From positions 1 to 64,000 of the IMG/VR virus record IMGVR_UViG_3300010885_008506: DNA of 64,000 nt; one strand, written 5' to 3'. This document shows, in pieces, positions 1 through 64,000 of this stretch. Made by a program: the position numbers and the translations under genes. A model generated the notes under the pieces. It had not been told where the DNA came from, did no database searches, and worked only from the letters and a program-made list of their open reading frames with translations. Position 1 is the stretch's first letter. Each line of letters opens with the position of its first letter. The stretch comes from a virus.

Positions 1-339
1 CTGACCTGTGTCTGACTTAAACCAAAAGTCGCCACTTGCATTTGTTGTGGGACGGGCTGTTGCAATAACAGTTGCACTGTGTGGCTTAAAGCCCGATCCG
101 TTATAAACATTTAATCTACCAGTAGAAGTATTATACCAAATTTGTCCAACTAGTGGATTTGATGGGGCTGTAGAATTAGCAAAGCTTTCTAGTATTCGTA
201 CCAAGTTCTGATTCAGTGTTGAACCATATCCTGGATAGTTCTTACCCACCAGTGTAATAGAAGTTTTAGTGGTATCTAGTGTACCATCCTGTAGTGTTAT
301 TAATGTTTGACCATTACTTTTGGTTATAATATATGACAT
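1..339 (-). CDS. Tail fibre-like protein, 5' part only (runs off the window)
   Basis: The 113 codons seen are the N-terminus of a virion fibre protein; the stop lies beyond the left edge. It starts at ATG 339 after a purine-rich AGAAGAGAAC stretch, 15 nt past the stop of the preceding fibre gene. Its first ~90 residues follow the same plan as the next two genes upstream: a short ITKSNG strand pair, a LVGKNYPGYG motif, an N-x-N-x-V-x-x-LE-x-FAN helix, then G-Q-I-W-Y and a GxLxVYNG repeat. This looks like a shared attachment or trimerisation head on three tandem fibre paralogues. By position it would be a late baseplate or side-fibre component. Its specific role is unknown because the C-terminus is missing. 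Confidence 0.75.
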   Translation of the reverse strand, partial: MSYIITKSNGQTLITLQDGTLDTTKTSITLVGKNYPGYGSTLNQNLVRILESFANSTAPSNPLVGQIWYNTSTGRLNVYNGSGFKPHSATVIATARPTTNASGDFWFKSDTGQ

Positions 340-354
340 GTTTGTTCTCTTCTA

Positions 355-2619
355 TTACGCTATCTTCATTATGAAGTATAGGGTGTAGTATGGAGGCAAC
401 GTACTTACAGTATGGGTATGTACCCCATCGCTATTGATTGCGTGAGTATGTGGGTCTCCTGCTCCAACACTGCCAACCAATGGTGTTGATAGACCGTTAG
501 TTGATCTGTATGCGCCAACAGAAGCAGGGCCTGTTATCGACTTACCAGCAACTGCAAGACCTGGTGCATTGTTAAATCCGTATGACACGTTATCGGTGTC
601 AGTTCCTCCATCAACATATAATGTGTGTGCGTGTGATGGCAGTTCTCCCGCAGTTAGTACGTGCCCGCCTGTTAGGCCACCATGCGTGTGTGCACCGTTT
701 GACGCCGTTGTACTAGAGCTGCTGCCACCTTCATAGCGAACTTCGCCCGGTGTTGTTGCTGGATTGCTGTAGTCTGCGCTTGCGCCCATTACAAACTTAT
801 TAACTAAGTTTGGTGTGCCGCTGGTGCCGTCACAAATATGCCAATTGGCAGGAACCGCAGCAGCAGTACCGTACCACATGATTATTGATCCAACCGGAAG
901 TGTAGTTGACGCGGCACTAATGTCAACATTAACTGTGTTACCAACAGACGAAGTTACGTTAACGTCAGTGCCGGTAAAGTTAATAGTTGTCACACCCGAT
1001 GAAGTGCCTACACCTGAACCAGTGTCCTGTACTGTTACACCTGATATACCAGTTCCGTACGTTGTGATTGCACTTCTTACAAATGCGGTAGTTGCAATCT
1101 TAGTTGAGTTGTCACTTGTTGCCGGAGTAGTTGATATTGGAGCGCCAGTAAAGGTAGGACTTGCAATATCTGCCTTAACATCCACATAAGCTTTTGTTGC
1201 AGGATGTGAATTTGCACTTGGTGTTGGCACTGTAATTGTTGCGCCAGTGAAGTTATGCGTTCCGGTAAAAGTATTGCCAGACTTTAATGCATAGTCGCCT
1301 TCAATTACAGTTACACGGTTAGCTACTGTAGTTAGGTCGCTAACATTTGCCTTAGTAATCAGTGTACCTGTAATAACATCCTGTACAAACTTAGTATTAG
1401 CAATCTGTGCATCGCTTTGTGCAAGATTGCTAATATTTGGTACTGTAGGAATACCAGTTAGGTCAGTATTATCAAACTGACCTTTAACATATTCTGTGGT
1501 TGCAATACGTGTGCTATTTTCGCTAAACGACAGTACTCCGGTTGCAGTTGGTGCTCCTGTTAGTACTGTATTGTTAAACTGTGCCTTAACATATGCTGTG
1601 GTTGCAAACTTTGTAGTATTGTCTGAAGTTGATGCAGTTACACCAGTGACGGTGCTAGCAAATACTGCTGCTCCGTCAACTTGTAATGTACCTGTGCCTG
1701 CAACATGCAATGTTGCTGCAGGGGAGGCAGTATTAATACCAACTTCTTGTCCTGTTGTTACAGTGAATGTACTTTGTAATCCAGTACCATTGGTAGTCTG
1801 TAGATAGATGTTCCCGCCATTAACTGTGTTGCTTATGCGGAAGTTATTGCTTTGTGGGTATAGTTGAATCTGAGATGCTGACCCAACACTTAGGCCAGTG
1901 TTAGCATTCAATGTTCCGGCAATAACTCCATTTGCATTGTTACGAATAATGTTATTAGCCGATAAAGTACTTGTACCGTCTTTGAGTGTTTCTGCAACAG
2001 TTGCAAGTCCACGAATCTTAAAGTCCCAGGTAGTATCGTCGCCAATGTTTAGTCCTGGTGCTAGTGTTGGTAAAGGAACGCTCTTGAATCCAATTTGCGC
2101 ACTTGCAGGTACAAATGTTTCGTCTGTAATGATTGCCACGTTCTTGTTATTAACCAATACACGCAGTACAGTGTGCGAGCCGCCCGCAGTGTCGATGATT
2201 GTATCAGCTAGTACTTGTGTTTCTGCTATACCTGATGGGCCAACTAAACGGAAAGAACCGCCGCTATAAACATACAACTTTCTGTCGTTGGTATCAAACC
2301 ATAATTGATTTTCTACTGGACTAGTTGGTTGAGAGTTTTGAAATACGCCGGTAACTAAACTGTTAAATTGCGAACCTGAATAAACTTTGAGACTCTTACC
2401 TGCCTTATCGTACCATAGCTGACCGGTTAAAGGACCAGTAGGTGCAGTAACTGCTGCAAAGTTTTCTGCTAGGTGAACAATGTTTTCATTCAGTGCTTCA
2501 CCAAATGCAACATAGTTTTTACCTATTAGAGTTAAACCTGCTTGTTCTACTGCAGTGCCTTGTGGTACGGTTAAAAATACCGAACCATCGCTTTTATTAA
2601 TTTCGTAATTAACGGTCAT
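355..2619 (-). CDS. Tail fibre with C-terminal tail-collar domain
   Basis: A 754-residue fibre protein, probably trimeric and involved in host contact. Residues ~1-90 are the head domain shared with the genes on either side (LTLIGKNYVAFG; GQLWYDKAG). The middle carries repeats of the kind ATTAYVKxQFxNT (about 330-530), typical of phage fibre shafts. From about residue 571 comes a phage tail-collar domain: LPVGSIIMWYG, then ICDGTSGTPNL, then a His-rich GAHTHGG / ELPSHAHTL section, ending in PPYYTLYFIMKIA. His pairs of this kind bind metal ions in T4 gp12-type short fibres. The start ATG (2619) overlaps the stop of the preceding gene by 4 bases (ATGA), so translation is probably coupled. It could be the functional equivalent of T4 gp12, but this is inferred from the collar domain only. 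Confidence 0.85.
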   Translation of the reverse strand: MTVNYEINKSDGSVFLTVPQGTAVEQAGLTLIGKNYVAFGEALNENIVHLAENFAAVTAPTGPLTGQLWYDKAGKSLKVYSGSQFNSLVTGVFQNSQPTSPVENQLWFDTNDRKLYVYSGGSFRLVGPSGIAETQVLADTIIDTAGGSHTVLRVLVNNKNVAIITDETFVPASAQIGFKSVPLPTLAPGLNIGDDTTWDFKIRGLATVAETLKDGTSTLSANNIIRNNANGVIAGTLNANTGLSVGSASQIQLYPQSNNFRISNTVNGGNIYLQTTNGTGLQSTFTVTTGQEVGINTASPAATLHVAGTGTLQVDGAAVFASTVTGVTASTSDNTTKFATTAYVKAQFNNTVLTGAPTATGVLSFSENSTRIATTEYVKGQFDNTDLTGIPTVPNISNLAQSDAQIANTKFVQDVITGTLITKANVSDLTTVANRVTVIEGDYALKSGNTFTGTHNFTGATITVPTPSANSHPATKAYVDVKADIASPTFTGAPISTTPATSDNSTKIATTAFVRSAITTYGTGISGVTVQDTGSGVGTSSGVTTINFTGTDVNVTSSVGNTVNVDISAASTTLPVGSIIMWYGTAAAVPANWHICDGTSGTPNLVNKFVMGASADYSNPATTPGEVRYEGGSSSSTTASNGAHTHGGLTGGHVLTAGELPSHAHTLYVDGGTDTDNVSYGFNNAPGLAVAGKSITGPASVGAYRSTNGLSTPLVGSVGAGDPHTHAINSDGVHTHTVSTLPPYYTLYFIMKIA

Positions 2620-3953
2620 TGGTTATCCGCCTGTTCCGTGTAAACTAGCTTTTCGCCTGTTAGCTTTTCTAACAAACGAGCCATCTTAAGCATGTCTACG
2701 TTAATCTTTTTGCCGCCACGTTGACTGTAATACGACCAAGCCATTGGCTCACTTGGACCTTCTGGGATCAGACTAAAGTTGTGGGGCGATATCTGTGTGT
2801 CGTTTCCAGCAGAGTCCATAACAAACATTTCGCCACCGCTGACATAAAATAATGCAGCACCTGCTACGCCTGCGGAGGGGATAACACCGTCAAATATGAC
2901 CAAGCTGTTTTCTGCACCACTTGGGCTTGTTGTTCCGCCGATCAATATGTTACCGTTTGTTGGTCTAAGAACAATTGCGCCAGTTGATCTAGTATTAGCT
3001 ACTATAATGTCAGTGCCTGATATGCTAATGGTAGCAGATCCGATTGAACCTATAGTTAGACCCGAGTTACTCACTGATGTAAAGCCGGTATTAGTTCTAA
3101 CTACACCCGACACATCTAGTGCTGCTACGGGATCAGTCTTGTTAATGCCAACATAACCCGATGAACTGGTTAAGCCAACGCCTGCAACTGTTAGTACTTT
3201 ATTGGCTTGTCCCGAACTTGCTTTAGCTTCTAGGTATACAACGCCGCTATTCTCGGTATTTGCAAGTGTTACTGAACCAGTTGCTGTTTTAATTGCACCT
3301 TGTGCAGTATCACCAATTAAGAATCCGTTATTGTTTGTGAGATATAATTGTGCAGTGGATGGCATTGTCATGCCAATTACTACATCGCTAAATCCAGTCT
3401 CGCCATCTGCCGTATATGCATCCTCGCTGAATGCGGCAACGCGAGAATTACCAACATACATGCTGATAATTTCGTGTGATCCAGGCGAAGGTTGCGTATC
3501 TGCTGCAGTATCGTGTTCTAATCCGTTTTTACCTAAGCCTGGATCTGCTAGTGGGCCAATTAGTCTTGCGGATGCTGTTATGTCTGTCCCTTGACTCTTG
3601 ACATACAATTGTCCAGTTGAGGAATTAAGCCAAAAGTCACCCTGCTTCCAGTATGCTGTAGGTTCTGTAGTAGAAACGTATGGGCCGCCAACTTCTTTGA
3701 AGCGAGAGCCATCATAAACTTTAAGTTTAGCAACTGTGGACGTCTTGTCGTACCAAAGCTGTCCTGTTATGGGCTTTGTTGGGGAGCTAGTATTCGCAAA
3801 GTTTTCTAGCAGCTTTACAAAATTCTGATTCTGAGCTAATCCAAAACTGAAATAGTTTTTACCTATCAGCGTTAGGTCAGTTGTATTATCCGCGGTACTA
3901 TCTGCTACTGAAACTAGCGTAGTACCGTCGGTTTTTGTAATTAAATAGGCCAT
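2616..3953 (-). CDS. Tail fibre-like protein, paralogue without collar domain
   Basis: About 445 residues, starting MAYLITKTDG. ATG 3953 is preferred over in-frame codons further upstream because an AAGGAA ribosome site lies 9 nt before it and a late promoter box (3976-3983) would start the transcript just upstream. Residues 1-90 match the head domain of the two downstream genes (LTLIGKNYFSFG; GQLWYDKTS). The middle is a beta-rich shaft with a DALDVSG-type repeat. The C-terminus lacks a collar domain; it ends with a charged segment (RGGKKINVDMLKMARLLEKL) that looks like a helical cap or trimerisation element. Its stop overlaps the next start by 4 bases. A structural virion role is likely; the exact location is not known. 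Confidence 0.78.
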   Translation of the reverse strand: MAYLITKTDGTTLVSVADSTADNTTDLTLIGKNYFSFGLAQNQNFVKLLENFANTSSPTKPITGQLWYDKTSTVAKLKVYDGSRFKEVGGPYVSTTEPTAYWKQGDFWLNSSTGQLYVKSQGTDITASARLIGPLADPGLGKNGLEHDTAADTQPSPGSHEIISMYVGNSRVAAFSEDAYTADGETGFSDVVIGMTMPSTAQLYLTNNNGFLIGDTAQGAIKTATGSVTLANTENSGVVYLEAKASSGQANKVLTVAGVGLTSSSGYVGINKTDPVAALDVSGVVRTNTGFTSVSNSGLTIGSIGSATISISGTDIIVANTRSTGAIVLRPTNGNILIGGTTSPSGAENSLVIFDGVIPSAGVAGAALFYVSGGEMFVMDSAGNDTQISPHNFSLIPEGPSEPMAWSYYSQRGGKKINVDMLKMARLLEKLTGEKLVYTEQADNQ

Positions 3954-3975
3954 TACGTTAAATTCCTTATCCAAC

Positions 3976-3983
3976 TATTTATT
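3976..3983 (-). promoter_or_regulatory. Late promoter box (AATAAATA)
   Basis: On the minus strand this reads AATAAATA, one mismatch from the T4 late consensus TATAAATA recognised by gp55-bound RNA polymerase. It ends 23 nt before the fibre start codon at 3953, the same spacing as the other late boxes in the window. It lies in the gap after the upstream structural gene. Confidence 0.55.
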
Positions 3984-4021
3984 GCAGTTGGACCAAAAGC
4001 CCTAACGCAATCTACAGCCAG

Positions 4022-4609
4022 TTATACAGTCTCTGTAAATGTTGTGAAGCTTTGAATTCGTAGGGTGTAATCCACCTGAATAATACGATTCAAACTCTTC
4101 TGAACGGGGTGGAATACAACATGGGTAATCAAACGCTTGTTTGTGCCCGTGTTATCGTCCCAACACTTTAGTCCCAATTCGTCAAACACATAGTCACTAG
4201 TACTGGTTGCGTTGTCAAATGCTTCTTGCCCAAGAGGCTCGCCGTAGTCTAGTGTGCAAGTAACTACGATATCAGTATACTTCTTGCCTACAGTGTGGCG
4301 AACTTCCAAACGATTACGTGCAGGATCAGTATTGAGCCCGTTGTTGTCGTTTACAGTCTTGTAATAAGTTTCATTATGCAGTCCTGCACTTTGATTCAGC
4401 GTGTTTGGGGCTAGGTATGTGATAATTCCCGTGCTGTCGATGGTTGTCCCACCGTTGCCAAACGCCATTTCTTGAATGAACCCATGTCCGCGATCTGCTA
4501 GTGCATTAGCCATAGCAATTGAAATGTTTTCATAATGGATAGCGTTGTCCTTATCCACTAGTATAATGCCAGTCTCTGGCTCCCAAATCTTAATATGTCC
4601 CTGAATCAT
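4022..4609 (-). CDS. Virion structural protein of the baseplate/fibre block
   Basis: A 195-residue protein of a type I recall next to baseplate genes in aquatic T4-like phages; no enzymatic motif is visible. It opens with a short beta unit GHIKIWEPETGIILVDK, then an AMANALADRGHGFIQEMAFGNGG segment, a YLAPNT motif and a C-terminal FHPVQKSLNRIIQVDYTL strand pair. It lies between the giant wedge protein and the three fibre genes, so it may connect fibres to the baseplate (inference). The start ATG 4609 follows the 45-codon gene by one base. The first 17 residues resemble the C-terminus of that small neighbour, suggesting a partial duplication. The function is not established. Confidence 0.7.
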   Translation of the reverse strand: MIQGHIKIWEPETGIILVDKDNAIHYENISIAMANALADRGHGFIQEMAFGNGGTTIDSTGIITYLAPNTLNQSAGLHNETYYKTVNDNNGLNTDPARNRLEVRHTVGKKYTDIVVTCTLDYGEPLGQEAFDNATSTSDYVFDELGLKCWDDNTGTNKRLITHVVFHPVQKSLNRIIQVDYTLRIQSFTTFTETV

Positions 4610-4610
4610 G

Positions 4611-4748
4611 TTATTCTGACCTCTGTTCTACTAAAACTTCACCAGTTTCTGCATCGATTATCTTAAGTTTGCCCGAAAATAGCAGTCCTGCTGCATCATT
4701 TGGTGCTTGCTTATCCTCGCTTGCGGGTAGGTTAGTATCGTTATTCAT
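4611..4748 (-). CDS. Small 45-residue protein, partial paralogue of its neighbour
   Basis: A short frame starting MNNDTNLPAS and ending EVLVEQRSE, with its TAA one base before the next ATG. Its last ~20 residues (SGKLKIIDAETGEVLVE) line up with the first residues of the following protein (GHIKIWEPETGIILVD). Both have an aliphatic strand, x-ETG turn and second strand. No clear Shine-Dalgarno precedes it, so translation probably depends on coupling from the giant gene, whose stop lies 9 nt upstream. The tight packing and homology support it as a real gene; the function is unknown. Confidence 0.55.
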   Translation of the reverse strand: MNNDTNLPASEDKQAPNDAAGLLFSGKLKIIDAETGEVLVEQRSE

Positions 4749-4756
4749 ACGTGTAT

Positions 4757-7700
4757 TTATGATATGTCAAATACCGTAGTTTTTTCTCTAATAAAGATAG
4801 CCCATTGAGTATCAGTATCAGCCATGCTAGACGTTGGGTCTGTTACATCATACCAGTTATAAGCTTGCTTGATTGCAAGTACAACTCGTAGCCCACTCTT
4901 AGGTGCTTCGTTAAACGTAACCTGATAGTACGATCCTGCGCTTTGATCCACTGTATAGCCTGATGTCATCTTTTTACCAGCTACGTATACTAGCACCGAG
5001 TCCGTATCATGTTCGGAAGTAGTCAGTAGTAATGGCAGCGCAAAAGACACAGTGGCTCCGTTTGCAGAGTATGTTTCGCTATTCATGTACTCGGATGCGG
5101 GTAACTGATTTCTGTAGCTCATGTCCACTGCAAGTGTACCTACGCGATGATTTCCTGCGCCGGTGCCTTTCGTTGCTCTTCTCAAACGACTAATGTAGTC
5201 TGACCCTTTCTCCCAGTATTCAATTCGTTCCTTGCCAATCATTACTACGCCCGGACGATTGATTAGCGGGGACGGTGCAACAAGTGCAGAAGCATTAGTT
5301 AGATAAATTCTGTCACTGGCTGTAGTAACTGCTTGAGAAACTGTTGTTGAGTTTTCCAATGGTAATCTGTATGCACTCAGGCTGCCCATCATATCTTTGA
5401 ATACCCTAAAGCCTATTGTTGAGCTAGTAGTTGATGTTCCTGCAAAGTAGTGAACAACAATTACGTCATTGTCGTCAATGCCGCCTGCAATATTCACTAT
5501 TCTATTGGATTCGGCTTGTAAGTACCATCCTACGACAGGAGCAATGTATACTCCGTTCTTGTATACTTGTACACGGTTAACTGCAATAATATCATCGCTC
5601 AGAACAATCTGTCCGCGAGAATAGAAGTTTGCAAGTTGTTGCTGTGTTGGACTTAATCCAATTCCGTATATGCCATATCCTTGATACTGAATGTGCAGTG
5701 TATTATCAATGCCAAACACTTCTGTTCTGATACCGGTTAGCGCAGTGTCGTTATACGTTGTAACTAGTATTTTAGTATTAGTAGAACCGTCGTCTACCAT
5801 TGATGTCAGTGTTAAGGTGCTACCTTGTACATAGTAATCGCCGCTTGGTAATACTGTTATAGTAACTACATCGTTTAGTGCGGGTGTAGCCGTCAACGTA
5901 ACAACGCCTGAACTGTAACTGCTAATAGATACTATTTGGCCGTTAACTGTTGCTTGAATATCGCCCGCTACTAGTCCCGCAATATTAAAGTTTGGGCATA
6001 CTGGTATGTTAAATTGAGCAGTTGCTCCGGTGCCTAGTGCGTATGCTGTTGCAGGCGGGGTTAAACGTAAGCCTGCTTCTGCACCTTCTGCAACAGCATA
6101 TGCAATTGTACTAGTGCTCAATGGGGCTGGCGCGCCAGATGGATTTGTTATTGTATAATTCAATGATCCATTAATAAAAATTGATTCTACAAAACTTTCT
6201 GTGTAGTTTTTGAGATCAACCGGTACACCTGCTACTGTGAGGTATGAAACAATTCTAATTACTGCCCCAATTGCAGGAGCAGGACTAATAGTTACTAATA
6301 CATCATTTTCATAAGGAGCTGAATCGCTTGCAAAGGTATGTGCGGTCTTTATTCCATCAACTACAACAATACATTGACGCAATGGATTATCAAGTCCTAC
6401 TCCGGTTACTCGAAACACTTCGCTAGATCCGTTACCTACAAAGTTTTGAACTTGTTCTACGCTTGGCCCATTATCGTTTGTTACTACAGCAGTGATAATG
6501 CTGTTTGCTGCAGGTGCCGTATTAAATTGTAACTCTGCATTTATTTGTCCCAATATGTTAGAGTAATCAATAATATATGCAACACCTGGATCCTGTACCA
6601 GTCCGTTAACAAATACTGTTATATTATCGACACTACTTGGTACTGGGTTGAGCGCAAAATACGTAGTTGTTCCGTTTCCTGATATTGTTTGGATACTAAT
6701 ATTCTGATTTTGTGACTCAGCTGTGAATACCTTAACATCCAATGCGTCAAACACTTGCCCCGACACTAGTTCTTCTGTGCTTGGTGTCGTATCTGGTCCA
6801 ATGAAGCTGCCGCCCGAATTAGAAACTTCAGCAGATGGGTCGTAACCGCTAGACGACGCAAATCGTCCACCAGATTGATATGTGTCATACCCGCCTAATT
6901 CTACTAAGTTGCCGTACGGGTCTAGTTCCCAATTGTCAAAATCAACAGAATCAAATCCACGCGCCTGACTTGCAAAGCCTGGTCCAGTTGAGAATTTAGG
7001 ACTTACAATCTTAGTCTGATCGTAATCTGCTCCTAACAACAATGGCAGTAACGGAGGATTCAATATCAACGATATAGTTGTATTGTTACTTGGTGCTGTT
7101 GCAAAGTTTATGGTCATCTCGCTTGGATACACCGTGTAATCGCTTGGCTCTACTAGAATATCGCCCAATGCAACCTGCATTAATTCTTCGTACATGAAGT
7201 CTTGTGGCAGGTCAAATGTAGTGGTTACGCCGTCGCCAATATGTGTTTGAATAATTCTTTCTGGTATGCCGGCTTGTCCAGGTTGCGGATCGTAGAATGC
7301 TGCAATTCTATCGGCTGCATGCCAATCGTCAAATCCTGGATTATCCTGTGCAGGATCGCGTGTTTCCGGATAAAGAATATCTGCTGTTCCCTTAACACGG
7401 TCAAATCTCATTCCAGTTTTAAACATTCTAACTGGAGTCTTACCTAGTACTGCATATGCTCTTGCGCCCGATCCATGTCCGGGCAAGCTAACGATTTCTA
7501 CTGTTGGGGGAGTCAGATATCCCTCGCCTTCGTCTACTACTATGATTTGACGAATTGCATCAAGATTTACTACACCTGGGCCGCCTGCTACGTTTGCAAG
7601 CACATCACCTGGCAAGTCTGTAGTATCAATTGAACTGTCCTTAATTGCTTGCTGATCCAACCATAGCTTTCTAGCAGAGAAATAATTATCCGCACCTAAT

Positions 7701-10700
7701 GTTTCAAACGATTGTGCAAATCCTAAATTTACTGCGTAAGCACTAGCAAGTCTGACGTTTCCTTCTAGTACAGTTTTACCGCCTGTTAACTTAATTGTTG
7801 GCGCAATGTCGTATCCAGTACCACCGTCAGCTACTACGATTGCAACTACGCTGTATCCTCGGTTATCTCTGTAACTGCGCCATGGCCATTCATTTTCAAA
7901 TCTGCTTGCTTGCTCCGGGTCGTCAACTACACTTGTTTCATAGTGGTTGTCAACTATATGAGGAGGGCAGTCAAAGTCTGTTGTCAGACTACCAAACACG
8001 TCCTTGCCCGAGTATACAGAAGTGTATTCTCGTATCTTAGTATGATAAGGTTTGACTTCTGTAATATACTTTTCTAAGCTGTCGTCTATGTCTAGCGCGT
8101 ACACAGGACGTTCTGCAAGTTCAGCAACAAAGTGTTTGACTTTAATGAAGCTACTCTTGAATGCCCAGTCTAGCTGACGCTGTTCAACTAATGCATGACG
8201 GACCATACGGAAAAACCAGCTGTTCCACAAATACTTGTATTCATTTACAAATACGTTGTCACGCATTGCTGTCAGAATGTTTCTAAGTTCAATGGTAGGC
8301 TCAGAGTCAAATACTGCACTGTCAAACGAACTTGTATCAAATGACATTGATGTATTGAAATCTGCTGCAGTGATGTCTAGCTTAATAGTGCCGTTTTCCA
8401 GTGCCATTATGGTGGTATCACCTGTTGAATCCTTACGCAGAACTCTCCAGTAGCCCGGACCCAATACTTTAACATTAGTATCTACATAATTGCTGTCCTG
8501 AAACTCTTGCTCAGTAGCAAGTGTTACTGCTGCGATTGATCCCTCGGGATAGTCTGTAGAATAATAATCAAGTCGCGACCAATAGCGTGTTGTATCGTAT
8601 TTCTGTACACGTGATAGCATTAAGTTTGTGCCGTCCCACATATAGATCGTCCACAAATTTTTACGTGTCTCGTCGCTTTCAACTAGCAACAAATATCCTG
8701 CAGGTTTTGCCAGCAAGTCGCTAACAATAATATCTGCGTATGTAGGAACAGATTCGTCCCAGTTTTGATACTCGGTAGTAAGTGTTGTTGAGCCATCGTC
8801 AAACGTTGTATCACCTGTGTCGATTGTTAAGTCTTGAACTTCCATGATCAATGGCTGTGGATCAGACTGATTCATTGTGCCTAGATCAACATCTTCAACA
8901 ATGATAGATGCTAGATATTCATTTAGATATTCTGCGCAAACTTCAATTGCCCCTACACGGTCGTTAAACATTGTCTGACGTGGACGAATCTTAACGCCCA
9001 GTCGCTTGTGCGCAGCTAGTTCAACATCTGGTACATTATTTCCTGCTAGGTCACGCCCCGTCAGGCTGTCGACCATCTTGTTAACAAGTGAAGTTGGCGG
9101 TGCAACGTTATCGCCTTCGCTTAACAATGTCCATTCTACGTGACGTGGGCTATTTTGCTCAACTCGCAGAACTTCAATTTGTAGAATTTGTTCGCCGTCT
9201 ACTAAATTATCACGCAAGTTTTGAGTAACAACTCCGGCACTGCCCGCAGCAGCTACCCATTGGTATGGGCCATTAGTTAATGCTGTTGCGATGCTTGCTA
9301 CACTCAGTGTTTTCTTACTTGACTGCGAGATAGACTGCTTGCCCGCAACCCAGAAGTAGTATCGGAACACCGTAGCGCCGTTGCTGTCTGTTGTAACTTT
9401 GGTATTATACGGCTGCAGTCCGCCCAGTGGAGGTGTACCCATTGACGGAGTCATACCATTGACATTGTACGCTGACGGCACTGTGGTGCTTTCAATCCAT
9501 TCACATACAGTAATAGTACTGCCTGGGAATAATTGACCCCAGTTCTTTATCTTGTACGATAAGTCGCCTTGTTCATACCATAACCATACTGCAGTTGAAT
9601 TATCCCACCATGTAGTTCCAACTTTTTCTTCTGCCCAGAAAGTATTTCCGGGCGAATTCTCTTGATAGATAGATGGGTCAATTGATAATGTATAATCAAC
9701 ATTGATCATAGCTTCACTGTCGTGTAGATCCTTTAGCGGATCCCATAAAGATAAGAACTCAATAACCTGATCTTGTACTGGATCGTAGCTGAGTGCGCGA
9801 TTAATTAGTTTAGTATCAACCACTTGCTCTTGTTGTGTTTCTGCAGCCCATCCGTCTTGCGTATTATCGTATTCGTATATCTTGCCGCGAACTGACCAAG
9901 GACTTGCAATGATAACTGTATCGTTTACTTCCGATAGTGCTGAACCAAATCCTGTAGTAGAATCATCTACTGCACTAATAGGATTGAATACAGATCCTTC
10001 CCACACATACTGTGTACTATATAAACTCGAACCCGGTGCTGCGCCGTAACGACTGTGCAATCCAAAGCTTTCTACTGCACCGTATCCAATGATTACATCT
10101 GTAAATGTAGTGTCGTTGGCATCAAAAGTTGTTGTACTGCTATCCAGTATTAACTTCCATACATATGGTGCAGTTGGGTTGCCTACTAGTAGCTTGCCGC
10201 TGGTTGTAAACTTAACAGTTTTACCAAACAAGTTTAATCCGTTAGTGTTTGGTCCAGTTAGTACCTGTGTTAACGACGCAGTTCCTGATGTTGCACTAAA
10301 GTCGTAGATTCTAACAATACCGTCAGACACTAGTGTATCAAATGTAGTGTCGCCTGTATCAATGATTGTGCCAAACGTATCGTAAGTAGTGAATCTTGAT
10401 CCCACTGCCACACGTACATTTTCACCAACTGTAGTAATGTCAATTGGGTGCTGCGACTTAATGGGGATACTTGTAGTCCCTGTTACGATCGCATTTATGT
10501 CTTGTGTTAGAATACCGTTCTCGTCAATAGTATACACATAAATGTGGCCATTACCTGCAGTATCTAGTATTGCTACCTTGTTAGAGTCTGCGGCCATTAC
10601 AATACCAGTACCTGTTGCTGTTTGTGTAACAGGCGCTAGTTGTATGCTGTATGTATCAGTTGCTGCAGCAGAGCCTGTGTATGCAGTGTGTGTGCCCAAA

Positions 10701-13700
10701 CCTACTACAGGAGTAGTAAGATCTTCGTCAATATATAAACTTACAGCAAAGTTATCAATCTTTTCTACATAGAATGTACCGCCGTTAATAGCATTGCTGT
10801 TTGACTGTACAACTCCTGTTACACCTGTGATAGTAATTGCTTGTTTGTCACTAAGTCCGTGATAGAGATTTAGTGCAATTGTTCCAGCTGCTGTTGCAGT
10901 CTTAGATAGTGTAATTCTGTTTACGCCCGGAGTATAATCTTCTTCTATATTAATAATGACTGTGTTACTTTGAACACCGGTACCTGATACTTGTGTACCA
11001 ATCTGTACGCCTGCAACAGAACTAGCTGTTGTCACGTATGCACTTGATACGGAAGTAGTGCATGCTGCAATACCAAATGTCATGTCAATTGGGTCAGGGT
11101 ACGAATTAACTGTTATATTTTTAACAGGTAATGTAAAGTTACCATACTTCAATTTGTAAATTGTAGCTTCGCCGGGTGAACCAATTAGCATTAGCGTATC
11201 GCTTACACGGGCAAGTGTTGTGCCAAACTTAGCACTGGTTATACCCACAGGAGCGTCAATGGTATATCCCAATGTCCAGTCGCCTGTTGGTCCTCTGTTC
11301 CAAACTTGTACAGAGCCGTACTCTGTACCAATTATACTATTAGCAGGGCACCCAATAATTAGAGTTTCGCTGTCCAAGTGTGATATTGAATAACCAAATT
11401 CACATGCTGCACTTACGTCCGATGTACTACCGCGTAGTCTATCAACATATGCTAGATCGCCGCCTGCTTCTGAGCGTTCAAAAATTAATACTGCCTGATC
11501 GGTTTGCCCGCCGGCAGCAGTTGCTTCTGCTCTTGCTGCAGTCCAAATAATTGAACGATATGTCCATGCGTGTACCCTGGATCCAGTAACTGAATAGTTA
11601 GAAGTTGGGGCAGTTAGCCCAGCTGGTTGCGGGCCCACTAGCCATGGATCTTGTTTCTTTAGAACTGCCCATCCGCCATCGTATGCATCGATCCATAGAC
11701 GATCGCCTACTTCACTTTCGTACACACGAACTGCAGAGTCTATGTGACTTGAATACGCTACACCTGCTGCAGTATATGTATTATAAGCCTGTGAGTTTAC
11801 GGGAATTGTTAGTGCTTGATCGTCGTACAACGAAATCTTATTTGTGCTTACATATTTTGCGTAGTAAACTTTGCCGTTAAGTTCAGCCATTCCCGCAATA
11901 CGATCAATAATTAAACGTTCGCCGCCAATATATGAATGATCGTTGGCAAATGTTAGCACCACTGGGTTAGTGTTAGTTGCTGCAGTAATAACGTTAAATT
12001 CTACTGAATTAAAATTATTGTACTGGACTGGTAGTAACTTAACAATGAAGGCACTAAAGGTATCACCCTCGTTCAATCCGGTACCGTTAACTATTGTAAA
12101 GCTAGTAGTAGATTCAACAGTTTGTACAACTTGATATCCGTTTATACCTGGTACAGGTTGTAGTTGCCCTGGAGCAGATACCTCGGAGTATGTCAAATCG
12201 TCTAGAGTGACTAGCCAGATATCTTCATTTTCTGCAAGATCAAGCTTGCTGTCCAATGACACTACATCATTAGCTAGTATTGTTATATTAAATGGGCCAA
12301 AACGCTTAGTCTTGTAGATGGCCGAATCAGTTAGTGCTGTTTGTGCAACCCAAATAATTGTGCCATTTTTGTTCATCAGACTTGCATTGATGTTTGATAG
12401 TTGATCGTGCGATAGCACTGTTGCATCAACCTGATCTATTCTTGCATAGCCTGCATATTTTTGTTTGAATTTTGCTGTAGTCAGCGGGAAGATGCTTCCG
12501 CTAACACGTTCGCCTTGATCAAGAATTTTGTCTGCAGGTATTCCTACAACATTACGTTCGTAAGATGTTGCGTTATCTAGATCTAGTGCTATCTTAGAAA
12601 ATTCTAAATCGTTTGAGTCTAGTAGTAATTCAACTTCGTCTGTGTTATCTGCTAGACCAAATTCGCCAATACGGAATGCCCATTCGTCTTTGATATCAAC
12701 TGACAATTCACTGTTAGGATTAATGCCGCGTAGTAACTTGGTTACTGCTTGCTCTGTACCCTTTTGCGTAATCATGCCTTGATAGAACTTAAACTGAGAT
12801 TCGTCATCTACTAATAATGACTGTAGATAATCTCTTGGCTGGAATCCAATCAAGTGACGAGCATAAGAACTAACGTCGCTTGTAATCTGATCAACACTGA
12901 GGTCATAGAACTGTTCAAGACGCGCAGCCATTGATTCTAAGTTTGGCTGCAGGAACTTCTTAGGTTGCTTTGCCAGCTTCTTCCACTTAGAATAATCAAA
13001 TATATCACCACTGTTATGCACAGTTGTTGTTATGTATACTGTGGTGCTAATCTTAACAAGATCGCCATTTCTGTAATCTGTGTAACTCTGCCAATCGTTG
13101 ATGTTAGCTTGATCTAGGGTGAAGCCTGGTGCAAACAGTTTACCATTCCAACTATTGCTCTTACTTCCCTTAATCTTTAAACGTTCTTGTCTTGCGCCAG
13201 TTGTTGAATCAAATACGATATCACTGAAATCAGTCTTATCGTCAAACACAACCAAATGGTCAAACTCGCTTATAACTGCTTTTAGCAAGTAGATTGAGCG
13301 ATCTGCTGTAACAGACGATACTGTGATTAGGTCAAAGTTTCTGTCTACTGCAATGCTGTTTGCACGTAGTGGTGTACCGTTTTGATCCAACACGCCGTTA
13401 GGATCCGAATATACTCCGTACAGTGGGTCAAGGTCACCTTGCGGGACATACATCTGCACAAACTGACTTGCAGGGCTTAGTGTTAACGACGACCCGTTGT
13501 TCCAGTTCTGTAGACTCCAAAATAGGAATTCTCTACCAGATAGTATCCAATTGCGAATTGAGCCTAGGTCATTGTCGAACTGATCAAATACAAATCCTTG
13601 ATTTTCTAGATAACGTCCGTATGCAATTATAAAGTCAAATACTTCTTGCGCAGTTGAAAAGACGGTTCCGTAATAAACCTTAGCAGGATTTGTACTGAAT

Positions 13701-16700
13701 GTTTTCCAATATGTTGCAACAATACCACCTTGTACAGGCAATGTTTGTAGTGCTGCAAAGTTTTCAAAGTCAAACGCACTGCTGCTTGTGTGATCTGTTG
13801 TTACTCTGAAGAATAGTCCGTTATACTTGACTACTTGTCCTTTAATGTAATAGTAACCGTCTCTCCAATCTAGATAAGACGACGACTGCTCGCCTACACG
13901 CAATGAGTCTTTTTGACCTTCGTCATGTAAGCTTGGTAATATACTGAAGTATGCTTTCTCTGTGTCGTATCCTTCTACTCTCCAGCCGGTATCAGTACGG
14001 GTAATAATTACGCCACTATAGGTTAATGTATCAATTGGACTGCTTTGATCTAGTAGCAATTGATAGTTGCTATCCGGTAGCAAGCTTAATGAGTTCTTAC
14101 TGCCAGGTGCAACTGCGTTAATGTATACCTGCAACTTATCCTTGTCAGTAAAGCCAGTCATTCTAAACATCAGTCGAGGGCATATACCCGATACAAAATT
14201 GTTAAACTCGCTTAGGTCAATATTAAGTGACTTGGCTCTTGCTTGTATCCAAACAAAATATCCAGTAGTGTAAGTATTAGTAACACTTGCTTCGACATCA
14301 GATTGACGTACTACTTTACCTACTGAGGTAATAGTTGTGTCGTATATCTTTTGCAGAGTATTAGTTACTGCATCAAATGCAGTATCAAGTAAATCAAATC
14401 CTGATCCAAAGTATAGACGAGAATTGGTCAATGCCTGATACAGTTGCACAGCAAATGGATATTCGCTGCTTCTAATCCAAGCTTGTTCTACCGGACTGCA
14501 GTCACCAAACTGCCAATCACGATTTAACAATCTTTGATCTGTAATCTTAACTAGCTGTGATGCATCAGGTGACAATAGTACGCCGTGATCGTCTACTGGG
14601 ATGATATCCTGTAGTCTGTGTTCGGCATTGTATCGCACATAACGTGTGTCAACACCTGCACGATAACCCTGACGAATTAGACCCTGTTCTAGGTCTTCCC
14701 ACAGTTTTGTATTTTGCTTGGTGTATGGAGCAGTGCCGTATTCACTTGCCCACCATGTTGGCTCTTCGTGGAAGCCTAGCATTTCCCATGGTGTAACGTT
14801 TGGATATGGTGTGTCAAAATAGTGACGATATACTCCAAACCAGCTGCCAATTAGAATCTTATTACCAAACACATCTTCCTGACCGCGATAATTCCATTGC
14901 CACGGGTCACTAGTAACAGGATGACTGCTGTAGTTTAGCTTGGACTTAAGGATCCATTGTCCAAAGAATCTGTCAAATACATCGATGTAATTCTGAAAGT
15001 CTCTTTCGCTAGAACGATAGTAGCCCGGCAGTAATGCAAATTTATCTAGTACCTGCTTGTAAGAATCACTGCCTTGTTTCTTGATGTTGTTATAGATTCT
15101 GTTCTCTAGTTCAAGTAGCAGTTCGTCGCGCTGATCGCCAAATGCTGGCGTCAGGCTTCCGTCGTGTCCTCTAATAACAGTTACTAGTCCCGATGGCTGC
15201 TGTATAGTTGTTAGTGCTGGCACATATGCTGGTGCAATGCCCAGCTTTGCAGGAGTAGCAGCAACCCAGTTCTCTGTAGTAGTATCGTACTGACGAACAA
15301 CAATCACATCATTCTGTGTTAGCGGATAATTGGTTGAGATTGTAAGCGACGACAAAGGAGTATCAAAGTCGTAGTCTTGGTAACGTGCGAGTAGTATGCC
15401 GTTGTGATAAACTAGTACAGCCTTTCTATTTGACTCTTCATCTACGTATGCCGTAGTTAGAGGATAGGTCTTGTCTTCCTGATAGCGAACCTTATAGCTA
15501 TTTTCCACAAAGTTTGTATATCCCGGAACCATGTCACTGTCATAGAATGGGAAGTCTGCTGTTTTACCCAGTACGTATTCCGATAGAATACTGTCCAGCA
15601 TTGTTGGCACTGGATTTTCTTCGTCAAATACAACTGTATTATACTTCTGTATTACAGAATTTTTAAATTTAGTAAATTCGTTACGTGCATATTCTAAGCT
15701 TTGAACAAAGCCCAGTGTTCTATTCTTTAGCAAGGCCATTGCTAATAAGATGTTACCGTTGTGATAACCAAACTTAGTGCAATAGGAATCTAGTGTTGGT
15801 TGTATGAATAGATTGTTGTTGCCAACTGAACGACCATCTAACGTTGTTAGTAACTGTGCGCCGCTAGTTAAATGAGATGCTAGTTCACCAAACGTCATTA
15901 CAGAAATTTGTTGATTGGAAGGATTTGTTGTTAGACTTAAAGGAAGCCTCAACACCAAGTCTGTTTCTGTAATGTCGTCATTAGTCCAATGTGTGATCAT
16001 TAACTTGTCGTTGACTTTTAATGTATTTCTGAATACTAGTAAACTGTTTGCTTTAACTTGCTTTACTTTTCCGTCAACTGCTGTTGCATAGTCAATTACT
16101 CTATCAACCAGATCGTAGTCTTGACCCTGATACAGCAATTGATCGTTGAGCTCAACTATAACTGTTTGTTGTACATCACTCTCAATGACGGAGATTTTTA
16201 ATTCAACTTCGTTAGTTTCTACGTCCACGTAACGTAGATCAATTACAGGAGGTTTGCCAATGATTGGACTATCAAGCACAACAGAACGAAGCGAATCATC
16301 GTTTACGTTAAGTGTGTAGAAACTTTCGCAAGCTAGTTCTGTAGTAGTTTCTGACAGAGTAAATTGGAATATGTCCTGGCTATGATTCCATTCAAACTGA
16401 ATGTCGCCAGTTAAGCCAACAGACTTATAACTCAGAGGGAAGCCAATTTCGCTATCGTTAGTACCTGTTCCTCGTTTGAACGAGAACAACTTGCTACCAA
16501 TGAATGTGCTACCTACATATGTTGCTCGATCGCCAATGCTTGTTTTGTTAGAATCAAACAAATCAAACAGTGGTTCTTGATTGATTGCTGTTTTATTCTG
16601 CGACTGAACCCACTCATTGTTTAGATAATAAAAATTCTTACCTGCATTACTATTGCCGTCAGTAACTACGATACCATCATAATCGCTAACACTTGCAACT

Positions 16701-19165
16701 TCTGTTAACACAATATTAGGCTGATAGTCGTATGCTGTTAATTCAATATCGTCTAGTGATAATAGTGTTGTTACTAGCGTAATTTCAATACGTTCTTCTG
16801 TACCAATGGTTACACCAGCAGTAGCTGTTACACCAGCACCCGGTGCTGCAATTACTACAGTCACTGCGGTTGTAGAAGTAGTTGGGTTGGTAATAGTAAT
16901 AAAATCTACTGCATCTCCAACTAATGTTGCAACTGCAGAACCACCAACAGGTAAACTAGTAACAGTATCTATTAGACTTACAGTAGGAGCTGTAGCATAC
17001 CCACTTCCTCCGTTAGTTACTGTAATTTCTGTAATTGCAGGAATGTTATATACTACATCTGTTGAGTACAGATTAGAAGGTATAATATCATCACCATTTT
17101 TAAGTTCAATTGTTTTATTTCTAAAATCACCTTGAATGTTGAATACATCACCGGTGTTGGTAGCTAGCCATTCGTATGGCGCTGTGCCAATTGCACCCGG
17201 ATTGTATATAGACTTACGTCCTTCGTCTAGACTGGCAATTGTTACTTCGTAAATCTTGTTTCGTACCTGCAAATCTGTATCAGCAGAGAACACAACTTTC
17301 ATGCCGTTCTCTAGGCCAACACCATCCGCAGAATATCCAGATGCTGCCATCACGTTGCTTAGAGCATCAATTTCTACTTGATCAAATGCATCTACTACTG
17401 CAACGTTACGACGTGCATGATTATACAATGCGATATCGTTGTCAAATTCCACAACAGGACGTTTGGCTTTTTCTGCTTGATCGATTACAAAATCTTGCTC
17501 CAGTACTTTAGCAGTATGCTCTAGTACGCGATAATGGAACCAACGATTACTGCGACTCCACGCATTCCCGTCTAGACTAGAACGTGCAATAGTAATGTAA
17601 TGCTTGTTTAGAAAGCCGTAGTTGATATCTTGTTCTAGTCCGTTTGGTACTAATAAATCAACGTCAAGCAAACGAATACTGCTACCAACACCTTCTACGT
17701 AATATGTTTTGTTACGATAAGAAGCAGGTAGTACTGTTGCATCAAATGTTACTTTGAGTCCATTCATGAACGTAACATCGCCAATTGCAAATCTCTGCTG
17801 TCCAATTACGTCTCGTTCAATATCGATAGACGGGACGCCAGTGAATGCCGATGCTGTAGTTGGTACTTGAATTGTACTAGACTGTTGGATTGGGCTACCT
17901 GTCCAACTTGGACCAACTACATATGGGAATACCGGATCGTTAGCGTTGTCAACTGTTAAGAAGTATGCATACGTTCCGTTAGGGAAATCTGGTGTTACGC
18001 AAAAACGTCCATTGTTAACGTCAAGTGTTCCTAGATTTGCAATGTATTCGTAGTCTTCAACATATCTACCGTCTGGTGTGCCGCGAACAGCAGTTGCACC
18101 TTTGATGCGATAGCTGCTGGTCATGTTAATGATTGAGCCGCTGCCGTCTGCGTTAGTATAACCACGTGGTCCGTAGATTGGGAAGCCGTCAAACGCATAC
18201 CCTAGTATCTTACTATGTCCGCTAACTGAATCGCCTAGTTCTGAACTGTATGCGTGATAGTGGAACACACCGTTAATGTCTGGATGTCCTGCAAATTCTG
18301 TAGGACTGACGTGCTGCACATCCTCGCTGCGATTAAATTCATTTGCTAAATTGCTGCTAGTACTATCAAATGTAATTGTGTGATTTTCTAAGAAAGGCGT
18401 GTTTATTGTATACGTAACATCATTAAGCTTTTCTTTGCTGCCCATTGTGTATGTGTAAAATGGGTGCCCGTTAGTTGCAACGCCAATCATACTGCCTGCG
18501 GGTACAGCTACTTGATTCTGACTCTGTCTAATCTGCGGATCACGTGGTAGCTTAAATGCCACTGTTGTGTCTGCAACTGCTCGTGTTACATCTACTGTAG
18601 GAAAACTATCAACCAATGAAGATTGATTACTAGTTGACACGTATATATTTTTATCGTCGTAATAACCTAGTACTGTATTGTCAAATGCGGACAATTTAAT
18701 GAACAGTAAGTTGGCAATTGCAAAACTTATTGGTATTGCGTCCGGGCCGTTGGGCATCCAGTAGTACTGATCATAGTTGATCAGCTTGTCTAAACTAATC
18801 TTAAAATCAGCTGGTTTAAAATCGTCAGCTAGTGCGTTTTGTAGATTATTTTTATCAACACCATAATAGTTTAGGGCATTGATAAAGTCTTCTGCAGTAG
18901 CACCAAAGGCATATGTACCATCTGGGTTCACTGATGCTGCACCAACTTCAAGTTGATAAGCGTTTCTTAGTTCATTATTCTCTGTTAAGAATCTATCAGT
19001 TGACGTTGCACCTTTTGCATATCTACGTCCTACATAGTAATTCAATTGTCTTGGGTCACTTGGGGTTACCAAATGGTCCATCGTAGATGCTAAGAATCTA
19101 CGGTTTAGACTTGTTTGAAATACTTCTGGTAAAAACTTGTAACTGCGTTGAAATGCTTTAGCCAT
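4757..19165 (-). CDS. Giant modular baseplate-wedge/fibre protein (4,802 aa), gp7 position
   Basis: One uninterrupted 14.4 kb frame directly after gp6, the place of T4 gp7 in the order 25-6-7; T4 gp7 is only about 1,030 residues. Domains visible, with rough residues: YHYH-type domain 290-410 (FHYHAYS, GYAFDGFPIYGPRGY); a GGSGYATAPTV turn module near 730 and two more near 3,750-3,850; a FCCH-like module 2393-2460 (GMAELNGKVYYAK) and another near 2,800; a VSGTGV module near 2,700-2,760; FG-GAP-like beta-propeller repeats 2530-3095 (FGYSISHLDSETLIIGCP; FGTTLARVSDTLMLIGSP); and at least four GxGxTTxF sandwich repeats from 3,975 onward. It probably forms a large part of the wedge or a baseplate-anchored fibre. 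The wedge assignment rests on gene order and is not proven by motif. Confidence 0.75.
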   Translation of the reverse strand: MAKAFQRSYKFLPEVFQTSLNRRFLASTMDHLVTPSDPRQLNYYVGRRYAKGATSTDRFLTENNELRNAYQLEVGAASVNPDGTYAFGATAEDFINALNYYGVDKNNLQNALADDFKPADFKISLDKLINYDQYYWMPNGPDAIPISFAIANLLFIKLSAFDNTVLGYYDDKNIYVSTSNQSSLVDSFPTVDVTRAVADTTVAFKLPRDPQIRQSQNQVAVPAGSMIGVATNGHPFYTYTMGSKEKLNDVTYTINTPFLENHTITFDSTSSNLANEFNRSEDVQHVSPTEFAGHPDINGVFHYHAYSSELGDSVSGHSKILGYAFDGFPIYGPRGYTNADGSGSIINMTSSYRIKGATAVRGTPDGRYVEDYEYIANLGTLDVNNGRFCVTPDFPNGTYAYFLTVDNANDPVFPYVVGPSWTGSPIQQSSTIQVPTTASAFTGVPSIDIERDVIGQQRFAIGDVTFMNGLKVTFDATVLPASYRNKTYYVEGVGSSIRLLDVDLLVPNGLEQDINYGFLNKHYITIARSSLDGNAWSRSNRWFHYRVLEHTAKVLEQDFVIDQAEKAKRPVVEFDNDIALYNHARRNVAVVDAFDQVEIDALSNVMAASGYSADGVGLENGMKVVFSADTDLQVRNKIYEVTIASLDEGRKSIYNPGAIGTAPYEWLATNTGDVFNIQGDFRNKTIELKNGDDIIPSNLYSTDVVYNIPAITEITVTNGGSGYATAPTVSLIDTVTSLPVGGSAVATLVGDAVDFITITNPTTSTTAVTVVIAAPGAGVTATAGVTIGTEERIEITLVTTLLSLDDIELTAYDYQPNIVLTEVASVSDYDGIVVTDGNSNAGKNFYYLNNEWVQSQNKTAINQEPLFDLFDSNKTSIGDRATYVGSTFIGSKLFSFKRGTGTNDSEIGFPLSYKSVGLTGDIQFEWNHSQDIFQFTLSETTTELACESFYTLNVNDDSLRSVVLDSPIIGKPPVIDLRYVDVETNEVELKISVIESDVQQTVIVELNDQLLYQGQDYDLVDRVIDYATAVDGKVKQVKANSLLVFRNTLKVNDKLMITHWTNDDITETDLVLRLPLSLTTNPSNQQISVMTFGELASHLTSGAQLLTTLDGRSVGNNNLFIQPTLDSYCTKFGYHNGNILLAMALLKNRTLGFVQSLEYARNEFTKFKNSVIQKYNTVVFDEENPVPTMLDSILSEYVLGKTADFPFYDSDMVPGYTNFVENSYKVRYQEDKTYPLTTAYVDEESNRKAVLVYHNGILLARYQDYDFDTPLSSLTISTNYPLTQNDVIVVRQYDTTTENWVAATPAKLGIAPAYVPALTTIQQPSGLVTVIRGHDGSLTPAFGDQRDELLLELENRIYNNIKKQGSDSYKQVLDKFALLPGYYRSSERDFQNYIDVFDRFFGQWILKSKLNYSSHPVTSDPWQWNYRGQEDVFGNKILIGSWFGVYRHYFDTPYPNVTPWEMLGFHEEPTWWASEYGTAPYTKQNTKLWEDLEQGLIRQGYRAGVDTRYVRYNAEHRLQDIIPVDDHGVLLSPDASQLVKITDQRLLNRDWQFGDCSPVEQAWIRSSEYPFAVQLYQALTNSRLYFGSGFDLLDTAFDAVTNTLQKIYDTTITSVGKVVRQSDVEASVTNTYTTGYFVWIQARAKSLNIDLSEFNNFVSGICPRLMFRMTGFTDKDKLQVYINAVAPGSKNSLSLLPDSNYQLLLDQSSPIDTLTYSGVIITRTDTGWRVEGYDTEKAYFSILPSLHDEGQKDSLRVGEQSSSYLDWRDGYYYIKGQVVKYNGLFFRVTTDHTSSSAFDFENFAALQTLPVQGGIVATYWKTFSTNPAKVYYGTVFSTAQEVFDFIIAYGRYLENQGFVFDQFDNDLGSIRNWILSGREFLFWSLQNWNNGSSLTLSPASQFVQMYVPQGDLDPLYGVYSDPNGVLDQNGTPLRANSIAVDRNFDLITVSSVTADRSIYLLKAVISEFDHLVVFDDKTDFSDIVFDSTTGARQERLKIKGSKSNSWNGKLFAPGFTLDQANINDWQSYTDYRNGDLVKISTTVYITTTVHNSGDIFDYSKWKKLAKQPKKFLQPNLESMAARLEQFYDLSVDQITSDVSSYARHLIGFQPRDYLQSLLVDDESQFKFYQGMITQKGTEQAVTKLLRGINPNSELSVDIKDEWAFRIGEFGLADNTDEVELLLDSNDLEFSKIALDLDNATSYERNVVGIPADKILDQGERVSGSIFPLTTAKFKQKYAGYARIDQVDATVLSHDQLSNINASLMNKNGTIIWVAQTALTDSAIYKTKRFGPFNITILANDVVSLDSKLDLAENEDIWLVTLDDLTYSEVSAPGQLQPVPGINGYQVVQTVESTTSFTIVNGTGLNEGDTFSAFIVKLLPVQYNNFNSVEFNVITAATNTNPVVLTFANDHSYIGGERLIIDRIAGMAELNGKVYYAKYVSTNKISLYDDQALTIPVNSQAYNTYTAAGVAYSSHIDSAVRVYESEVGDRLWIDAYDGGWAVLKKQDPWLVGPQPAGLTAPTSNYSVTGSRVHAWTYRSIIWTAARAEATAAGGQTDQAVLIFERSEAGGDLAYVDRLRGSTSDVSAACEFGYSISHLDSETLIIGCPANSIIGTEYGSVQVWNRGPTGDWTLGYTIDAPVGITSAKFGTTLARVSDTLMLIGSPGEATIYKLKYGNFTLPVKNITVNSYPDPIDMTFGIAACTTSVSSAYVTTASSVAGVQIGTQVSGTGVQSNTVIINIEEDYTPGVNRITLSKTATAAGTIALNLYHGLSDKQAITITGVTGVVQSNSNAINGGTFYVEKIDNFAVSLYIDEDLTTPVVGLGTHTAYTGSAAATDTYSIQLAPVTQTATGTGIVMAADSNKVAILDTAGNGHIYVYTIDENGILTQDINAIVTGTTSIPIKSQHPIDITTVGENVRVAVGSRFTTYDTFGTIIDTGDTTFDTLVSDGIVRIYDFSATSGTASLTQVLTGPNTNGLNLFGKTVKFTTSGKLLVGNPTAPYVWKLILDSSTTTFDANDTTFTDVIIGYGAVESFGLHSRYGAAPGSSLYSTQYVWEGSVFNPISAVDDSTTGFGSALSEVNDTVIIASPWSVRGKIYEYDNTQDGWAAETQQEQVVDTKLINRALSYDPVQDQVIEFLSLWDPLKDLHDSEAMINVDYTLSIDPSIYQENSPGNTFWAEEKVGTTWWDNSTAVWLWYEQGDLSYKIKNWGQLFPGSTITVCEWIESTTVPSAYNVNGMTPSMGTPPLGGLQPYNTKVTTDSNGATVFRYYFWVAGKQSISQSSKKTLSVASIATALTNGPYQWVAAAGSAGVVTQNLRDNLVDGEQILQIEVLRVEQNSPRHVEWTLLSEGDNVAPPTSLVNKMVDSLTGRDLAGNNVPDVELAAHKRLGVKIRPRQTMFNDRVGAIEVCAEYLNEYLASIIVEDVDLGTMNQSDPQPLIMEVQDLTIDTGDTTFDDGSTTLTTEYQNWDESVPTYADIIVSDLLAKPAGYLLLVESDETRKNLWTIYMWDGTNLMLSRVQKYDTTRYWSRLDYYSTDYPEGSIAAVTLATEQEFQDSNYVDTNVKVLGPGYWRVLRKDSTGDTTIMALENGTIKLDITAADFNTSMSFDTSSFDSAVFDSEPTIELRNILTAMRDNVFVNEYKYLWNSWFFRMVRHALVEQRQLDWAFKSSFIKVKHFVAELAERPVYALDIDDSLEKYITEVKPYHTKIREYTSVYSGKDVFGSLTTDFDCPPHIVDNHYETSVVDDPEQASRFENEWPWRSYRDNRGYSVVAIVVADGGTGYDIAPTIKLTGGKTVLEGNVRLASAYAVNLGFAQSFETLGADNYFSARKLWLDQQAIKDSSIDTTDLPGDVLANVAGGPGVVNLDAIRQIIVVDEGEGYLTPPTVEIVSLPGHGSGARAYAVLGKTPVRMFKTGMRFDRVKGTADILYPETRDPAQDNPGFDDWHAADRIAAFYDPQPGQAGIPERIIQTHIGDGVTTTFDLPQDFMYEELMQVALGDILVEPSDYTVYPSEMTINFATAPSNNTTISLILNPPLLPLLLGADYDQTKIVSPKFSTGPGFASQARGFDSVDFDNWELDPYGNLVELGGYDTYQSGGRFASSSGYDPSAEVSNSGGSFIGPDTTPSTEELVSGQVFDALDVKVFTAESQNQNISIQTISGNGTTTYFALNPVPSSVDNITVFVNGLVQDPGVAYIIDYSNILGQINAELQFNTAPAANSIITAVVTNDNGPSVEQVQNFVGNGSSEVFRVTGVGLDNPLRQCIVVVDGIKTAHTFASDSAPYENDVLVTISPAPAIGAVIRIVSYLTVAGVPVDLKNYTESFVESIFINGSLNYTITNPSGAPAPLSTSTIAYAVAEGAEAGLRLTPPATAYALGTGATAQFNIPVCPNFNIAGLVAGDIQATVNGQIVSISSYSSGVVTLTATPALNDVVTITVLPSGDYYVQGSTLTLTSMVDDGSTNTKILVTTYNDTALTGIRTEVFGIDNTLHIQYQGYGIYGIGLSPTQQQLANFYSRGQIVLSDDIIAVNRVQVYKNGVYIAPVVGWYLQAESNRIVNIAGGIDDNDVIVVHYFAGTSTTSSTIGFRVFKDMMGSLSAYRLPLENSTTVSQAVTTASDRIYLTNASALVAPSPLINRPGVVMIGKERIEYWEKGSDYISRLRRATKGTGAGNHRVGTLAVDMSYRNQLPASEYMNSETYSANGATVSFALPLLLTTSEHDTDSVLVYVAGKKMTSGYTVDQSAGSYYQVTFNEAPKSGLRVVLAIKQAYNWYDVTDPTSSMADTDTQWAIFIREKTTVFDIS

Positions 19166-19166
19166 A

Positions 19167-22100
19167 TTAATTAGTTATTGTTGCTGGTGTTACGCTTTCG
19201 ATAATCACAATATCGTCTACTGTGACATCATGTATCAATATTTCATCCGGCATACTTGTTATCTGGAACAAGTCGCCAAACTCGCTTGATGTGTTTTCTG
19301 GTACAATGACCACACTACTTATTAATCCTGTTAACTGCAAGTGTACAAATGCTGCTAGTTCAGTGAAGTAGAATGTATCGCCAAAGTCATAGTTTGCATT
19401 AGCAAAGAATACGTCAATTGCACTTACAATTCTGCTCTTAATTTCATTGTCACTTACCAAGCTTGATGAATTACGCACCACTTTAAACTTAGCACGTTGT
19501 CCAGGATCTGCCTTAGAACCAAACAGTATCTTAAAGTCTACAGGATGATAGATGATATCATCGCTCATGCCCTTAACTGTTTCAATACTGCTTAACAAGT
19601 CGCGCAGTTCTTGACTTGTTGGCGCTGTTGGCTTAGTTAGATCATTGCGGTCAAATTTTAACCAGTTACGCAAATCGTTGTTATATGTCTTGGTCATTAC
19701 ATATATGTCAATCAGATTGCTTAGTGCTGGATCAATTCTACGTGTGTCTGCTGCATTGTGTTCATACTTAAATTGCAATGCTTCACGACCATAGTACGAC
19801 TTGTAAAGACTTGTAGAATAGTATGTTGCGTCAGTTTCCTTCCACACATATAGTTTTTCAGTGTCGCGTACATAGATTAGTTGTCCATCTACATAAGGAT
19901 CTAGATTAGGATCTGTTGAACCAATGTTTGACAAACTGTTAACAACAACAATGTCGCTAGTTGTACGTAGTCTCCAACGATAGAAACCAGTTGAGTCTGT
20001 GTAGCGTTCAAACACTACCACAAAGTCACCGCTGGTAAATCCGTATTGTTTAGTTGCACTAGGTGCAGTTGTGTTAACAAGCTTGTTAAAACTATCTAAG
20101 TCGTCTGGTACCTGATCATTATTTTCGTCCGCAAAACTTACGCGAACTTCTTGTGGGTTCGCATATCCGTCAATGTCTTGTATATTGTCAATGATATGAA
20201 ATTTAATGTCCTTGCTATATGCGCGATCACCGTTGCTCCAATCGCTGTTAGTCTTTAGTACTACAACTTGGTCGCTTACTACCTTGCCTGTCAATGGATC
20301 TTTAATCAACTGTGAACTGTCAAAGTAGAACTTATTTTGATCTTCACTTCTAAAGATAGTTTGTAGCAAGCGAACAGTACCCTTGTATTGTTCGTTACGA
20401 TATTCAAACTTCATTAGCCAGCTAGCATCTGCATTAGTCTTAGATGTGTTTTGTGCGTAGTCTAAGCTAAAATCTACATTTGTGCTTAGGTCTCTTGCGT
20501 CAATATAGTACCATATAGAATTTAGTCTATCGTAGCCTATACCAAAGTCTACTTGATTTTGTATAGCATCTAAGATAGTTGATTCTAGCGAGCCTAAGTC
20601 ACGACTCATTGCAGGCATTGCTTCCGACAAAATAGAATTTGTTGGTACTACGTCGTTGAATGCAATTGGGCCTGACCCATCGGACAATGCGCCTGCTCCG
20701 CTATTGCTGCCGTCGCCTATCAAATTCATAATCTTAACCCAAACGTAAGATGGCTGCACAAATGTTAGCGTTATGTTAGGATTAGTTATTGTGGCTGCTT
20801 GACTTAGCGTTATTGAGTTTGTAGTGCCTGCTGTAACTGCAACAACTGTTGTGTTTGATGGGATACCCGAGCCCGATACATTCATACCAACTAGCACATT
20901 GGCCACTGAATTTGTAGTAGTCACTGTAACACTAGCATTTGATAATACGCAAGTATTAACTGTATTTGTAGATCGTTGTAGTGTACGAGTACTGTCGTAG
21001 TAATAGCCATTAGGCGCAATAAACTTTAGCAGTGTGCCTTTAGCAGCAGTATTAGTAGGATATGAACCTGCTTCTGGGCCAAATGCTCTAGCTGCGCCAA
21101 AGCTATCTACAAAGTAACCATCGTATATGTTGTTTGAATTATGCAAACCATTCCATAGTAATCCCGACGACAAGAAACTTATTCTATCAAATTTTACATA
21201 GTAGAAGTTAGTCAACTCTTCGTTAACTAGATATGGTCTGATTGTGTTTTGGATCACACTGTTAATTTCGTTAGCAAGGTCCGACCATGCAAACGTAAAT
21301 GTTTCGTTGTAGTCCTTTTGATAGATGATACCGTCATCTGCAAACAGTTTAATTGAACTGTAACGTCCGGTTGGGTCAACTACGTCTAAGTAACGGTTTG
21401 TACCTGAGCTTGTACGATTTACTGCCTTAGCTTTAAGTACGTTCTGGCTTGTGATCACCGGATAGATGTTATAGTCTTCGCCCGTGATCATTCTATTCTG
21501 TGTGTAATATGCTTGTGGTGCGCGAGTCTTGATATCCGTAAAGCTTTCTGCGGGACTACTGTTACTTACGTTGGTGCGTAACGCAAAATTCATATTCATT
21601 GTGGCAACTTGTCCGTTCTTAGTTCGAACATTTATTGAATTTGTTACACGCGGCATGTCAGATGTTCTAATTTGATATGCTAGACCGTTGCTAGTGCGAT
21701 AGTAGTAACGGAAGTTTCCGTTAGGGATGTCGCCAAATGTGCCGTCGGCAAATACTAAGTCTACGCCATCATTGTCACGACCAACCGTGCTGTACACCTT
21801 GCGAATATTGCGGGATAATGAATTATAAATGATGTTGTTGCCGCTAATTTCTGAAATGTTTCTCCACAATGCTGTGAAGTTACCGTCTGCACTTAATTCA
21901 AACAGCCATGTGTCTGTATTATTGATGCCCGATGTATTAATACCTAATACTTGGTTAGGCAACGCATCTGCAATTCCAAAGTCTGCACTACCTAGTGTGC
22001 CCTGCTTGAACATTACGAACCAGCCAGTGTTTGGACTACCGTTGCCCTTGCCGTCATTGCGATACAGCAAGCTAAAACCGCTGTTTGGCACAGGTACACG

Positions 22101-22769
22101 TTCTGTTAGTGTACCGTCTGTGTCAATATATGCGCCTACCATTTCAAAGTTCATGTTAACGCCGCCCACTTTCTGTGCAAACGGTAGTACTGGACTTGAA
22201 TTTAGGCTGTTGATCTCATACAGGTCTGTAGTAACGCCATTAATCACAGCACGACGAGCAGGCTTACCCACGCGCTGGTTTGTGCTCATTGCTTGACCTA
22301 CAATAATGTTAAAGTGTTCTTGAAAATCAGGGTTAGTTGCATCGTTCCAAGTAATGGGTAAATTACGTAGGTTGTTACCGTTGCTGTCCACTAGGTCTTG
22401 TGTCGTGCTTATAGTGGTAAGCTTGAGCATGCCGCTAGCAGGAATATTACGCTTTGGGGTATAGCCCACCAGACGCGCCATTCTAATAACGCTGTCACGA
22501 CGTGTTGCAGTATCGATGAAGTTTTCACGACTGTTTAGGTCTATTCGAAACGCAATGCTTTGTCCCATGTACGCCATCATGTCGATTAGCGCAACGAATT
22601 CACTGCTTTCAATGAAGTCGTTAAAGTCTTCGGGGAAGTTGGTCTTTACGTAATCTAGCAATACTCTGCGTAGATTATCGAAGTCATAGCTGCTTAGATC
22701 AATCTGACTAAACGCTTGATATATCTTTTTCCAATCTTCAACTGCAAATATTTTTGATACGTCACTCAT
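19167..22769 (-). CDS. gp6: Baseplate wedge protein gp6
   Basis: A 1,200-residue homologue of T4 gp6 (660 aa), which forms the inner baseplate ring and joins wedges around the hub. The N-terminus is diagnostic: DWKKIYQAFSQIDLSSYDFDNLR, then ESSEFVALIDMMAYMGQSIAFR and RRDSVIRMARLVGYTPKR, all typical of gp6/gpJ-like wedge proteins. The extra length includes an embedded ~60-residue beta module around residues 605-670 (GMNVSGSGIPSN) also found in the giant downstream protein. The C-terminus (FGDTFYFTELAAFVHLQL) carries the gp6-family dimerisation-like segment. A perfect late promoter box lies 19 nt upstream of its ATG, so this gene starts its own late transcript. One base separates its stop from the next gene. 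Confidence 0.92.
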   Translation of the reverse strand: MSDVSKIFAVEDWKKIYQAFSQIDLSSYDFDNLRRVLLDYVKTNFPEDFNDFIESSEFVALIDMMAYMGQSIAFRIDLNSRENFIDTATRRDSVIRMARLVGYTPKRNIPASGMLKLTTISTTQDLVDSNGNNLRNLPITWNDATNPDFQEHFNIIVGQAMSTNQRVGKPARRAVINGVTTDLYEINSLNSSPVLPFAQKVGGVNMNFEMVGAYIDTDGTLTERVPVPNSGFSLLYRNDGKGNGSPNTGWFVMFKQGTLGSADFGIADALPNQVLGINTSGINNTDTWLFELSADGNFTALWRNISEISGNNIIYNSLSRNIRKVYSTVGRDNDGVDLVFADGTFGDIPNGNFRYYYRTSNGLAYQIRTSDMPRVTNSINVRTKNGQVATMNMNFALRTNVSNSSPAESFTDIKTRAPQAYYTQNRMITGEDYNIYPVITSQNVLKAKAVNRTSSGTNRYLDVVDPTGRYSSIKLFADDGIIYQKDYNETFTFAWSDLANEINSVIQNTIRPYLVNEELTNFYYVKFDRISFLSSGLLWNGLHNSNNIYDGYFVDSFGAARAFGPEAGSYPTNTAAKGTLLKFIAPNGYYYDSTRTLQRSTNTVNTCVLSNASVTVTTTNSVANVLVGMNVSGSGIPSNTTVVAVTAGTTNSITLSQAATITNPNITLTFVQPSYVWVKIMNLIGDGSNSGAGALSDGSGPIAFNDVVPTNSILSEAMPAMSRDLGSLESTILDAIQNQVDFGIGYDRLNSIWYYIDARDLSTNVDFSLDYAQNTSKTNADASWLMKFEYRNEQYKGTVRLLQTIFRSEDQNKFYFDSSQLIKDPLTGKVVSDQVVVLKTNSDWSNGDRAYSKDIKFHIIDNIQDIDGYANPQEVRVSFADENNDQVPDDLDSFNKLVNTTAPSATKQYGFTSGDFVVVFERYTDSTGFYRWRLRTTSDIVVVNSLSNIGSTDPNLDPYVDGQLIYVRDTEKLYVWKETDATYYSTSLYKSYYGREALQFKYEHNAADTRRIDPALSNLIDIYVMTKTYNNDLRNWLKFDRNDLTKPTAPTSQELRDLLSSIETVKGMSDDIIYHPVDFKILFGSKADPGQRAKFKVVRNSSSLVSDNEIKSRIVSAIDVFFANANYDFGDTFYFTELAAFVHLQLTGLISSVVIVPENTSSEFGDLFQITSMPDEILIHDVTVDDIVIIESVTPATITN

Positions 22770-22787
22770 AAATTTACCCTGTGTCTT

Positions 22788-22795
22788 TATTTATA
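22788..22795 (-). promoter_or_regulatory. T4-type late promoter (TATAAATA)
   Basis: A perfect TATAAATA on the minus strand in the 53-bp gap between gp25 and gp6. It ends 19 nt before the gp6 ATG, implying a leader of about 13 nt with an AGGG ribosome site. The gp55 sigma factor encoded in the same window recognises this box in T4. Confidence 0.8.
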
Positions 22796-22822
22796 TTAAG
22801 CAAAAACCAGGGTAATTAATGG

Positions 22823-23215
22823 CTACGACGTAGGTCTTATGTACCCTTCAGTTGAGAATTCCCAGCTCACTGTGTCCGACGCAGAGAATGGTATAAAGGT
22901 GATTTCGCATGCCACTCTTACACCTAGTCCGTCTTGTACTTGATCAACTGCAACAACATCTAGTCTGCAGCGCGGATCAAAACCCACAATACGTACAACG
23001 TCGTCTTCAATAGCACTCACAATCTCGTCTGTATAGGGTTCAAACAGCAAGTAGGGAATAATAGTACCAAAGTTAGGATTTTCTAGTTTTTCTCCCCGCT
23101 TGATCGAGAAATGATTAGTTAAATCCCGCTTAATTAGGTCTATATCCGTGATAGTTGTATCGGGCTTGTTAGTTAATGTAGAACTATAACCTGAAAATGT
23201 TTTGAGAAATGCCAT
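22823..23215 (-). CDS. gp25: Baseplate wedge protein gp25 (lysozyme-like fold)
   Basis: 130 residues, the usual gp25 length. The family pattern is present: DIDLIKRDLTNHFSIKRGEKLENPNFGT, then a PYTDEIVSAIEDDV segment and a C-terminal beta sheet. In T4, gp25 joins gp6 and gp53 in the wedge core that triggers sheath contraction; related proteins (TssE) do this in type VI secretion. The conserved R-G-E-x-x-x-x-P-x-F-G core is intact. It sits between the gp5-like spike gene and gp6, as expected for a T4-like wedge cluster, with a 15-bp gap to the upstream gene. Confidence 0.93.
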   Translation of the reverse strand: MAFLKTFSGYSSTLTNKPDTTITDIDLIKRDLTNHFSIKRGEKLENPNFGTIIPYLLFEPYTDEIVSAIEDDVVRIVGFDPRCRLDVVAVDQVQDGLGVRVACEITFIPFSASDTVSWEFSTEGYIRPTS

Positions 23216-23230
23216 TTGCTATAGTTATCC

Positions 23231-25675
23231 TTAATCTACCTGAGTTTTGCTACCCTGTGTAAAGTAGCCATAAGATGTTGTGCCGCTGGCATCCTTATAA
23301 GGATATGCTGCGGGTGATTTCTTCAATATCTTCCAGTGAACATACAGGCCAATTGCACCGTTACCCAAGTTATTTGCGTCTGTTGTTAACTTGCGCACAT
23401 CTTCTGCTGTTAATTGCATGCTTGGTGCAAACTTAGAGAACCCTTGCTTGTTGCCTAGACCCATGAACATCACTAATTTCAACCAACCTGCACGATCTGC
23501 ACCGCTTTCTTCACGGGCACCAGTAATAATCCCTATTGACTTCAAGCTTAAGTAGTTTGAATAGGTAGAAGCAATGATGCATTTGTCCTGTAGCGCGTAG
23601 TCTAACAAGAATCCGTTGGGTCCACCGGTGCCTAACTGAGGTGTGTTTGGCGGGCTAAAGATTGCGGCATTGTTAAATCGTGGGCATAGTATTTCCTGTG
23701 TTGCAGGAGTCCAGCTTGCTTCGCTGAGTGCAGCAGCTTTAGATTGCGTGTCCACTGTTGTTATGCCCAAACCCTTAAGTAATGACATTCCCAACTGATA
23801 TCTGCCAATGAATCCGTTTGGATTTATCATTGGGTCGCCGTTCGGCAACGTATCATAACGTCCGCGACTTGCTGCAGCAGCAATATCTTCACGGAATGTA
23901 TCAAAGTTAATGGCCATCTCGCTTACGAAATTAGCCAGTGTTTCTGTTAGTGCAAATGATTTGCTGCCCGATACTAATTTAGAAGTATCAGCGGGGAACG
24001 CAACGCCCGAACCATTGGAGAATACACTATCGCCTGTGGCTTTTCCTGTAGGTGCATCTGTTGCGCTAGTGTTTACATTAATCTCATGCGCAGTCCAAGG
24101 TTCATGCTGCGGGGTAATTGGCACATGACTTTGTTGCACGCCGCTGTTGAAAGGCTTGGGTATGTCAATAACTGCAGAAGTTCTTGAATCCTTTTGTAGG
24201 GCAGTAATAGTTGTACTAGCACCTTCGTACCAGTTCTTGCTACTAGTCCATCCTGTAACAGGATGTACATCGCCATCGTTGTCGCCATTGGTAAAGTCAA
24301 GATCAACTTTTTGGCTAAAGCTAGCAATTGTACCTGAACCTGCCTTAACTGATTCCCATATCCCACCTGCGGCATCTAGTTCTAGTTTTCCGCCTGACTT
24401 CAGGGTAATTAATCCTGAGGCATTGACTTGGAAACTAGTACCAGTTTCAAAAGTAATTTCTTTGCCTGCAGTTGTTTTGTACTCATTTACAAACTGCATG
24501 GTTCCGTTTTGTGCCTGAATGGTTAACCCACTACCGTATGAGCTAGCAGAGTTGCCCCCACCTGCACCTGGCTTTGCAATAAGTGTTAGACTATCGCTTT
24601 CTTGAATCATGTCTGGGCTACGTTGGTAGAACTTAGCTTTACCAAGATGTCGTTGCTCAACTGCTTCGGTATTAATATTACTTGCGACCACATTAAAGTT
24701 ATTTGTTGCTAGCACGTTGATGTCATTGTTAGCTGTTAGGTTTAGATCCTTCTCAGCATGTACACTAACACTGCCCTTGCCATACACATCGATACGACCG
24801 TTAGCTGTTAGTTCAACCCACGCACTACCGTTTTGATTGATAACATATACTGAACCAATAGTATCATTGATTAATACCATGCCGCCACTAGAGCTGCGAA
24901 TTCTAACCACTTGATTTTGCCCAAGTGCATCACCGTCGTCCATTACAAATTGATGTCCACCAGTTCGGCCTGTAACTGTTAAGAACTCTTGTGAGCCCGA
25001 TGTTGGTGATGGGCCTGCACGAGAAATAATCTTACCCGGTGTACTGATACCAAACACGCTAGATGGTGCTTCTCTACGCACAGTACTGGTAGTAGGTCCA
25101 CGTGCTTCGTCTTGTGCTAGTCCTTGTTGTTCAAGAATAGCAGCTTGCACCAAGTGCGGTGGTGCTTTTGTCGGATCTGAATATACTTCAGACTGTGTGG
25201 TAAAAGAACCAACAGTAACTTTGTTATATTCTGTAATAGGGTCACGGTCCGGTGATGTTGTGTTAGTTGCACCGCGTTGTGCAATACCCGGAATCATATG
25301 ATTCATTAATTGGTTAGGAACACATGCAAACCAAAAGCCTCTAGCTAAGTCCAAGTTGGCAAACATAACCAATACTTGTACGCCAATGTCCGGAGGTACA
25401 AACCACATGCCATATGATTGACTTGTGCCCGTTATATCAGCATTGGAACTAGATTTTAAATTGGTTACACCATAGAATGGCGTAGCATAACTGACTGTTA
25501 GCCAGCCAGACTGGTCTGTTGCGGGGACACTGCTAAGTTCTGGAATCCATACTTGGATACGACCCATACACGTAGGGTCAAGGTTATTCATTATGGTGGC
25601 AACATACGGCCCCGAATTAGTTAATGAATTAGATTTATTAGTATTATTAACTAAAAATGGTCCAGCCTGTGCCAC
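23231..25675 (-). CDS. gp5: Baseplate hub spike gp5 with C-terminal lysozyme-like domain
   Basis: An 814-residue spike protein. Residues ~20-125 form the gp5/VgrG OB-fold region (MGRIQVWIPEL, then GWLTVSYATPFYG). Residues ~225-345 are the needle-like beta-prism segment: VVRIRSSSGGMVLINDTIG, NGSAWVELTANGRIDVYG, then repeated D-x-N-x-x-A/V strands. From ~570 comes a lysozyme/transglycosylase-like domain containing GFIGRYQLGMSLL. In that family I would expect a Glu in the SRG helix, but here it reads AAAASRGRYD, so catalysis is uncertain. The start is GTG 25675, sharing its G with the TAG of the preceding gene (TAGTG), with a good AAGGGAG site upstream. It pierces the outer membrane at the tail tip. 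Confidence 0.88.
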   Translation of the reverse strand: MAQAGPFLVNNTNKSNSLTNSGPYVATIMNNLDPTCMGRIQVWIPELSSVPATDQSGWLTVSYATPFYGVTNLKSSSNADITGTSQSYGMWFVPPDIGVQVLVMFANLDLARGFWFACVPNQLMNHMIPGIAQRGATNTTSPDRDPITEYNKVTVGSFTTQSEVYSDPTKAPPHLVQAAILEQQGLAQDEARGPTTSTVRREAPSSVFGISTPGKIISRAGPSPTSGSQEFLTVTGRTGGHQFVMDDGDALGQNQVVRIRSSSGGMVLINDTIGSVYVINQNGSAWVELTANGRIDVYGKGSVSVHAEKDLNLTANNDINVLATNNFNVVASNINTEAVEQRHLGKAKFYQRSPDMIQESDSLTLIAKPGAGGGNSASSYGSGLTIQAQNGTMQFVNEYKTTAGKEITFETGTSFQVNASGLITLKSGGKLELDAAGGIWESVKAGSGTIASFSQKVDLDFTNGDNDGDVHPVTGWTSSKNWYEGASTTITALQKDSRTSAVIDIPKPFNSGVQQSHVPITPQHEPWTAHEINVNTSATDAPTGKATGDSVFSNGSGVAFPADTSKLVSGSKSFALTETLANFVSEMAINFDTFREDIAAAASRGRYDTLPNGDPMINPNGFIGRYQLGMSLLKGLGITTVDTQSKAAALSEASWTPATQEILCPRFNNAAIFSPPNTPQLGTGGPNGFLLDYALQDKCIIASTYSNYLSLKSIGIITGAREESGADRAGWLKLVMFMGLGNKQGFSKFAPSMQLTAEDVRKLTTDANNLGNGAIGLYVHWKILKKSPAAYPYKDASGTTSYGYFTQGSKTQVD

Positions 25676-28600
25676 TAGATAACTCCCTTAATAGATACGC
25701 TTACGGATTGCTTAACACTTGATAGTGATTTTTGCGCTAGTCCTTTTGCGCTCACTGCTATAGCATTTATGTCCGTTGATATGCTACCGGCAGATAAGTT
25801 CTTGATAGCACCACTACCTGCCAGACTCGCTACTGCAAACTTTTCTTTAATAGATGCAATTTGTGAGGAGGACAATGCACTCATAGTGCTAACATCAAGT
25901 GGCAAGTTCTTTATCAGATTAGCTGTTTGCGGTTGTGCAGCAGCAAGGGCCGCAACTGTGTCAACAGTTAACCCTGCTAGATTAGCAACTGCATCTTGTG
26001 TAAACGATGTTTGCAACTTCTTAGAACTAGCAGCTGACATTAGAGGGTTATTACTAGCCTTGTTAATTATGCTTTCTGCGGCTTTGGCTACGGTTGCGCC
26101 CGCTGCGCTGCCTGCAGATTTAGCCACAGCAGTTAGAGAAGATGCGCTACCTGGCATAGCTGACTGACCGCCTACTGCATTTACCAAAGATTTAGCTGTA
26201 GCATTTGCTGCAGTAGATAGCGACGGGCTCGCAACTTTAATACCTTTCGAGATATCAGTAATTCGATTAAACGATGCGCGAGCTTCTAGTTTAAGTTGAT
26301 CTGGCGACAATGCGCTGTTCAATTGACTTTGTATTGCATCAATTGAATCACCTGCAACTGTAGTAGCATTTGGTGCAGAGAAAGAGGTTGCGGGCAAGTT
26401 CAAATCAGGACTCTTACTTGCTAGTTCTTCAAAAGCAGATGCTAAACTGGGTTGCAATGCTGCAGAGTTTTCCGTAGTTAGTCCCGGCGCACCTGGTACT
26501 TTAAATCCTGGTAGTAGTGCAGACAGTTTGTTTGCTACCGAAGGTGTTGCTGCTGCGGCAGTCTGTATTGCTTGCCCCATTAACGCACCAACTGCATTAG
26601 ATGTAGTAGACAAATTTCCTGTGGCCGCTAACGCTTTACCATTACCCGACAATAGTGCGGGAGTCTTAGCTAGGAACGACGATGCTACGCCCGATGCTGC
26701 ACTTGTGAGTCCTCCTGCAAGTGCGTCTGTTATTGCATTAACTGAACCTGACAGCATGTTCTGTAATTGATTCTGTATGTCCGGACCTGATACTAGCGAC
26801 CCAACAAAGTTCTCTAACGCTGCTGCTGCCTTATCCTGCGTTGCAAATTGGTCAAACAATGAATTGACTATTGGTTTTGTCACATCCTTAGTTGGGTTTG
26901 GATCCAAGTTAACAAACATTACCAAATCTTTAGTTACGTTTTGATTAACACTAGCAGGCAATGTTTCTTCCAGTTCAAAGTCGCTCGGCATACCTGGAAT
27001 AGATCCTGCATCCTTAATCACCGCACTAATATCTGCCGTTGGCAATGTTACCTTAGGAGAATAGCTACTTAGAAGATTGTTTGCAAAACTTCCAGCAGCA
27101 GTTGATAATCCGGTAGACAATGTTTGTTCAAAATTAGTTAAACCAACTTGCACAAGTGATTTCAATGTGCTAGTCAGATTTGATCCACCAGGTACATCAA
27201 TTGCAGTCTTGAGTGCGGCAGTAAGTTCTTTAGATGTAGTGCTAAACTCCTTAGTTGCTTCGGCATTTTCTTTAACTGTTTGGTCTGCTTTTGCACCAGC
27301 TGCTTTTGCTTCGGGCGTAGACACAGTAAGACGCGAGTCTTTAACTGCGTTTACGTTCATAGTAAATGCTCCGCTTTCTTTAAAGTTTGCAGTTACAGTC
27401 ATATACTGATAATATCCCGCTACCATTGCATTTGATCGCAAGGTAGGATCCGGATTACCCAAAGTAAAGAGGAAGAAAGAAGTAGAGAATCCCGTAGGAT
27501 CAGCACTTCGATCTAGTACAGGTTTTTCTCTATTAGCTTCCCAATCTAGATATTGATATTTAAATTCTTCGGCTGTAAGGGCCATTTCGCTTTTGGCTAT
27601 GAGCGCCGGATCGCCTACTATTTCCATATCCAACGTAATTAAGTCTGGACTGTTAGCAAATACGCTCGGCAACAGACTTTTAAATCTCATTTCAGTTTCG
27701 TTAAAATCTTTGGGCATGCCCTTAGATGCTGTATCCCTATCGGGCAATACGTTTGCAGTAGATGACATAGAACCTGATGCACTAGTTCCGGTAGTACCAG
27801 TCTCGCCCGATGCAACAGGGGTAGTTGGTTGTCCAGATTCTACCGAACTGCTAGATGCTGCGGCGTTAGTAGAAGAACCTTCTATATAACGTGCATTCGC
27901 TGTATAAAATGTTGTATTAAAGTTTAAGTCTAAACTTAGAATATCAATATTCTTGCCGGTAAACAAATAGTTGTATCCGCGAATAGTGCTATTTTTTATT
28001 TCGTCTGCGAGTTTTTCAGGATCAGGCACTGGTCCTGCTGCAGGTGATGCCCATTCGATACCAACAACATTAAATGTTACTCTCTTCTTTAGTACGTTAA
28101 ATTGCGGATCGTATCCTAGAAATTCGTAAGTAGGATAAACCTTAATATAAGGAATGAAGGCAGGCATGCCTTCAGTTTCAATATTCTTGATTGCTTCTAG
28201 GCAATAGGTACTGTTTAGTGCTAACAGTTCAACCACAGACGTGACAGTCATTTCCTGACCAAGTTTTACTGAACGCACAGATGATGTTACACCGTCGCTG
28301 TTTGCTGCTCGCAGTACTGCCAATTGTGTTTCTTTACGTTTTTTTGCTGCTTCAATTGCATCTTTGTCAATAGCTTCTGGCTCTTGACTTGTGCTGCTAG
28401 GATCGCCGGATGACTGCTGTTGTGCGCCCGCAGTTGGATTGGTATTACCGTTTGCTCCGGCGCCAGCTTGTAGTGCAGAAATTCTTCCTGTACTTACAAC
28501 TTCCTTACCTTTTGTAACATCTTTATCTAGTTTAGCTTGTCCAAATTTTGTTAAGCGATCTTCAAGGCCATTGAAACCGCCGTTAACAATATGTGTTACC

Positions 28601-30069
28601 AGATAGGTATTAGTAAAGTCAACTGGTGTTCTGGGTCTGCCTGATTTTATGTATGATTTAGAATTTGGACGCTTTGTTAGTTGTGTTCTAACAGTGCTAA
28701 CCCAAAACCAACATGCAGATTCTGCTGCAAGATCTTCTTGTTCTAACAGTGCTGGTTCGACAACTAGATCTTTACCAAGAAACTTGCCACACTTTGCATA
28801 GTTACTCTTGCCTGTTACCTGTATATAACCTCTACCTTTGTATCGTGGTCCGTCGCCTGCTACTGTGTTACCCAAAGCTGCAGCTTTTTTTGGATTAACT
28901 GTAATATCATAATTGCGACCATTAGCAGTTTCTGCTAGAAATTTGAAGGTACCCGATTCGTGCAAGCACTGTGCATAAAATTGCGCACGTTCAGCAGGAT
29001 CCACAATACCGTACTTGTCCATTGCCGCAAGAAACTTAAGACGTCTACGTATTTTGTCAGCGTCCGTTAGTTTAAGTGGTTTTGGTACAGGCGCCTGAAT
29101 TTCATTCACTAGTGCGCCTGCTACTTGTGCGTCTGACGTTTCGGTTGGTGCTTCATACAATTGAACAATATCTTGCGGACTTTTCATTGGGCTATCTGCT
29201 ATAGACCCGCCATCTGTCAGGGTAGAACTTAATGTTCTATCAAAAAATATCTCTGCTCTCTTACCAACAGGGACAATGGAATAGGAATAGATTGTTCTAG
29301 GTGTGCCGGTGGTTTGATCCTTGGTCATCTCTTCTTGCGTGCTATTCATTTGTATCGCAAGATCTTCAAGGTAATCTTTGATTTTGTATCCTTTTAGCTC
29401 TGTTATTTTTTCGTACAAAGCACGTTGCGCCGATGCAAATTGTGCATACGTAGAATATGAACATCCTTCGATGTTATACGCAGTACCCGACGAAGAAATG
29501 TTAAAACCAACTTTAATTAGTCTGATTGGTATGTGTCGCACTGTTGATGATAGTTGTTGATATATATCGGTAGGAGACGACGCTGCATTTGCATTATTTG
29601 GGGCATTGAAAAATATAGAAAGTAAGATTGGTACTTCTTCTGTTGACGACAGTACCTGATCTTGCGTGTAATCATTTAGTACGTTAAACGCTGTTAATAG
29701 CGTTGGCAAGAAATTAACACCATTTGGTTCTTTGATATTAATTTGAATGTTGCCTCCGGTATTACCGCCACCAATACCACGTGCGCCCAATGGGATTGTT
29801 ATAGTTGTATTTTCAATAAACGTATCGCTATGCTGTTCGTTGGAACCCCAGCGATTTGGAAAGCTAGCAGTACCGCCTGTTGCTGCTATTACCACAGTTG
29901 TATTATCAAATACATCCCAGTTGTTTGGGCGACCGCCTTCTACTGTAAACTTTTTAAGGTCCTCAAGTTTGAACACACGCAAAACTATCGTGTAGTTGTA
30001 GCTATCAAACTCATGTAAGATGTTTCGATAAGGGCGAGCATCTAATCGCGGTATAGGAAGATAATCCAT
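25675..30069 (-). CDS. Baseplate hub protein with embedded GH19 muralytic domain
   Basis: A 1,464-residue hub protein with an enzyme inserted. Residues 1-330 are a beta-rich virion domain (YTIVLRVFKLEDLKKF). Residues ~335-525 match glycoside hydrolase family 19 (chitinase/lysozyme): FYAQCLHESGTFKFLAE with the likely catalytic Glu near 371, then GPRYKGRGYIQVTGKSNY and a HIVNGGFNGLEDR segment. This would cut peptidoglycan during entry. A Pro/Ser/Gln-rich linker follows, then a hub-like section ~590-740 (NYLFTGKNIDILSLDLNFN) known from T4-like hub proteins. The C-terminal ~500 residues are low-complexity Ala/Ser/Leu-rich helices. It precedes gp5 with a one-base overlap, so hub and spike are translationally coupled. 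It may replace the gp5 lysozyme of T4. Confidence 0.85.
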   Translation of the reverse strand: MDYLPIPRLDARPYRNILHEFDSYNYTIVLRVFKLEDLKKFTVEGGRPNNWDVFDNTTVVIAATGGTASFPNRWGSNEQHSDTFIENTTITIPLGARGIGGGNTGGNIQINIKEPNGVNFLPTLLTAFNVLNDYTQDQVLSSTEEVPILLSIFFNAPNNANAASSPTDIYQQLSSTVRHIPIRLIKVGFNISSSGTAYNIEGCSYSTYAQFASAQRALYEKITELKGYKIKDYLEDLAIQMNSTQEEMTKDQTTGTPRTIYSYSIVPVGKRAEIFFDRTLSSTLTDGGSIADSPMKSPQDIVQLYEAPTETSDAQVAGALVNEIQAPVPKPLKLTDADKIRRRLKFLAAMDKYGIVDPAERAQFYAQCLHESGTFKFLAETANGRNYDITVNPKKAAALGNTVAGDGPRYKGRGYIQVTGKSNYAKCGKFLGKDLVVEPALLEQEDLAAESACWFWVSTVRTQLTKRPNSKSYIKSGRPRTPVDFTNTYLVTHIVNGGFNGLEDRLTKFGQAKLDKDVTKGKEVVSTGRISALQAGAGANGNTNPTAGAQQQSSGDPSSTSQEPEAIDKDAIEAAKKRKETQLAVLRAANSDGVTSSVRSVKLGQEMTVTSVVELLALNSTYCLEAIKNIETEGMPAFIPYIKVYPTYEFLGYDPQFNVLKKRVTFNVVGIEWASPAAGPVPDPEKLADEIKNSTIRGYNYLFTGKNIDILSLDLNFNTTFYTANARYIEGSSTNAAASSSSVESGQPTTPVASGETGTTGTSASGSMSSTANVLPDRDTASKGMPKDFNETEMRFKSLLPSVFANSPDLITLDMEIVGDPALIAKSEMALTAEEFKYQYLDWEANREKPVLDRSADPTGFSTSFFLFTLGNPDPTLRSNAMVAGYYQYMTVTANFKESGAFTMNVNAVKDSRLTVSTPEAKAAGAKADQTVKENAEATKEFSTTSKELTAALKTAIDVPGGSNLTSTLKSLVQVGLTNFEQTLSTGLSTAAGSFANNLLSSYSPKVTLPTADISAVIKDAGSIPGMPSDFELEETLPASVNQNVTKDLVMFVNLDPNPTKDVTKPIVNSLFDQFATQDKAAAALENFVGSLVSGPDIQNQLQNMLSGSVNAITDALAGGLTSAASGVASSFLAKTPALLSGNGKALAATGNLSTTSNAVGALMGQAIQTAAAATPSVANKLSALLPGFKVPGAPGLTTENSAALQPSLASAFEELASKSPDLNLPATSFSAPNATTVAGDSIDAIQSQLNSALSPDQLKLEARASFNRITDISKGIKVASPSLSTAANATAKSLVNAVGGQSAMPGSASSLTAVAKSAGSAAGATVAKAAESIINKASNNPLMSAASSKKLQTSFTQDAVANLAGLTVDTVAALAAAQPQTANLIKNLPLDVSTMSALSSSQIASIKEKFAVASLAGSGAIKNLSAGSISTDINAIAVSAKGLAQKSLSSVKQSVSVSIKGVI

Positions 30070-30070
30070 T

Positions 30071-30370
30071 TTAGATTCCTAGATATCTTTTGAGATTAGC
30101 ATGCGACGGTACCATAATAACTGTACCGTTAACAAAATCTGATATAGGATCACGTAGGTCGTTAGGATTACGCATAGCAAATACCCACCATAGTTTTGGT
30201 GTTTCGTATAAGTCGTTACTCAGTAGGTCTGGACGAAAGTTATACACCGGATCAATTTCATACGGAACATCTTCTACAGATGCTGGTATGGGTCTAGGTG
30301 TTATTAGATCTAGTGTTCCCTGAACTTGCTGAGTGCTATACCAAGGACTGGTCTTACTATACTTGGCCAT
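30071..30370 (-). CDS. gp53: Baseplate wedge protein gp53
   Basis: 99 residues with the gp53 signature: VYNFRPDLLSNDLYETPKLWWVFAMRNPNDLRDPISDFVNG, ending in a short PSHANLKRYLGI tail. This is the LysM-like gp53 domain that clamps the wedge (gp25/gp6) to the hub in T4, where gp53 is about 196 aa; the short form is common in aquatic T4-like phages. Its start overlaps the stop of the tube-cap-like gene (TAATG), so it belongs to the same late transcript. Confidence 0.9.
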   Translation of the reverse strand: MAKYSKTSPWYSTQQVQGTLDLITPRPIPASVEDVPYEIDPVYNFRPDLLSNDLYETPKLWWVFAMRNPNDLRDPISDFVNGTVIMVPSHANLKRYLGI

Positions 30371-31209
30371 TAGAAGAATCCTTTACCTATCAGTTCGCCA
30401 TTAATAAATTTAGTGGTAGAATAATCTGCACTGATCAAATCTGATCTTGCATATGCTGGAACTAGCGTCACGCCAATGGTCATCTCTGTGGGAACCATAC
30501 TTGGTGGTATAGCAAATCCCGCTGTGTCTCTATTCTGTAGTCCTGCACTGTCCGACGTCATGTCTGTGCGAACATAGTCTACTTCTGTTGGATAGTCTAG
30601 GTTCAACTGTTGAACCACTACGGGTAGTTCTTTAACTCCACCTTCACCCAAATATGTTAATTTAAGAATGGGCGGTGGGCGTCCAACACGGGTAGCATCT
30701 CCCTCAAAGTTATGTCCTTTTGTGGAACTCTTTAAGAAGTGCAGTACAGCGTACAGATAATTTGCTTCGGCAATATTTGTTGCCGTAAACAATCCGCTAA
30801 TAGTTATAGTGGACATTTCACTGCTAGAATATGCTGGTGTACTAAAGTTAGTCTGCAGAGTTTTGATCATCTCGTAACTAGCTTGATAGTTAACTGTAAA
30901 CTGCGGAGTGTAGGGCCAAATTATTGTGTTTCTTCCGGGCAAGTATTGGAACACACCGTCGGAGTACATGGTCTCGGCGTCGGGCCAACGTAAGCGACAA
31001 CGCCAATCTTGGCTAACTGATGCACTAGCTCGTATAGGACGAATCTTCTTTCGACCAGTCAGTGTTTGTCCTTCCAGTTGGTCTTTAAGGAACCCACTAG
31101 CTAATTCTCTTACTTTTCCGGGCAACTTGTTGATCAGGCTTTTGCCTATCTCTTTGCCCAGAGATTTACCTGTTTGTTTAACAACATTGTTAATTAGGGA
31201 CGCCACCAT
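30370..31209 (-). CDS. Baseplate/tail-tube cap protein (gp48/gp54-like)
   Basis: About 279 residues, the first gene of the leftward baseplate block. ATG 31209 is chosen over ATG 31224: an AAGGAG site lies 5 nt upstream of 31209, and the late promoter at 31228-31235 would start transcription near 31222, leaving the earlier ATG off the mRNA. Sequence marks are the N-terminal helices, IIWPYTPQFTVNYQASYEM, a ISGLFTATNIAEANYLYAVLHFLKSS segment and PPPILKLTYLG, a layout I know from proteins that cap the baseplate and start tube assembly in T4-like phages. Whether it corresponds to gp48 or gp54 cannot be decided by eye. Confidence 0.75.
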   Translation of the reverse strand: MVASLINNVVKQTGKSLGKEIGKSLINKLPGKVRELASGFLKDQLEGQTLTGRKKIRPIRASASVSQDWRCRLRWPDAETMYSDGVFQYLPGRNTIIWPYTPQFTVNYQASYEMIKTLQTNFSTPAYSSSEMSTITISGLFTATNIAEANYLYAVLHFLKSSTKGHNFEGDATRVGRPPPILKLTYLGEGGVKELPVVVQQLNLDYPTEVDYVRTDMTSDSAGLQNRDTAGFAIPPSMVPTEMTIGVTLVPAYARSDLISADYSTTKFINGELIGKGFF

Positions 31210-31217
31210 AATACTCC

Positions 31218-31246
31218 TTGACATCTATATTTATAGTCGCTAAAAT
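31218..31246 (+). promoter_or_regulatory. Sigma70-type early promoter for gp55
   Basis: TTGACA at 31218-31223, a 17-nt spacer, then TAAAAT at 31241-31246: a consensus -35 and a one-mismatch -10 at ideal spacing. Transcription would begin near 31253 and give a ~40-nt leader to the gp55 ATG at 31293. The opposing late promoter box lies inside the spacer. Confidence 0.75.
31228..31235 (-). promoter_or_regulatory. T4-type late promoter (TATAAATA)
   Basis: A perfect TATAAATA on the minus strand, ending 19 nt before the start codon at 31209. It would drive the leftward baseplate block. It lies within the spacer of the opposing early promoter. Confidence 0.82.
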
Positions 31247-31292
31247 AGTCAGATAATTACTATAATTGGCGTTTTTACAACTAAGGAACCAC

Positions 31293-32078
31293 ATGAAGTA
31301 TCTAACAAACAAAGATCTGCTACGCGAAATTCATTTGAGTAAGAACAGCTACTGTTCCTACGTTGCTAAGACCGACTCAACTTACGACCTAATCCTGCCC
31401 AGTGTTGAGCGCATTAATAGGCTAACCATTAGCCAAGCGCGTAAAGCCCGCGCAACTCGTATGGAAGTTGAAGCTAAGGCAACAGGCACACCGATCGAAG
31501 TAGATCCAAAAGATATTGCAGTTACGGATATTGTGTTCCGTATCATGACTTGGGATCATATCCCGCTAAGTCCTGGACGTAAGAAGACCCCAAAGATTAC
31601 TAGTGACCACCACGTAAAGGTAAACTTCCCTCCCTTCCAACACTACAAGCTCACAGATGAAAAGGCACCATTTTGTGTGGGTAAGAGCCATTGGCGTGGT
31701 GACATCGAAAGTGGTCACTATTGCAGGGACAAGGGCAAAATGACAGACAATCTAGCTCGCATGTTCCTCAAGCTTTGCGAGCGTTATAGTAGTCGCAGCA
31801 ACTGGCGTGGATACACTTACGTAGATGAAATGCGTGGGCAAGCACTACTACAGTTGAGCATGATTGGACTACAGTTTGACGAAAGCAAGAGCTCAAATCC
31901 TTTTGCTTACTACACTGCTGCTATTACCAACAGCTTCACACGTATTCTCAATACCGAAAAGCGTAATCAAAACATTCGAGATGACATTCTTGAAATGAAT
32001 AATCTTAACCCCAGCTATACGCGCCAGCTTAACAATGAAGAAGCCATGCGTAAAGCCAGAGATCATGGTGATGAGTAA
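31293..32078 (+). CDS. gp55: Late-transcription sigma factor gp55
   Basis: About 261 residues; T4 gp55 is 185. gp55 binds host RNA polymerase and recognises TATAAATA boxes, switching transcription to head and tail genes. The sigma region-2-like core is in the C-terminal half: ARMFLKLCERYSSRSNWRGY, EMRGQALLQLSMIGLQFD, NPFAYYTAAITNSFTRILN, followed by a basic EKRNQNIRDD stretch. ATG 31293 is chosen because TAAGGA lies just upstream and the longer frame starts with TTG. It is the first gene of a rightward cluster with gp47 and gp46. Its promoter is sigma70-like, so it can be made early, before the promoters it serves. Confidence 0.9.
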   Translation: MKYLTNKDLLREIHLSKNSYCSYVAKTDSTYDLILPSVERINRLTISQARKARATRMEVEAKATGTPIEVDPKDIAVTDIVFRIMTWDHIPLSPGRKKTPKITSDHHVKVNFPPFQHYKLTDEKAPFCVGKSHWRGDIESGHYCRDKGKMTDNLARMFLKLCERYSSRSNWRGYTYVDEMRGQALLQLSMIGLQFDESKSSNPFAYYTAAITNSFTRILNTEKRNQNIRDDILEMNNLNPSYTRQLNNEEAMRKARDHGDE

Positions 32079-32099
32079 TAGCATCAGCTAACTATTACT

Positions 32100-33116
32100 A
32101 TGACAAATTTATTCAAACGTGCAGCCGTTTTCACGGATATACACTTTGGAGCCAAGAGCAACAGCACAGTCCATAATGAGGACTGTGCTGCGTTCATCCG
32201 TTGGGCTACTGCTACTGCTAACAAGCGTGGTTGTAATGTAGCCATCATGATGGGCGATTGGCACAACCATCGTGCATCCATTAGTATTACCACACTCAAT
32301 TACAGTCTTGATGCGATTGAACATCTCAGCAAGAACTTTGATCGAGTGTTTTTCATTCCGGGTAATCATGACATTTACTATCGTGACCGTCGTGACGTAA
32401 CATCAGTTGCGTGGGCTCGGCACATGCCTAACATTCATATTATTAACGAAGATTTTTATCAGGAAGGCGATGTTGCTATTGCACCTTGGCTCATCCCCGG
32501 CGACCATGAAAAACTAAAGAAGATTAAAGCCAAATACATGTTTGGTCACTTTGAACTTCCTAGCTTTATGATGAACGCTAAGGTAGCCATGCCCGACCAC
32601 GGTGATGTGCGTATAGAGGACATGCAGCATATCGAAACTGTGTTCAGCGGACACTTTCATATTCGCCAAAAGCGCGCCAATGTGATTTACACCGGCAACG
32701 CCTTCCCCCACAACTACGGTGATGCGTGGGACGACGAGCGTGGTATGATGATATTAGATTGGGGTCAAGAGCCTGAGTTCATTGCATGGCCCGATGCACC
32801 AAAGTATCGTACCATGCCACTGAGTCAGCTATTAGAAAACCCTGCCAAATATCTTGATGCAAGAACTTATATGCGTGTTACACTAGACAAAGATGTCAGC
32901 TACGAAGAGGCCAACTTTGTGAAAGAAACATTCCATGCACAATATGGCTGTAGAGAGATTGGACTTATTGAGGACAAGACTCAACAGGTACAAGTGGATG
33001 CAGGCGCAGAAATCAAGTTCGAAAGTGTGGATCAAATTGTAAGCGAGCAACTGCTGCGTATTCAAAGTGAAGCATATGACTCTGCTTTACTATTGGACAT
33101 TTACAGAAACCTATGA
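32100..33116 (+). CDS. gp47: Recombination nuclease subunit gp47 (SbcD/Mre11-like)
   Basis: 338 residues, equal in size to T4 gp47. This metallophosphoesterase works with gp46 to resect DNA ends for recombination-dependent replication and host DNA breakdown. Catalytic motifs are intact: D13-x-H15 in FTDIHFGAK, D53-W-H-N, the GNHD motif at 88-91, an FGHFE motif in the middle and GHFHIRQ at about 180. The 21-bp gap after gp55 has no strong ribosome site. Its stop overlaps the gp46 start by 4 bases (ATGA), giving coupled 1:1-type expression of the two subunits. Confidence 0.94.
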   Translation: MTNLFKRAAVFTDIHFGAKSNSTVHNEDCAAFIRWATATANKRGCNVAIMMGDWHNHRASISITTLNYSLDAIEHLSKNFDRVFFIPGNHDIYYRDRRDVTSVAWARHMPNIHIINEDFYQEGDVAIAPWLIPGDHEKLKKIKAKYMFGHFELPSFMMNAKVAMPDHGDVRIEDMQHIETVFSGHFHIRQKRANVIYTGNAFPHNYGDAWDDERGMMILDWGQEPEFIAWPDAPKYRTMPLSQLLENPAKYLDARTYMRVTLDKDVSYEEANFVKETFHAQYGCREIGLIEDKTQQVQVDAGAEIKFESVDQIVSEQLLRIQSEAYDSALLLDIYRNL

Positions 33117-34888
33117 TTAAGATAACCAATCTAACTGTTAAGAACTTTCTAAGTGTAGGTAATGTTACCCAGGCACTCAAGTTGGATCATGATCAACTGA
33201 TCCTAGTGCTAGGCGAGAACATGGACCTAGGCGGCGACGATGCTGGCTCACGTAACGGTGTAGGCAAGACTACAATTGCCAACGCACTAAGTTATGCTGT
33301 ATACGGACAAGCACTCAGCAACATCAAGAAGGACAACCTAATCAACAAGAGTAATCAAAAGAACATGATTACCAGTGTTGAATGGGAAAGCAATAGTGTG
33401 CTGTATCGTGTGGAACGTGGACGTAAGCCAAACGTGCTACGCTTCTATATTAACAGTAATGAGTATAAGGGTTCTGATACTGAAGTACAGGATGAGTCGC
33501 AAGGTGACAGCAGAGAAACGCAAAAGGCAATCGAGTCTGCGTTTGGTGTAAGTCATACCATGTTCAAGCATATAGTGGCACTGAACACTTATACTGAACC
33601 ATTCCTTACTATGAAGAGTGCAGAGCAGCGGCAGCTAATTGAGGAACTGCTGGGTATTACTCAGTTAGGCATGAAAGCTGATCAGCTTAAGGAACAGAGT
33701 AAGCTAGTTAAGGATCAGATACAGGGCGAAGAGATTCGCATCAAGACTGTGAAAGATAGCAACACACGTATTGGCGAAACTATTCGCAGCTTTGAAATCA
33801 AAAGCTCTGCATGGGAAAGTAAGAAACGTTCCGACCTAGCGGATCTTAACGAAGTACTAACTCAACTTGAAACACTGGACATCAATCGAGAGATTGCGCT
33901 GCATACTGCATGGGAATTCTATCGTGCTTATGCTAATCAACGCTCGCAGCTGGTAAAGCTTAAGTCTGTCTCAGACTCTGCACTTAGCCAAGCCAAGCAA
34001 CGAGTTAAACAAGTTACTGCTCAAATTTCTAAAGCTGCTGCACAAACTTGTCCAACTTGTAGCCAAACTGTGGATGCAGATAAACACGAGCATCTGGTAG
34101 ATCAACTGCGTAAGGATCTCGCCAAACAGGAAAAGGAACAAGCAAGAGCACAAGCTGAGGTAGACAAGTATCAAAAGGAAACTGATGCTATTGGTGTGCT
34201 ACAACAACCTGATGAAACTTTTTATGATACTTCTGCAGAAGCATATCAACATCAAAGCAGTATGCGTAGTATTCAAGAACAAATTGAAACTACTACCAAC
34301 AACGAGAATCCTTATATTGAGCAAATTGAACAACTCAAGACTACAGCATTGCAGGAAGTAGATTATGATTACTTGCAGCAGCTAGCCAAGTTGCGTGACC
34401 ATCAGGAGTTCCTGCTCAAGTTACTAACCAGCAAGGACAGTTTCATTCGCAAGAGCATCATTGACCAAAATCTAAACTATCTTAATCAGCGACTAGGCTT
34501 TTACCTTGCGCAGTTGGGCTTGCCACACAGTGTCAAGTTCCTAAACGATCTCAGTGTAGAGATTACAGAACTCGGACGTGACTTAGATTTTGACAATCTT
34601 TCGAGGGGAGAACGTAATCGCTTGATTTTAGGTATGAGTTGGGCATTCCGTGATGTATGGGAAAGCTTGTACCAAAGCATCAACATTCTATTTGTTGACG
34701 AGTTGATTGACAACGGATTGGATGCTAGTGGTGTAGATAGCGCACTAGGTGTACTCAAGAAGATGACACGAGACAGGCACAAGAGCGTGTTCTTAATCTC
34801 ACACCGCGATGACCTAATAAGTAGAGTCAACAGTGTGCTTAAGGTAATTAAATTAAACGGCTACACAGAGTACAGTGGACTAAATTAA
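33113..34888 (+). CDS. gp46: Recombination nuclease ATPase subunit gp46 (SbcC/Rad50-like)
   Basis: 591 residues, close to T4 gp46 (560). An SMC-type ATPase partner of gp47. Walker A GSRNGVGKT is at about 45-53; two coiled-coil arms flank a zinc hook CPTC at about 312-317. The ABC signature LSRGERNRL lies near 494-503, Walker B INILFVDELIDNG near 523-535, and a SHRDD switch motif near 563. All elements for ATP-driven dimerisation are present. The start overlaps the gp47 stop. Confidence 0.95.
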   Translation: MIKITNLTVKNFLSVGNVTQALKLDHDQLILVLGENMDLGGDDAGSRNGVGKTTIANALSYAVYGQALSNIKKDNLINKSNQKNMITSVEWESNSVLYRVERGRKPNVLRFYINSNEYKGSDTEVQDESQGDSRETQKAIESAFGVSHTMFKHIVALNTYTEPFLTMKSAEQRQLIEELLGITQLGMKADQLKEQSKLVKDQIQGEEIRIKTVKDSNTRIGETIRSFEIKSSAWESKKRSDLADLNEVLTQLETLDINREIALHTAWEFYRAYANQRSQLVKLKSVSDSALSQAKQRVKQVTAQISKAAAQTCPTCSQTVDADKHEHLVDQLRKDLAKQEKEQARAQAEVDKYQKETDAIGVLQQPDETFYDTSAEAYQHQSSMRSIQEQIETTTNNENPYIEQIEQLKTTALQEVDYDYLQQLAKLRDHQEFLLKLLTSKDSFIRKSIIDQNLNYLNQRLGFYLAQLGLPHSVKFLNDLSVEITELGRDLDFDNLSRGERNRLILGMSWAFRDVWESLYQSINILFVDELIDNGLDASGVDSALGVLKKMTRDRHKSVFLISHRDDLISRVNSVLKVIKLNGYTEYSGLN

Positions 34889-34904
34889 TATGGAGAACAA
34901 CACA

Positions 34905-35108
34905 ATGACTGAACCTACACAACAAAACACAAATGATGCACTGAAGGCTGCATTCGAAGCTTATCTAGTAGAGAATGACAAGTATTCCGTTAAGGGCGTA
35001 AAGGCTGCTGGTACCAGAGCAAGAAAAGCATTAGCCGATCTAGCTAAACTCTGTAAGGCCCGGCGTACAGAAATACAAAACGAAAAGAACGCCGCTAAAA
35101 CACCTTAA
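34905..35108 (+). CDS. Small basic histone H1-like protein
   Basis: About 67 residues: an acidic/polar N-terminus (MTEPTQQNTND), a helix, then a basic section SVKGVKAAGTRARKALADLAKLCKARR. The KAAGTRARKAL type of sequence is found in small Hc1/histone H1-like proteins of T4-like phages. These are thought to bind DNA; the cellular role here is inference. ATG 34905 is preferred because GGAG lies 9 nt upstream; a slightly longer in-frame start at 34890 lacks a ribosome site. It is the last gene before the terminator at 35115. Confidence 0.7.
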   Translation: MTEPTQQNTNDALKAAFEAYLVENDKYSVKGVKAAGTRARKALADLAKLCKARRTEIQNEKNAAKTP

Positions 35109-35114
35109 CACTTT

Positions 35115-35142
35115 AGGGCACTGGCAACAGTGCTCTTTTTTT
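35115..35142 (+). terminator. Rho-independent terminator after the gp55-47-46 cluster
   Basis: A 9-bp stem (arms 35115-35123 and 35128-35136, one G-U pair, GCAA loop) followed by a run of seven T. It lies 7 nt after the stop of the histone-like gene. Confidence 0.85.
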
Positions 35143-35145
35143 GAC

Positions 35146-35174
35146 TTGACGTTCTGTACATGTTCATGTAACAT
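35146..35174 (+). promoter_or_regulatory. Sigma70-type promoter for the small-ORF operon
   Basis: TTGACG at 35146-35151, 17-nt spacer, TAACAT at 35169-35174. A second TTGACT (35141-35146) overlaps the T-run of the terminator. Predicted transcription begins at or just before the first ATG (35180), so the first message could be leaderless; no Shine-Dalgarno precedes that ATG. Confidence 0.55.
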
Positions 35175-35179
35175 ATGCT

Positions 35180-35398
35180 ATGGCATTTAATCCTAAGATA
35201 TACGTTAAATTTAATAGCACAGAGGACTCTAACCCAGTACTAACTATTTGGAATTGGTGTGAGTCGATGAACATTCAGTTTGATTTCTTAGGATTTGATA
35301 TCAGAGATACACCTGAAACATTTAAACCAGTATCCGTGTCCATCTGGCAAATAACAGACGAGATGGACAACATTGCTTTTCGACTGAGGTGGACATGA
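35180..35398 (+). CDS. Small protein A of a three-paralogue operon
   Basis: 72 residues of unknown function, probably early. A short aromatic helix region (TIWNWCESMNIQFDFLG) is followed by the family tail VSIWQITDEMDNIAFRLRWT. The last codons (AGG TGG ACA TGA) double as the ribosome site and overlapping start of the next gene. No membrane segment or catalytic motif is visible. ATG 35180 has no Shine-Dalgarno but sits where the predicted promoter would start transcription. It resembles the third protein of the operon over its whole length. Confidence 0.6.
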   Translation: MAFNPKIYVKFNSTEDSNPVLTIWNWCESMNIQFDFLGFDIRDTPETFKPVSVSIWQITDEMDNIAFRLRWT

Positions 35399-35628
35399 CC
35401 AATATAATTGAAAGGAAAAATAATAGTAAGTTCATCGTGTACGACGATAGCTATCTAAGTGAAAGCGATTGCAAATATACTGTATTACTGTCTCACTTAA
35501 AGTTTTGGGTCAAGAACATTGATGAACTACAAGACTGGTTACAAGCGCACGACTGCACTAAGCAGGGTATGACTGTTAATATACCTGATGACGAACGCAT
35601 GGTACTATTTGCACTGAGATGGTCATGA
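35395..35628 (+). CDS. Small protein B of a three-paralogue operon
   Basis: 77 residues starting MTNIIERKNN. ATG 35395 is chosen over GTG 35389 because it is the ATGA overlap with the previous stop and GAGGTGG lies just upstream. The N-terminal half differs from proteins A and C; the C-terminal half has HLKFWVKNIDELQDWLQ and then the shared tail VNIPDDERMVLFALRWS. The function is unknown. Confidence 0.6.
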   Translation: MTNIIERKNNSKFIVYDDSYLSESDCKYTVLLSHLKFWVKNIDELQDWLQAHDCTKQGMTVNIPDDERMVLFALRWS

Positions 35629-35819
35629 CTAACATAGCCCGCTTATCTCCCGCCAAACGTACAGAAATGGCTCGGTGGGCTTGCGAAATGGATTTGGAGT
35701 TTAGTATAGACATACTGTATCAAGGATGCAAAAAGTTTCATGATTCTAATGGATATCTAGACCTGTGGCTTATTCCCGATGAAAACAATTACTTAATATT
35801 TACATTGAGGTGGTCATGA
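35625..35819 (+). CDS. Small protein C of a three-paralogue operon
   Basis: 64 residues starting MTNIARLSPA, from ATG 35625 in an ATGA overlap (an in-frame ATG at 35619 is also possible). The helix MARWACEMDLEFSIDIL aligns with protein A, and the tail DLWLIPDENNYLIFTLRWS is the same family motif. Its last codons again supply GAGGTGG before the next ATG. The function is unknown. Confidence 0.6.
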   Translation: MTNIARLSPAKRTEMARWACEMDLEFSIDILYQGCKKFHDSNGYLDLWLIPDENNYLIFTLRWS

Positions 35820-36061
35820 ATCAATATCTACGCCGCGCAATCAAGACTACGGACTTTTGGATTGAATGGATCAGTACAGTCTTACTAGTAGTAGGTGTAG
35901 CATTGACTAGCTGGGACGTTACACCATGGAACTTGTGGTTGGGCTTGATTGCTAACGCTGCATGGATCTATATAGGTGCTCGATGGCATCGATGGAGCCT
36001 AATGGTGGTCAGCATCGTAATTTGCAGTTTGTATGTAAGTGGATTAGTTCGCTACTATTAA
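35816..36061 (+). CDS. Small membrane protein, three predicted transmembrane helices
   Basis: 81 residues, last gene of the small-ORF operon, starting at ATG 35816 in an ATGA overlap (GTG 35810 is the in-frame alternative). After a basic N-terminus (MNQYLRRAIK) come three hydrophobic stretches: WISTVLLVVGVALTS, LWLGLIANAAWIYIGA and WSLMVVSIVICSLYVSGLV, with the Arg/His-rich loop RWHRW between two of them. Likely an inner-membrane protein. No known family is assigned. Its 3' end overlaps the convergent kinase-like gene by 4 bases. Confidence 0.65.
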   Translation: MNQYLRRAIKTTDFWIEWISTVLLVVGVALTSWDVTPWNLWLGLIANAAWIYIGARWHRWSLMVVSIVICSLYVSGLVRYY

Positions 36062-36711
36062 TAGGCTATAAAGGGATCGGTTATCACAGGCACTAAGTTG
36101 CGGGACATTATGTTACTGCCGCCTATGTCCCACATAACTGCTGTTGATTTTTTCTTTTCCCCTTCAGGACTACGTTTACCGTAATATTTAAATAACTCTA
36201 TCAAAGTTTGATAAAAGTTATACCACATACGCTTGACTTCTTCCGGACCTTGCAACATGGTCTTTGTTTCGCCACTTACAAGGAATTGATGACCTGGTTG
36301 TATTGTGCCCAACTCTAACCACGGCAAATCTAAATGATCAACTAAATCGTCAGCAATTCGTTCCATACGCTTGTTAAGATGCTTGAGTAATTCCATCTCT
36401 ATGTAGATGATGCTTTCGCCATTAATTTTCACACGCCGAGGTGAACTTAGAAATTTAGGTAAATGCGGATTGCTGGGATTACGTTGGCAAAACTTATAAA
36501 AGGTTAGAAAACCCAATGCGGCATTTGTTGGTGACTGACCGTATTCGTTTACAAATACTTTTAATACCATAGTCTGTTCGGCATTAATGTAGACTCTTGC
36601 GTCAGAGCCGCTGTTGAGAAAACGAAATCCTTTTAACGCAGCCCATGCATCTATTTCGTCTATAGTATCATCGTTAAACGGTGCTTCAGTGATGAATTCA
36701 ACGACTCGCAC
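36058..36711 (-). CDS. Kinase-like protein with capsid-targeting-like N-terminus
   Basis: 217 residues from GTG 36711, chosen because it gives (M)RVVEFITE, matching the MRSREFITE start of the gene upstream; a longer ATG frame exists but has no match. Protein-kinase features: glycine loop NSGSDARVY (33-41), VLKVF with Lys51, hinge YIEMELL, catalytic-loop-like D195-IGGS-N200, and metal-binding D212 in ITDPF. The D195-N200-D212 spacing is that of protein kinases, but the protein ends five residues after D212, so the activation segment and substrate lobe are absent. Substrate unknown; it could be an aminoglycoside-kinase-like or protein kinase. The gene overlaps the metalloprotease stop by 14 bases, so it is translationally coupled. 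Confidence 0.68.
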   Translation of the reverse strand: MRVVEFITEAPFNDDTIDEIDAWAALKGFRFLNSGSDARVYINAEQTMVLKVFVNEYGQSPTNAALGFLTFYKFCQRNPSNPHLPKFLSSPRRVKINGESIIYIEMELLKHLNKRMERIADDLVDHLDLPWLELGTIQPGHQFLVSGETKTMLQGPEEVKRMWYNFYQTLIELFKYYGKRSPEGEKKKSTAVMWDIGGSNIMSRNLVPVITDPFIAY

Positions 36712-37105
36712 GGCGTGACTCAAATATAGCAGGATTCTTCTTAGCATAGTCGCGCATGATCTGTCCTGCTAGACTATTAGCTTCATTTTCGTATTGACTA
36801 CCAGTGACTCCATCGTTGGGCTGTAGTCCACCATCAACTGTGCGATCCTGACGTGCATGCACTAATTCGTGTGCAAGTGTACGCATGATATCAGCAGCAT
36901 GACGGCCAGCAATGTTTACGCGAATATTTTTATCATCTAGGCTGTATCCGCCAAAGCTACCCTGAGCCACTGCATGCTTCTTACTATCAATTAGCACAAT
37001 CTCAGGAGGATGATCTAATCCAATACACTTACACGCATACTCCACAAAACTATCAAGCTTGCTACGTATGTCAGATGATTCAGTTATAAATTCTCTAGAT
37101 CTCAT
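36698..37105 (-). CDS. Zinc metalloprotease (HExxH), possible internal head protein
   Basis: 135 residues. The gluzincin-type motif LAHELVHARQ gives H79-E80-x-x-H83, and YENEANSLAGQ about 23 residues later supplies Glu106/108 as a third zinc ligand candidate. A small zincin domain fills the whole protein; there is no signal peptide or membrane helix. It starts MRSREFITE|SSD, which resembles the capsid-targeting leader of T4 internal proteins and contains an I-x-E site of the gp21 protease type. It is followed in an overlapping frame by the kinase-like gene with the same leader. Target unknown. Confidence 0.72.
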   Translation of the reverse strand: MRSREFITESSDIRSKLDSFVEYACKCIGLDHPPEIVLIDSKKHAVAQGSFGGYSLDDKNIRVNIAGRHAADIMRTLAHELVHARQDRTVDGGLQPNDGVTGSQYENEANSLAGQIMRDYAKKNPAIFESRRASR

Positions 37106-37172
37106 TTGAATATTATCTCAGGGCTTGGCCAACTGCTAGTTGATCCGCATGCATTACTTATCTCAGTTACCA

Positions 37173-37192
37173 TGATTGGCTTGCGCCAATCA
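37173..37192 (+). repeat. Perfect 8-bp inverted repeat (stem-loop)
   Basis: TGATTGGC, loop TTGC, GCCAATCA. No T-run follows on either strand, so it is not a typical terminator. Confidence 0.6.
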
Positions 37193-37314
37193 GCTCTGCA
37201 TTCGCTTTAAGTTCGCATTCGCTCACTTAAGCTCACTTGAGCAATTTGTACGTCTAGGATAATGTTACTGTGTAAGAGTAAAAACTTTGTTACTGGGATA
37301 CTTTTCCTAGATTC

Positions 37315-37350
37315 AGTCATACTTCGCCCTGGTCGGGACAAGGTATGACT
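37315..37350 (+). repeat. Long stem-loop with nested inner stem
   Basis: AGTCATAC pairs with GTATGACT, extended by T-G and T-A pairs; inside, CCC pairs with GGG around a 5-nt loop. No T-run follows. Confidence 0.6.
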
Positions 37351-37673
37351 AAACGAATTTTTCCTGAGTTCGTACGTCACTGTGTTCAGGAACAGTCCTA
37401 TAGGACAGAGGCGGTTGCCCGATACCTCGTTCTTCCATACTTCGGCGATTAGCGCAACGGGACTTGTATGTACTGAGACACAGAATTATACACACAAGCT
37501 GCGGGTGAATATCTCGTTCAATCAGAGCCGCATCATTCAAAGCTCAACTCGTCATGCCATCCCGTGCATTTGCTAGATGCGTTCCACCTGCGGCCACCAC
37601 GCGAGCAGGATCACCTCGGGATACGGATCGTTCCGCAACTGGGGCTATAAAATACAGTAATACTTATAAGACC

Positions 37674-37704
37674 TTGCGTTTAACGTTAAATTTTACGGTA
37701 TACT
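37674..37704 (+). promoter_or_regulatory. Possible sigma70-type promoter for the GIY-YIG gene
   Basis: TTGCGT at 37674-37679, 19-nt spacer, TATACT at 37699-37704. It would give a ~13-nt leader before ATG 37724, which has no clear ribosome site. The spacer is longer than optimal. Confidence 0.4.
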
Positions 37705-37723
37705 CGTTTCAGCTATATACTTG

Positions 37724-38146
37724 ATGTGGACATTTCAAGGACAGGAAGTAACGGATCTTCCCGACGATATTGTGGGGTTTGTATACTGTATTACTAACCT
37801 AGCTAACGAGCGAATGTACATTGGCAAAAAGCTAGCTAAGTTTGCTAAAACTACCTACAAAACAGTTAAACTTAAGAACGGAAAGAAGAAACGCAAGAAG
37901 ATACGGGGCAAAGTAGAAAGCGATTGGCGTGACTACTACGGGTCCAGTAATGAACTAACTCGCGATGTTGAAGCACTGGGCAAGGACAAGTTTGCCCGTG
38001 AGATACTGTTCTATTGCCACAGTAAAGCTGAATGCTCTTATGTAGAAGCCCGCGAACAGATCCAGCGACGTGTGTTAGAAAGTGATCAGTTCTATAACGG
38101 GCATATACAAGTACGTGTGCATAAGAAACACATACGTAAATCTTAG
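37724..38146 (+). CDS. GIY-YIG nuclease domain protein
   Basis: 140 residues. The two-part signature is GFVYCITN (GIY position) and MYIGKK (YIG position), followed by a basic loop KNGKKKRKKIRGK, a DWRDYYGSS motif, LGKDKFAREIL, and YVEAREQI that supplies the family's late Glu. This layout matches small GIY-YIG proteins seen in T4-like phages. It may act as a free-standing endonuclease on DNA; homing activity is possible but not shown. The start is ATG 37724, one codon after an in-frame TTG. Its 3' end overlaps the convergent gp26 frameshift frame by 4 bases. The gene-free region lies directly upstream. Confidence 0.75.
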   Translation: MWTFQGQEVTDLPDDIVGFVYCITNLANERMYIGKKLAKFAKTTYKTVKLKNGKKKRKKIRGKVESDWRDYYGSSNELTRDVEALGKDKFAREILFYCHSKAECSYVEAREQIQRRVLESDQFYNGHIQVRVHKKHIRKS

Positions 38147-38379
38147 AAGAACGGTAGTCCGGACTTCTTGGTAGTTTCCAAGTTTTCTTTGTAAATCTCC
38201 GCAATAATATTACGATCGTCGTAACTTAGCATTAGTGCTTGATCTAGTGAGATCGCGCCGCGCATGCTCCAAGCTAACTTATAACAATCTTCCCTAATCT
38301 TGAGACAGTCTTTTTGATATGCATCGCAAAGCTCCTCAATTTCCTCAACTGTTAGTTGCTGGAGCCTCGAGCGAAAAAA
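38143..38379 (-). CDS. Second frame of gp26, reached by -1 frameshift
   Basis: This frame overlaps the 3' end of gp26 in the -1 frame and encodes LQQLTVEEIEELCDAYQ, then YKLAWSMRGAISLDQALMLS and ends ENLETTKKSGLPFF. No start codon with a ribosome site opens it: after the overlap the first in-frame ATG is deep in the domain. It is therefore most likely translated as the C-terminal part of a gp26 fusion of about 354 residues. Similar small domains follow gp26-type hub genes in related phages, sometimes annotated gp51-like. An independently initiated protein from within gp26 (about 96 residues from 38433) cannot be excluded. Confidence 0.6.
   Translation of the reverse strand, partial: FFRSRLQQLTVEEIEELCDAYQKDCLKIREDCYKLAWSMRGAISLDQALMLSYDDRNIIAEIYKENLETTKKSGLPFF
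38329..38379 (-). promoter_or_regulatory. Programmed -1 frameshift signal in gp26
   Basis: The gp26 codons AAT TTT TTC contain the slippery heptamer T-TTT-TTC (38379 to 38373). A 5-nt spacer is followed by a 7-bp stem (38367-38361 pairing with 38335-38329, one G-U) that encloses a CAACT/AGTTG hairpin. The zero frame ends at TAA 38354-38352, while the -1 frame stays open to 38143. Confidence 0.6.
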
Positions 38380-39206
38380 TTGGTAGCGTCGAACTCCAGT
38401 TCCTGCTTCCACTTGTGTTGGCATTCCTGACATTCAACTTGGATTGGAGCCAGACTAAAGCTTTCCTTGTTGTTTGTGATACACTTGTTAATGCTGTCAA
38501 ACACATCGCTGCTGGTATTTTGTATGAAGTCTTCAATCATTGATCGATCGGTAACTTGTGTACCATCGGGTGTTTGGATACATGCAATGCTGTCCAGTAC
38601 AATTTCCAACGTTAGTGAAGTTAGCTTCTTAAATCCTTCGCTAAACTTTTTAATTTTGGTTGCTTCGTCTAGACTACTTTGCTGAATTTCCTGTAGTAGA
38701 CGCTGTTCTTCAAATGTTCTGTACTGTTTGTTATTCAGCTGACGGTATGTCATGGGTTTGAGCACAATGGTTAGCTCGTTTGCGTGAATGTAATCGTTCC
38801 ACACTCTGTGCAGCGTTTGTGCTTGTGCTTCCTTAAGGTCCAGCTGATAATTGTTAACAGCTTTACACTGCGGGCAATCAGGGCTAACGTCCATCATGCT
38901 ACCGTATGTTGCAATTCGTATGGCAATTAACAAGGTGTCGAGGTCTACACTGGGAATATTCCATGCATTTTTGATGGCAGGAACACAGCTTTGGATAATA
39001 TCCACAGTGCCCTGTCCGTTTAGCAGTGCGTCTGGCGTTTTAAGCGAAATCTCATCTTTTGCTGTCATGGGCATGATGCCAACTTCGCCCGTTGCGGGCC
39101 AATCAATGCTGCCGGGTTCGTACCATCTGCCTCCACTAGGCAAGGGAGTATAGTACTTAGCCTGTCTAAAATATGAACTCAGCGGGTTATTTTTAATTTC
39201 TGACAT
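38352..39206 (-). CDS. gp26: Baseplate hub protein gp26-like, zinc-ribbon
   Basis: 284 residues. Family marks are YFRQAKYYTPLPSGGRWYEPG, MPMTAKDEISLKTPDALLNGQ, SCVPAIKNAWNIPSVDLDTLLIAIRIATYG, as in T4-like baseplate hub (gp26-type) proteins. Two Cys pairs, C111-x-x-C114 and C259-x-x-C262, form a probable zinc ribbon. ATG 39206 is chosen over a longer frame because GGAAG lies upstream and the family sequence begins there. It is divergent from the tape-measure gene. Its last codons overlap a second frame and carry a -1 frameshift signal. It probably helps assemble the hub or tail tube rather than being a major virion part, as with frameshifted tail chaperones elsewhere (inference). Confidence 0.82.
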   Translation of the reverse strand: MSEIKNNPLSSYFRQAKYYTPLPSGGRWYEPGSIDWPATGEVGIMPMTAKDEISLKTPDALLNGQGTVDIIQSCVPAIKNAWNIPSVDLDTLLIAIRIATYGSMMDVSPDCPQCKAVNNYQLDLKEAQAQTLHRVWNDYIHANELTIVLKPMTYRQLNNKQYRTFEEQRLLQEIQQSSLDEATKIKKFSEGFKKLTSLTLEIVLDSIACIQTPDGTQVTDRSMIEDFIQNTSSDVFDSINKCITNNKESFSLAPIQVECQECQHKWKQELEFDATNFFARGSSN

Positions 39207-39244
39207 TGAATTGCTTCCGTTTAAAAAACCGGTTTCATAACCGT

Positions 39245-39252
39245 TATAAATA
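39245..39252 (+). promoter_or_regulatory. T4-type late promoter (TATAAATA)
   Basis: A perfect TATAAATA on the plus strand in the divergent gap, ending 24 nt before the tape-measure ATG at 39276. It would start the rightward tail-head transcript. Confidence 0.8.
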
Positions 39253-39275
39253 CACAACTATATATCTACCACACT

Positions 39276-42128
39276 ATGGCTAACTCAATAAACATTAACG
39301 GCACAGAATACAGGATAGAAGGCGACGACCTCGCTACTGAGGCAACCCTACGAAGTTTAGTTGCTGCAATGAATCGTCTGGCTAGTGCAAGTGCCCGCAG
39401 CGGGGGAGGTAGTAGCAATGCCGGTGGCGGAGCTGCAGATGCCGGCGCCGCACTAAATCAAGGACTCGATGAAGTTGCAGGTAACCTAGATGATATGAGC
39501 GGATCTGTGATTCGAATGAATACTCAAAATAATGAGATTATACGATTACAGGGCGGAACTGCTAAGGGATTTAATATATTAGGCGGTGCAGCTAAGGCAT
39601 TAGGCGGCGCGTTTAAGCTAGTCCAAGGCGCATTCATGATTGGCGTTGCTATCGTTAGTGCAGCATTTGGTGCAGTTGACAAGATGGCAGATACTGTTAA
39701 AGAGATGAATGCGTCTGGTATCAGATTTCAAGGTGGATTTGCCGAACTAGCAGCCGCTGCAGGATCTGCAGGTTTAAGTGTAGAAGAACTTGGACGATTA
39801 ATGACGCAGAATCATGCTGCGGTTGCTCGTTTTGGCGGCGGCAATATGAATGAAGGAGCTAAAAGATTAACAGCATTTAGTCGAGAATTGGTATTTGGCA
39901 AAGCTAAGTTAGCAGGATTGGGCATTGGAGTTAGCGAAGCAGCGCAATATCTTGCCGACTATGCTGATATCCAACAGAACTTAACACACCAAGATATTAC
40001 TCGAGCACGTGCCGGAGAAACTGCAGCAGATGTTCAAAAGAGAGTAACAGCAAGTACTGCCGATTATGTTTCGGACTTAGACTCCCTTGCAAGATCCACA
40101 GGTAAGACCAGAGAAGAAATGAATAAGATGATGGCAGATTTTGCAAAGAATCCAGATTTTACTGCTACCCTTGATATGCTTGGTTTAGCAGGCGAAGAAA
40201 AAAATAGTGTAATGAAATTTGCCACAATGTTACAAGGTTTACCAGGAGGCGAAACATTAGTAAGTGCTTTTGGTGATTTATTACAGTTTGGTACTATGAC
40301 AGGCGATACTGCTGCAGCATTTGCAACAGTAGGTCCGCAACTTCAAAACACATTCACTGGAATTGCAGATAAATTGAAATCTGGTGCAATAACAGAAGAA
40401 CAAGCTCGCGACGAAATGGCAAATGCTATGGGAGACAACGCCGAGCAAATATCTAAGACACTTGGTGCTATTCCACAAGCACAACGTACTCAGGCACAAA
40501 AAGATTTACTCATGGCAGCAAATGCGGCCAAAGCAAACAAGGCTGCAAGAGAAGGCGAAGTTATAGAGTTTATGAAGACAGCAGCGGGCAGAAATAAAAC
40601 ATTTGCCGAAGCAGAAAAAGCAATGAACGATCAGCGCAGTGCAGAGCTAGAGTCACAAAAGCAATTACAAGATATCAAGACTAAGTTTGGCGGCATGTTT
40701 GAAAGTTTGATACTAAAGATATTTGGCAGCAAGGTCTTTCTGACGTTGTTTGATAAAATTACAACAGGATTTCAAACTCTCGCAGATTTTATCTATTCCG
40801 CAATAAAGAAAGTGGATCCTTATATTGCAAAGTTTGATACAGTAGTAATGCCTATTGTAAACAAGATGATAAAATTCTTCTCGGACGTATTTGGCAAAGT
40901 ATCTGAAATTTTAGGAAAAATTGATATCACTAGTGCATTAAGCATACTTGGTGAAATTTTTGATCAGATATTAACGTTCGCTAACACTGTAGTTAATGCT
41001 ATTGACTTTAAGATGATTGGAGACATATTTACACAGGTATTTGGAACAGTATCTGATGTTCTTCAGAATTTATGGGGAAGAGTTAAAGATATATTCTCAA
41101 AACAAGAAGGCGGTATGGGCGGAACTCTTGCCAAATTGGGCGAAGCTCTTGGTAAGATTGTCAATGCACTGGGTAAGGTCATTAAAGTAGTAGTCAAAGT
41201 ATTTAAACTTCTGTATGATTGGGTATTACAACCCATTATGGACATACTTGGACCAATCATTGGAACTATTGTGAACGCCCTTGTTGGAGTAATTGATATA
41301 TTCGGAAGTCTTGCAGACTACTGGACAACGCTCATTGATTTCTTTATGGGCGATGCATCGTTCTCGGAAGTCTTTGACAAATTTATGGCTGTATGGACAA
41401 GTATTGGAAATTATCTGATAAACGGATTGAAAGATTGGGGCAAAATGTTAATGAGTCCGTTTGTTTCAATATACAATCATTGGGTACGAATATTCAACAC
41501 TGTTGGCGACTTTGTTAAAAATGTATTTGGCGGGTTTGATATTGGGGTAATATTGACTAAGGTAACAGATTCTATCAAGAATGTATTTGCCGGCATCGCC
41601 AAATGGTGGAAAGAATTCTCATTCATGGATATGTTGAACTCCATTACTGATGCGATCAAGGGACTGTTTAGCAGTATTGGCAATTACATCAAGGACAAGT
41701 TAAATCCTCTCAATTGGTTTAAGAAAGATAAAAAGGGCGCAGCAGCAGCACCGCCACCAAAAGATCTTTCTAAATCTACTATTCCGGCAGAAATTAATAC
41801 AATACCTGAAGGGCAGCGCACACCTATTCAGAACCGAATACTAGAAGTACAAAAAAATCCAATGGCGATGCTCAAACCTTTGCCAGCTGCACCAACAACT
41901 CCTGCAGCAACAGGCGCACCTGCAGCCGCTACAGCGTTAGCGAAACCAGCAGCTGGCGTAGGGAAAGTAGTAAATACAGATGACTTAGTAAAAAAGATAT
42001 CTGCTCAAATTGATATGATGACTCAGGTGTTAATGGCGATAGAAAAACAAGGCGAGGAGAAACCAGGTATGGTATCTGGTGCATTTTCCTCGCTGACAAA
42101 GAAAGCTGCGGCTCTCGGACTTCCTTAA
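39276..42128 (+). CDS. Tail tape-measure protein
   Basis: 950 residues with tape-measure character: a Ser/Gly/Ala-rich N-terminus, hydrophobic stretches (GAFMIGVAIVSAAFGAV near 125; a GPIIGTIVNALVGVIDIFG segment near 670), long amphipathic helices and a Pro/Ala-rich linker near 820-890 before a final helix. Such proteins set tail length and are ejected into the host membrane. The equivalent in T4 is gp29, but sequence identity is not evident. It is the first gene of the rightward head block and follows a late promoter; no strong ribosome site is seen before its ATG. The portal gene follows after 11 bp. Confidence 0.75.
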   Translation: MANSININGTEYRIEGDDLATEATLRSLVAAMNRLASASARSGGGSSNAGGGAADAGAALNQGLDEVAGNLDDMSGSVIRMNTQNNEIIRLQGGTAKGFNILGGAAKALGGAFKLVQGAFMIGVAIVSAAFGAVDKMADTVKEMNASGIRFQGGFAELAAAAGSAGLSVEELGRLMTQNHAAVARFGGGNMNEGAKRLTAFSRELVFGKAKLAGLGIGVSEAAQYLADYADIQQNLTHQDITRARAGETAADVQKRVTASTADYVSDLDSLARSTGKTREEMNKMMADFAKNPDFTATLDMLGLAGEEKNSVMKFATMLQGLPGGETLVSAFGDLLQFGTMTGDTAAAFATVGPQLQNTFTGIADKLKSGAITEEQARDEMANAMGDNAEQISKTLGAIPQAQRTQAQKDLLMAANAAKANKAAREGEVIEFMKTAAGRNKTFAEAEKAMNDQRSAELESQKQLQDIKTKFGGMFESLILKIFGSKVFLTLFDKITTGFQTLADFIYSAIKKVDPYIAKFDTVVMPIVNKMIKFFSDVFGKVSEILGKIDITSALSILGEIFDQILTFANTVVNAIDFKMIGDIFTQVFGTVSDVLQNLWGRVKDIFSKQEGGMGGTLAKLGEALGKIVNALGKVIKVVVKVFKLLYDWVLQPIMDILGPIIGTIVNALVGVIDIFGSLADYWTTLIDFFMGDASFSEVFDKFMAVWTSIGNYLINGLKDWGKMLMSPFVSIYNHWVRIFNTVGDFVKNVFGGFDIGVILTKVTDSIKNVFAGIAKWWKEFSFMDMLNSITDAIKGLFSSIGNYIKDKLNPLNWFKKDKKGAAAAPPPKDLSKSTIPAEINTIPEGQRTPIQNRILEVQKNPMAMLKPLPAAPTTPAATGAPAAATALAKPAAGVGKVVNTDDLVKKISAQIDMMTQVLMAIEKQGEEKPGMVSGAFSSLTKKAAALGLP

Positions 42129-42139
42129 AGGGTATATAA

Positions 42140-43870
42140 ATGAGTAGTTGGCGTAAACATTTTAACGTATATCAAGACCCAAACAAGGGCAATAACAGTC
42201 CTATCTCGGGCAAAAAGACCACTACTCCCAGTGTAATGAGTCGCAAGAACTTTAACACGTTCCTACCTGAAGTATACAGTGGACAAAGTAATCGTGTTGA
42301 TCGGTACTATCAATACGAGATCATGGACCAAGATCCTGAAGTTAACAGCGCACTGGATATCATTGCAGAGTTTTGCACAGAAGTAAACCCAGACAACGGC
42401 ACACAGTTCAACTTTCACTTTCTAGAACAGCCAACAGACGTTGAAGTTAAGATTCTCAAGCAAGCACTGGTAAGTTGGTACAGACTCAATGAACTGGATC
42501 GCAGAATATTCCGCTTGTTCAGAAACGTGATCAAGTACGGCGATGCGTTCTTTATCCGTGACCCCGAGAACAACAAGCTGTATCACTGCGATGCACGTAA
42601 TGTTGACAAGGTAATTGTCAACGAAGCAGAAGGTAAGAAGCCCGAGCAGTATGTTGTTCGTGACATTAACCTAAACTTGCAGTCATTGACCACAACACAA
42701 CTATTACCCAACAACACCAGCAATACAAGTTATACACAAACACCTGCAATACTAGGCGCAACCTCCCCAAGAGGCAACAACTATAATTTCAGCGCAGGTG
42801 GTAGTAATGGTGGTAGATTCAGCAATACACAAAGTCAGATGGCTGTTGCCGCAGAGCACGTTGTACATCTGAGCTTAAACGAAGGTCTCGACGCAGCATG
42901 GCCATTTGGTTATAGTATTCTAGAGAATGTATTCAAGACGTTCAAACAGAAAGAACTAATCGAAGATGCTATCATTATCTATCGCGTACAACGTGCGCCA
43001 GAACGTCGTGTGTTCAAGATTGACACAGGCAATCTGCCCAGCCACTTAGCCATGCAGTTCCTAGAGCGTGTTAAGAACGAAATTTATCAGCGTCGTATTC
43101 CTAGTCAGACAGGTGGCGGTAGCAACATAAGTGACGCTACCTATAACCCAATTAGCATGAATGAAGACTTCTTCTTTGCTGTTAATAGTGATGGCAAGGG
43201 AAGTGACGTTACTACATTGCCGGGCGGCGAGAATCTAGGTCAAATTGATGACCTCAAGTTCTTTACTAACAAGCTGTTCCGCGCATTGCGTATTCCTAGC
43301 AGCTACATGCCTACGGGACCAGACGATAGTGCTGCAACTTACAATGACGGACGTGTGGGTACATCACTAATTCAAGAACTGCGTTTTAACAAGTATTGCA
43401 TGCGTTTGCAAAGCTTAATTGTGCCGCAGCTGGACCTAGACTTTAAGATTTACCTTAAGAAGCGTGGTATTAATATTGATACCAGTATGTTTGAATTGAA
43501 GTTTACCGAGCCACAGAACTTTAGTCAGTTTAAGACTGTGGATGTGGATAGCAACCGTATCAATAACTTTAATCAGATGGCACAGTTGCCCTTTATTGCT
43601 AAACGTTGGGCAATGGGACGGTACTTGGGCTTAAGCGAACAAGAAATTGTGGATAACGAAACACAATGGAAGAAAGAAAACGCGCAGGCTGAAGCAGAAA
43701 CTAGCGGTTCAGATCTACGTAACGTAGGTGTTACCCCAGGTGGCATGGAAGCAGATATGGGTGCAGTGGATCAGGCTATGGCAGGCCCACCGGGCGGCGA
43801 AGCCCCCCCAGAAGGTGCACCAACTGCACCAGGAGGCGAAATGCCCCCGGGAGGAGAACCTGGAATTTAA
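42140..43870 (+). CDS. gp20: Portal vertex protein gp20
   Basis: 576 residues, near T4 gp20 (524). Clear family sequence: VDRYYQYEIMDQDPEVNSALDIIAEF, RLFRNVIKYGDAFFIRDPENN, VQRAPERRVFKIDTGNLP, and SYMPTGPDDSAATYNDGRVGTSLIQELRF. The dodecameric ring starts head assembly and is the DNA gate. An unusual Gly/Pro/Ala-rich tail follows residue ~535 (GPPGGEAPPEGAPTAPGGEM). A TATATAAATG sequence overlaps its start but is too close to be a late promoter for it. Confidence 0.95.
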   Translation: MSSWRKHFNVYQDPNKGNNSPISGKKTTTPSVMSRKNFNTFLPEVYSGQSNRVDRYYQYEIMDQDPEVNSALDIIAEFCTEVNPDNGTQFNFHFLEQPTDVEVKILKQALVSWYRLNELDRRIFRLFRNVIKYGDAFFIRDPENNKLYHCDARNVDKVIVNEAEGKKPEQYVVRDINLNLQSLTTTQLLPNNTSNTSYTQTPAILGATSPRGNNYNFSAGGSNGGRFSNTQSQMAVAAEHVVHLSLNEGLDAAWPFGYSILENVFKTFKQKELIEDAIIIYRVQRAPERRVFKIDTGNLPSHLAMQFLERVKNEIYQRRIPSQTGGGSNISDATYNPISMNEDFFFAVNSDGKGSDVTTLPGGENLGQIDDLKFFTNKLFRALRIPSSYMPTGPDDSAATYNDGRVGTSLIQELRFNKYCMRLQSLIVPQLDLDFKIYLKKRGINIDTSMFELKFTEPQNFSQFKTVDVDSNRINNFNQMAQLPFIAKRWAMGRYLGLSEQEIVDNETQWKKENAQAEAETSGSDLRNVGVTPGGMEADMGAVDQAMAGPPGGEAPPEGAPTAPGGEMPPGGEPGI

Positions 43871-43878
43871 TCAAATTG

Positions 43879-43886
43879 ATTAAATA
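43879..43886 (+). promoter_or_regulatory. Weak late-promoter-like box (ATTAAATA)
   Basis: ATTAAATA matches the late consensus at 6 of 8 positions and ends 18 nt before the ATG at 43904, the same spacing as the strong late boxes in this window. A GTGAGG ribosome site falls in the predicted leader. Confidence 0.35.
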
Positions 43887-43903
43887 CAGCGTGAGGAAAT
43901 TGT

Positions 43904-44134
43904 ATGCATTTACGTGACTTAATGGAAAATACCGAGAAAGTACCCGATCAGAGGTATGATGCTAAGGATGACGAAAGTGTACAGCGTCCAGACGATACAC
44001 GCAAGATACGTCTCACACTGGAACAAATAAACAAGTTACGTCGAATGCAAGAAGTTCGTAAAATGGAACAGAAAAAACAAGAAGATTTCTTTAAGACCAT
44101 TTACGGCGCACCACCTGCAGCACCTGCGGGTTAA
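43904..44134 (+). CDS. Small prohead/core-associated protein
   Basis: 76 residues between portal and core genes. The sequence is acidic then basic: MHLRDLMENTEKVPDQ, and TLEQINKLRRMQEVRKMEQKKQEDFF, a single amphipathic helix, ending YGAPPAAPAG. Small proteins of this type lie at the same place in other T4-like genomes. L-M-E at residues 6-8 fits the (L/I)-x-E cleavage rule of the gp21 protease, so it may be a processed internal peptide. The role is inferred from location; T4 has gp67 and gp68 here. Confidence 0.6.
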   Translation: MHLRDLMENTEKVPDQRYDAKDDESVQRPDDTRKIRLTLEQINKLRRMQEVRKMEQKKQEDFFKTIYGAPPAAPAG

Positions 44135-44144
44135 AAAAATACCA

Positions 44145-44171
44145 AAAAACCGGCCGTTTGAGCCGGTTTTT
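44145..44171 (+). terminator. Intrinsic terminator inside the head operon
   Basis: A 10-bp perfect stem, arms 44145-44154 and 44162-44171 with a 7-nt loop; the arms carry the A-run and T-run. It can act in both directions and would reduce read-through from portal to core genes. Confidence 0.8.
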
Positions 44172-44219
44172 CTATTCTTTTGATAACTAATTACACACTT
44201 AGCTAAGGAGATTTTAAAC

Positions 44220-44969
44220 ATGTCAAAGAAATTTGAGCAATTGCTTGAATATGTTGTCAATGACGAAACAGAAAAGGCTCAGGCCATTTTCCACGAAATC
44301 GTTGTTGCAAAGAGCCGTGAAATTTACGAAAATCTAATCGCAGACGAAACAGCAGAACTCGACGAAGAAGAGTTTGGCGGTGACGAAGTTGAAGGTCTAG
44401 TAAATGAGATCGAAGCCGAAGAGTACGATATGTCAGAAGCTGACGAAGAGATGGGCGACGAAGAGCCACTCGACGACGAAGGCGACATGGGTGACGATAT
44501 GGGCGACGAACTAGATAGCTCAGAACACGACATGGGCGACGAGGGTGGTATGGAAGATATGGAAGACCGTCTCGTTGACCTAGAAGATGCACTAAGCCAG
44601 CTGAAGTCAGAATTTGACGACCTAATGGCAGGCGAAGGAAGTGACGAAGATCACGAAGAAACAGACCATGAAGACATGGGCGACGAAGCTGCAAGCGCAG
44701 ATATGGGCGACGAAGAGATGGACGAAGCTTCAATCTTCGAATACAAGGAGCATGCTCCAAAGCCAGTTCTGTCGGAACCAGCCGGTACTCATGCAACGAG
44801 CCCTCTGGCAAAGAATGCTAAGAGCCCAACAGGTGCTGGCAAGCCAGTATCTATTAAGGATGGCAGTCAGGGAAATCATGGTGTTAAGAGTCCAGGTAAG
44901 CTAACAAGCTACGATACCAGGGGCGAAGGCACCAAGATGAAGAAAGTCCAGGACATGAAGAAGGTCTAA
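44220..44969 (+). CDS. gp67: Acidic prohead core protein, gp67-like
   Basis: 249 residues. The N-terminus (FEQLLEYVVNDETEKAQAIFHEIVVAKSREIYENL) follows the pattern of T4 gp67 (80 aa), a prohead core component cut to internal peptides. Residues ~45-180 are extremely acidic with repeated M-G-D-E/D units; a basic Ser/Gly/Lys-rich tail follows (SPGKLTSYDTRGEGTKMKK). It is much longer than gp67 of T4. A strong TAAGGAG site precedes the start. Together with gp21 and gp22 it would form the scaffold that shapes the head and is later degraded. Confidence 0.72.
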   Translation: MSKKFEQLLEYVVNDETEKAQAIFHEIVVAKSREIYENLIADETAELDEEEFGGDEVEGLVNEIEAEEYDMSEADEEMGDEEPLDDEGDMGDDMGDELDSSEHDMGDEGGMEDMEDRLVDLEDALSQLKSEFDDLMAGEGSDEDHEETDHEDMGDEAASADMGDEEMDEASIFEYKEHAPKPVLSEPAGTHATSPLAKNAKSPTGAGKPVSIKDGSQGNHGVKSPGKLTSYDTRGEGTKMKKVQDMKKV

Positions 44970-44972
44970 GAT

Positions 44973-45605
44973 ATGTCAGCTCTACTGCGAGAACATCTCA
45001 GCTACGAGCGTGCCCAGGCAATACTGGAAACCTCCGGTGAAGGCAATCTTAAGAGCTTGTATCTTAAGGGAACCTTCATCGAGGGTGAAGTAAAGAATGC
45101 CAACCAAAGAGTGTATCCGTCTCACGAAATCAAGCGAGCAGTTGAATCCATGCAGGAACAACTGAAAAACGGATACAGCATTCTTGGTGAAATTGACCAC
45201 CCAGATGATTTAAAGATTAATCTTGATCGTGTAAGTCACATGATCACAGATATTTGGATGGACGGAAATAACGGTATTGGCAAGTTGAAAATACTTCCAA
45301 CACCGATGGGCAAGATTGCAGAATCAATGCTGCAAAGCGGCGTTAAACTGGGTGTAAGTTCTCGTGGTTCGGGCGACGTAAACGATTCAAATGGCAAGGT
45401 TTCAAATTTTGAGATCTTGACCGTAGATATTGTGGCTCAGCCATCAGCTCCAAATGCTTATCCTACTCCTATATATGAGGGACTAATGAACTCTAAGCGG
45501 GGAAAGATAACATTAGAGATGGCGGCGGAAGCCACGTATAACCCCAAGGTACAGAAATACCTTGAGAAAGAGATCACGAATTTGATTCGTGATCTGAAAC
45601 TATAG
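44973..45605 (+). CDS. gp21: Prohead core protease gp21
   Basis: 210 residues, the size of T4 gp21. A serine protease that cuts the scaffold and capsid proteins at (L/I)-x-E sites during maturation. Motifs: KSLYLKGTFIEGEVKNANQRVYP, the His-containing GEIDHPDDLKI, and GVKLGVSSRGSGDV with the probable catalytic Ser, followed by LTVDIVAQPSAPNAYP. This matches the U9/S77-type prohead protease family. It sits 3 bp after the core gene and 11 bp before scaffold gp22. Confidence 0.94.
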   Translation: MSALLREHLSYERAQAILETSGEGNLKSLYLKGTFIEGEVKNANQRVYPSHEIKRAVESMQEQLKNGYSILGEIDHPDDLKINLDRVSHMITDIWMDGNNGIGKLKILPTPMGKIAESMLQSGVKLGVSSRGSGDVNDSNGKVSNFEILTVDIVAQPSAPNAYPTPIYEGLMNSKRGKITLEMAAEATYNPKVQKYLEKEITNLIRDLKL

Positions 45606-45616
45606 AGGAACATGCA

Positions 45617-46708
45617 ATGCTAGACGCCTTGAAAAATATCGTCGACAATGGCATGCTTTCCGAAGATACCAAACTAGCCATCAATGAAGCCTGGGAAAGC
45701 AAAGTTCGCGAAATTCGTGAATCAGTTGAAACAGAACTACGTGGCGAATTTGCTCAACGTTATGAGCACGATAAGAGTCAGATTATTGAAGGACTCGATC
45801 GTATGGTATCTGAAAATCTGCAGAAAGAACTAGGTGAATTTGCTGAAGACCGTAAGGCTCTTATCAGCGAGCGCATCCAGTACAAGAAGCAGACTAAGGA
45901 GCATGCTGCCAAGCTCCAACAGTTCGTGTTGGAAAATTTGGCAAAAGAATTAAAGGAATTTAAGGCCGAACGTGATGCATTCAGAAAGGATGTAGCCAAG
46001 CTAGAGAGTTTTGTGGTTAAGAACCTATCAAAGGAAATCATGGAATTCTCAGAAGACAAGAAGGAATTGGTTAACGCCAAGGTACGTCTTGTTGCAGAAG
46101 CTAAGAATCAGCTGAACGCCGTTAAGAAGCAGTTCGTTTCACGCGCTGCCGCTGCTGTAGAAACAGCAGTCACTGAAGGTTTGAAGAAAGAATTAGTGCA
46201 ACTTAAGGAAGATATCGAAGTTGCTCGCAAGAATAACTTTGGACAACGCTTGTTTGAAGCGTTCTCAAAAGAATTTGCAAGCAGCCATTACAGCGAAACA
46301 ACAGAAATCCGCGCATTGCGTGGTAAGCTGACGCAAGCTGTACGTGTGATGGAAAATCTTAAGAAGCAGTCAGATGCTGCAGCACATCTAGTTGAATCAA
46401 AACAAAAAACGATCAACGAAATGCGCGACAGTTCTGTGCGTTTGGAAGTTATGAGCGAGTTGTTTACGCCACTAGGCAAAAAGCCACGCGCTATAATGGA
46501 AGATTTACTGAGAACAGTACCAACTGCAAAACTCAGAGAGTCTTTTGACAAGTATTTGCCGAGTGTTTTAAACGACGGTACACAAAGTGCCCCAGTAAAG
46601 AAGCAATTGGTTGAATCGAGAAAGGAAGTTACTGGTGACAAGCCAGTGCAAATTGACAGACCAGCAGCGGAAATCTTTGATCTCCGTAAGCTAGCTGGCT
46701 TGAAGTAA
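45617..46708 (+). CDS. gp22: Prohead scaffold protein gp22
   Basis: 363 residues, mostly charged coiled-coil helix (for example SENLQKELGEFAEDRKAL, FVLENLAKELKEFKAERDAF, FVVKNLSKEIMEFSEDKKEL). The repeated F-V-x-x-N-L-x-K-E unit shows an internal repeat of about 50 residues. It ends with a PAAEIFDLRKLAGLK tail of the gp22 type. It is the main core protein around which gp23 assembles and is then digested by gp21. A GAGGAA ribosome site precedes it. Gene order 21-22-23 is as in T4. Confidence 0.92.
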   Translation: MLDALKNIVDNGMLSEDTKLAINEAWESKVREIRESVETELRGEFAQRYEHDKSQIIEGLDRMVSENLQKELGEFAEDRKALISERIQYKKQTKEHAAKLQQFVLENLAKELKEFKAERDAFRKDVAKLESFVVKNLSKEIMEFSEDKKELVNAKVRLVAEAKNQLNAVKKQFVSRAAAAVETAVTEGLKKELVQLKEDIEVARKNNFGQRLFEAFSKEFASSHYSETTEIRALRGKLTQAVRVMENLKKQSDAAAHLVESKQKTINEMRDSSVRLEVMSELFTPLGKKPRAIMEDLLRTVPTAKLRESFDKYLPSVLNDGTQSAPVKKQLVESRKEVTGDKPVQIDRPAAEIFDLRKLAGLK

Positions 46709-46731
46709 CACATTAAAAGAGGAAATTTAAA

Positions 46732-47922
46732 ATGTCTAACACACTTCTTGAACATCGTTGGAACGAGACCAAGGAGGCGTTGCTGGAAGGTCTCACTGGC
46801 TCAAAGAGAAATTCTATGAGTGTAATGCTGGAAAACACCCGCAAGTACATCGCAGAATCGGCATCGTCAGGTGCTACATCAGCCGGTAACATCGCAAGCC
46901 TCAACCGCGTAATTCTACCAGTAATTCGTCGCGTAATGCCAACAGTCATTGCAAACGAACTAGTTGGCGTACAGCCAATGACAGGTCCTGTCGGACAGAT
47001 CCACACATTGCGTGTGCGTTATGCCCAGACACACACTGGTTCAGTTGCCGGCGACAATACTACAGCAGGCGAAGAAGCACTAAGCCCATTCAAGATCAGC
47101 CTAAGCTACTCCGGTACAGCACCGTCAGCAACAGCAAGTGATCAAAGAGCAGGTGCAACAGCAGGCCTAGAAGGTACCGGTGGTAATAAGGTATCGGTAC
47201 AGATTTTGAAGCAACCAGTAGAGGCACGTACACGTAAATTGTCAGCTCGCTGGACCTTTGAAGCTGCACAGGATGCACAATCACAGCACGGTCTGGATCT
47301 AGAAGCAGAAATTATGGCTGCACTAGCTCAAGAAATTACTGCTGAAATTGACCAGGAAATCCTAGCAAGCCTCCGTTCACTGGCACCAACAGAAGAAACC
47401 TTCGACCAGTCAACAGTAAGTGGTACTGCAACATTCGTTGGCGACGAGCATGCTGCTCTAGCTATTCTAATCAACAGAACCGCTAACAAGATTGCTTCAC
47501 GCACACGTCGCGGTGCAGGTAACTGGGCAGTTGTAAGCCCATATGCATTGACTATCCTACAGTCAGCAACAACAAGCGCATTTGCACGTACCACAGAAGG
47601 TACATTCGAAGCACCAACAAACACCAAGTTTGTCGGTACATTGAACAGCAGCATGCGTGTATATGTTGACGCATATGCAGCTGACACACAGTCAGTACTA
47701 GTTGGTTATAAGGGTTCAACAGAGACAGATGCAGCAGCATTCTACTGCCCATACATCCCTCTAATGAGCTCAGGTGTAATCCTAGACCCAGCAACATTCG
47801 AGCCAACAGTTGGCTTCATGACACGTTACGGCTATGTTGAACTAACCAACACAGCATCGTCACTTGGCAATGCAGCAGACTACCTCGGTGAAGTTGTAGT
47901 TCAGAACGTAAGCTTCCAGTAA
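46732..47922 (+). CDS. gp23: Major capsid protein gp23
   Basis: 396 residues; T4 gp23 is 521, and aquatic T4-like phages have shorter forms. HK97-fold capsomer subunit. Diagnostic segments: NRVILPVIRRVMPTVIANELVGVQPMTGPVGQIHTLRVRY and SARWTFEAAQDAQSQHGLDLEAEIMAALAQEI. The N-terminal 42 residues contain the sequence KYIAE|SASSG, a fitting I-x-E gp21 cleavage site after Glu42. A GAGG ribosome site precedes the ATG and a strong terminator follows. No gp24 vertex paralogue lies in the window. Confidence 0.96.
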   Translation: MSNTLLEHRWNETKEALLEGLTGSKRNSMSVMLENTRKYIAESASSGATSAGNIASLNRVILPVIRRVMPTVIANELVGVQPMTGPVGQIHTLRVRYAQTHTGSVAGDNTTAGEEALSPFKISLSYSGTAPSATASDQRAGATAGLEGTGGNKVSVQILKQPVEARTRKLSARWTFEAAQDAQSQHGLDLEAEIMAALAQEITAEIDQEILASLRSLAPTEETFDQSTVSGTATFVGDEHAALAILINRTANKIASRTRRGAGNWAVVSPYALTILQSATTSAFARTTEGTFEAPTNTKFVGTLNSSMRVYVDAYAADTQSVLVGYKGSTETDAAAFYCPYIPLMSSGVILDPATFEPTVGFMTRYGYVELTNTASSLGNAADYLGEVVVQNVSFQ

Positions 47923-47947
47923 TAAGAAGTTCAACGTTAGTTGATAT

Positions 47948-47976
47948 GACAGGGGCAGAAATGCCCCTGTCTTTTT
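47948..47976 (+). terminator. Strong terminator after gp23
   Basis: A 9-bp perfect stem (GACAGGGGC / GCCCCTGTC) with a 6-nt loop, followed by TTTTTAT. It ends the head operon 25 nt after the capsid stop. Confidence 0.93.
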
Positions 47977-47986
47977 ATGTCTAAGT

Positions 47987-47994
47987 AATAAATA
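47987..47994 (+). promoter_or_regulatory. Late promoter box (AATAAATA)
   Basis: One mismatch from TATAAATA; it ends 19 nt before ATG 48013, with GAGGG in the predicted leader. It restarts transcription just after the gp23 terminator. Confidence 0.58.
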
Positions 47995-48012
47995 ATGATA
48001 GAGGGTTAAACA

Positions 48013-48423
48013 ATGTCGCTAACAAATAAAACACAAGGTAATATTACGCAGATTGCATTAGGCACGGGTACTAATGCTGGTAATGCAAATGGTACAATCA
48101 ATCTAGTTGGCGGAGAGGTCATTGTAACCGGCGATTTAACAGTATTAGGCACATTAAATGCTACTGTTGATCCGTTACCTAACTTTGATAGTCCTATACT
48201 TTACATAAATGACGTAGATACACCAACAGATACCATTGGTGGATTGGTATTAAGAGGCGATACAGATAAAGAATTACTTTGGTACGACACTACCGATGCA
48301 TGGTCTAGTAATGTTAACTTTGACTTAACAACTAACGGCAGCACTTATCAAATTGAAGGTGTAACTGTGCTAAGTGCTACCGCATTGGGACAGGGAGTTG
48401 CAGTGGACGGCGGAACGTATTAA
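48013..48423 (+). CDS. Small virion fibre/structural-type protein
   Basis: 136 residues, beta-rich: NKTQGNITQIALGTGTNAG, EVIVTGDLTVLGTLNATV (a repeat type common in fibre shafts), LLWYDTTDAWSSNVNF. No catalytic motif. Proteins of this pattern in T4-like phages are minor virion or fibre components. Its late promoter agrees with a structural role. It overlaps the convergent FkbM gene by 4 bases. Confidence 0.65.
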   Translation: MSLTNKTQGNITQIALGTGTNAGNANGTINLVGGEVIVTGDLTVLGTLNATVDPLPNFDSPILYINDVDTPTDTIGGLVLRGDTDKELLWYDTTDAWSSNVNFDLTTNGSTYQIEGVTVLSATALGQGVAVDGGTY

Positions 48424-49097
48424 AATCTTACAAAGTGATAGTCGCCGTCAACACCTAGACCACCGGACGAGAACATACCCGATACGTCAGTAAATCCAAT
48501 AGTTTTTAAATATTCCCGTACTTCGTTTACACTAGGTGCACCAATATTAAAATCTACATGTTGTAATTCTAAAACTAGATGTTTGCAGTGTTCTAACATC
48601 TTAGTTGCACCTTTGATAATATCTAGTTCTGCACCTTGCACATCCATCTTAATAAGATCAGGCAAGGGATATCCTTTGTTAGCAACTATAGTATCTAGAG
48701 TCATTGCTATCTTTGCAACAGCAGTGCTATCGGGGAATACACAGTTGCCAAATGTATGTGCTACATTTTCTTGATAGTATGAATTGCCACCTGGCTGTTC
48801 TACATTTTCGTAGAACTTAACTTCCTTGTTGTCTTGATCGGATAACACACCAATGTTATATTTGTATCCACTTTCTTGATATAAAAATTCTGCAGCTTCC
48901 ATACCGTCAAACAAGATATATTCTGCATTAGGCCAGACAGGCTTCATTGAGTTAGTCCAATGCATAACACACGCACCAATGTCGTATATTACTTTTGGTT
49001 CAAAATTTAGATCATCACGTAACTTTTTCAAGTAATCAACATGTGATTTTGGAAAAAGTTCTAATCGTTGTCCCAATTGTCTTAGATGATCTTTCAA
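48420..49097 (-). CDS. FkbM-family SAM-dependent methyltransferase
   Basis: 225 residues. SAM-binding motif VIYDIGACVMHW (D-x-G-A), then MTLDTIVANKGYPLPDLIKMDVQGAELDIIKGA, the classic FkbM signature, and HLVLELQHVDF. FkbM enzymes O-methylate sugars or small molecules. It is downstream of and overlaps (ATGA, 49094-49097) the three-domain glycosyltransferase, so the pair probably makes and caps a glycan. Whether the target is a host surface glycan or a virion protein is unknown. Confidence 0.82.
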   Translation of the reverse strand: MKDHLRQLGQRLELFPKSHVDYLKKLRDDLNFEPKVIYDIGACVMHWTNSMKPVWPNAEYILFDGMEAAEFLYQESGYKYNIGVLSDQDNKEVKFYENVEQPGGNSYYQENVAHTFGNCVFPDSTAVAKIAMTLDTIVANKGYPLPDLIKMDVQGAELDIIKGATKMLEHCKHLVLELQHVDFNIGAPSVNEVREYLKTIGFTDVSGMFSSGGLGVDGDYHFVRF

Positions 49098-52009
49098 GTC
49101 ATACTCTTTTTTTTAGTATCCACAGGAGCGTAACCGGTCATTAGCCCAACCTTAAACGTAAATGCTCCTAGATGGTCGCACTTAATACTAGTGTCTACGT
49201 ATATCCTGAATCCCTTGTTACGTGCTTTAGCACAGAAGTCGGTATCTTCGCTTATTGTATCCTTGTGATCTAGTGCAACATGATATTCAAATTGCGGATA
49301 TCCTACAGCACTAAATATCTCTCCCTTTGCCAACACACAACCAAATCCACATCCACCAATTTCAACAAGCGCATTATCGGGTAAATTTTGTAGTTCTGCA
49401 CGATTCATACCGCCCCATTGATTAGGTAGGTAGATTTCCAATGCATGTGTGCCCGGAATACGCTGTATATACAACCCGCTTACTATATCCACATTGTGGG
49501 ATAGCATTTTCTTTAGTGTGTCGGGCGGGAATACGATATCGCTATCAACTGAGAACAGATAGTCGTAGTTTGCGGCCCAACTTGCGATTAGATTTCTTAC
49601 CTGATCCACACGGTATCCAAACGTATATCTAAATTCTGTTTCATATCCATCTGGTATTTCAAGATCGTAAATGCTCTTGAACGTATCTACTTCAATATTA
49701 CGTGCTGTTGGAATAGCAATCAGAATCTTCTTCTTTTTTGAAGTAGGTAATACAGTATTGCTAGCCGTTGGCATAGTTATAGTAGTAGTAGGAACTACTG
49801 GAGGCGTAATAGCAAGAGAAGGTGTTGCGGTTGGGTTAGTGAGCGATACACCTAGTTCTCTGAGAATTTCTAATGCTGGTTTCCTCGCCTCAGTTCGTGG
49901 CGGCGGGTTTGCCGGCGGCAATTCTGGTATCGTAAACATTGGTCCGTCTTTCATTTTAATAATGTTCCTTGCATTTCTTGTTTGCTCGTCGCCGTTGATC
50001 TTGTAGTCGTTAAGTGGACTAGCATCATTATAATTATAAACAACTCTAGACACAACCGTAATTTTGTCTGGATCGGCTTGTTCTAGTACAGAGTAGAAAA
50101 TAGAGCCGTCACCGCCAGCCTTAAACCAATTACCATCTGCATCTTTAAACATCTTGTCGTCCACAGCATTGAGTAGACGCTTTCTGAAAGTACGTAAATG
50201 GGTGTAGGGCATGATCCAATTGAAATGATGATTGCGATAGTTTTTGGTATCACGCACATGTTTTGGATATGGTTGCGATATCAACGGAATGTTATCAACT
50301 ATACTCCAGCACGACCCATAACTAAATTCTGTGCCTTCGTGATAGATATTATTATAGTAGTGGAATATGTCGGGATCGTTAACTAACCAGTCGTCGCCAT
50401 CTAGGATCATAACTATATCGTCATCTCCAAGATGTTCTCTAATAGCTGATACCTGATTGCATACAGCACCAACATTTGTTTCACTTTCTATTAGAGTAAA
50501 CCTACCGTCTAATTCGTCTGGTAAGTCCTTCATTACATCCATGATAACATCGACACTATTGTCGGTTGATGCATCATTGATCAAGTACAGATGATAGTTA
50601 TCGTAGTTCTGCTGGGCAACACTTTCAATACACTTGCGCAGATAATTTGCTGCATTATAAAATGTGCTAATAACTGCAATGCGTTGTTGTACGCCACGTG
50701 TTGGAGTGCCCCACTCTTCGTTGTTACTAAATCTACGTCCAAACACTTGATGTACTTTAGCATTAATATCTGCAGCTCTGCGGTAGTCTGTTACTGGTAA
50801 GAATTGATTTAGCTTCTTATAAAAATGCTGCTTCCACTGTACTGCAACAGTATCCCATGTACAGATATCGCGTATCTGATTACATGCATACATCTTTTGC
50901 TGATGTAGGTATGTGTTGCGGTATGCATTTATAGTCATTTCCGCAAACTTCTGAGACTGTGTTTCCGGATTGATCTCGGGGAATAGTCCGTTTGGCTCTA
51001 CGGCATAGTCTAGCTGATAGCAAGCTAGGTTAACAGCAGTTTCTTCCAGTGCACCAAAACGACTGCAAAGTACTGGAGTATTGTAGTATAAGGATTCTAA
51101 AGTGGAAATGCCAAACGTTTCGGGAAACGCACCAGGCATGATCATAAAGCTTGCACGACTGAGCAACTCTGCAATTTCGCTTTGCTTGATAATACCAGTA
51201 AACTCTACCGCTAACTGCGCATACAATGGATTAGCTGCATACTCGCGTAGCTTCTTTTCCTGTGCATCGGGTTCTGCATTATCTCTGAAACGATAGTATC
51301 CCCCTACTACTTTGAGCTGTGCATCGGGAATGTTAGCTTTAACTTGTGGCCAAATACGATCTAGTAATGGGACAAGTCCCTTGGTTACGCTAGCATTGTA
51401 CACAAAAAGATTGCGGTCTTTGGCAGCAACATCTACTTGATCAATATATTTTGTCATACCATTACGTGTAACAAATACCTTGTTCTTGAGTACTTCAAAG
51501 TTACGACGCTTACCGCCGTGGTGGCAGTTAGTGACATACGCTGTGTGGAAGTCGCTCAGAGTAAAGATCTCATCGATTTGCCTATTCAACAGCAGATCTT
51601 CTAGTATCTCGTCCCCGCCGCAGAACGTGTCGTGCATCCACAACACTTTATGTTTGGCATTTTTAACCAGCTGCTGATATCTTTTGCAATGATATCCAAA
51701 CTGCGCCCAGTGTGCCCAATGATGTTCTAATGAGAAAGGAACAACAGTACGCGACCCAATCACAATGTCCGCAGTATAATCATTTGGTACATCAAGTCGA
51801 GTATGATCTACATATGTCACACCGTCAAACACACCTTCCTGCGCATGAGAATCTATGCAGTTGTTGAATACCGTGACTTTAAATCCTAGCTTTGCAAGCT
51901 CTTTGGATATCAAAATTACAGCACTTTCACTACCGCCTAACCCGCGTTTGCTTAACGTATTACCATCATAGGTAAGTCCAAGCACGTCAATTATTGCTAC
52001 AGATAACAT
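49094..52009 (-). CDS. Three-domain glycosyltransferase (GT4-like + GT2 + GT-A)
   Basis: 971 residues with three transferase-like domains in one chain. Residues 1-420 are GT-B/GT4-like: RGLGGSESAVILISKELAKLG near the start, VGSRTVVPF, and ASFMIMPGAFPETFGISTLE with the family's E-F-G-x-x-x-E. Residues ~445-700 are GT2: AVISTFYNAANYLRKCIESV, LINDASTDNS, ILDGDDW (DxD). A Pro/Thr-rich linker follows (~700-755). Residues ~758-960 are another GT-A domain: LIAIPTARNIEVDTFKS, FSVDSDIVFPPDTL (DxD), then a GGCGFGCVLAKGEIF motif. All three retain donor-site motifs. It may build a trisaccharide; acceptor unknown. It is the first gene of the leftward pair; AAAAGGA precedes its ATG. Confidence 0.85.
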   Translation of the reverse strand: MLSVAIIDVLGLTYDGNTLSKRGLGGSESAVILISKELAKLGFKVTVFNNCIDSHAQEGVFDGVTYVDHTRLDVPNDYTADIVIGSRTVVPFSLEHHWAHWAQFGYHCKRYQQLVKNAKHKVLWMHDTFCGGDEILEDLLLNRQIDEIFTLSDFHTAYVTNCHHGGKRRNFEVLKNKVFVTRNGMTKYIDQVDVAAKDRNLFVYNASVTKGLVPLLDRIWPQVKANIPDAQLKVVGGYYRFRDNAEPDAQEKKLREYAANPLYAQLAVEFTGIIKQSEIAELLSRASFMIMPGAFPETFGISTLESLYYNTPVLCSRFGALEETAVNLACYQLDYAVEPNGLFPEINPETQSQKFAEMTINAYRNTYLHQQKMYACNQIRDICTWDTVAVQWKQHFYKKLNQFLPVTDYRRAADINAKVHQVFGRRFSNNEEWGTPTRGVQQRIAVISTFYNAANYLRKCIESVAQQNYDNYHLYLINDASTDNSVDVIMDVMKDLPDELDGRFTLIESETNVGAVCNQVSAIREHLGDDDIVMILDGDDWLVNDPDIFHYYNNIYHEGTEFSYGSCWSIVDNIPLISQPYPKHVRDTKNYRNHHFNWIMPYTHLRTFRKRLLNAVDDKMFKDADGNWFKAGGDGSIFYSVLEQADPDKITVVSRVVYNYNDASPLNDYKINGDEQTRNARNIIKMKDGPMFTIPELPPANPPPRTEARKPALEILRELGVSLTNPTATPSLAITPPVVPTTTITMPTASNTVLPTSKKKKILIAIPTARNIEVDTFKSIYDLEIPDGYETEFRYTFGYRVDQVRNLIASWAANYDYLFSVDSDIVFPPDTLKKMLSHNVDIVSGLYIQRIPGTHALEIYLPNQWGGMNRAELQNLPDNALVEIGGCGFGCVLAKGEIFSAVGYPQFEYHVALDHKDTISEDTDFCAKARNKGFRIYVDTSIKCDHLGAFTFKVGLMTGYAPVDTKKKSMT

Positions 52010-52094
52010 ATAGTCCTTTTAAAATTTAGAGCTAAATACGATACTAATACTTATTTTTCATCTCCGTACAGAGAAAAATTTCGTAGGGAACGCT

Positions 52095-55000
52095 ATGGCT
52101 ACTTTTAACTTAATTCAGATGAAGCGCAGTGCAACTCCGGGAAAAGTCCCCACAACACAGGACTTATCGCTGGGAGAATTTGGTATAAACACTTACGATG
52201 GTAAGGTTTTTATCAAAAAGGACGACGGTACGCCTAGTATCGTTGAAGTTGGCGTCAGAGGCGCCACTGCAGTTCAAAATGTATTTTATGTAAGTAAAAG
52301 TGGTAATGATGCAAACGACGGAAAGAGCCTAGATAAGTCCAAACTTACAATTAAGTCTGCTGTAGCAGCAACTCGCGCATTAGTTGCAACTGCAACTGCG
52401 ACCGTAGCCAATGGGTCAATTACTGCATTATATGTAACAAATCCAGGCGCCGGGTATGAATTACCCTTAATCCCAACCGTCACAATCTTTGGCGACGGTA
52501 CCGGAGCAAGAGCAGTACCTATTATCAGTAGCGGATCAGTTATAGGTTTTACAATACTAGATAGAGGTATTGACTACACTTACGCCGATGTATACATAAC
52601 ACCGGCTGGCGCAGGACGCACTGGTGCAGGCTCAACCATATTTGTCAAGAGCGGCGACTATACAGAAGATAATCCAATTTACATCCCAGCCGGAGTAAGC
52701 ATTGTTGGCGACAGTTTGCGTTCGGTGACAATTCGTCCGCAAAACACAACGCTGGACTTGTTTTGGGTTAATAACAAGAGCTACTTTACTGAAATGACTT
52801 TCAGAGATCATAAGGCTCCGGCTGCAATTATCGCATTCCCCTCAGTTGACATTACTGGCATTGAAAATACCAATCCTGCCCGTGTAACGTTCTCGGGAGT
52901 ATTCATATATGACAGAGTTAAATGTTCACGTGACGTTGGACTTATTGTAGATGCTCTTGCACAAGACATTAAATTTCCTGGTCTAGATGGCACAAGCCAA
53001 AGCATGTTTGCTGGCTTGCAGTACTGGACACAAAGTGGATACAGTATTCCAAATGTGTACCCAACATCAGAAGTAACAGCAACACTGGGCGCACTTGCTC
53101 AACTTAAACTAGAAATTGCTGCGTTGCTTGGACCGGTGATGACTATAACTACGGACTCACTAGTTGACGTAATTATTAACATATTAAATGGTACAACAAA
53201 TCCTGCTACAGTCACGGATCTGATAGTACCAAACGGTACAACAGCAATTACAGCAACGGACGTTGTTAACGCATACGCTGACATACAAGCAGCAAAGACT
53301 ACAATTATAGATAATATTATTAACTGGATTAACACTGTTGGTGCTCCGGGCATAACTTACGACGAAGCCCTTTGTCGCAGAGACCTTGGTTATATCATTG
53401 ACAGTGTGTGCTACGACTTGTTGTACGGCGGCAACCGTCAAGTAATTCAAAATGGTATCTACTACTTGGGGTTCTCGGAAACGGACACAGCAATTCCAGG
53501 TGAGATTCCTCAGGTAACTGCTGCATATAACTATCTAAAGAGTATTGTTCCTTTGGTCATTGAAGGAACAGCAATTGCATCACCTCGTCAGACTAAGGTT
53601 GTACAAGTTACAACAGGTAGTAATGGCACCGTAACACAGTCTAATCTAGCAACTAGCAATATTGACATGATATTAGATATTATTAATACCGGACCAGCTG
53701 CATACGTAACTGCTGGAACACGTACACCAATTGGTCTAGTTGCAGCAAGCGGCAATGCTACCAATGCATATAACAAGTTAATAGCTAATAGAGATTTCCT
53801 ACGTGCAGAAGTAATTGCTTACATTGATCAGGAGACAATTTCGTTTGATCGTGCCAAGTGCTATCGTGACCTTGGACTCATTGTGGATTCTATTGCAACT
53901 GACGTGACATTCACCGATAGAACACAAACAACTTTTGCAGGTATCCAGTATTGGAGTCAGGCTGCACTAGCATCGTCTAGCGAAATAAATCCGGGTGAGA
54001 TTGCAGCTACAATTAACGCATATACATATCTTAAAGCAATTGCACTAGATATTATTCAAGACATATCAACACATGTTCTATATACACCGGTGTCGTATCC
54101 TCGAGTGACAGCAGCATCTATACCTACATCTGCAGTAACCGACCCTACAGTTATTTCTGCTATTAGTGACAATTTTGATCTGTTACTTGATATATTGACC
54201 GATGGCAATACCAATAACGTAACAGAGCGTATTATTTCAAGTGGTTTGATTATTGCAGGCAATACAACGCAGCAATATCATGCGGCATTACTCTTAAATG
54301 CTAACACAGATTTCTTTAAGGAACAAGTAACATTAAGAATTGCTAACCAATTCCCGTTGTTAGTATACAATACCGCTACTTGCGAGCGAGACGTACAATA
54401 TGTTACTAGTTGCATAAGCAGAGACAATCTATTTGGTGGCAATCGCCAGACTGTGCAAGCAGCAGTATACTATTATAGCTATCTAGCAGCTAGTACAGTA
54501 CCAACAGAAATACAGCAAATTGAAAAAGCTTACAAGTATATCAAGATATTAGCTAGCTACATTATACGTGGGCTACCAATGCCTTATGTATATCAAACTG
54601 GAGAATTACAAGACTTTGTAACTGCTTCCGGTGTTGGTACATTGACGCAAGTCACAGTGGCACAGAACCTAGTAGATTATATGTTGGGCATCATCAATGA
54701 TAAAACAACAGCAGATGCACCTGGATACGCCGGCATCTCAGAATTTAGTACAACGTATCGTCGTGCGGGCGAGCAATTACTAGCCAACAAAGAATTCATT
54801 AAGGCAGAAGTTGTTGCGTACCTAGAAGGATACACGTATAACCGTACAACATGTTCACGTGACACCGGACTCATTGTGGATGCGCTGGTACAAGACTTAT
54901 TGTTTGATGGCGATAGCCAATCAACATTTGCAGCAATCCAGTACTGGAGTCAGACAGCAGAACGTTCAATCCCAGCAGGAGAGATTGCAGCAACAGTAGC

Positions 55001-58000
55001 GGCAATTGACTTTGTTATCACTCAGACTAATGCATTGTCTATTAGAACAGCAGACAAGACTAATATTGAAAATGGTTTTGACTTAATAAGAAATCTATTG
55101 GATGAAACTGTTAACGTAGCAACAATCACCAGCGGCATAGTTCCTAACAGTATTGAACCTGATCGCGATGCGCAAGCTGCGTATGATGCGCTACAAGCAG
55201 CCAAAGCAACAATCATTGACGATACGATTGCAGACATTGCAGGTACGTTCCCGTCATTTGATCAACCAATTACGGGCGCAACTGCAGCAAGTCCTGTTGT
55301 ACTAACTATTACAGGTCACGCCTTTGCAGATGGTGACTCCATTAGAATCAACAACATTGAAGGCATGGTTGAGCTAAACGGCAATCGTTACTACACTAAG
55401 AACACTGGCGCAAATACCGTAGAGCTATACTTAGATGCTACATTGCTAACTGCTCTAGACGGTACAGGATTTACAGCGTACGAGACAGGCGGTTATGCAG
55501 ATACACAGACTGCAGCGAAATGCCGCAGAGATTTGGGCTACATGATTGACAGTGTTAGCTTTGATTTGTTGTATAACGCTGACCCAACTAACACTGTTCA
55601 GTCTAACAGACAAGCAGTACAATCAGGCGTTTACTATTGGAATCACTCAACTACTGTAAGCATAGTACCTGGCGAAAAACCAATTGTAACAGCAGCATAC
55701 GATTACATCAAGACATTGTCGTCGTACATTGTTGAAGGACGCGAGGTTCCAACAGTATACGGTACAGTGCCACAAGTGATGCCAGAGGGGCCAATGGCAA
55801 TTGGTACAACACAAGACGTTAACAAGATTACTGACAAGCTTGACCTGATGATTAACATTATCAATGCAGGCCCAAGTGTTGCACCAAATCCAGAACCAAT
55901 TAGCCTAGCACGTATCGGTTCATTTAATTACAACCGCACCAAGTGCTCACGTGACTTAGGACTGATCGTAGACGCCATTGCACAGGACATTAAATTCCCA
56001 GGCACCAGCGGCGACAGTCAAACAGTGTTTGCTGGCCTGCAATACTGGACACAGAACGACGGGTATAGTATTTCAAACATTGCACCAAGTGCAGAAGTTG
56101 CAGCAACAGTTGGTGCACTAGTGCAGTTGAAAGCGCAAATCACTGCAGTTGCTGCAGCTACATCTGCTACAACAGATGAACTAATTGATCTTATCATAAA
56201 CATTATCAATAGAATTATCGATCCAGCTGATGTTACCGATTTGATTATACCAAACGATGCGATCGCTAACACCGGAGCAATAGCTACAGCCTACGCAGCA
56301 ATACAATCGGCCAAGACAACAATTCGCGCCAACATAGTTACTTGGGTTAACACTAACTATCCAGCATTAGTATATAACTCTACAACTTGTAGTCGAGACG
56401 TTGGTTTTATAATTGACAGCGTATGCTATGACTTGTTGTATAACGGCAACCGTCAGGCAATTCAAAGCGGTATCTACTATCTAGGCTTCTCGTCAACTGA
56501 TAGTGCAGTGGCAGGTGAAATACCACAGGTAACTGCCGCTTACACCTATCTAAAGAGCATACTGCCTTCTATCATTGAAGGGACACCATTGGCTACAACA
56601 TATCAAACAGACGTAGCACAAGTTACATCGGGTAGCAGCGGTACACCAACACAGTCTACACTTGCAGCCGACGCAGTAGATATCATACTAGACATTATTA
56701 ATAATGGTCCTGGTACATACCTTGACGCTGGCACACGTACTCCAATTGGTCTAGTTGCCGCTGGCGGTAATGCTAATAACACTTATACACGGTTGCAAGC
56801 TAATAGAGACTTTATCCGTGCAGAAGTAATTGCTTACATTGATACTACAGTTGTAACGTACGATCATCTCAAGTGCTCACGCGACCTTGGGTTGATCGTT
56901 GACGCACTAGCACAAGACTTGAAGTTCCCAGGACTAGACGGCAACAGCCAAAGCATGTTTGCTGGCTTGCAGTACTGGACTCAAGCAGATGGTTATAGTG
57001 TTCCTGATGGATCTCCTAGCGAGAAGGCCGCTACACTTGATGCACTAGCATATCTCAAGTCGCAGGTTGCAGGATTGGCTGGTGTAACAATTGATTCAAC
57101 TACAAATGCACTATTTGACACTATCATCGATATACTAGATGGTACAACACCTCCGGCTAGCGTAACTGATCTGATTGTACCAAACGGAACAACAGCAAGT
57201 GTTGTTACTGCAGTAACTGATGCATATGCTGCAATTCAAACAGCAAAAGCAACACTACCTGCTGCTACAGTTGCATACATACAAGGACTACCTGCGTACT
57301 CGGGTCTAGTATTTGATACAGGATTGTGCGAGCGCGACGTTGGTTACATATTAGACAGTATTTCATATGACGTACTGTATGGCGGTAATCGTCAGGCAAT
57401 ACAAAGCGGTATCTACTATCTAAACTTCTCAAGTACAGTGACTGCAATTCCAAACGAAGTACCGCAGGTAACTGCTGCGTATGAATACTTGAAGTCAATT
57501 ATCCCATCTATTGTTACAGGTACACCGGTTGCAACACTATATCAAACAGAAGTTGCACAGGTAATCTCAGGTAGCAGTGGTGCAGGTGCAGCAGCATCCG
57601 TACAGGCAAATGTTGATTTGATATTGGATATCATTATCAACGGACCAAACGCTTATATTACTCCAGGTACAAGAACACCAATTGGACTAGTAGCAGAAAC
57701 AAACGCAACTATACTGAATGCCTATAACAAGTTGGTAGCAAATCGTAGTTTCTTACGTGCAGAAATCATTGCGTATATTGACTATGTACTACAGCAGAAG
57801 TATCAAACAACAGCTAACGCTGCATATCTACTAAACGCTAACCGTGCGTTCATTGTATCAGAGCTAATTGGATTTACGGACGAAAACTACGCAATACAGC
57901 ACCCATACTCGAGCGGAGATACTATTTCTATTCGTCAGGTTGTTGGTATGACAGAAGTCAATAACGGTTATATACATCAGATCACCAATGCAACCAACAC

Positions 58001-59912
58001 CAACCCAGTTAGACTAACATTTAATAAGGGTCATGCCTTTGGAGATACTACTTCGATGAGACTATCTGCTGTAGGCGGAATGAACGAAGTTAATGGCAAT
58101 CGTTACTATGCACGTTTCTTTAATACTACAGAAGTTGAACTGTTCAATGACGTTAAACTAACAGATCCTGTTGATGGAACACTGTTTGGTTCATACACCA
58201 GCGGCGGCCAGGCAGAAACAGACAGCTTCTATTATGTACGAAAGATAGATGGCGACAGCATTGATCTGTATCTTGATCGTGCGCTAACACAACCAGTTGA
58301 TGCAACTAACTGGGGTTCGTATATTACCGGTGGTATTGCTGGAACTGGCGCATTACCAGTAAGCCCATACGTACACAACTGCTCCAGTATCACTACAACT
58401 GGCACAGGTATGCGTGTTGACGGTAACTTGAGTACTGGATTGAAGTCTATGGTCCTCGACTCGTTTACCCAAATTAACGAAGGTGGTAACGGGATTGAAA
58501 TCATCAACCGCGGTTACGCACAGCTCGTATCCATTTACACCATTTGTACTGACATTGGTATTTTGTGTAAGGGCGGCGGCTTCTGTTCCGTTGCTAACAG
58601 TGACAGCAGCTTTGGTACATACGCACTAGTTGCGGATGGATTAAGTGAAGTATTGTATTCGGGTGTAACAGACGGCGACTTGCAAACAGGCAAGGCTATC
58701 AACCTTAAGGGGCTAACGCACCGTCCAAACTATGGCGATGCGATGGACGTCACTAGTGAATTAATTGTCGCAGACGCATATATCGTAGCAGCTAGTGCAA
58801 CTATTAACGATCCTGGCACAGGTTATAAGCCGGGCGATTTGATGGAACTCGACGGCATAGTAGGCACTTCGCCAAAGTTCCGCGTATCAACAGTTAAGAT
58901 TGTTAGCGCATCCGTTAATACCTTAGTATCGGGGTCACTTGCAATAGGTGATAGATTTACGTTCTCTAAGGGATATAGTACATCTGCTGTGCTTGAAGTA
59001 GCAACAGTTACGCCATCGGTTACATTTACTATTATCGAAGCTGGCGTTAAGAACACGGGAGTAACAGCTCTAACAAATATTAGTCCCGATATCTCGTCAT
59101 CGGCTGCTGTAATAACAGTGGATCTGGTGTACGGAATTGAATCGGTCGGAGTTGCAGCACCATTTTATGGCGAACTAATAGAAACTCCATCAAACCCATC
59201 TGTTACTATAACATCTACTGGTATTGGCGTAGATGCACTGCTAGACGTAATTTATTCGGTACGCTTGACTTTTGACGATCCGCACTACTTTAGGGGCGAC
59301 GAGCAGATTGTAGCTAGTGGGTTTACGGGTAGTAATAATCAATCGTTGCTAAACGGTAATACGTATTTTATCAAATTAACTAACAATGCGTACAAAGCAG
59401 ATCTACACATAGACTCTGCTCTAGCACTGGGAGTTGATACATCACTGTATACTGCATCATATGATGGTGGTGGCACCGCTACACTACACGACTACTATAC
59501 CGTAGTAACAGCAACAGAAGGACCAGTTGCAACTGCAGGCACATACGAAGGATTACGTCAAAGTCAGATTGGACTAGAAATTGCTGTTAAGCGTCCAATT
59601 GTAGATGAATCTGCAGTTGAGTTCCGCCAACGTAGTATTGTATCGTCCTCGGGCCATACATTTGAGTACATTGGTTCGGGAAATATACTAAGTACAGCAA
59701 CACCAGAAGCGGGTGCTTATCCAATTGCAGCCAACGAAGTAGTTGAGCTGCGTGGAGGTAAAGCATACTTTACTGGAACTAACGAACAAGGCGACTTTAA
59801 AATCGGTACTGAACTGGTAATTAATCGCGATACTGGTACAATCTCTGGTAGAACATTTAACAAGAGTTTGTTCGCAGTACTAACGCCATACATATTGGCA
59901 CTCGAGGGATAA
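52095..59912 (+). CDS. Giant repeat-rich virion/fibre protein (2,605 aa)
   Basis: Residues 1-60 (LIQMKRSATPGKVPTTQDLSLGEFGINTYDGKVFIKKDDG) resemble fibre heads where a phage receptor-binding domain begins. Then GGSGY-like modules and a pectate-lyase-type strand set (SGDYTEDNPIYIPAGVSIVGDS). From ~274 to ~1,900 come five alternating A and B repeats, each opening C-x-RD-x-G: A types contain SQxxFAGLQYWTQ and B types contain DSVCYDLLYGGNRQ. FCCH-like modules lie near 1,056, 1,962 and 2,382 (GMVELNGNRYY). The C-terminal part carries a beta-helix-like section (NGIEIINRGYAQLVSIYT) and a strand-rich end. Probably a long appendage. A clear TAGGGAA site precedes the ATG. Confidence 0.8.
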   Translation: MATFNLIQMKRSATPGKVPTTQDLSLGEFGINTYDGKVFIKKDDGTPSIVEVGVRGATAVQNVFYVSKSGNDANDGKSLDKSKLTIKSAVAATRALVATATATVANGSITALYVTNPGAGYELPLIPTVTIFGDGTGARAVPIISSGSVIGFTILDRGIDYTYADVYITPAGAGRTGAGSTIFVKSGDYTEDNPIYIPAGVSIVGDSLRSVTIRPQNTTLDLFWVNNKSYFTEMTFRDHKAPAAIIAFPSVDITGIENTNPARVTFSGVFIYDRVKCSRDVGLIVDALAQDIKFPGLDGTSQSMFAGLQYWTQSGYSIPNVYPTSEVTATLGALAQLKLEIAALLGPVMTITTDSLVDVIINILNGTTNPATVTDLIVPNGTTAITATDVVNAYADIQAAKTTIIDNIINWINTVGAPGITYDEALCRRDLGYIIDSVCYDLLYGGNRQVIQNGIYYLGFSETDTAIPGEIPQVTAAYNYLKSIVPLVIEGTAIASPRQTKVVQVTTGSNGTVTQSNLATSNIDMILDIINTGPAAYVTAGTRTPIGLVAASGNATNAYNKLIANRDFLRAEVIAYIDQETISFDRAKCYRDLGLIVDSIATDVTFTDRTQTTFAGIQYWSQAALASSSEINPGEIAATINAYTYLKAIALDIIQDISTHVLYTPVSYPRVTAASIPTSAVTDPTVISAISDNFDLLLDILTDGNTNNVTERIISSGLIIAGNTTQQYHAALLLNANTDFFKEQVTLRIANQFPLLVYNTATCERDVQYVTSCISRDNLFGGNRQTVQAAVYYYSYLAASTVPTEIQQIEKAYKYIKILASYIIRGLPMPYVYQTGELQDFVTASGVGTLTQVTVAQNLVDYMLGIINDKTTADAPGYAGISEFSTTYRRAGEQLLANKEFIKAEVVAYLEGYTYNRTTCSRDTGLIVDALVQDLLFDGDSQSTFAAIQYWSQTAERSIPAGEIAATVAAIDFVITQTNALSIRTADKTNIENGFDLIRNLLDETVNVATITSGIVPNSIEPDRDAQAAYDALQAAKATIIDDTIADIAGTFPSFDQPITGATAASPVVLTITGHAFADGDSIRINNIEGMVELNGNRYYTKNTGANTVELYLDATLLTALDGTGFTAYETGGYADTQTAAKCRRDLGYMIDSVSFDLLYNADPTNTVQSNRQAVQSGVYYWNHSTTVSIVPGEKPIVTAAYDYIKTLSSYIVEGREVPTVYGTVPQVMPEGPMAIGTTQDVNKITDKLDLMINIINAGPSVAPNPEPISLARIGSFNYNRTKCSRDLGLIVDAIAQDIKFPGTSGDSQTVFAGLQYWTQNDGYSISNIAPSAEVAATVGALVQLKAQITAVAAATSATTDELIDLIINIINRIIDPADVTDLIIPNDAIANTGAIATAYAAIQSAKTTIRANIVTWVNTNYPALVYNSTTCSRDVGFIIDSVCYDLLYNGNRQAIQSGIYYLGFSSTDSAVAGEIPQVTAAYTYLKSILPSIIEGTPLATTYQTDVAQVTSGSSGTPTQSTLAADAVDIILDIINNGPGTYLDAGTRTPIGLVAAGGNANNTYTRLQANRDFIRAEVIAYIDTTVVTYDHLKCSRDLGLIVDALAQDLKFPGLDGNSQSMFAGLQYWTQADGYSVPDGSPSEKAATLDALAYLKSQVAGLAGVTIDSTTNALFDTIIDILDGTTPPASVTDLIVPNGTTASVVTAVTDAYAAIQTAKATLPAATVAYIQGLPAYSGLVFDTGLCERDVGYILDSISYDVLYGGNRQAIQSGIYYLNFSSTVTAIPNEVPQVTAAYEYLKSIIPSIVTGTPVATLYQTEVAQVISGSSGAGAAASVQANVDLILDIIINGPNAYITPGTRTPIGLVAETNATILNAYNKLVANRSFLRAEIIAYIDYVLQQKYQTTANAAYLLNANRAFIVSELIGFTDENYAIQHPYSSGDTISIRQVVGMTEVNNGYIHQITNATNTNPVRLTFNKGHAFGDTTSMRLSAVGGMNEVNGNRYYARFFNTTEVELFNDVKLTDPVDGTLFGSYTSGGQAETDSFYYVRKIDGDSIDLYLDRALTQPVDATNWGSYITGGIAGTGALPVSPYVHNCSSITTTGTGMRVDGNLSTGLKSMVLDSFTQINEGGNGIEIINRGYAQLVSIYTICTDIGILCKGGGFCSVANSDSSFGTYALVADGLSEVLYSGVTDGDLQTGKAINLKGLTHRPNYGDAMDVTSELIVADAYIVAASATINDPGTGYKPGDLMELDGIVGTSPKFRVSTVKIVSASVNTLVSGSLAIGDRFTFSKGYSTSAVLEVATVTPSVTFTIIEAGVKNTGVTALTNISPDISSSAAVITVDLVYGIESVGVAAPFYGELIETPSNPSVTITSTGIGVDALLDVIYSVRLTFDDPHYFRGDEQIVASGFTGSNNQSLLNGNTYFIKLTNNAYKADLHIDSALALGVDTSLYTASYDGGGTATLHDYYTVVTATEGPVATAGTYEGLRQSQIGLEIAVKRPIVDESAVEFRQRSIVSSSGHTFEYIGSGNILSTATPEAGAYPIAANEVVELRGGKAYFTGTNEQGDFKIGTELVINRDTGTISGRTFNKSLFAVLTPYILALEG
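52895..57790 (+). repeat. Five A-B coding repeat pairs in the 2,605-aa protein
   Basis: Ten units beginning with a Cys-x-Arg-Asp-x-Gly type motif, near 52918, 53363, 53847, 54373, 54842, 55515, 55939, 56382, 56868 and 57323, alternate between A and B types. Pair 2's B unit is the most diverged; pair 3's B unit has an insertion. Pairs 1, 4 and 5 are the closest to each other. Confidence 0.8.
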
Positions 59913-59915
59913 TAC

Positions 59916-60263
59916 ATGGCTTCCACTATACCTTTAAATACGTTTAAAACTGTTGCTTCTGCAATAACTACGGCAGACGTAGACATCTATACTGCACCTG
60001 TAGGCATTACTACTATTATATTGATGGCGCAAGTCTCTAATATGAACGTAGGAACCCCGCTTGATAAATGGGTAAGTGCTGCTCACAATGATGGCTCCAC
60101 AATGAGATATTTGGTACGCGAATTTGGAGTCCCACCAAACGACAGTGTAAGTGTATTAACTGGTAAATTAGTATTGGAATCAGGACAAAGTATCACTATG
60201 TCGGCAGAGGATAACGACTATCTAGAAGTTGTGTTAAGCATACTAGAAACATCAAACGAATAA
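59916..60263 (+). CDS. Small structural protein between two fibre genes
   Basis: 115 residues, beta-rich, starting MASTIPLNTFKTVASAITTADVDIYTAPVGITTIILMAQVSN and ending VVLSILETSNE. This layout is common for small head-tail or fibre-associated proteins in aquatic T4-like phages, but no named family is recognised. It starts 3 bp after the giant gene stop and ends 1 bp before the next gene, so it is a translational partner of both. Confidence 0.65.
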   Translation: MASTIPLNTFKTVASAITTADVDIYTAPVGITTIILMAQVSNMNVGTPLDKWVSAAHNDGSTMRYLVREFGVPPNDSVSVLTGKLVLESGQSITMSAEDNDYLEVVLSILETSNE

Positions 60264-60264
60264 T

Positions 60265-62406
60265 ATGGCCAAATTACTTACAACACTTAGCGGTAGAGTT
60301 AAAAAGGTAGCTGCAACGACTGCTGGCTATCCTCTAGCAGCGGACCCAACATGGATCAGTCTAAGAGAAGCTGAACCAAATTTAGGCGTACCTCCGGGCG
60401 TAAGTTATGTTTTGTCCAGTGATATAACTGGAACAAGATTTTGGACTCCAGCGATAGGCGATGTTGGCCCACAGGGCCCACAAGGCTTTACTGGATCAAT
60501 AGGGTTTACCGGATCACGTGGACCACAAGGTCCACAAGGATTCACTGGTAGTAAAGGTCCACAAGGATTCACTGGTAGTATTGGACCACAGGGTGTAGGA
60601 TTCACTGGATCTCGCTCTACTGTAGAAGGATTTACTGGATCAATAGGATACACCGGATCTCGCTCTACGGTAGAAGGATACACTGGATCAATAGGATTTG
60701 TTGGATCACGTGGTCCACAAGGCTTCACTGGTTCAGTTGGATTTGTTGGTAGTACTGGATCAGGTTTCACTGGATCAATTGGCCCACAAGGCTTTACTGG
60801 TTCGATTGGTGCAGGCTTTACTGGCTCGCAGTCAACTACACTTGGTTACACTGGCTCAACAGGCCCACAAGGCCCAGTTGGTTTTGTTGGAAGCTTGGGA
60901 ACTGGTTTTACTGGATCTAGAGGCGCAGGCGCGCAAGGCCCGCAAGGTCCGTTGGGTTTTACTGGATCAATTGGTCCAACAGGACCACAAGGTTTTGCTG
61001 GATCGGTGGGCGGCACAGGTGGTTCAGGATACACGGGCAGTGCAAGTACAGTATCAGGTCCACAAGGCTACACTGGTAGTATTGGATATACCGGCAGCAT
61101 CGGTGTACAAGGTCCACAAGGCTACACCGGTTCACGCGGCGCAGGGGCGCAGGGCCCGCAAGGATTCAATGGCTCACAAGGTTTTGTTGGCAGTGTTGGT
61201 CCACAAGGACCACAAGGACCACAAGGTCCACAAGGACCAATTGGCTATACAGGATCGCGTGGTTTTGTTGGTTCAGTTGGTGCACAAGGTCCGCAAGGAT
61301 ACACTGGCAGCATTGGCTTTACCGGCTCAGTTGGGGCACAAGGACCACAGGGCTATGTTGGCTCAGCTGGTAATACAGGCTCACAAGGTGTTGATGGTGC
61401 ACAAGGTCCACAAGGCTATACAGGTAGCACGGGCGCACAAGGTCCACAAGGATATGTTGGCAGCATTGGCGCACAAGGTCCACAAGGTCCACAGGGCTAC
61501 ACCGGCTCTAGGGGCGCAACTGGCGCACAAGGTCCACAAGGTCCAACTGGCTTTACCGGATCAGCGAGCATTGGATTCAGTGGAAGTGGTGTAGTTGGAG
61601 CACAAGGTCCACAGGGCTACACTGGTAGCCTTGGCTATGCTGGTAGTGTTGGATCAACAAATCCAAATGCTGATTTATTAGATGGGTATGACAGCTCAGA
61701 ATTTGCTTTACTTGCAAGAGTAGAAAACAAATTCTCAGGCGACCTAAGAGTGTACATTGGTACAAACGTTAATAATGGTAGAATATATTTTACCGAGACC
61801 CAGCAAACATATCTAGCATATAATAGTTCAGACTGGGTAGTTAAGAGAAATGGCGGTTTACTCGACGATACTGTATGGGATTCTGGTAACGATGGTGCGG
61901 GTTCGGGCCTAAACGCAGACTTATTAGATAGTTACCAAGGCTCACATGTTCTGTCTCACGTAAATGCAACTAATACAACAATTACAGGTAGTACATATTA
62001 TCCTGTAGTAGTAAGCACTAGTGGATCAAATACATTTGCTCGTGTAGACACTACAAACTTTAGCATTCAAAGTGGTACACTATATGCTACAGACTTTGCT
62101 TCTACATCGGATGCAAGACTTAAGGATGTAGTTGGATACCTAGGTAGTTCACTAGATCGTGTTAAGAGTATTAGTGGTGTAAACTACTACTGGAACGAAG
62201 CAGCTAAGAATCAAGGTATACTTGACAAGAAGTTGCAAGTTGGTGTTTTAGCACAAGAAGTGCAAAAGATACTACCAGAAGCGGTACACGAGCACGATGG
62301 TAGACTACATGTAGTGTACGATAAGTTGATTGCACTGTTAATTGAAGCTATAAAGGAACTTGACGCTAAGATAGAAAACAAAGGCTGCAACTGTAGCTGC
62401 AAATAA
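60265..62406 (+). CDS. Collagen-like tail fibre with S74 intramolecular chaperone
   Basis: 713 residues. A short N-terminal virion domain is followed by residues ~67-461 of Gly-X-Y triplets, mostly GPQ, GFT and GS-x units, interrupted by a few breaks (for example [10 protein letters not shown]). This would fold as a trimeric collagen-like rod. Then come two [13 protein letters not shown]-type fibre motifs. Residues ~610-713 are an endosialidase-type peptidase S74 chaperone: TSDARLKD with the Ser nucleophile, [26 protein letters not shown]. It trims itself off after trimer assembly. The last residues GCNCSCK form an unusual Cys cluster. It ends at a bidirectional terminator. Likely receptor-binding fibre. 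Confidence 0.86.
60466..61650 (+). repeat. Collagen-like coding repeat
   Basis: Long tract of short units (CCACAAGGT and GGATTCACTGG/TAGT variants) encoding GPQ and GFTGS. Synonymous codons vary, so the DNA repeat is imperfect, which limits slippage. It is not a CRISPR array. Confidence 0.85.
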
Positions 62407-62409
62407 AAT

Positions 62410-62431
62410 AAAGCCCCTTAATTGGGGCTTT
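62410..62431 (+). terminator. Bidirectional terminator between fibre and ThyX
   Basis: AAAGCCCC, 6-nt loop, GGGGCTTT: a perfect 8-bp stem flanked by A-rich and T-rich sequence on both sides. It ends the rightward fibre operon and, on the other strand, the leftward ThyX operon (stop at 62435). Confidence 0.9.
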
Positions 62432-62434
62432 ACT

Positions 62435-63265
62435 TTATCGCTTATTACGTGCTATCGCAGCACCCCATTTTTCGTTAAACTCTCGCCATTCTCTTGCACC
62501 CATACTGTAGTATGTTGCATCATTGCGGAATATACCACTGATCAGATCATCTACAGCTCGTACTTCACCTGCACTGAGTGTTACAGCATTAAATCTGTAA
62601 TCTTCAAAAGCTTCGCATGCAATCGGCAAGCGGGACTTGACCATATTGTACATAGCAGTAGCATAGTCGCAAATCTCTTCCTGCGCATGATTATCCATAC
62701 GCAAGCGAATGTAGTGAAAGAAATTGTGTAGGTCAATCTTCCAATACATTTCGGTATAGTTAGCAACAGGTAACACAATACGTGCCAGTTCCCGTGTAGT
62801 GTCTACATTGGGATCAATCATGTGTCGATATTCTCTGTGTGCCTTTTCAAACGTTGAGGACATGGCGTGTTGTACACTTTCCGCTTCAGCTACAGTATAA
62901 GTGCCATCTCGCCCTTGCTTGTTGACTAAACTTTGAGGTTTGATTTTATCTAACGGGGGTAAGTAAAAATCATCGCTCATTACACTGTATCTGCCACTGT
63001 ACTCGTTCACGCTAGCGGTACGATGACGTAGGTGCTGGCGTGCTATGAAGATTGGCATCTTGAGTGCAAATTTAAGTTCAACCATCTCAAACGGGGTGGT
63101 ATGCCAATGGCGCATTAGATAGCGAATCAATCCTCGATCGTCGCTAATACTTTTAGTACCTTTGCCGTAACTAATACGGGCAGCATCTGCAATATCGTGA
63201 TCACTGCCCATAAAGTCCATTAGTACAACACGCCCATGCTCGTGAACCTTAATCTCTTCAATCAT
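62435..63265 (-). CDS. thyX: Flavin-dependent thymidylate synthase ThyX
   Basis: 276 residues. Converts dUMP to dTMP with FAD, methylene-tetrahydrofolate and NADPH, supplying dTTP for phage DNA. The signature is R80-H-R82-TASVN-E88-Y-S-G-R92, with the further motifs MRHWHTTPFEMVE and QHLRHR, and the C-terminal HNFFHYIRLRMDNHAQEEI that completes the FAD/dUMP site. It is longer than a minimal ThyX (about 220). ATG 63265 overlaps the stop of the upstream gene (63258-63265), so translation is coupled. Confidence 0.96.
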   Translation of the reverse strand: MIEEIKVHEHGRVVLMDFMGSDHDIADAARISYGKGTKSISDDRGLIRYLMRHWHTTPFEMVELKFALKMPIFIARQHLRHRTASVNEYSGRYSVMSDDFYLPPLDKIKPQSLVNKQGRDGTYTVAEAESVQHAMSSTFEKAHREYRHMIDPNVDTTRELARIVLPVANYTEMYWKIDLHNFFHYIRLRMDNHAQEEICDYATAMYNMVKSRLPIACEAFEDYRFNAVTLSAGEVRAVDDLISGIFRNDATYYSMGAREWREFNEKWGAAIARNKR

Positions 63266-63602
63266 CCTTTGATCCTTTAAGCAAAATTCTAACGTGTTCG
63301 GATATGTCGGAATGAAGTTCGTCTAGATCAATAACAAACTCAACAGCAGATATATCACCTATCTCTTCACAAACTCTCTCAATCAATGATTCAACATGTT
63401 CGTCATTATGATTCTTAAGTTCGTATAAATGTATCTTACCATTCTTAGCGTGGAAGCGAATATCATTTACATATTCTAAAGGAACTTTTTCAATACTAAT
63501 TTGACTGAGTGTTCGCTTCCACTGCTCTGCTGTTGAGCCTACAAACTTAACCCACCGTTGCAGTCTTGGGCGGCCTGCCCCGCTTTTTTTGGTCTTTGAC
63601 AT
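63258..63602 (-). CDS. Conserved-looking hypothetical protein upstream of ThyX
   Basis: 114 residues. A basic N-terminus (MSKTKKSGAGRPRLQRW) is followed by a small alpha/beta section VPLEYVNDIRFHAKNGKIHLYEL and an acidic half SLIERVCEEIGDISAVEFVID. No domain is recognised. ATG 63602 is the only start and lies inside the end of the upstream gene (56-bp overlap, different frame), with no good ribosome site. It may be expressed by coupling. It overlaps ThyX by 8 bases. Confidence 0.6.
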   Translation of the reverse strand: MSKTKKSGAGRPRLQRWVKFVGSTAEQWKRTLSQISIEKVPLEYVNDIRFHAKNGKIHLYELKNHNDEHVESLIERVCEEIGDISAVEFVIDLDELHSDISEHVRILLKGSKDD

Positions 63603-64000
63603 CAGTTACAGTAGTTGTAGTTGCAGTACTTGCTGCAAGTTGACGCAGTCTAGCTGCTTCCCTTTCATGGAACTCTGCTTGCATTAGCAATACATTATCG
63701 TTGGCAGCAGCTGGTACTACTGGTGTTGATACTATTGCTGCTAGTTCGTCTGAAACTAGATTTCCGTAGAAAGGCTTTGATAGCATGTCTGCGTCCACTT
63801 TTTTCACATCAGTCTTGTTTAGAAGAATCTGATTAACTTCGTTTAGTGGAACAGATGTAGAAACATTAGGGGTTAGCAACACATTTTTAGTGTTAACTTT
63901 CTTAATGAATCCTTTAGAATGCAATACGTTTAGGATGTTATTACCATCACTAAAGAATCTACGACCTAATAGGTCTGCTAGATCAGCCGATTGCTGTCCT
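63547..64000 (-). CDS. Unassigned protein, 3' part (continues past right edge)
   Basis: The frame is open to the edge: reading inward from the right edge it encodes QQSADLADLLGRRFF and then DGNNILNVLHSKGFIKKVN, so the true start lies outside the window. The visible part has a charged helix region (QAEFHEREAARLRQLAAS), a Thr-rich linker and a C-terminal KKRGRPPK, an AT-hook-like tail that could bind AT-rich DNA (weak evidence). Function not recognised. It is the first visible gene of the leftward ThyX operon. Confidence 0.6.
   Translation of the reverse strand, partial: GQQSADLADLLGRRFFSDGNNILNVLHSKGFIKKVNTKNVLLTPNVSTSVPLNEVNQILLNKTDVKKVDADMLSKPFYGNLVSDELAAIVSTPVVPAAANDNVLLMQAEFHEREAARLRQLAASTATTTTVTDVKDQKKRGRPPKTATVG

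Follow-up and report, generated by a model that had tools for sequence, protein, structure and literature searches.

A predicted programmed -1 frameshift would yield two tail-assembly chaperones from one gp26-like gene in T4-related and jumbo-type phages

The 64,000-nucleotide stretch of DNA from a freshwater phage analysed here (positions 1 to 64,000 of IMG/VR record IMGVR_UViG_3300010885_008506, in the following the window) contains a gene related to gp26 of phage T4 that ends in a slippery heptamer overlapped by an open -1 frame. Judged from sequence comparison, programmed -1 frameshifting in this gene is strongly supported, and it is very probable that the one gene thereby provides two tail-assembly chaperones. 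Most ribosomes would terminate at position 38352 and release a short form of 284 residues. On T-TTT-TTC, a fraction would move back by one base, aided by a stem-loop that begins a few nucleotides downstream, and read on to a long form of 354 residues that gains a further domain at its C-terminus. In analogy to the G/GT proteins of phage lambda, the mixture of both forms would bind the adjoining tape measure protein and guide the assembly of hub and tube. The sequence features, their conservation, the homologies and the paralogy are documented below, whereas slipping in vivo, its efficiency and the chaperone action are inferred.

Table 1 Features at the gp26-like locus of the window. The table indicates the feature, its position, the strand and the supporting data.
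Feature	Position	Strand	Supporting data
gp26-like gene, zero frame	38352..39206	-	short product, 284 aa; PF12322 72.8 bits; phrog_150 E 2.9e-24; AF2 pLDDT 88
Slippery heptamer T-TTT-TTC	38373..38379	-	sequence; conserved in 128/129 related loci
-1 frame from slip site, C-terminal domain of the predicted 354-aa long product	38143..38379	-	76 codons open past FF; relatives carry homologous -1 domains; T4 gp51 C-terminus by hhalign, prob 67.5
Candidate stimulatory stem-loop, 9-bp stem around 5-bp hairpin	38327..38369	-	fold -13.6 kcal/mol, z -1.04 alone; family-wide z -1.97 here
Tape measure protein gene, divergent; likely client	39276..42128	+	phrog_58 tail length tape measure E 3e-20

The slip site and the overlapping -1 frame

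The short product matches the PF12322 profile (T4_baseplate; gp26/gp51) over residues 36-278, which is most of the protein, with a score well above the curated cut-off of 24.5 bits. Among viral structures, its AF2 model is best matched by that of a T4-like baseplate hub assembly protein (TM 0.88). The 3' end of the gene, on the minus strand, reads AAT TTT TTC GCT CGA GGC TCC AGC AAC TAA, with the stop codon at 38354-38352. Slipping by -1 on the heptamer would lead to NFF-RSRLQQLTVEEIEEL... and to termination at the TAA at 38145-38143, and by sequence the two predicted forms have their N-terminal domain in common. An earlier sequence-only reading of this DNA had placed the heptamer at 38379-38373 in the correct frame, the ends of the two frames at 38352 and 38143 and the products at 284 and 354 residues; the codons, both stops and both lengths were reproduced. 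An open reading frame on the plus strand (37721-38146) meets the -1 stop tail to tail with an overlap of 4 nt. The top PHROG label of this frame, 'NAD synthetase' (phrog_447), seems doubtful, because homing endonuclease families were matched as well.

Among the 19,952 codons of 30 window genes, the slip site is the sole in-frame occurrence of T-TTT-TTY. To follow up the conservation in relatives that the same reading had proposed to check, 129 related loci were drawn from viral contigs and phage records, and T-TTT-TTC was present 0-11 codons ahead of the gp26 stop in all of these except one. Past the heptamer, the -1 frame is open for 58-77 codons in every untruncated locus. Heptamer, register and open -1 frame are kept among phages whose gp26 proteins are only ~30% identical, so that a slippery X-XXY-YYZ sequence in the zero frame and an overlapping -1 reading frame are conserved together in divergent relatives. 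The exception (L086, ~2200-2391) carries gp26 and the -1 domain in one frame. This cyanophage-type fusion resembles a 2-nt deletion at the slip site and is the only PF12322 copy of its 236 kb contig; it may be either real or an assembly error. A protein of Vibrio 2.275.O used as query found no relatives among the contigs.

The conservation extends to synonymous codon choice. In 57 genes with less than 80% identity, which were recruited from a few seeds and are partly dependent lineages, codon identity averaged 0.64 over 173 two-fold sites and reached 100% only at TTT, TTC and the preceding codon. The FF pair was encoded as TTT-TTC in all 57 genes compared to 19% expected from codon usage, although these lineages are not fully independent. 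A T run lying near the end of gp26 by chance next to an unrelated open frame, or a sequencing error, would be in line with the window's stem being not significant when considered alone (see below). The occurrence of the heptamer across very divergent phages speaks against both, as do two other contigs, L002 and L003, which encode a gp26 identical to that of the window and of which L002 has the same heptamer and -1 reading frame; the probability left to this explanation is negligible. A chance heptamer was rejected on account of the conservation and of its uniqueness among the window codons.

The -1 domain shows codon periodicity, its mismatches falling mainly on third codon positions (0.24, 0.13 and 0.44 for positions one to three). 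The claim that the -1 frame has no usable start codon was correct for most of the family, where no start lies near the slip site, but not for the window, in which the -1 frame contains ATGs at 38433 and 38424, upstream of the slip and inside gp26. These are not conserved in relatives. The second frame could therefore be read as a separate small gene, expressed by coupled translation or by reinitiation at the gp26 stop, on account of these ATGs, of further ATGs one or two codons past the slip in Phosso, Atu_ph07 and 121Q that are possible starts for a second reading frame, and of the GenBank records of 121Q, BF, Phosso, P-SSM4 and KVP40, which list separate reading frames overlapping or abutting the gp26 stop. 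Yet in freshwater-type relatives a -1 stop lies 3-11 codons upstream of the slip and a search of the -1 frame detected no ATG, GTG or TTG for 14-38 codons past it, while the domain is conserved from FF onward. Furthermore, a separate gene leaves the invariant synonymous codons of the heptamer unexplained, and T4 gp51 contains the domain fused to a gp26-like part. We thus consider this explanation very unlikely, and a separate gene with its own start is disfavoured by the lack of start codons near the slip in most relatives.

The annotation of the second frame is incomplete in Atu_ph07 (L005, 3933-4055), where the record contains only a 123-nt piece of the -1 domain, though the frame is open from the slip site. 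In Rhodothermus phage RM378, the gp26-like gene ends with ESFFWNKL* in a T run, and it is the +1 (or -2) frame instead of the -1 frame that stays open for ~70 codons (FFGISYDSEEELEKIVVERY...). As far as the sequence goes, this suggests a frameshift in a different direction.

RNA signals around the slip site

The stem that had been proposed 5 nt past the heptamer exists and can be extended to 9 bp (38369-38361 with 38335-38327, including two or three G.U pairs depending on the register), but folded alone it is no better than shuffled sequences. When 60-nt windows of the 57 genes were compared with dinucleotide shuffles, the mean z was -1.97 right after the heptamer, with 51% of the values below -2, compared to -0.7 to +0.35 at all other offsets. 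A folding signal is thus seen across the family at this place only, while the window's own stem reaches a z of -1.04. As to the conservation of the stem, the freshwater group has a 10-bp stem with pairing in 90% of cells, far more than in slid versions, but with few compensatory changes and weak covariation.

A different signal was found in the cyanophage loci (L035-L114), which contain a Shine-Dalgarno (SD)-like GAGGG 9 nt before the heptamer. The mean duplex energy at this site is -7.1 versus -0.2, and the codon GAG is used in 28 of 34 cases versus 31% elsewhere in the same genes (P 1.8e-9). The motif is absent upstream of the heptamer in the window type and in the jumbo types. Its spacing in the cyanophages resembles that of the dnaX stimulator of E. 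coli.

The same two proteins would also arise if RNA polymerase slipped on the run of six T, which is extended to seven in HTVC008M, Cr30 and phiM12, and thereby shifted part of the mRNA. However, six T are short for polymerase slippage, and such slippage predicts neither RNA structure right downstream nor an SD-like site at fixed spacing in the cyanophages, which makes it most unlikely. For ribosomal frameshifting, we favour with some reservation a scheme in which slipping is stimulated in two ways, by GAGGG 9 nt upstream together with a stem in the cyanophages and by a stem without GAGGG in freshwater and jumbo phages; this assessment applies jointly to the two stimulators and to the ancestry of single-gene frameshifting considered next.

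Relation to T4 gp26 and gp51

T4 gp26 and gp51 both belong to the PF12322/phrog_150 family, as does the short product of the window. Searches of whole records revealed two PF12322 copies in T4 and one copy each in S-PM2, P-SSM4, HTVC008M, phiM12, Cr30, W-14, KVP40, Atu_ph07, Phosso, 121Q and RM378. Apart from RM378, these single-copy genes (10 of 11) end in T-TTT-TTC or T-TTT-TTT followed by a -1 domain, with a run of six T outside the three phages with seven. The heptamer is absent from gp26 in the six two-gene phages whose gp26 ends were examined, namely T4, Acinetobacter 3014, Aeromonas 31, Proteus phiP4-3, RB43 and KP5. As judged from sequence, a slip appears to provide short and long forms in almost every relative sampled beyond the T4 coliphage group.

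Homology to the C-terminus of T4 gp51 was recognised for the -1 reading frames of cyanophages and of KVP40. Those of P-SSM4, annotated there as 'gp51', and of KVP40 match phrog_634, which is the gp51 family. Profile comparison of the cyanophage -1 domain with the C-terminus of T4 gp51 gave an hhalign probability of 96 (E 1e-9); the window-type domain gave a moderate match (P 5e-5; probability in Table 1), and the -1 domain of the window itself had no match among the PHROG families. T4 gp26 and gp51 are paralogues, so that T4 devotes two genes to what a single gene appears to provide in most of the relatives sampled. Like the window, for which both are predicted, T4 has a short and a long form, the latter with a related C-terminal extension; T4 uses two genes, a gp26 without heptamer and a gp51 fused in frame, whereas the window, like KVP40 and the cyanophages, has one gene and a slip site. 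That the short form is the counterpart of T4 gp26 and the long form that of T4 gp51 carries the same high confidence as the frameshift and chaperone explanation of which it is part.

In RB43 and KP5, a gp51-like and a gp26-like gene stand in tandem, which is consistent with a duplication. As part of the same scheme as the two stimulators, it is rather probable that gp26 of T4-related and jumbo-type phages originally relied on frameshifting within one gene, which the T4 group replaced by duplication into gp26 and gp51.

The adjoining tape measure gene and known chaperone systems

The gp26-like gene adjoins a tape measure gene in divergent orientation. The analogy to lambda G/GT beside a tape measure gene, drawn in the sequence-only reading, is borne out by this neighbour, which matches phrog_58. 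Tape-measure-like neighbours are also present in L142 and BF, and no tape measure gene was detectable beside the gp26-like locus in L120, L123 and L147. A protein family labelled 'head and packaging' (phrog_14121; members L008 660-2861 and L007 777-2924) is matched by the window's tape measure protein, and the BF member also matches tape measure families; in 121Q/BF-like phages, phrog_14121 probably represents the tape measure protein. Three sites of the window, at 39245-39252 (+), 31228-31235 (-) and 22788-22795 (-), carry the T4 late promoter core TATAAATA. This number is not above chance, though each copy lies shortly upstream of a gene start, including that of the tape measure gene. The window also contains a late sigma factor gene (31266-32078).

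T4 gp26 and gp51 are listed among the hub assembly chaperones in a review (PMC3004832). Because of this listing, the tape measure neighbour and the G/GT-like arrangement, we consider it likely that short and long gp26 act as tail-assembly chaperones for the adjoining tape measure protein in the manner of G/GT. Searching the window model against PDB folds revealed no significant match to known chaperones, and the HK97 chaperone (HK97 gp13, 2OB9) matched the model of the cyanophage-type L086 protein weakly (E 2.3, prob 0.44).

Frameshifted tail assembly chaperones, among them lambda G/GT, were reportedly treated by Xu, Hendrix and Duda in 2004 and by Levin et al. in 1993. In the lambda system, as predicted for the window, a gene neighbouring that of the tape measure protein gives rise to short and long products through a -1 slip close to its 3' end; unlike in lambda, the two genes of the window stand in divergent orientation, and no sequence relation was detected. 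In the chaperone locus of Vandenendeviridae and Andersonviridae, described for phage Adele (PMC12846349), a myovirus chaperone gene likewise has a conserved -1 frameshift on poly-T at its end, but the motif there is GTTTTT and the phage families are others.

The sequence-only reading was unaware of the work on tail-assembly chaperones of T4-like phages, and the frameshift is less new than it had suggested. According to the summaries in two later papers (PMC10885494, PMC12846349), tail assembly chaperones of T4-like phages were identified by Vladimirov, Gautam and Davidson (Virology 2022). These papers state that in some T4-like phages a short gene is accompanied by a long, fused one (PRFect paper, PMC10885494) and that poly-T slip sites are known in chaperone genes of T4-like phages (phage Adele paper, PMC12846349). 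On these summaries, the window is therefore a further case of a known strategy. Our search of the open literature found no paper describing such a frameshift in gp26 of cyanophages or jumbo phages. What is added here is the wider range, which takes in freshwater and jumbo-type phages, together with the two stimulator designs.

The proposed frameshift would account for the relatedness of T4 gp26 and gp51, two hub-assembly proteins with an unclear role. It would also mean that a single long protein is annotated in two parts, a hub gene and a small 'hypothetical' or 'gp51' reading frame, in the records of cyanophages, KVP40 and jumbo phages, and it offers a testable fusion peptide in many cultured phages. 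The family may represent a natural case in which a frameshift was apparently replaced by gene duplication.
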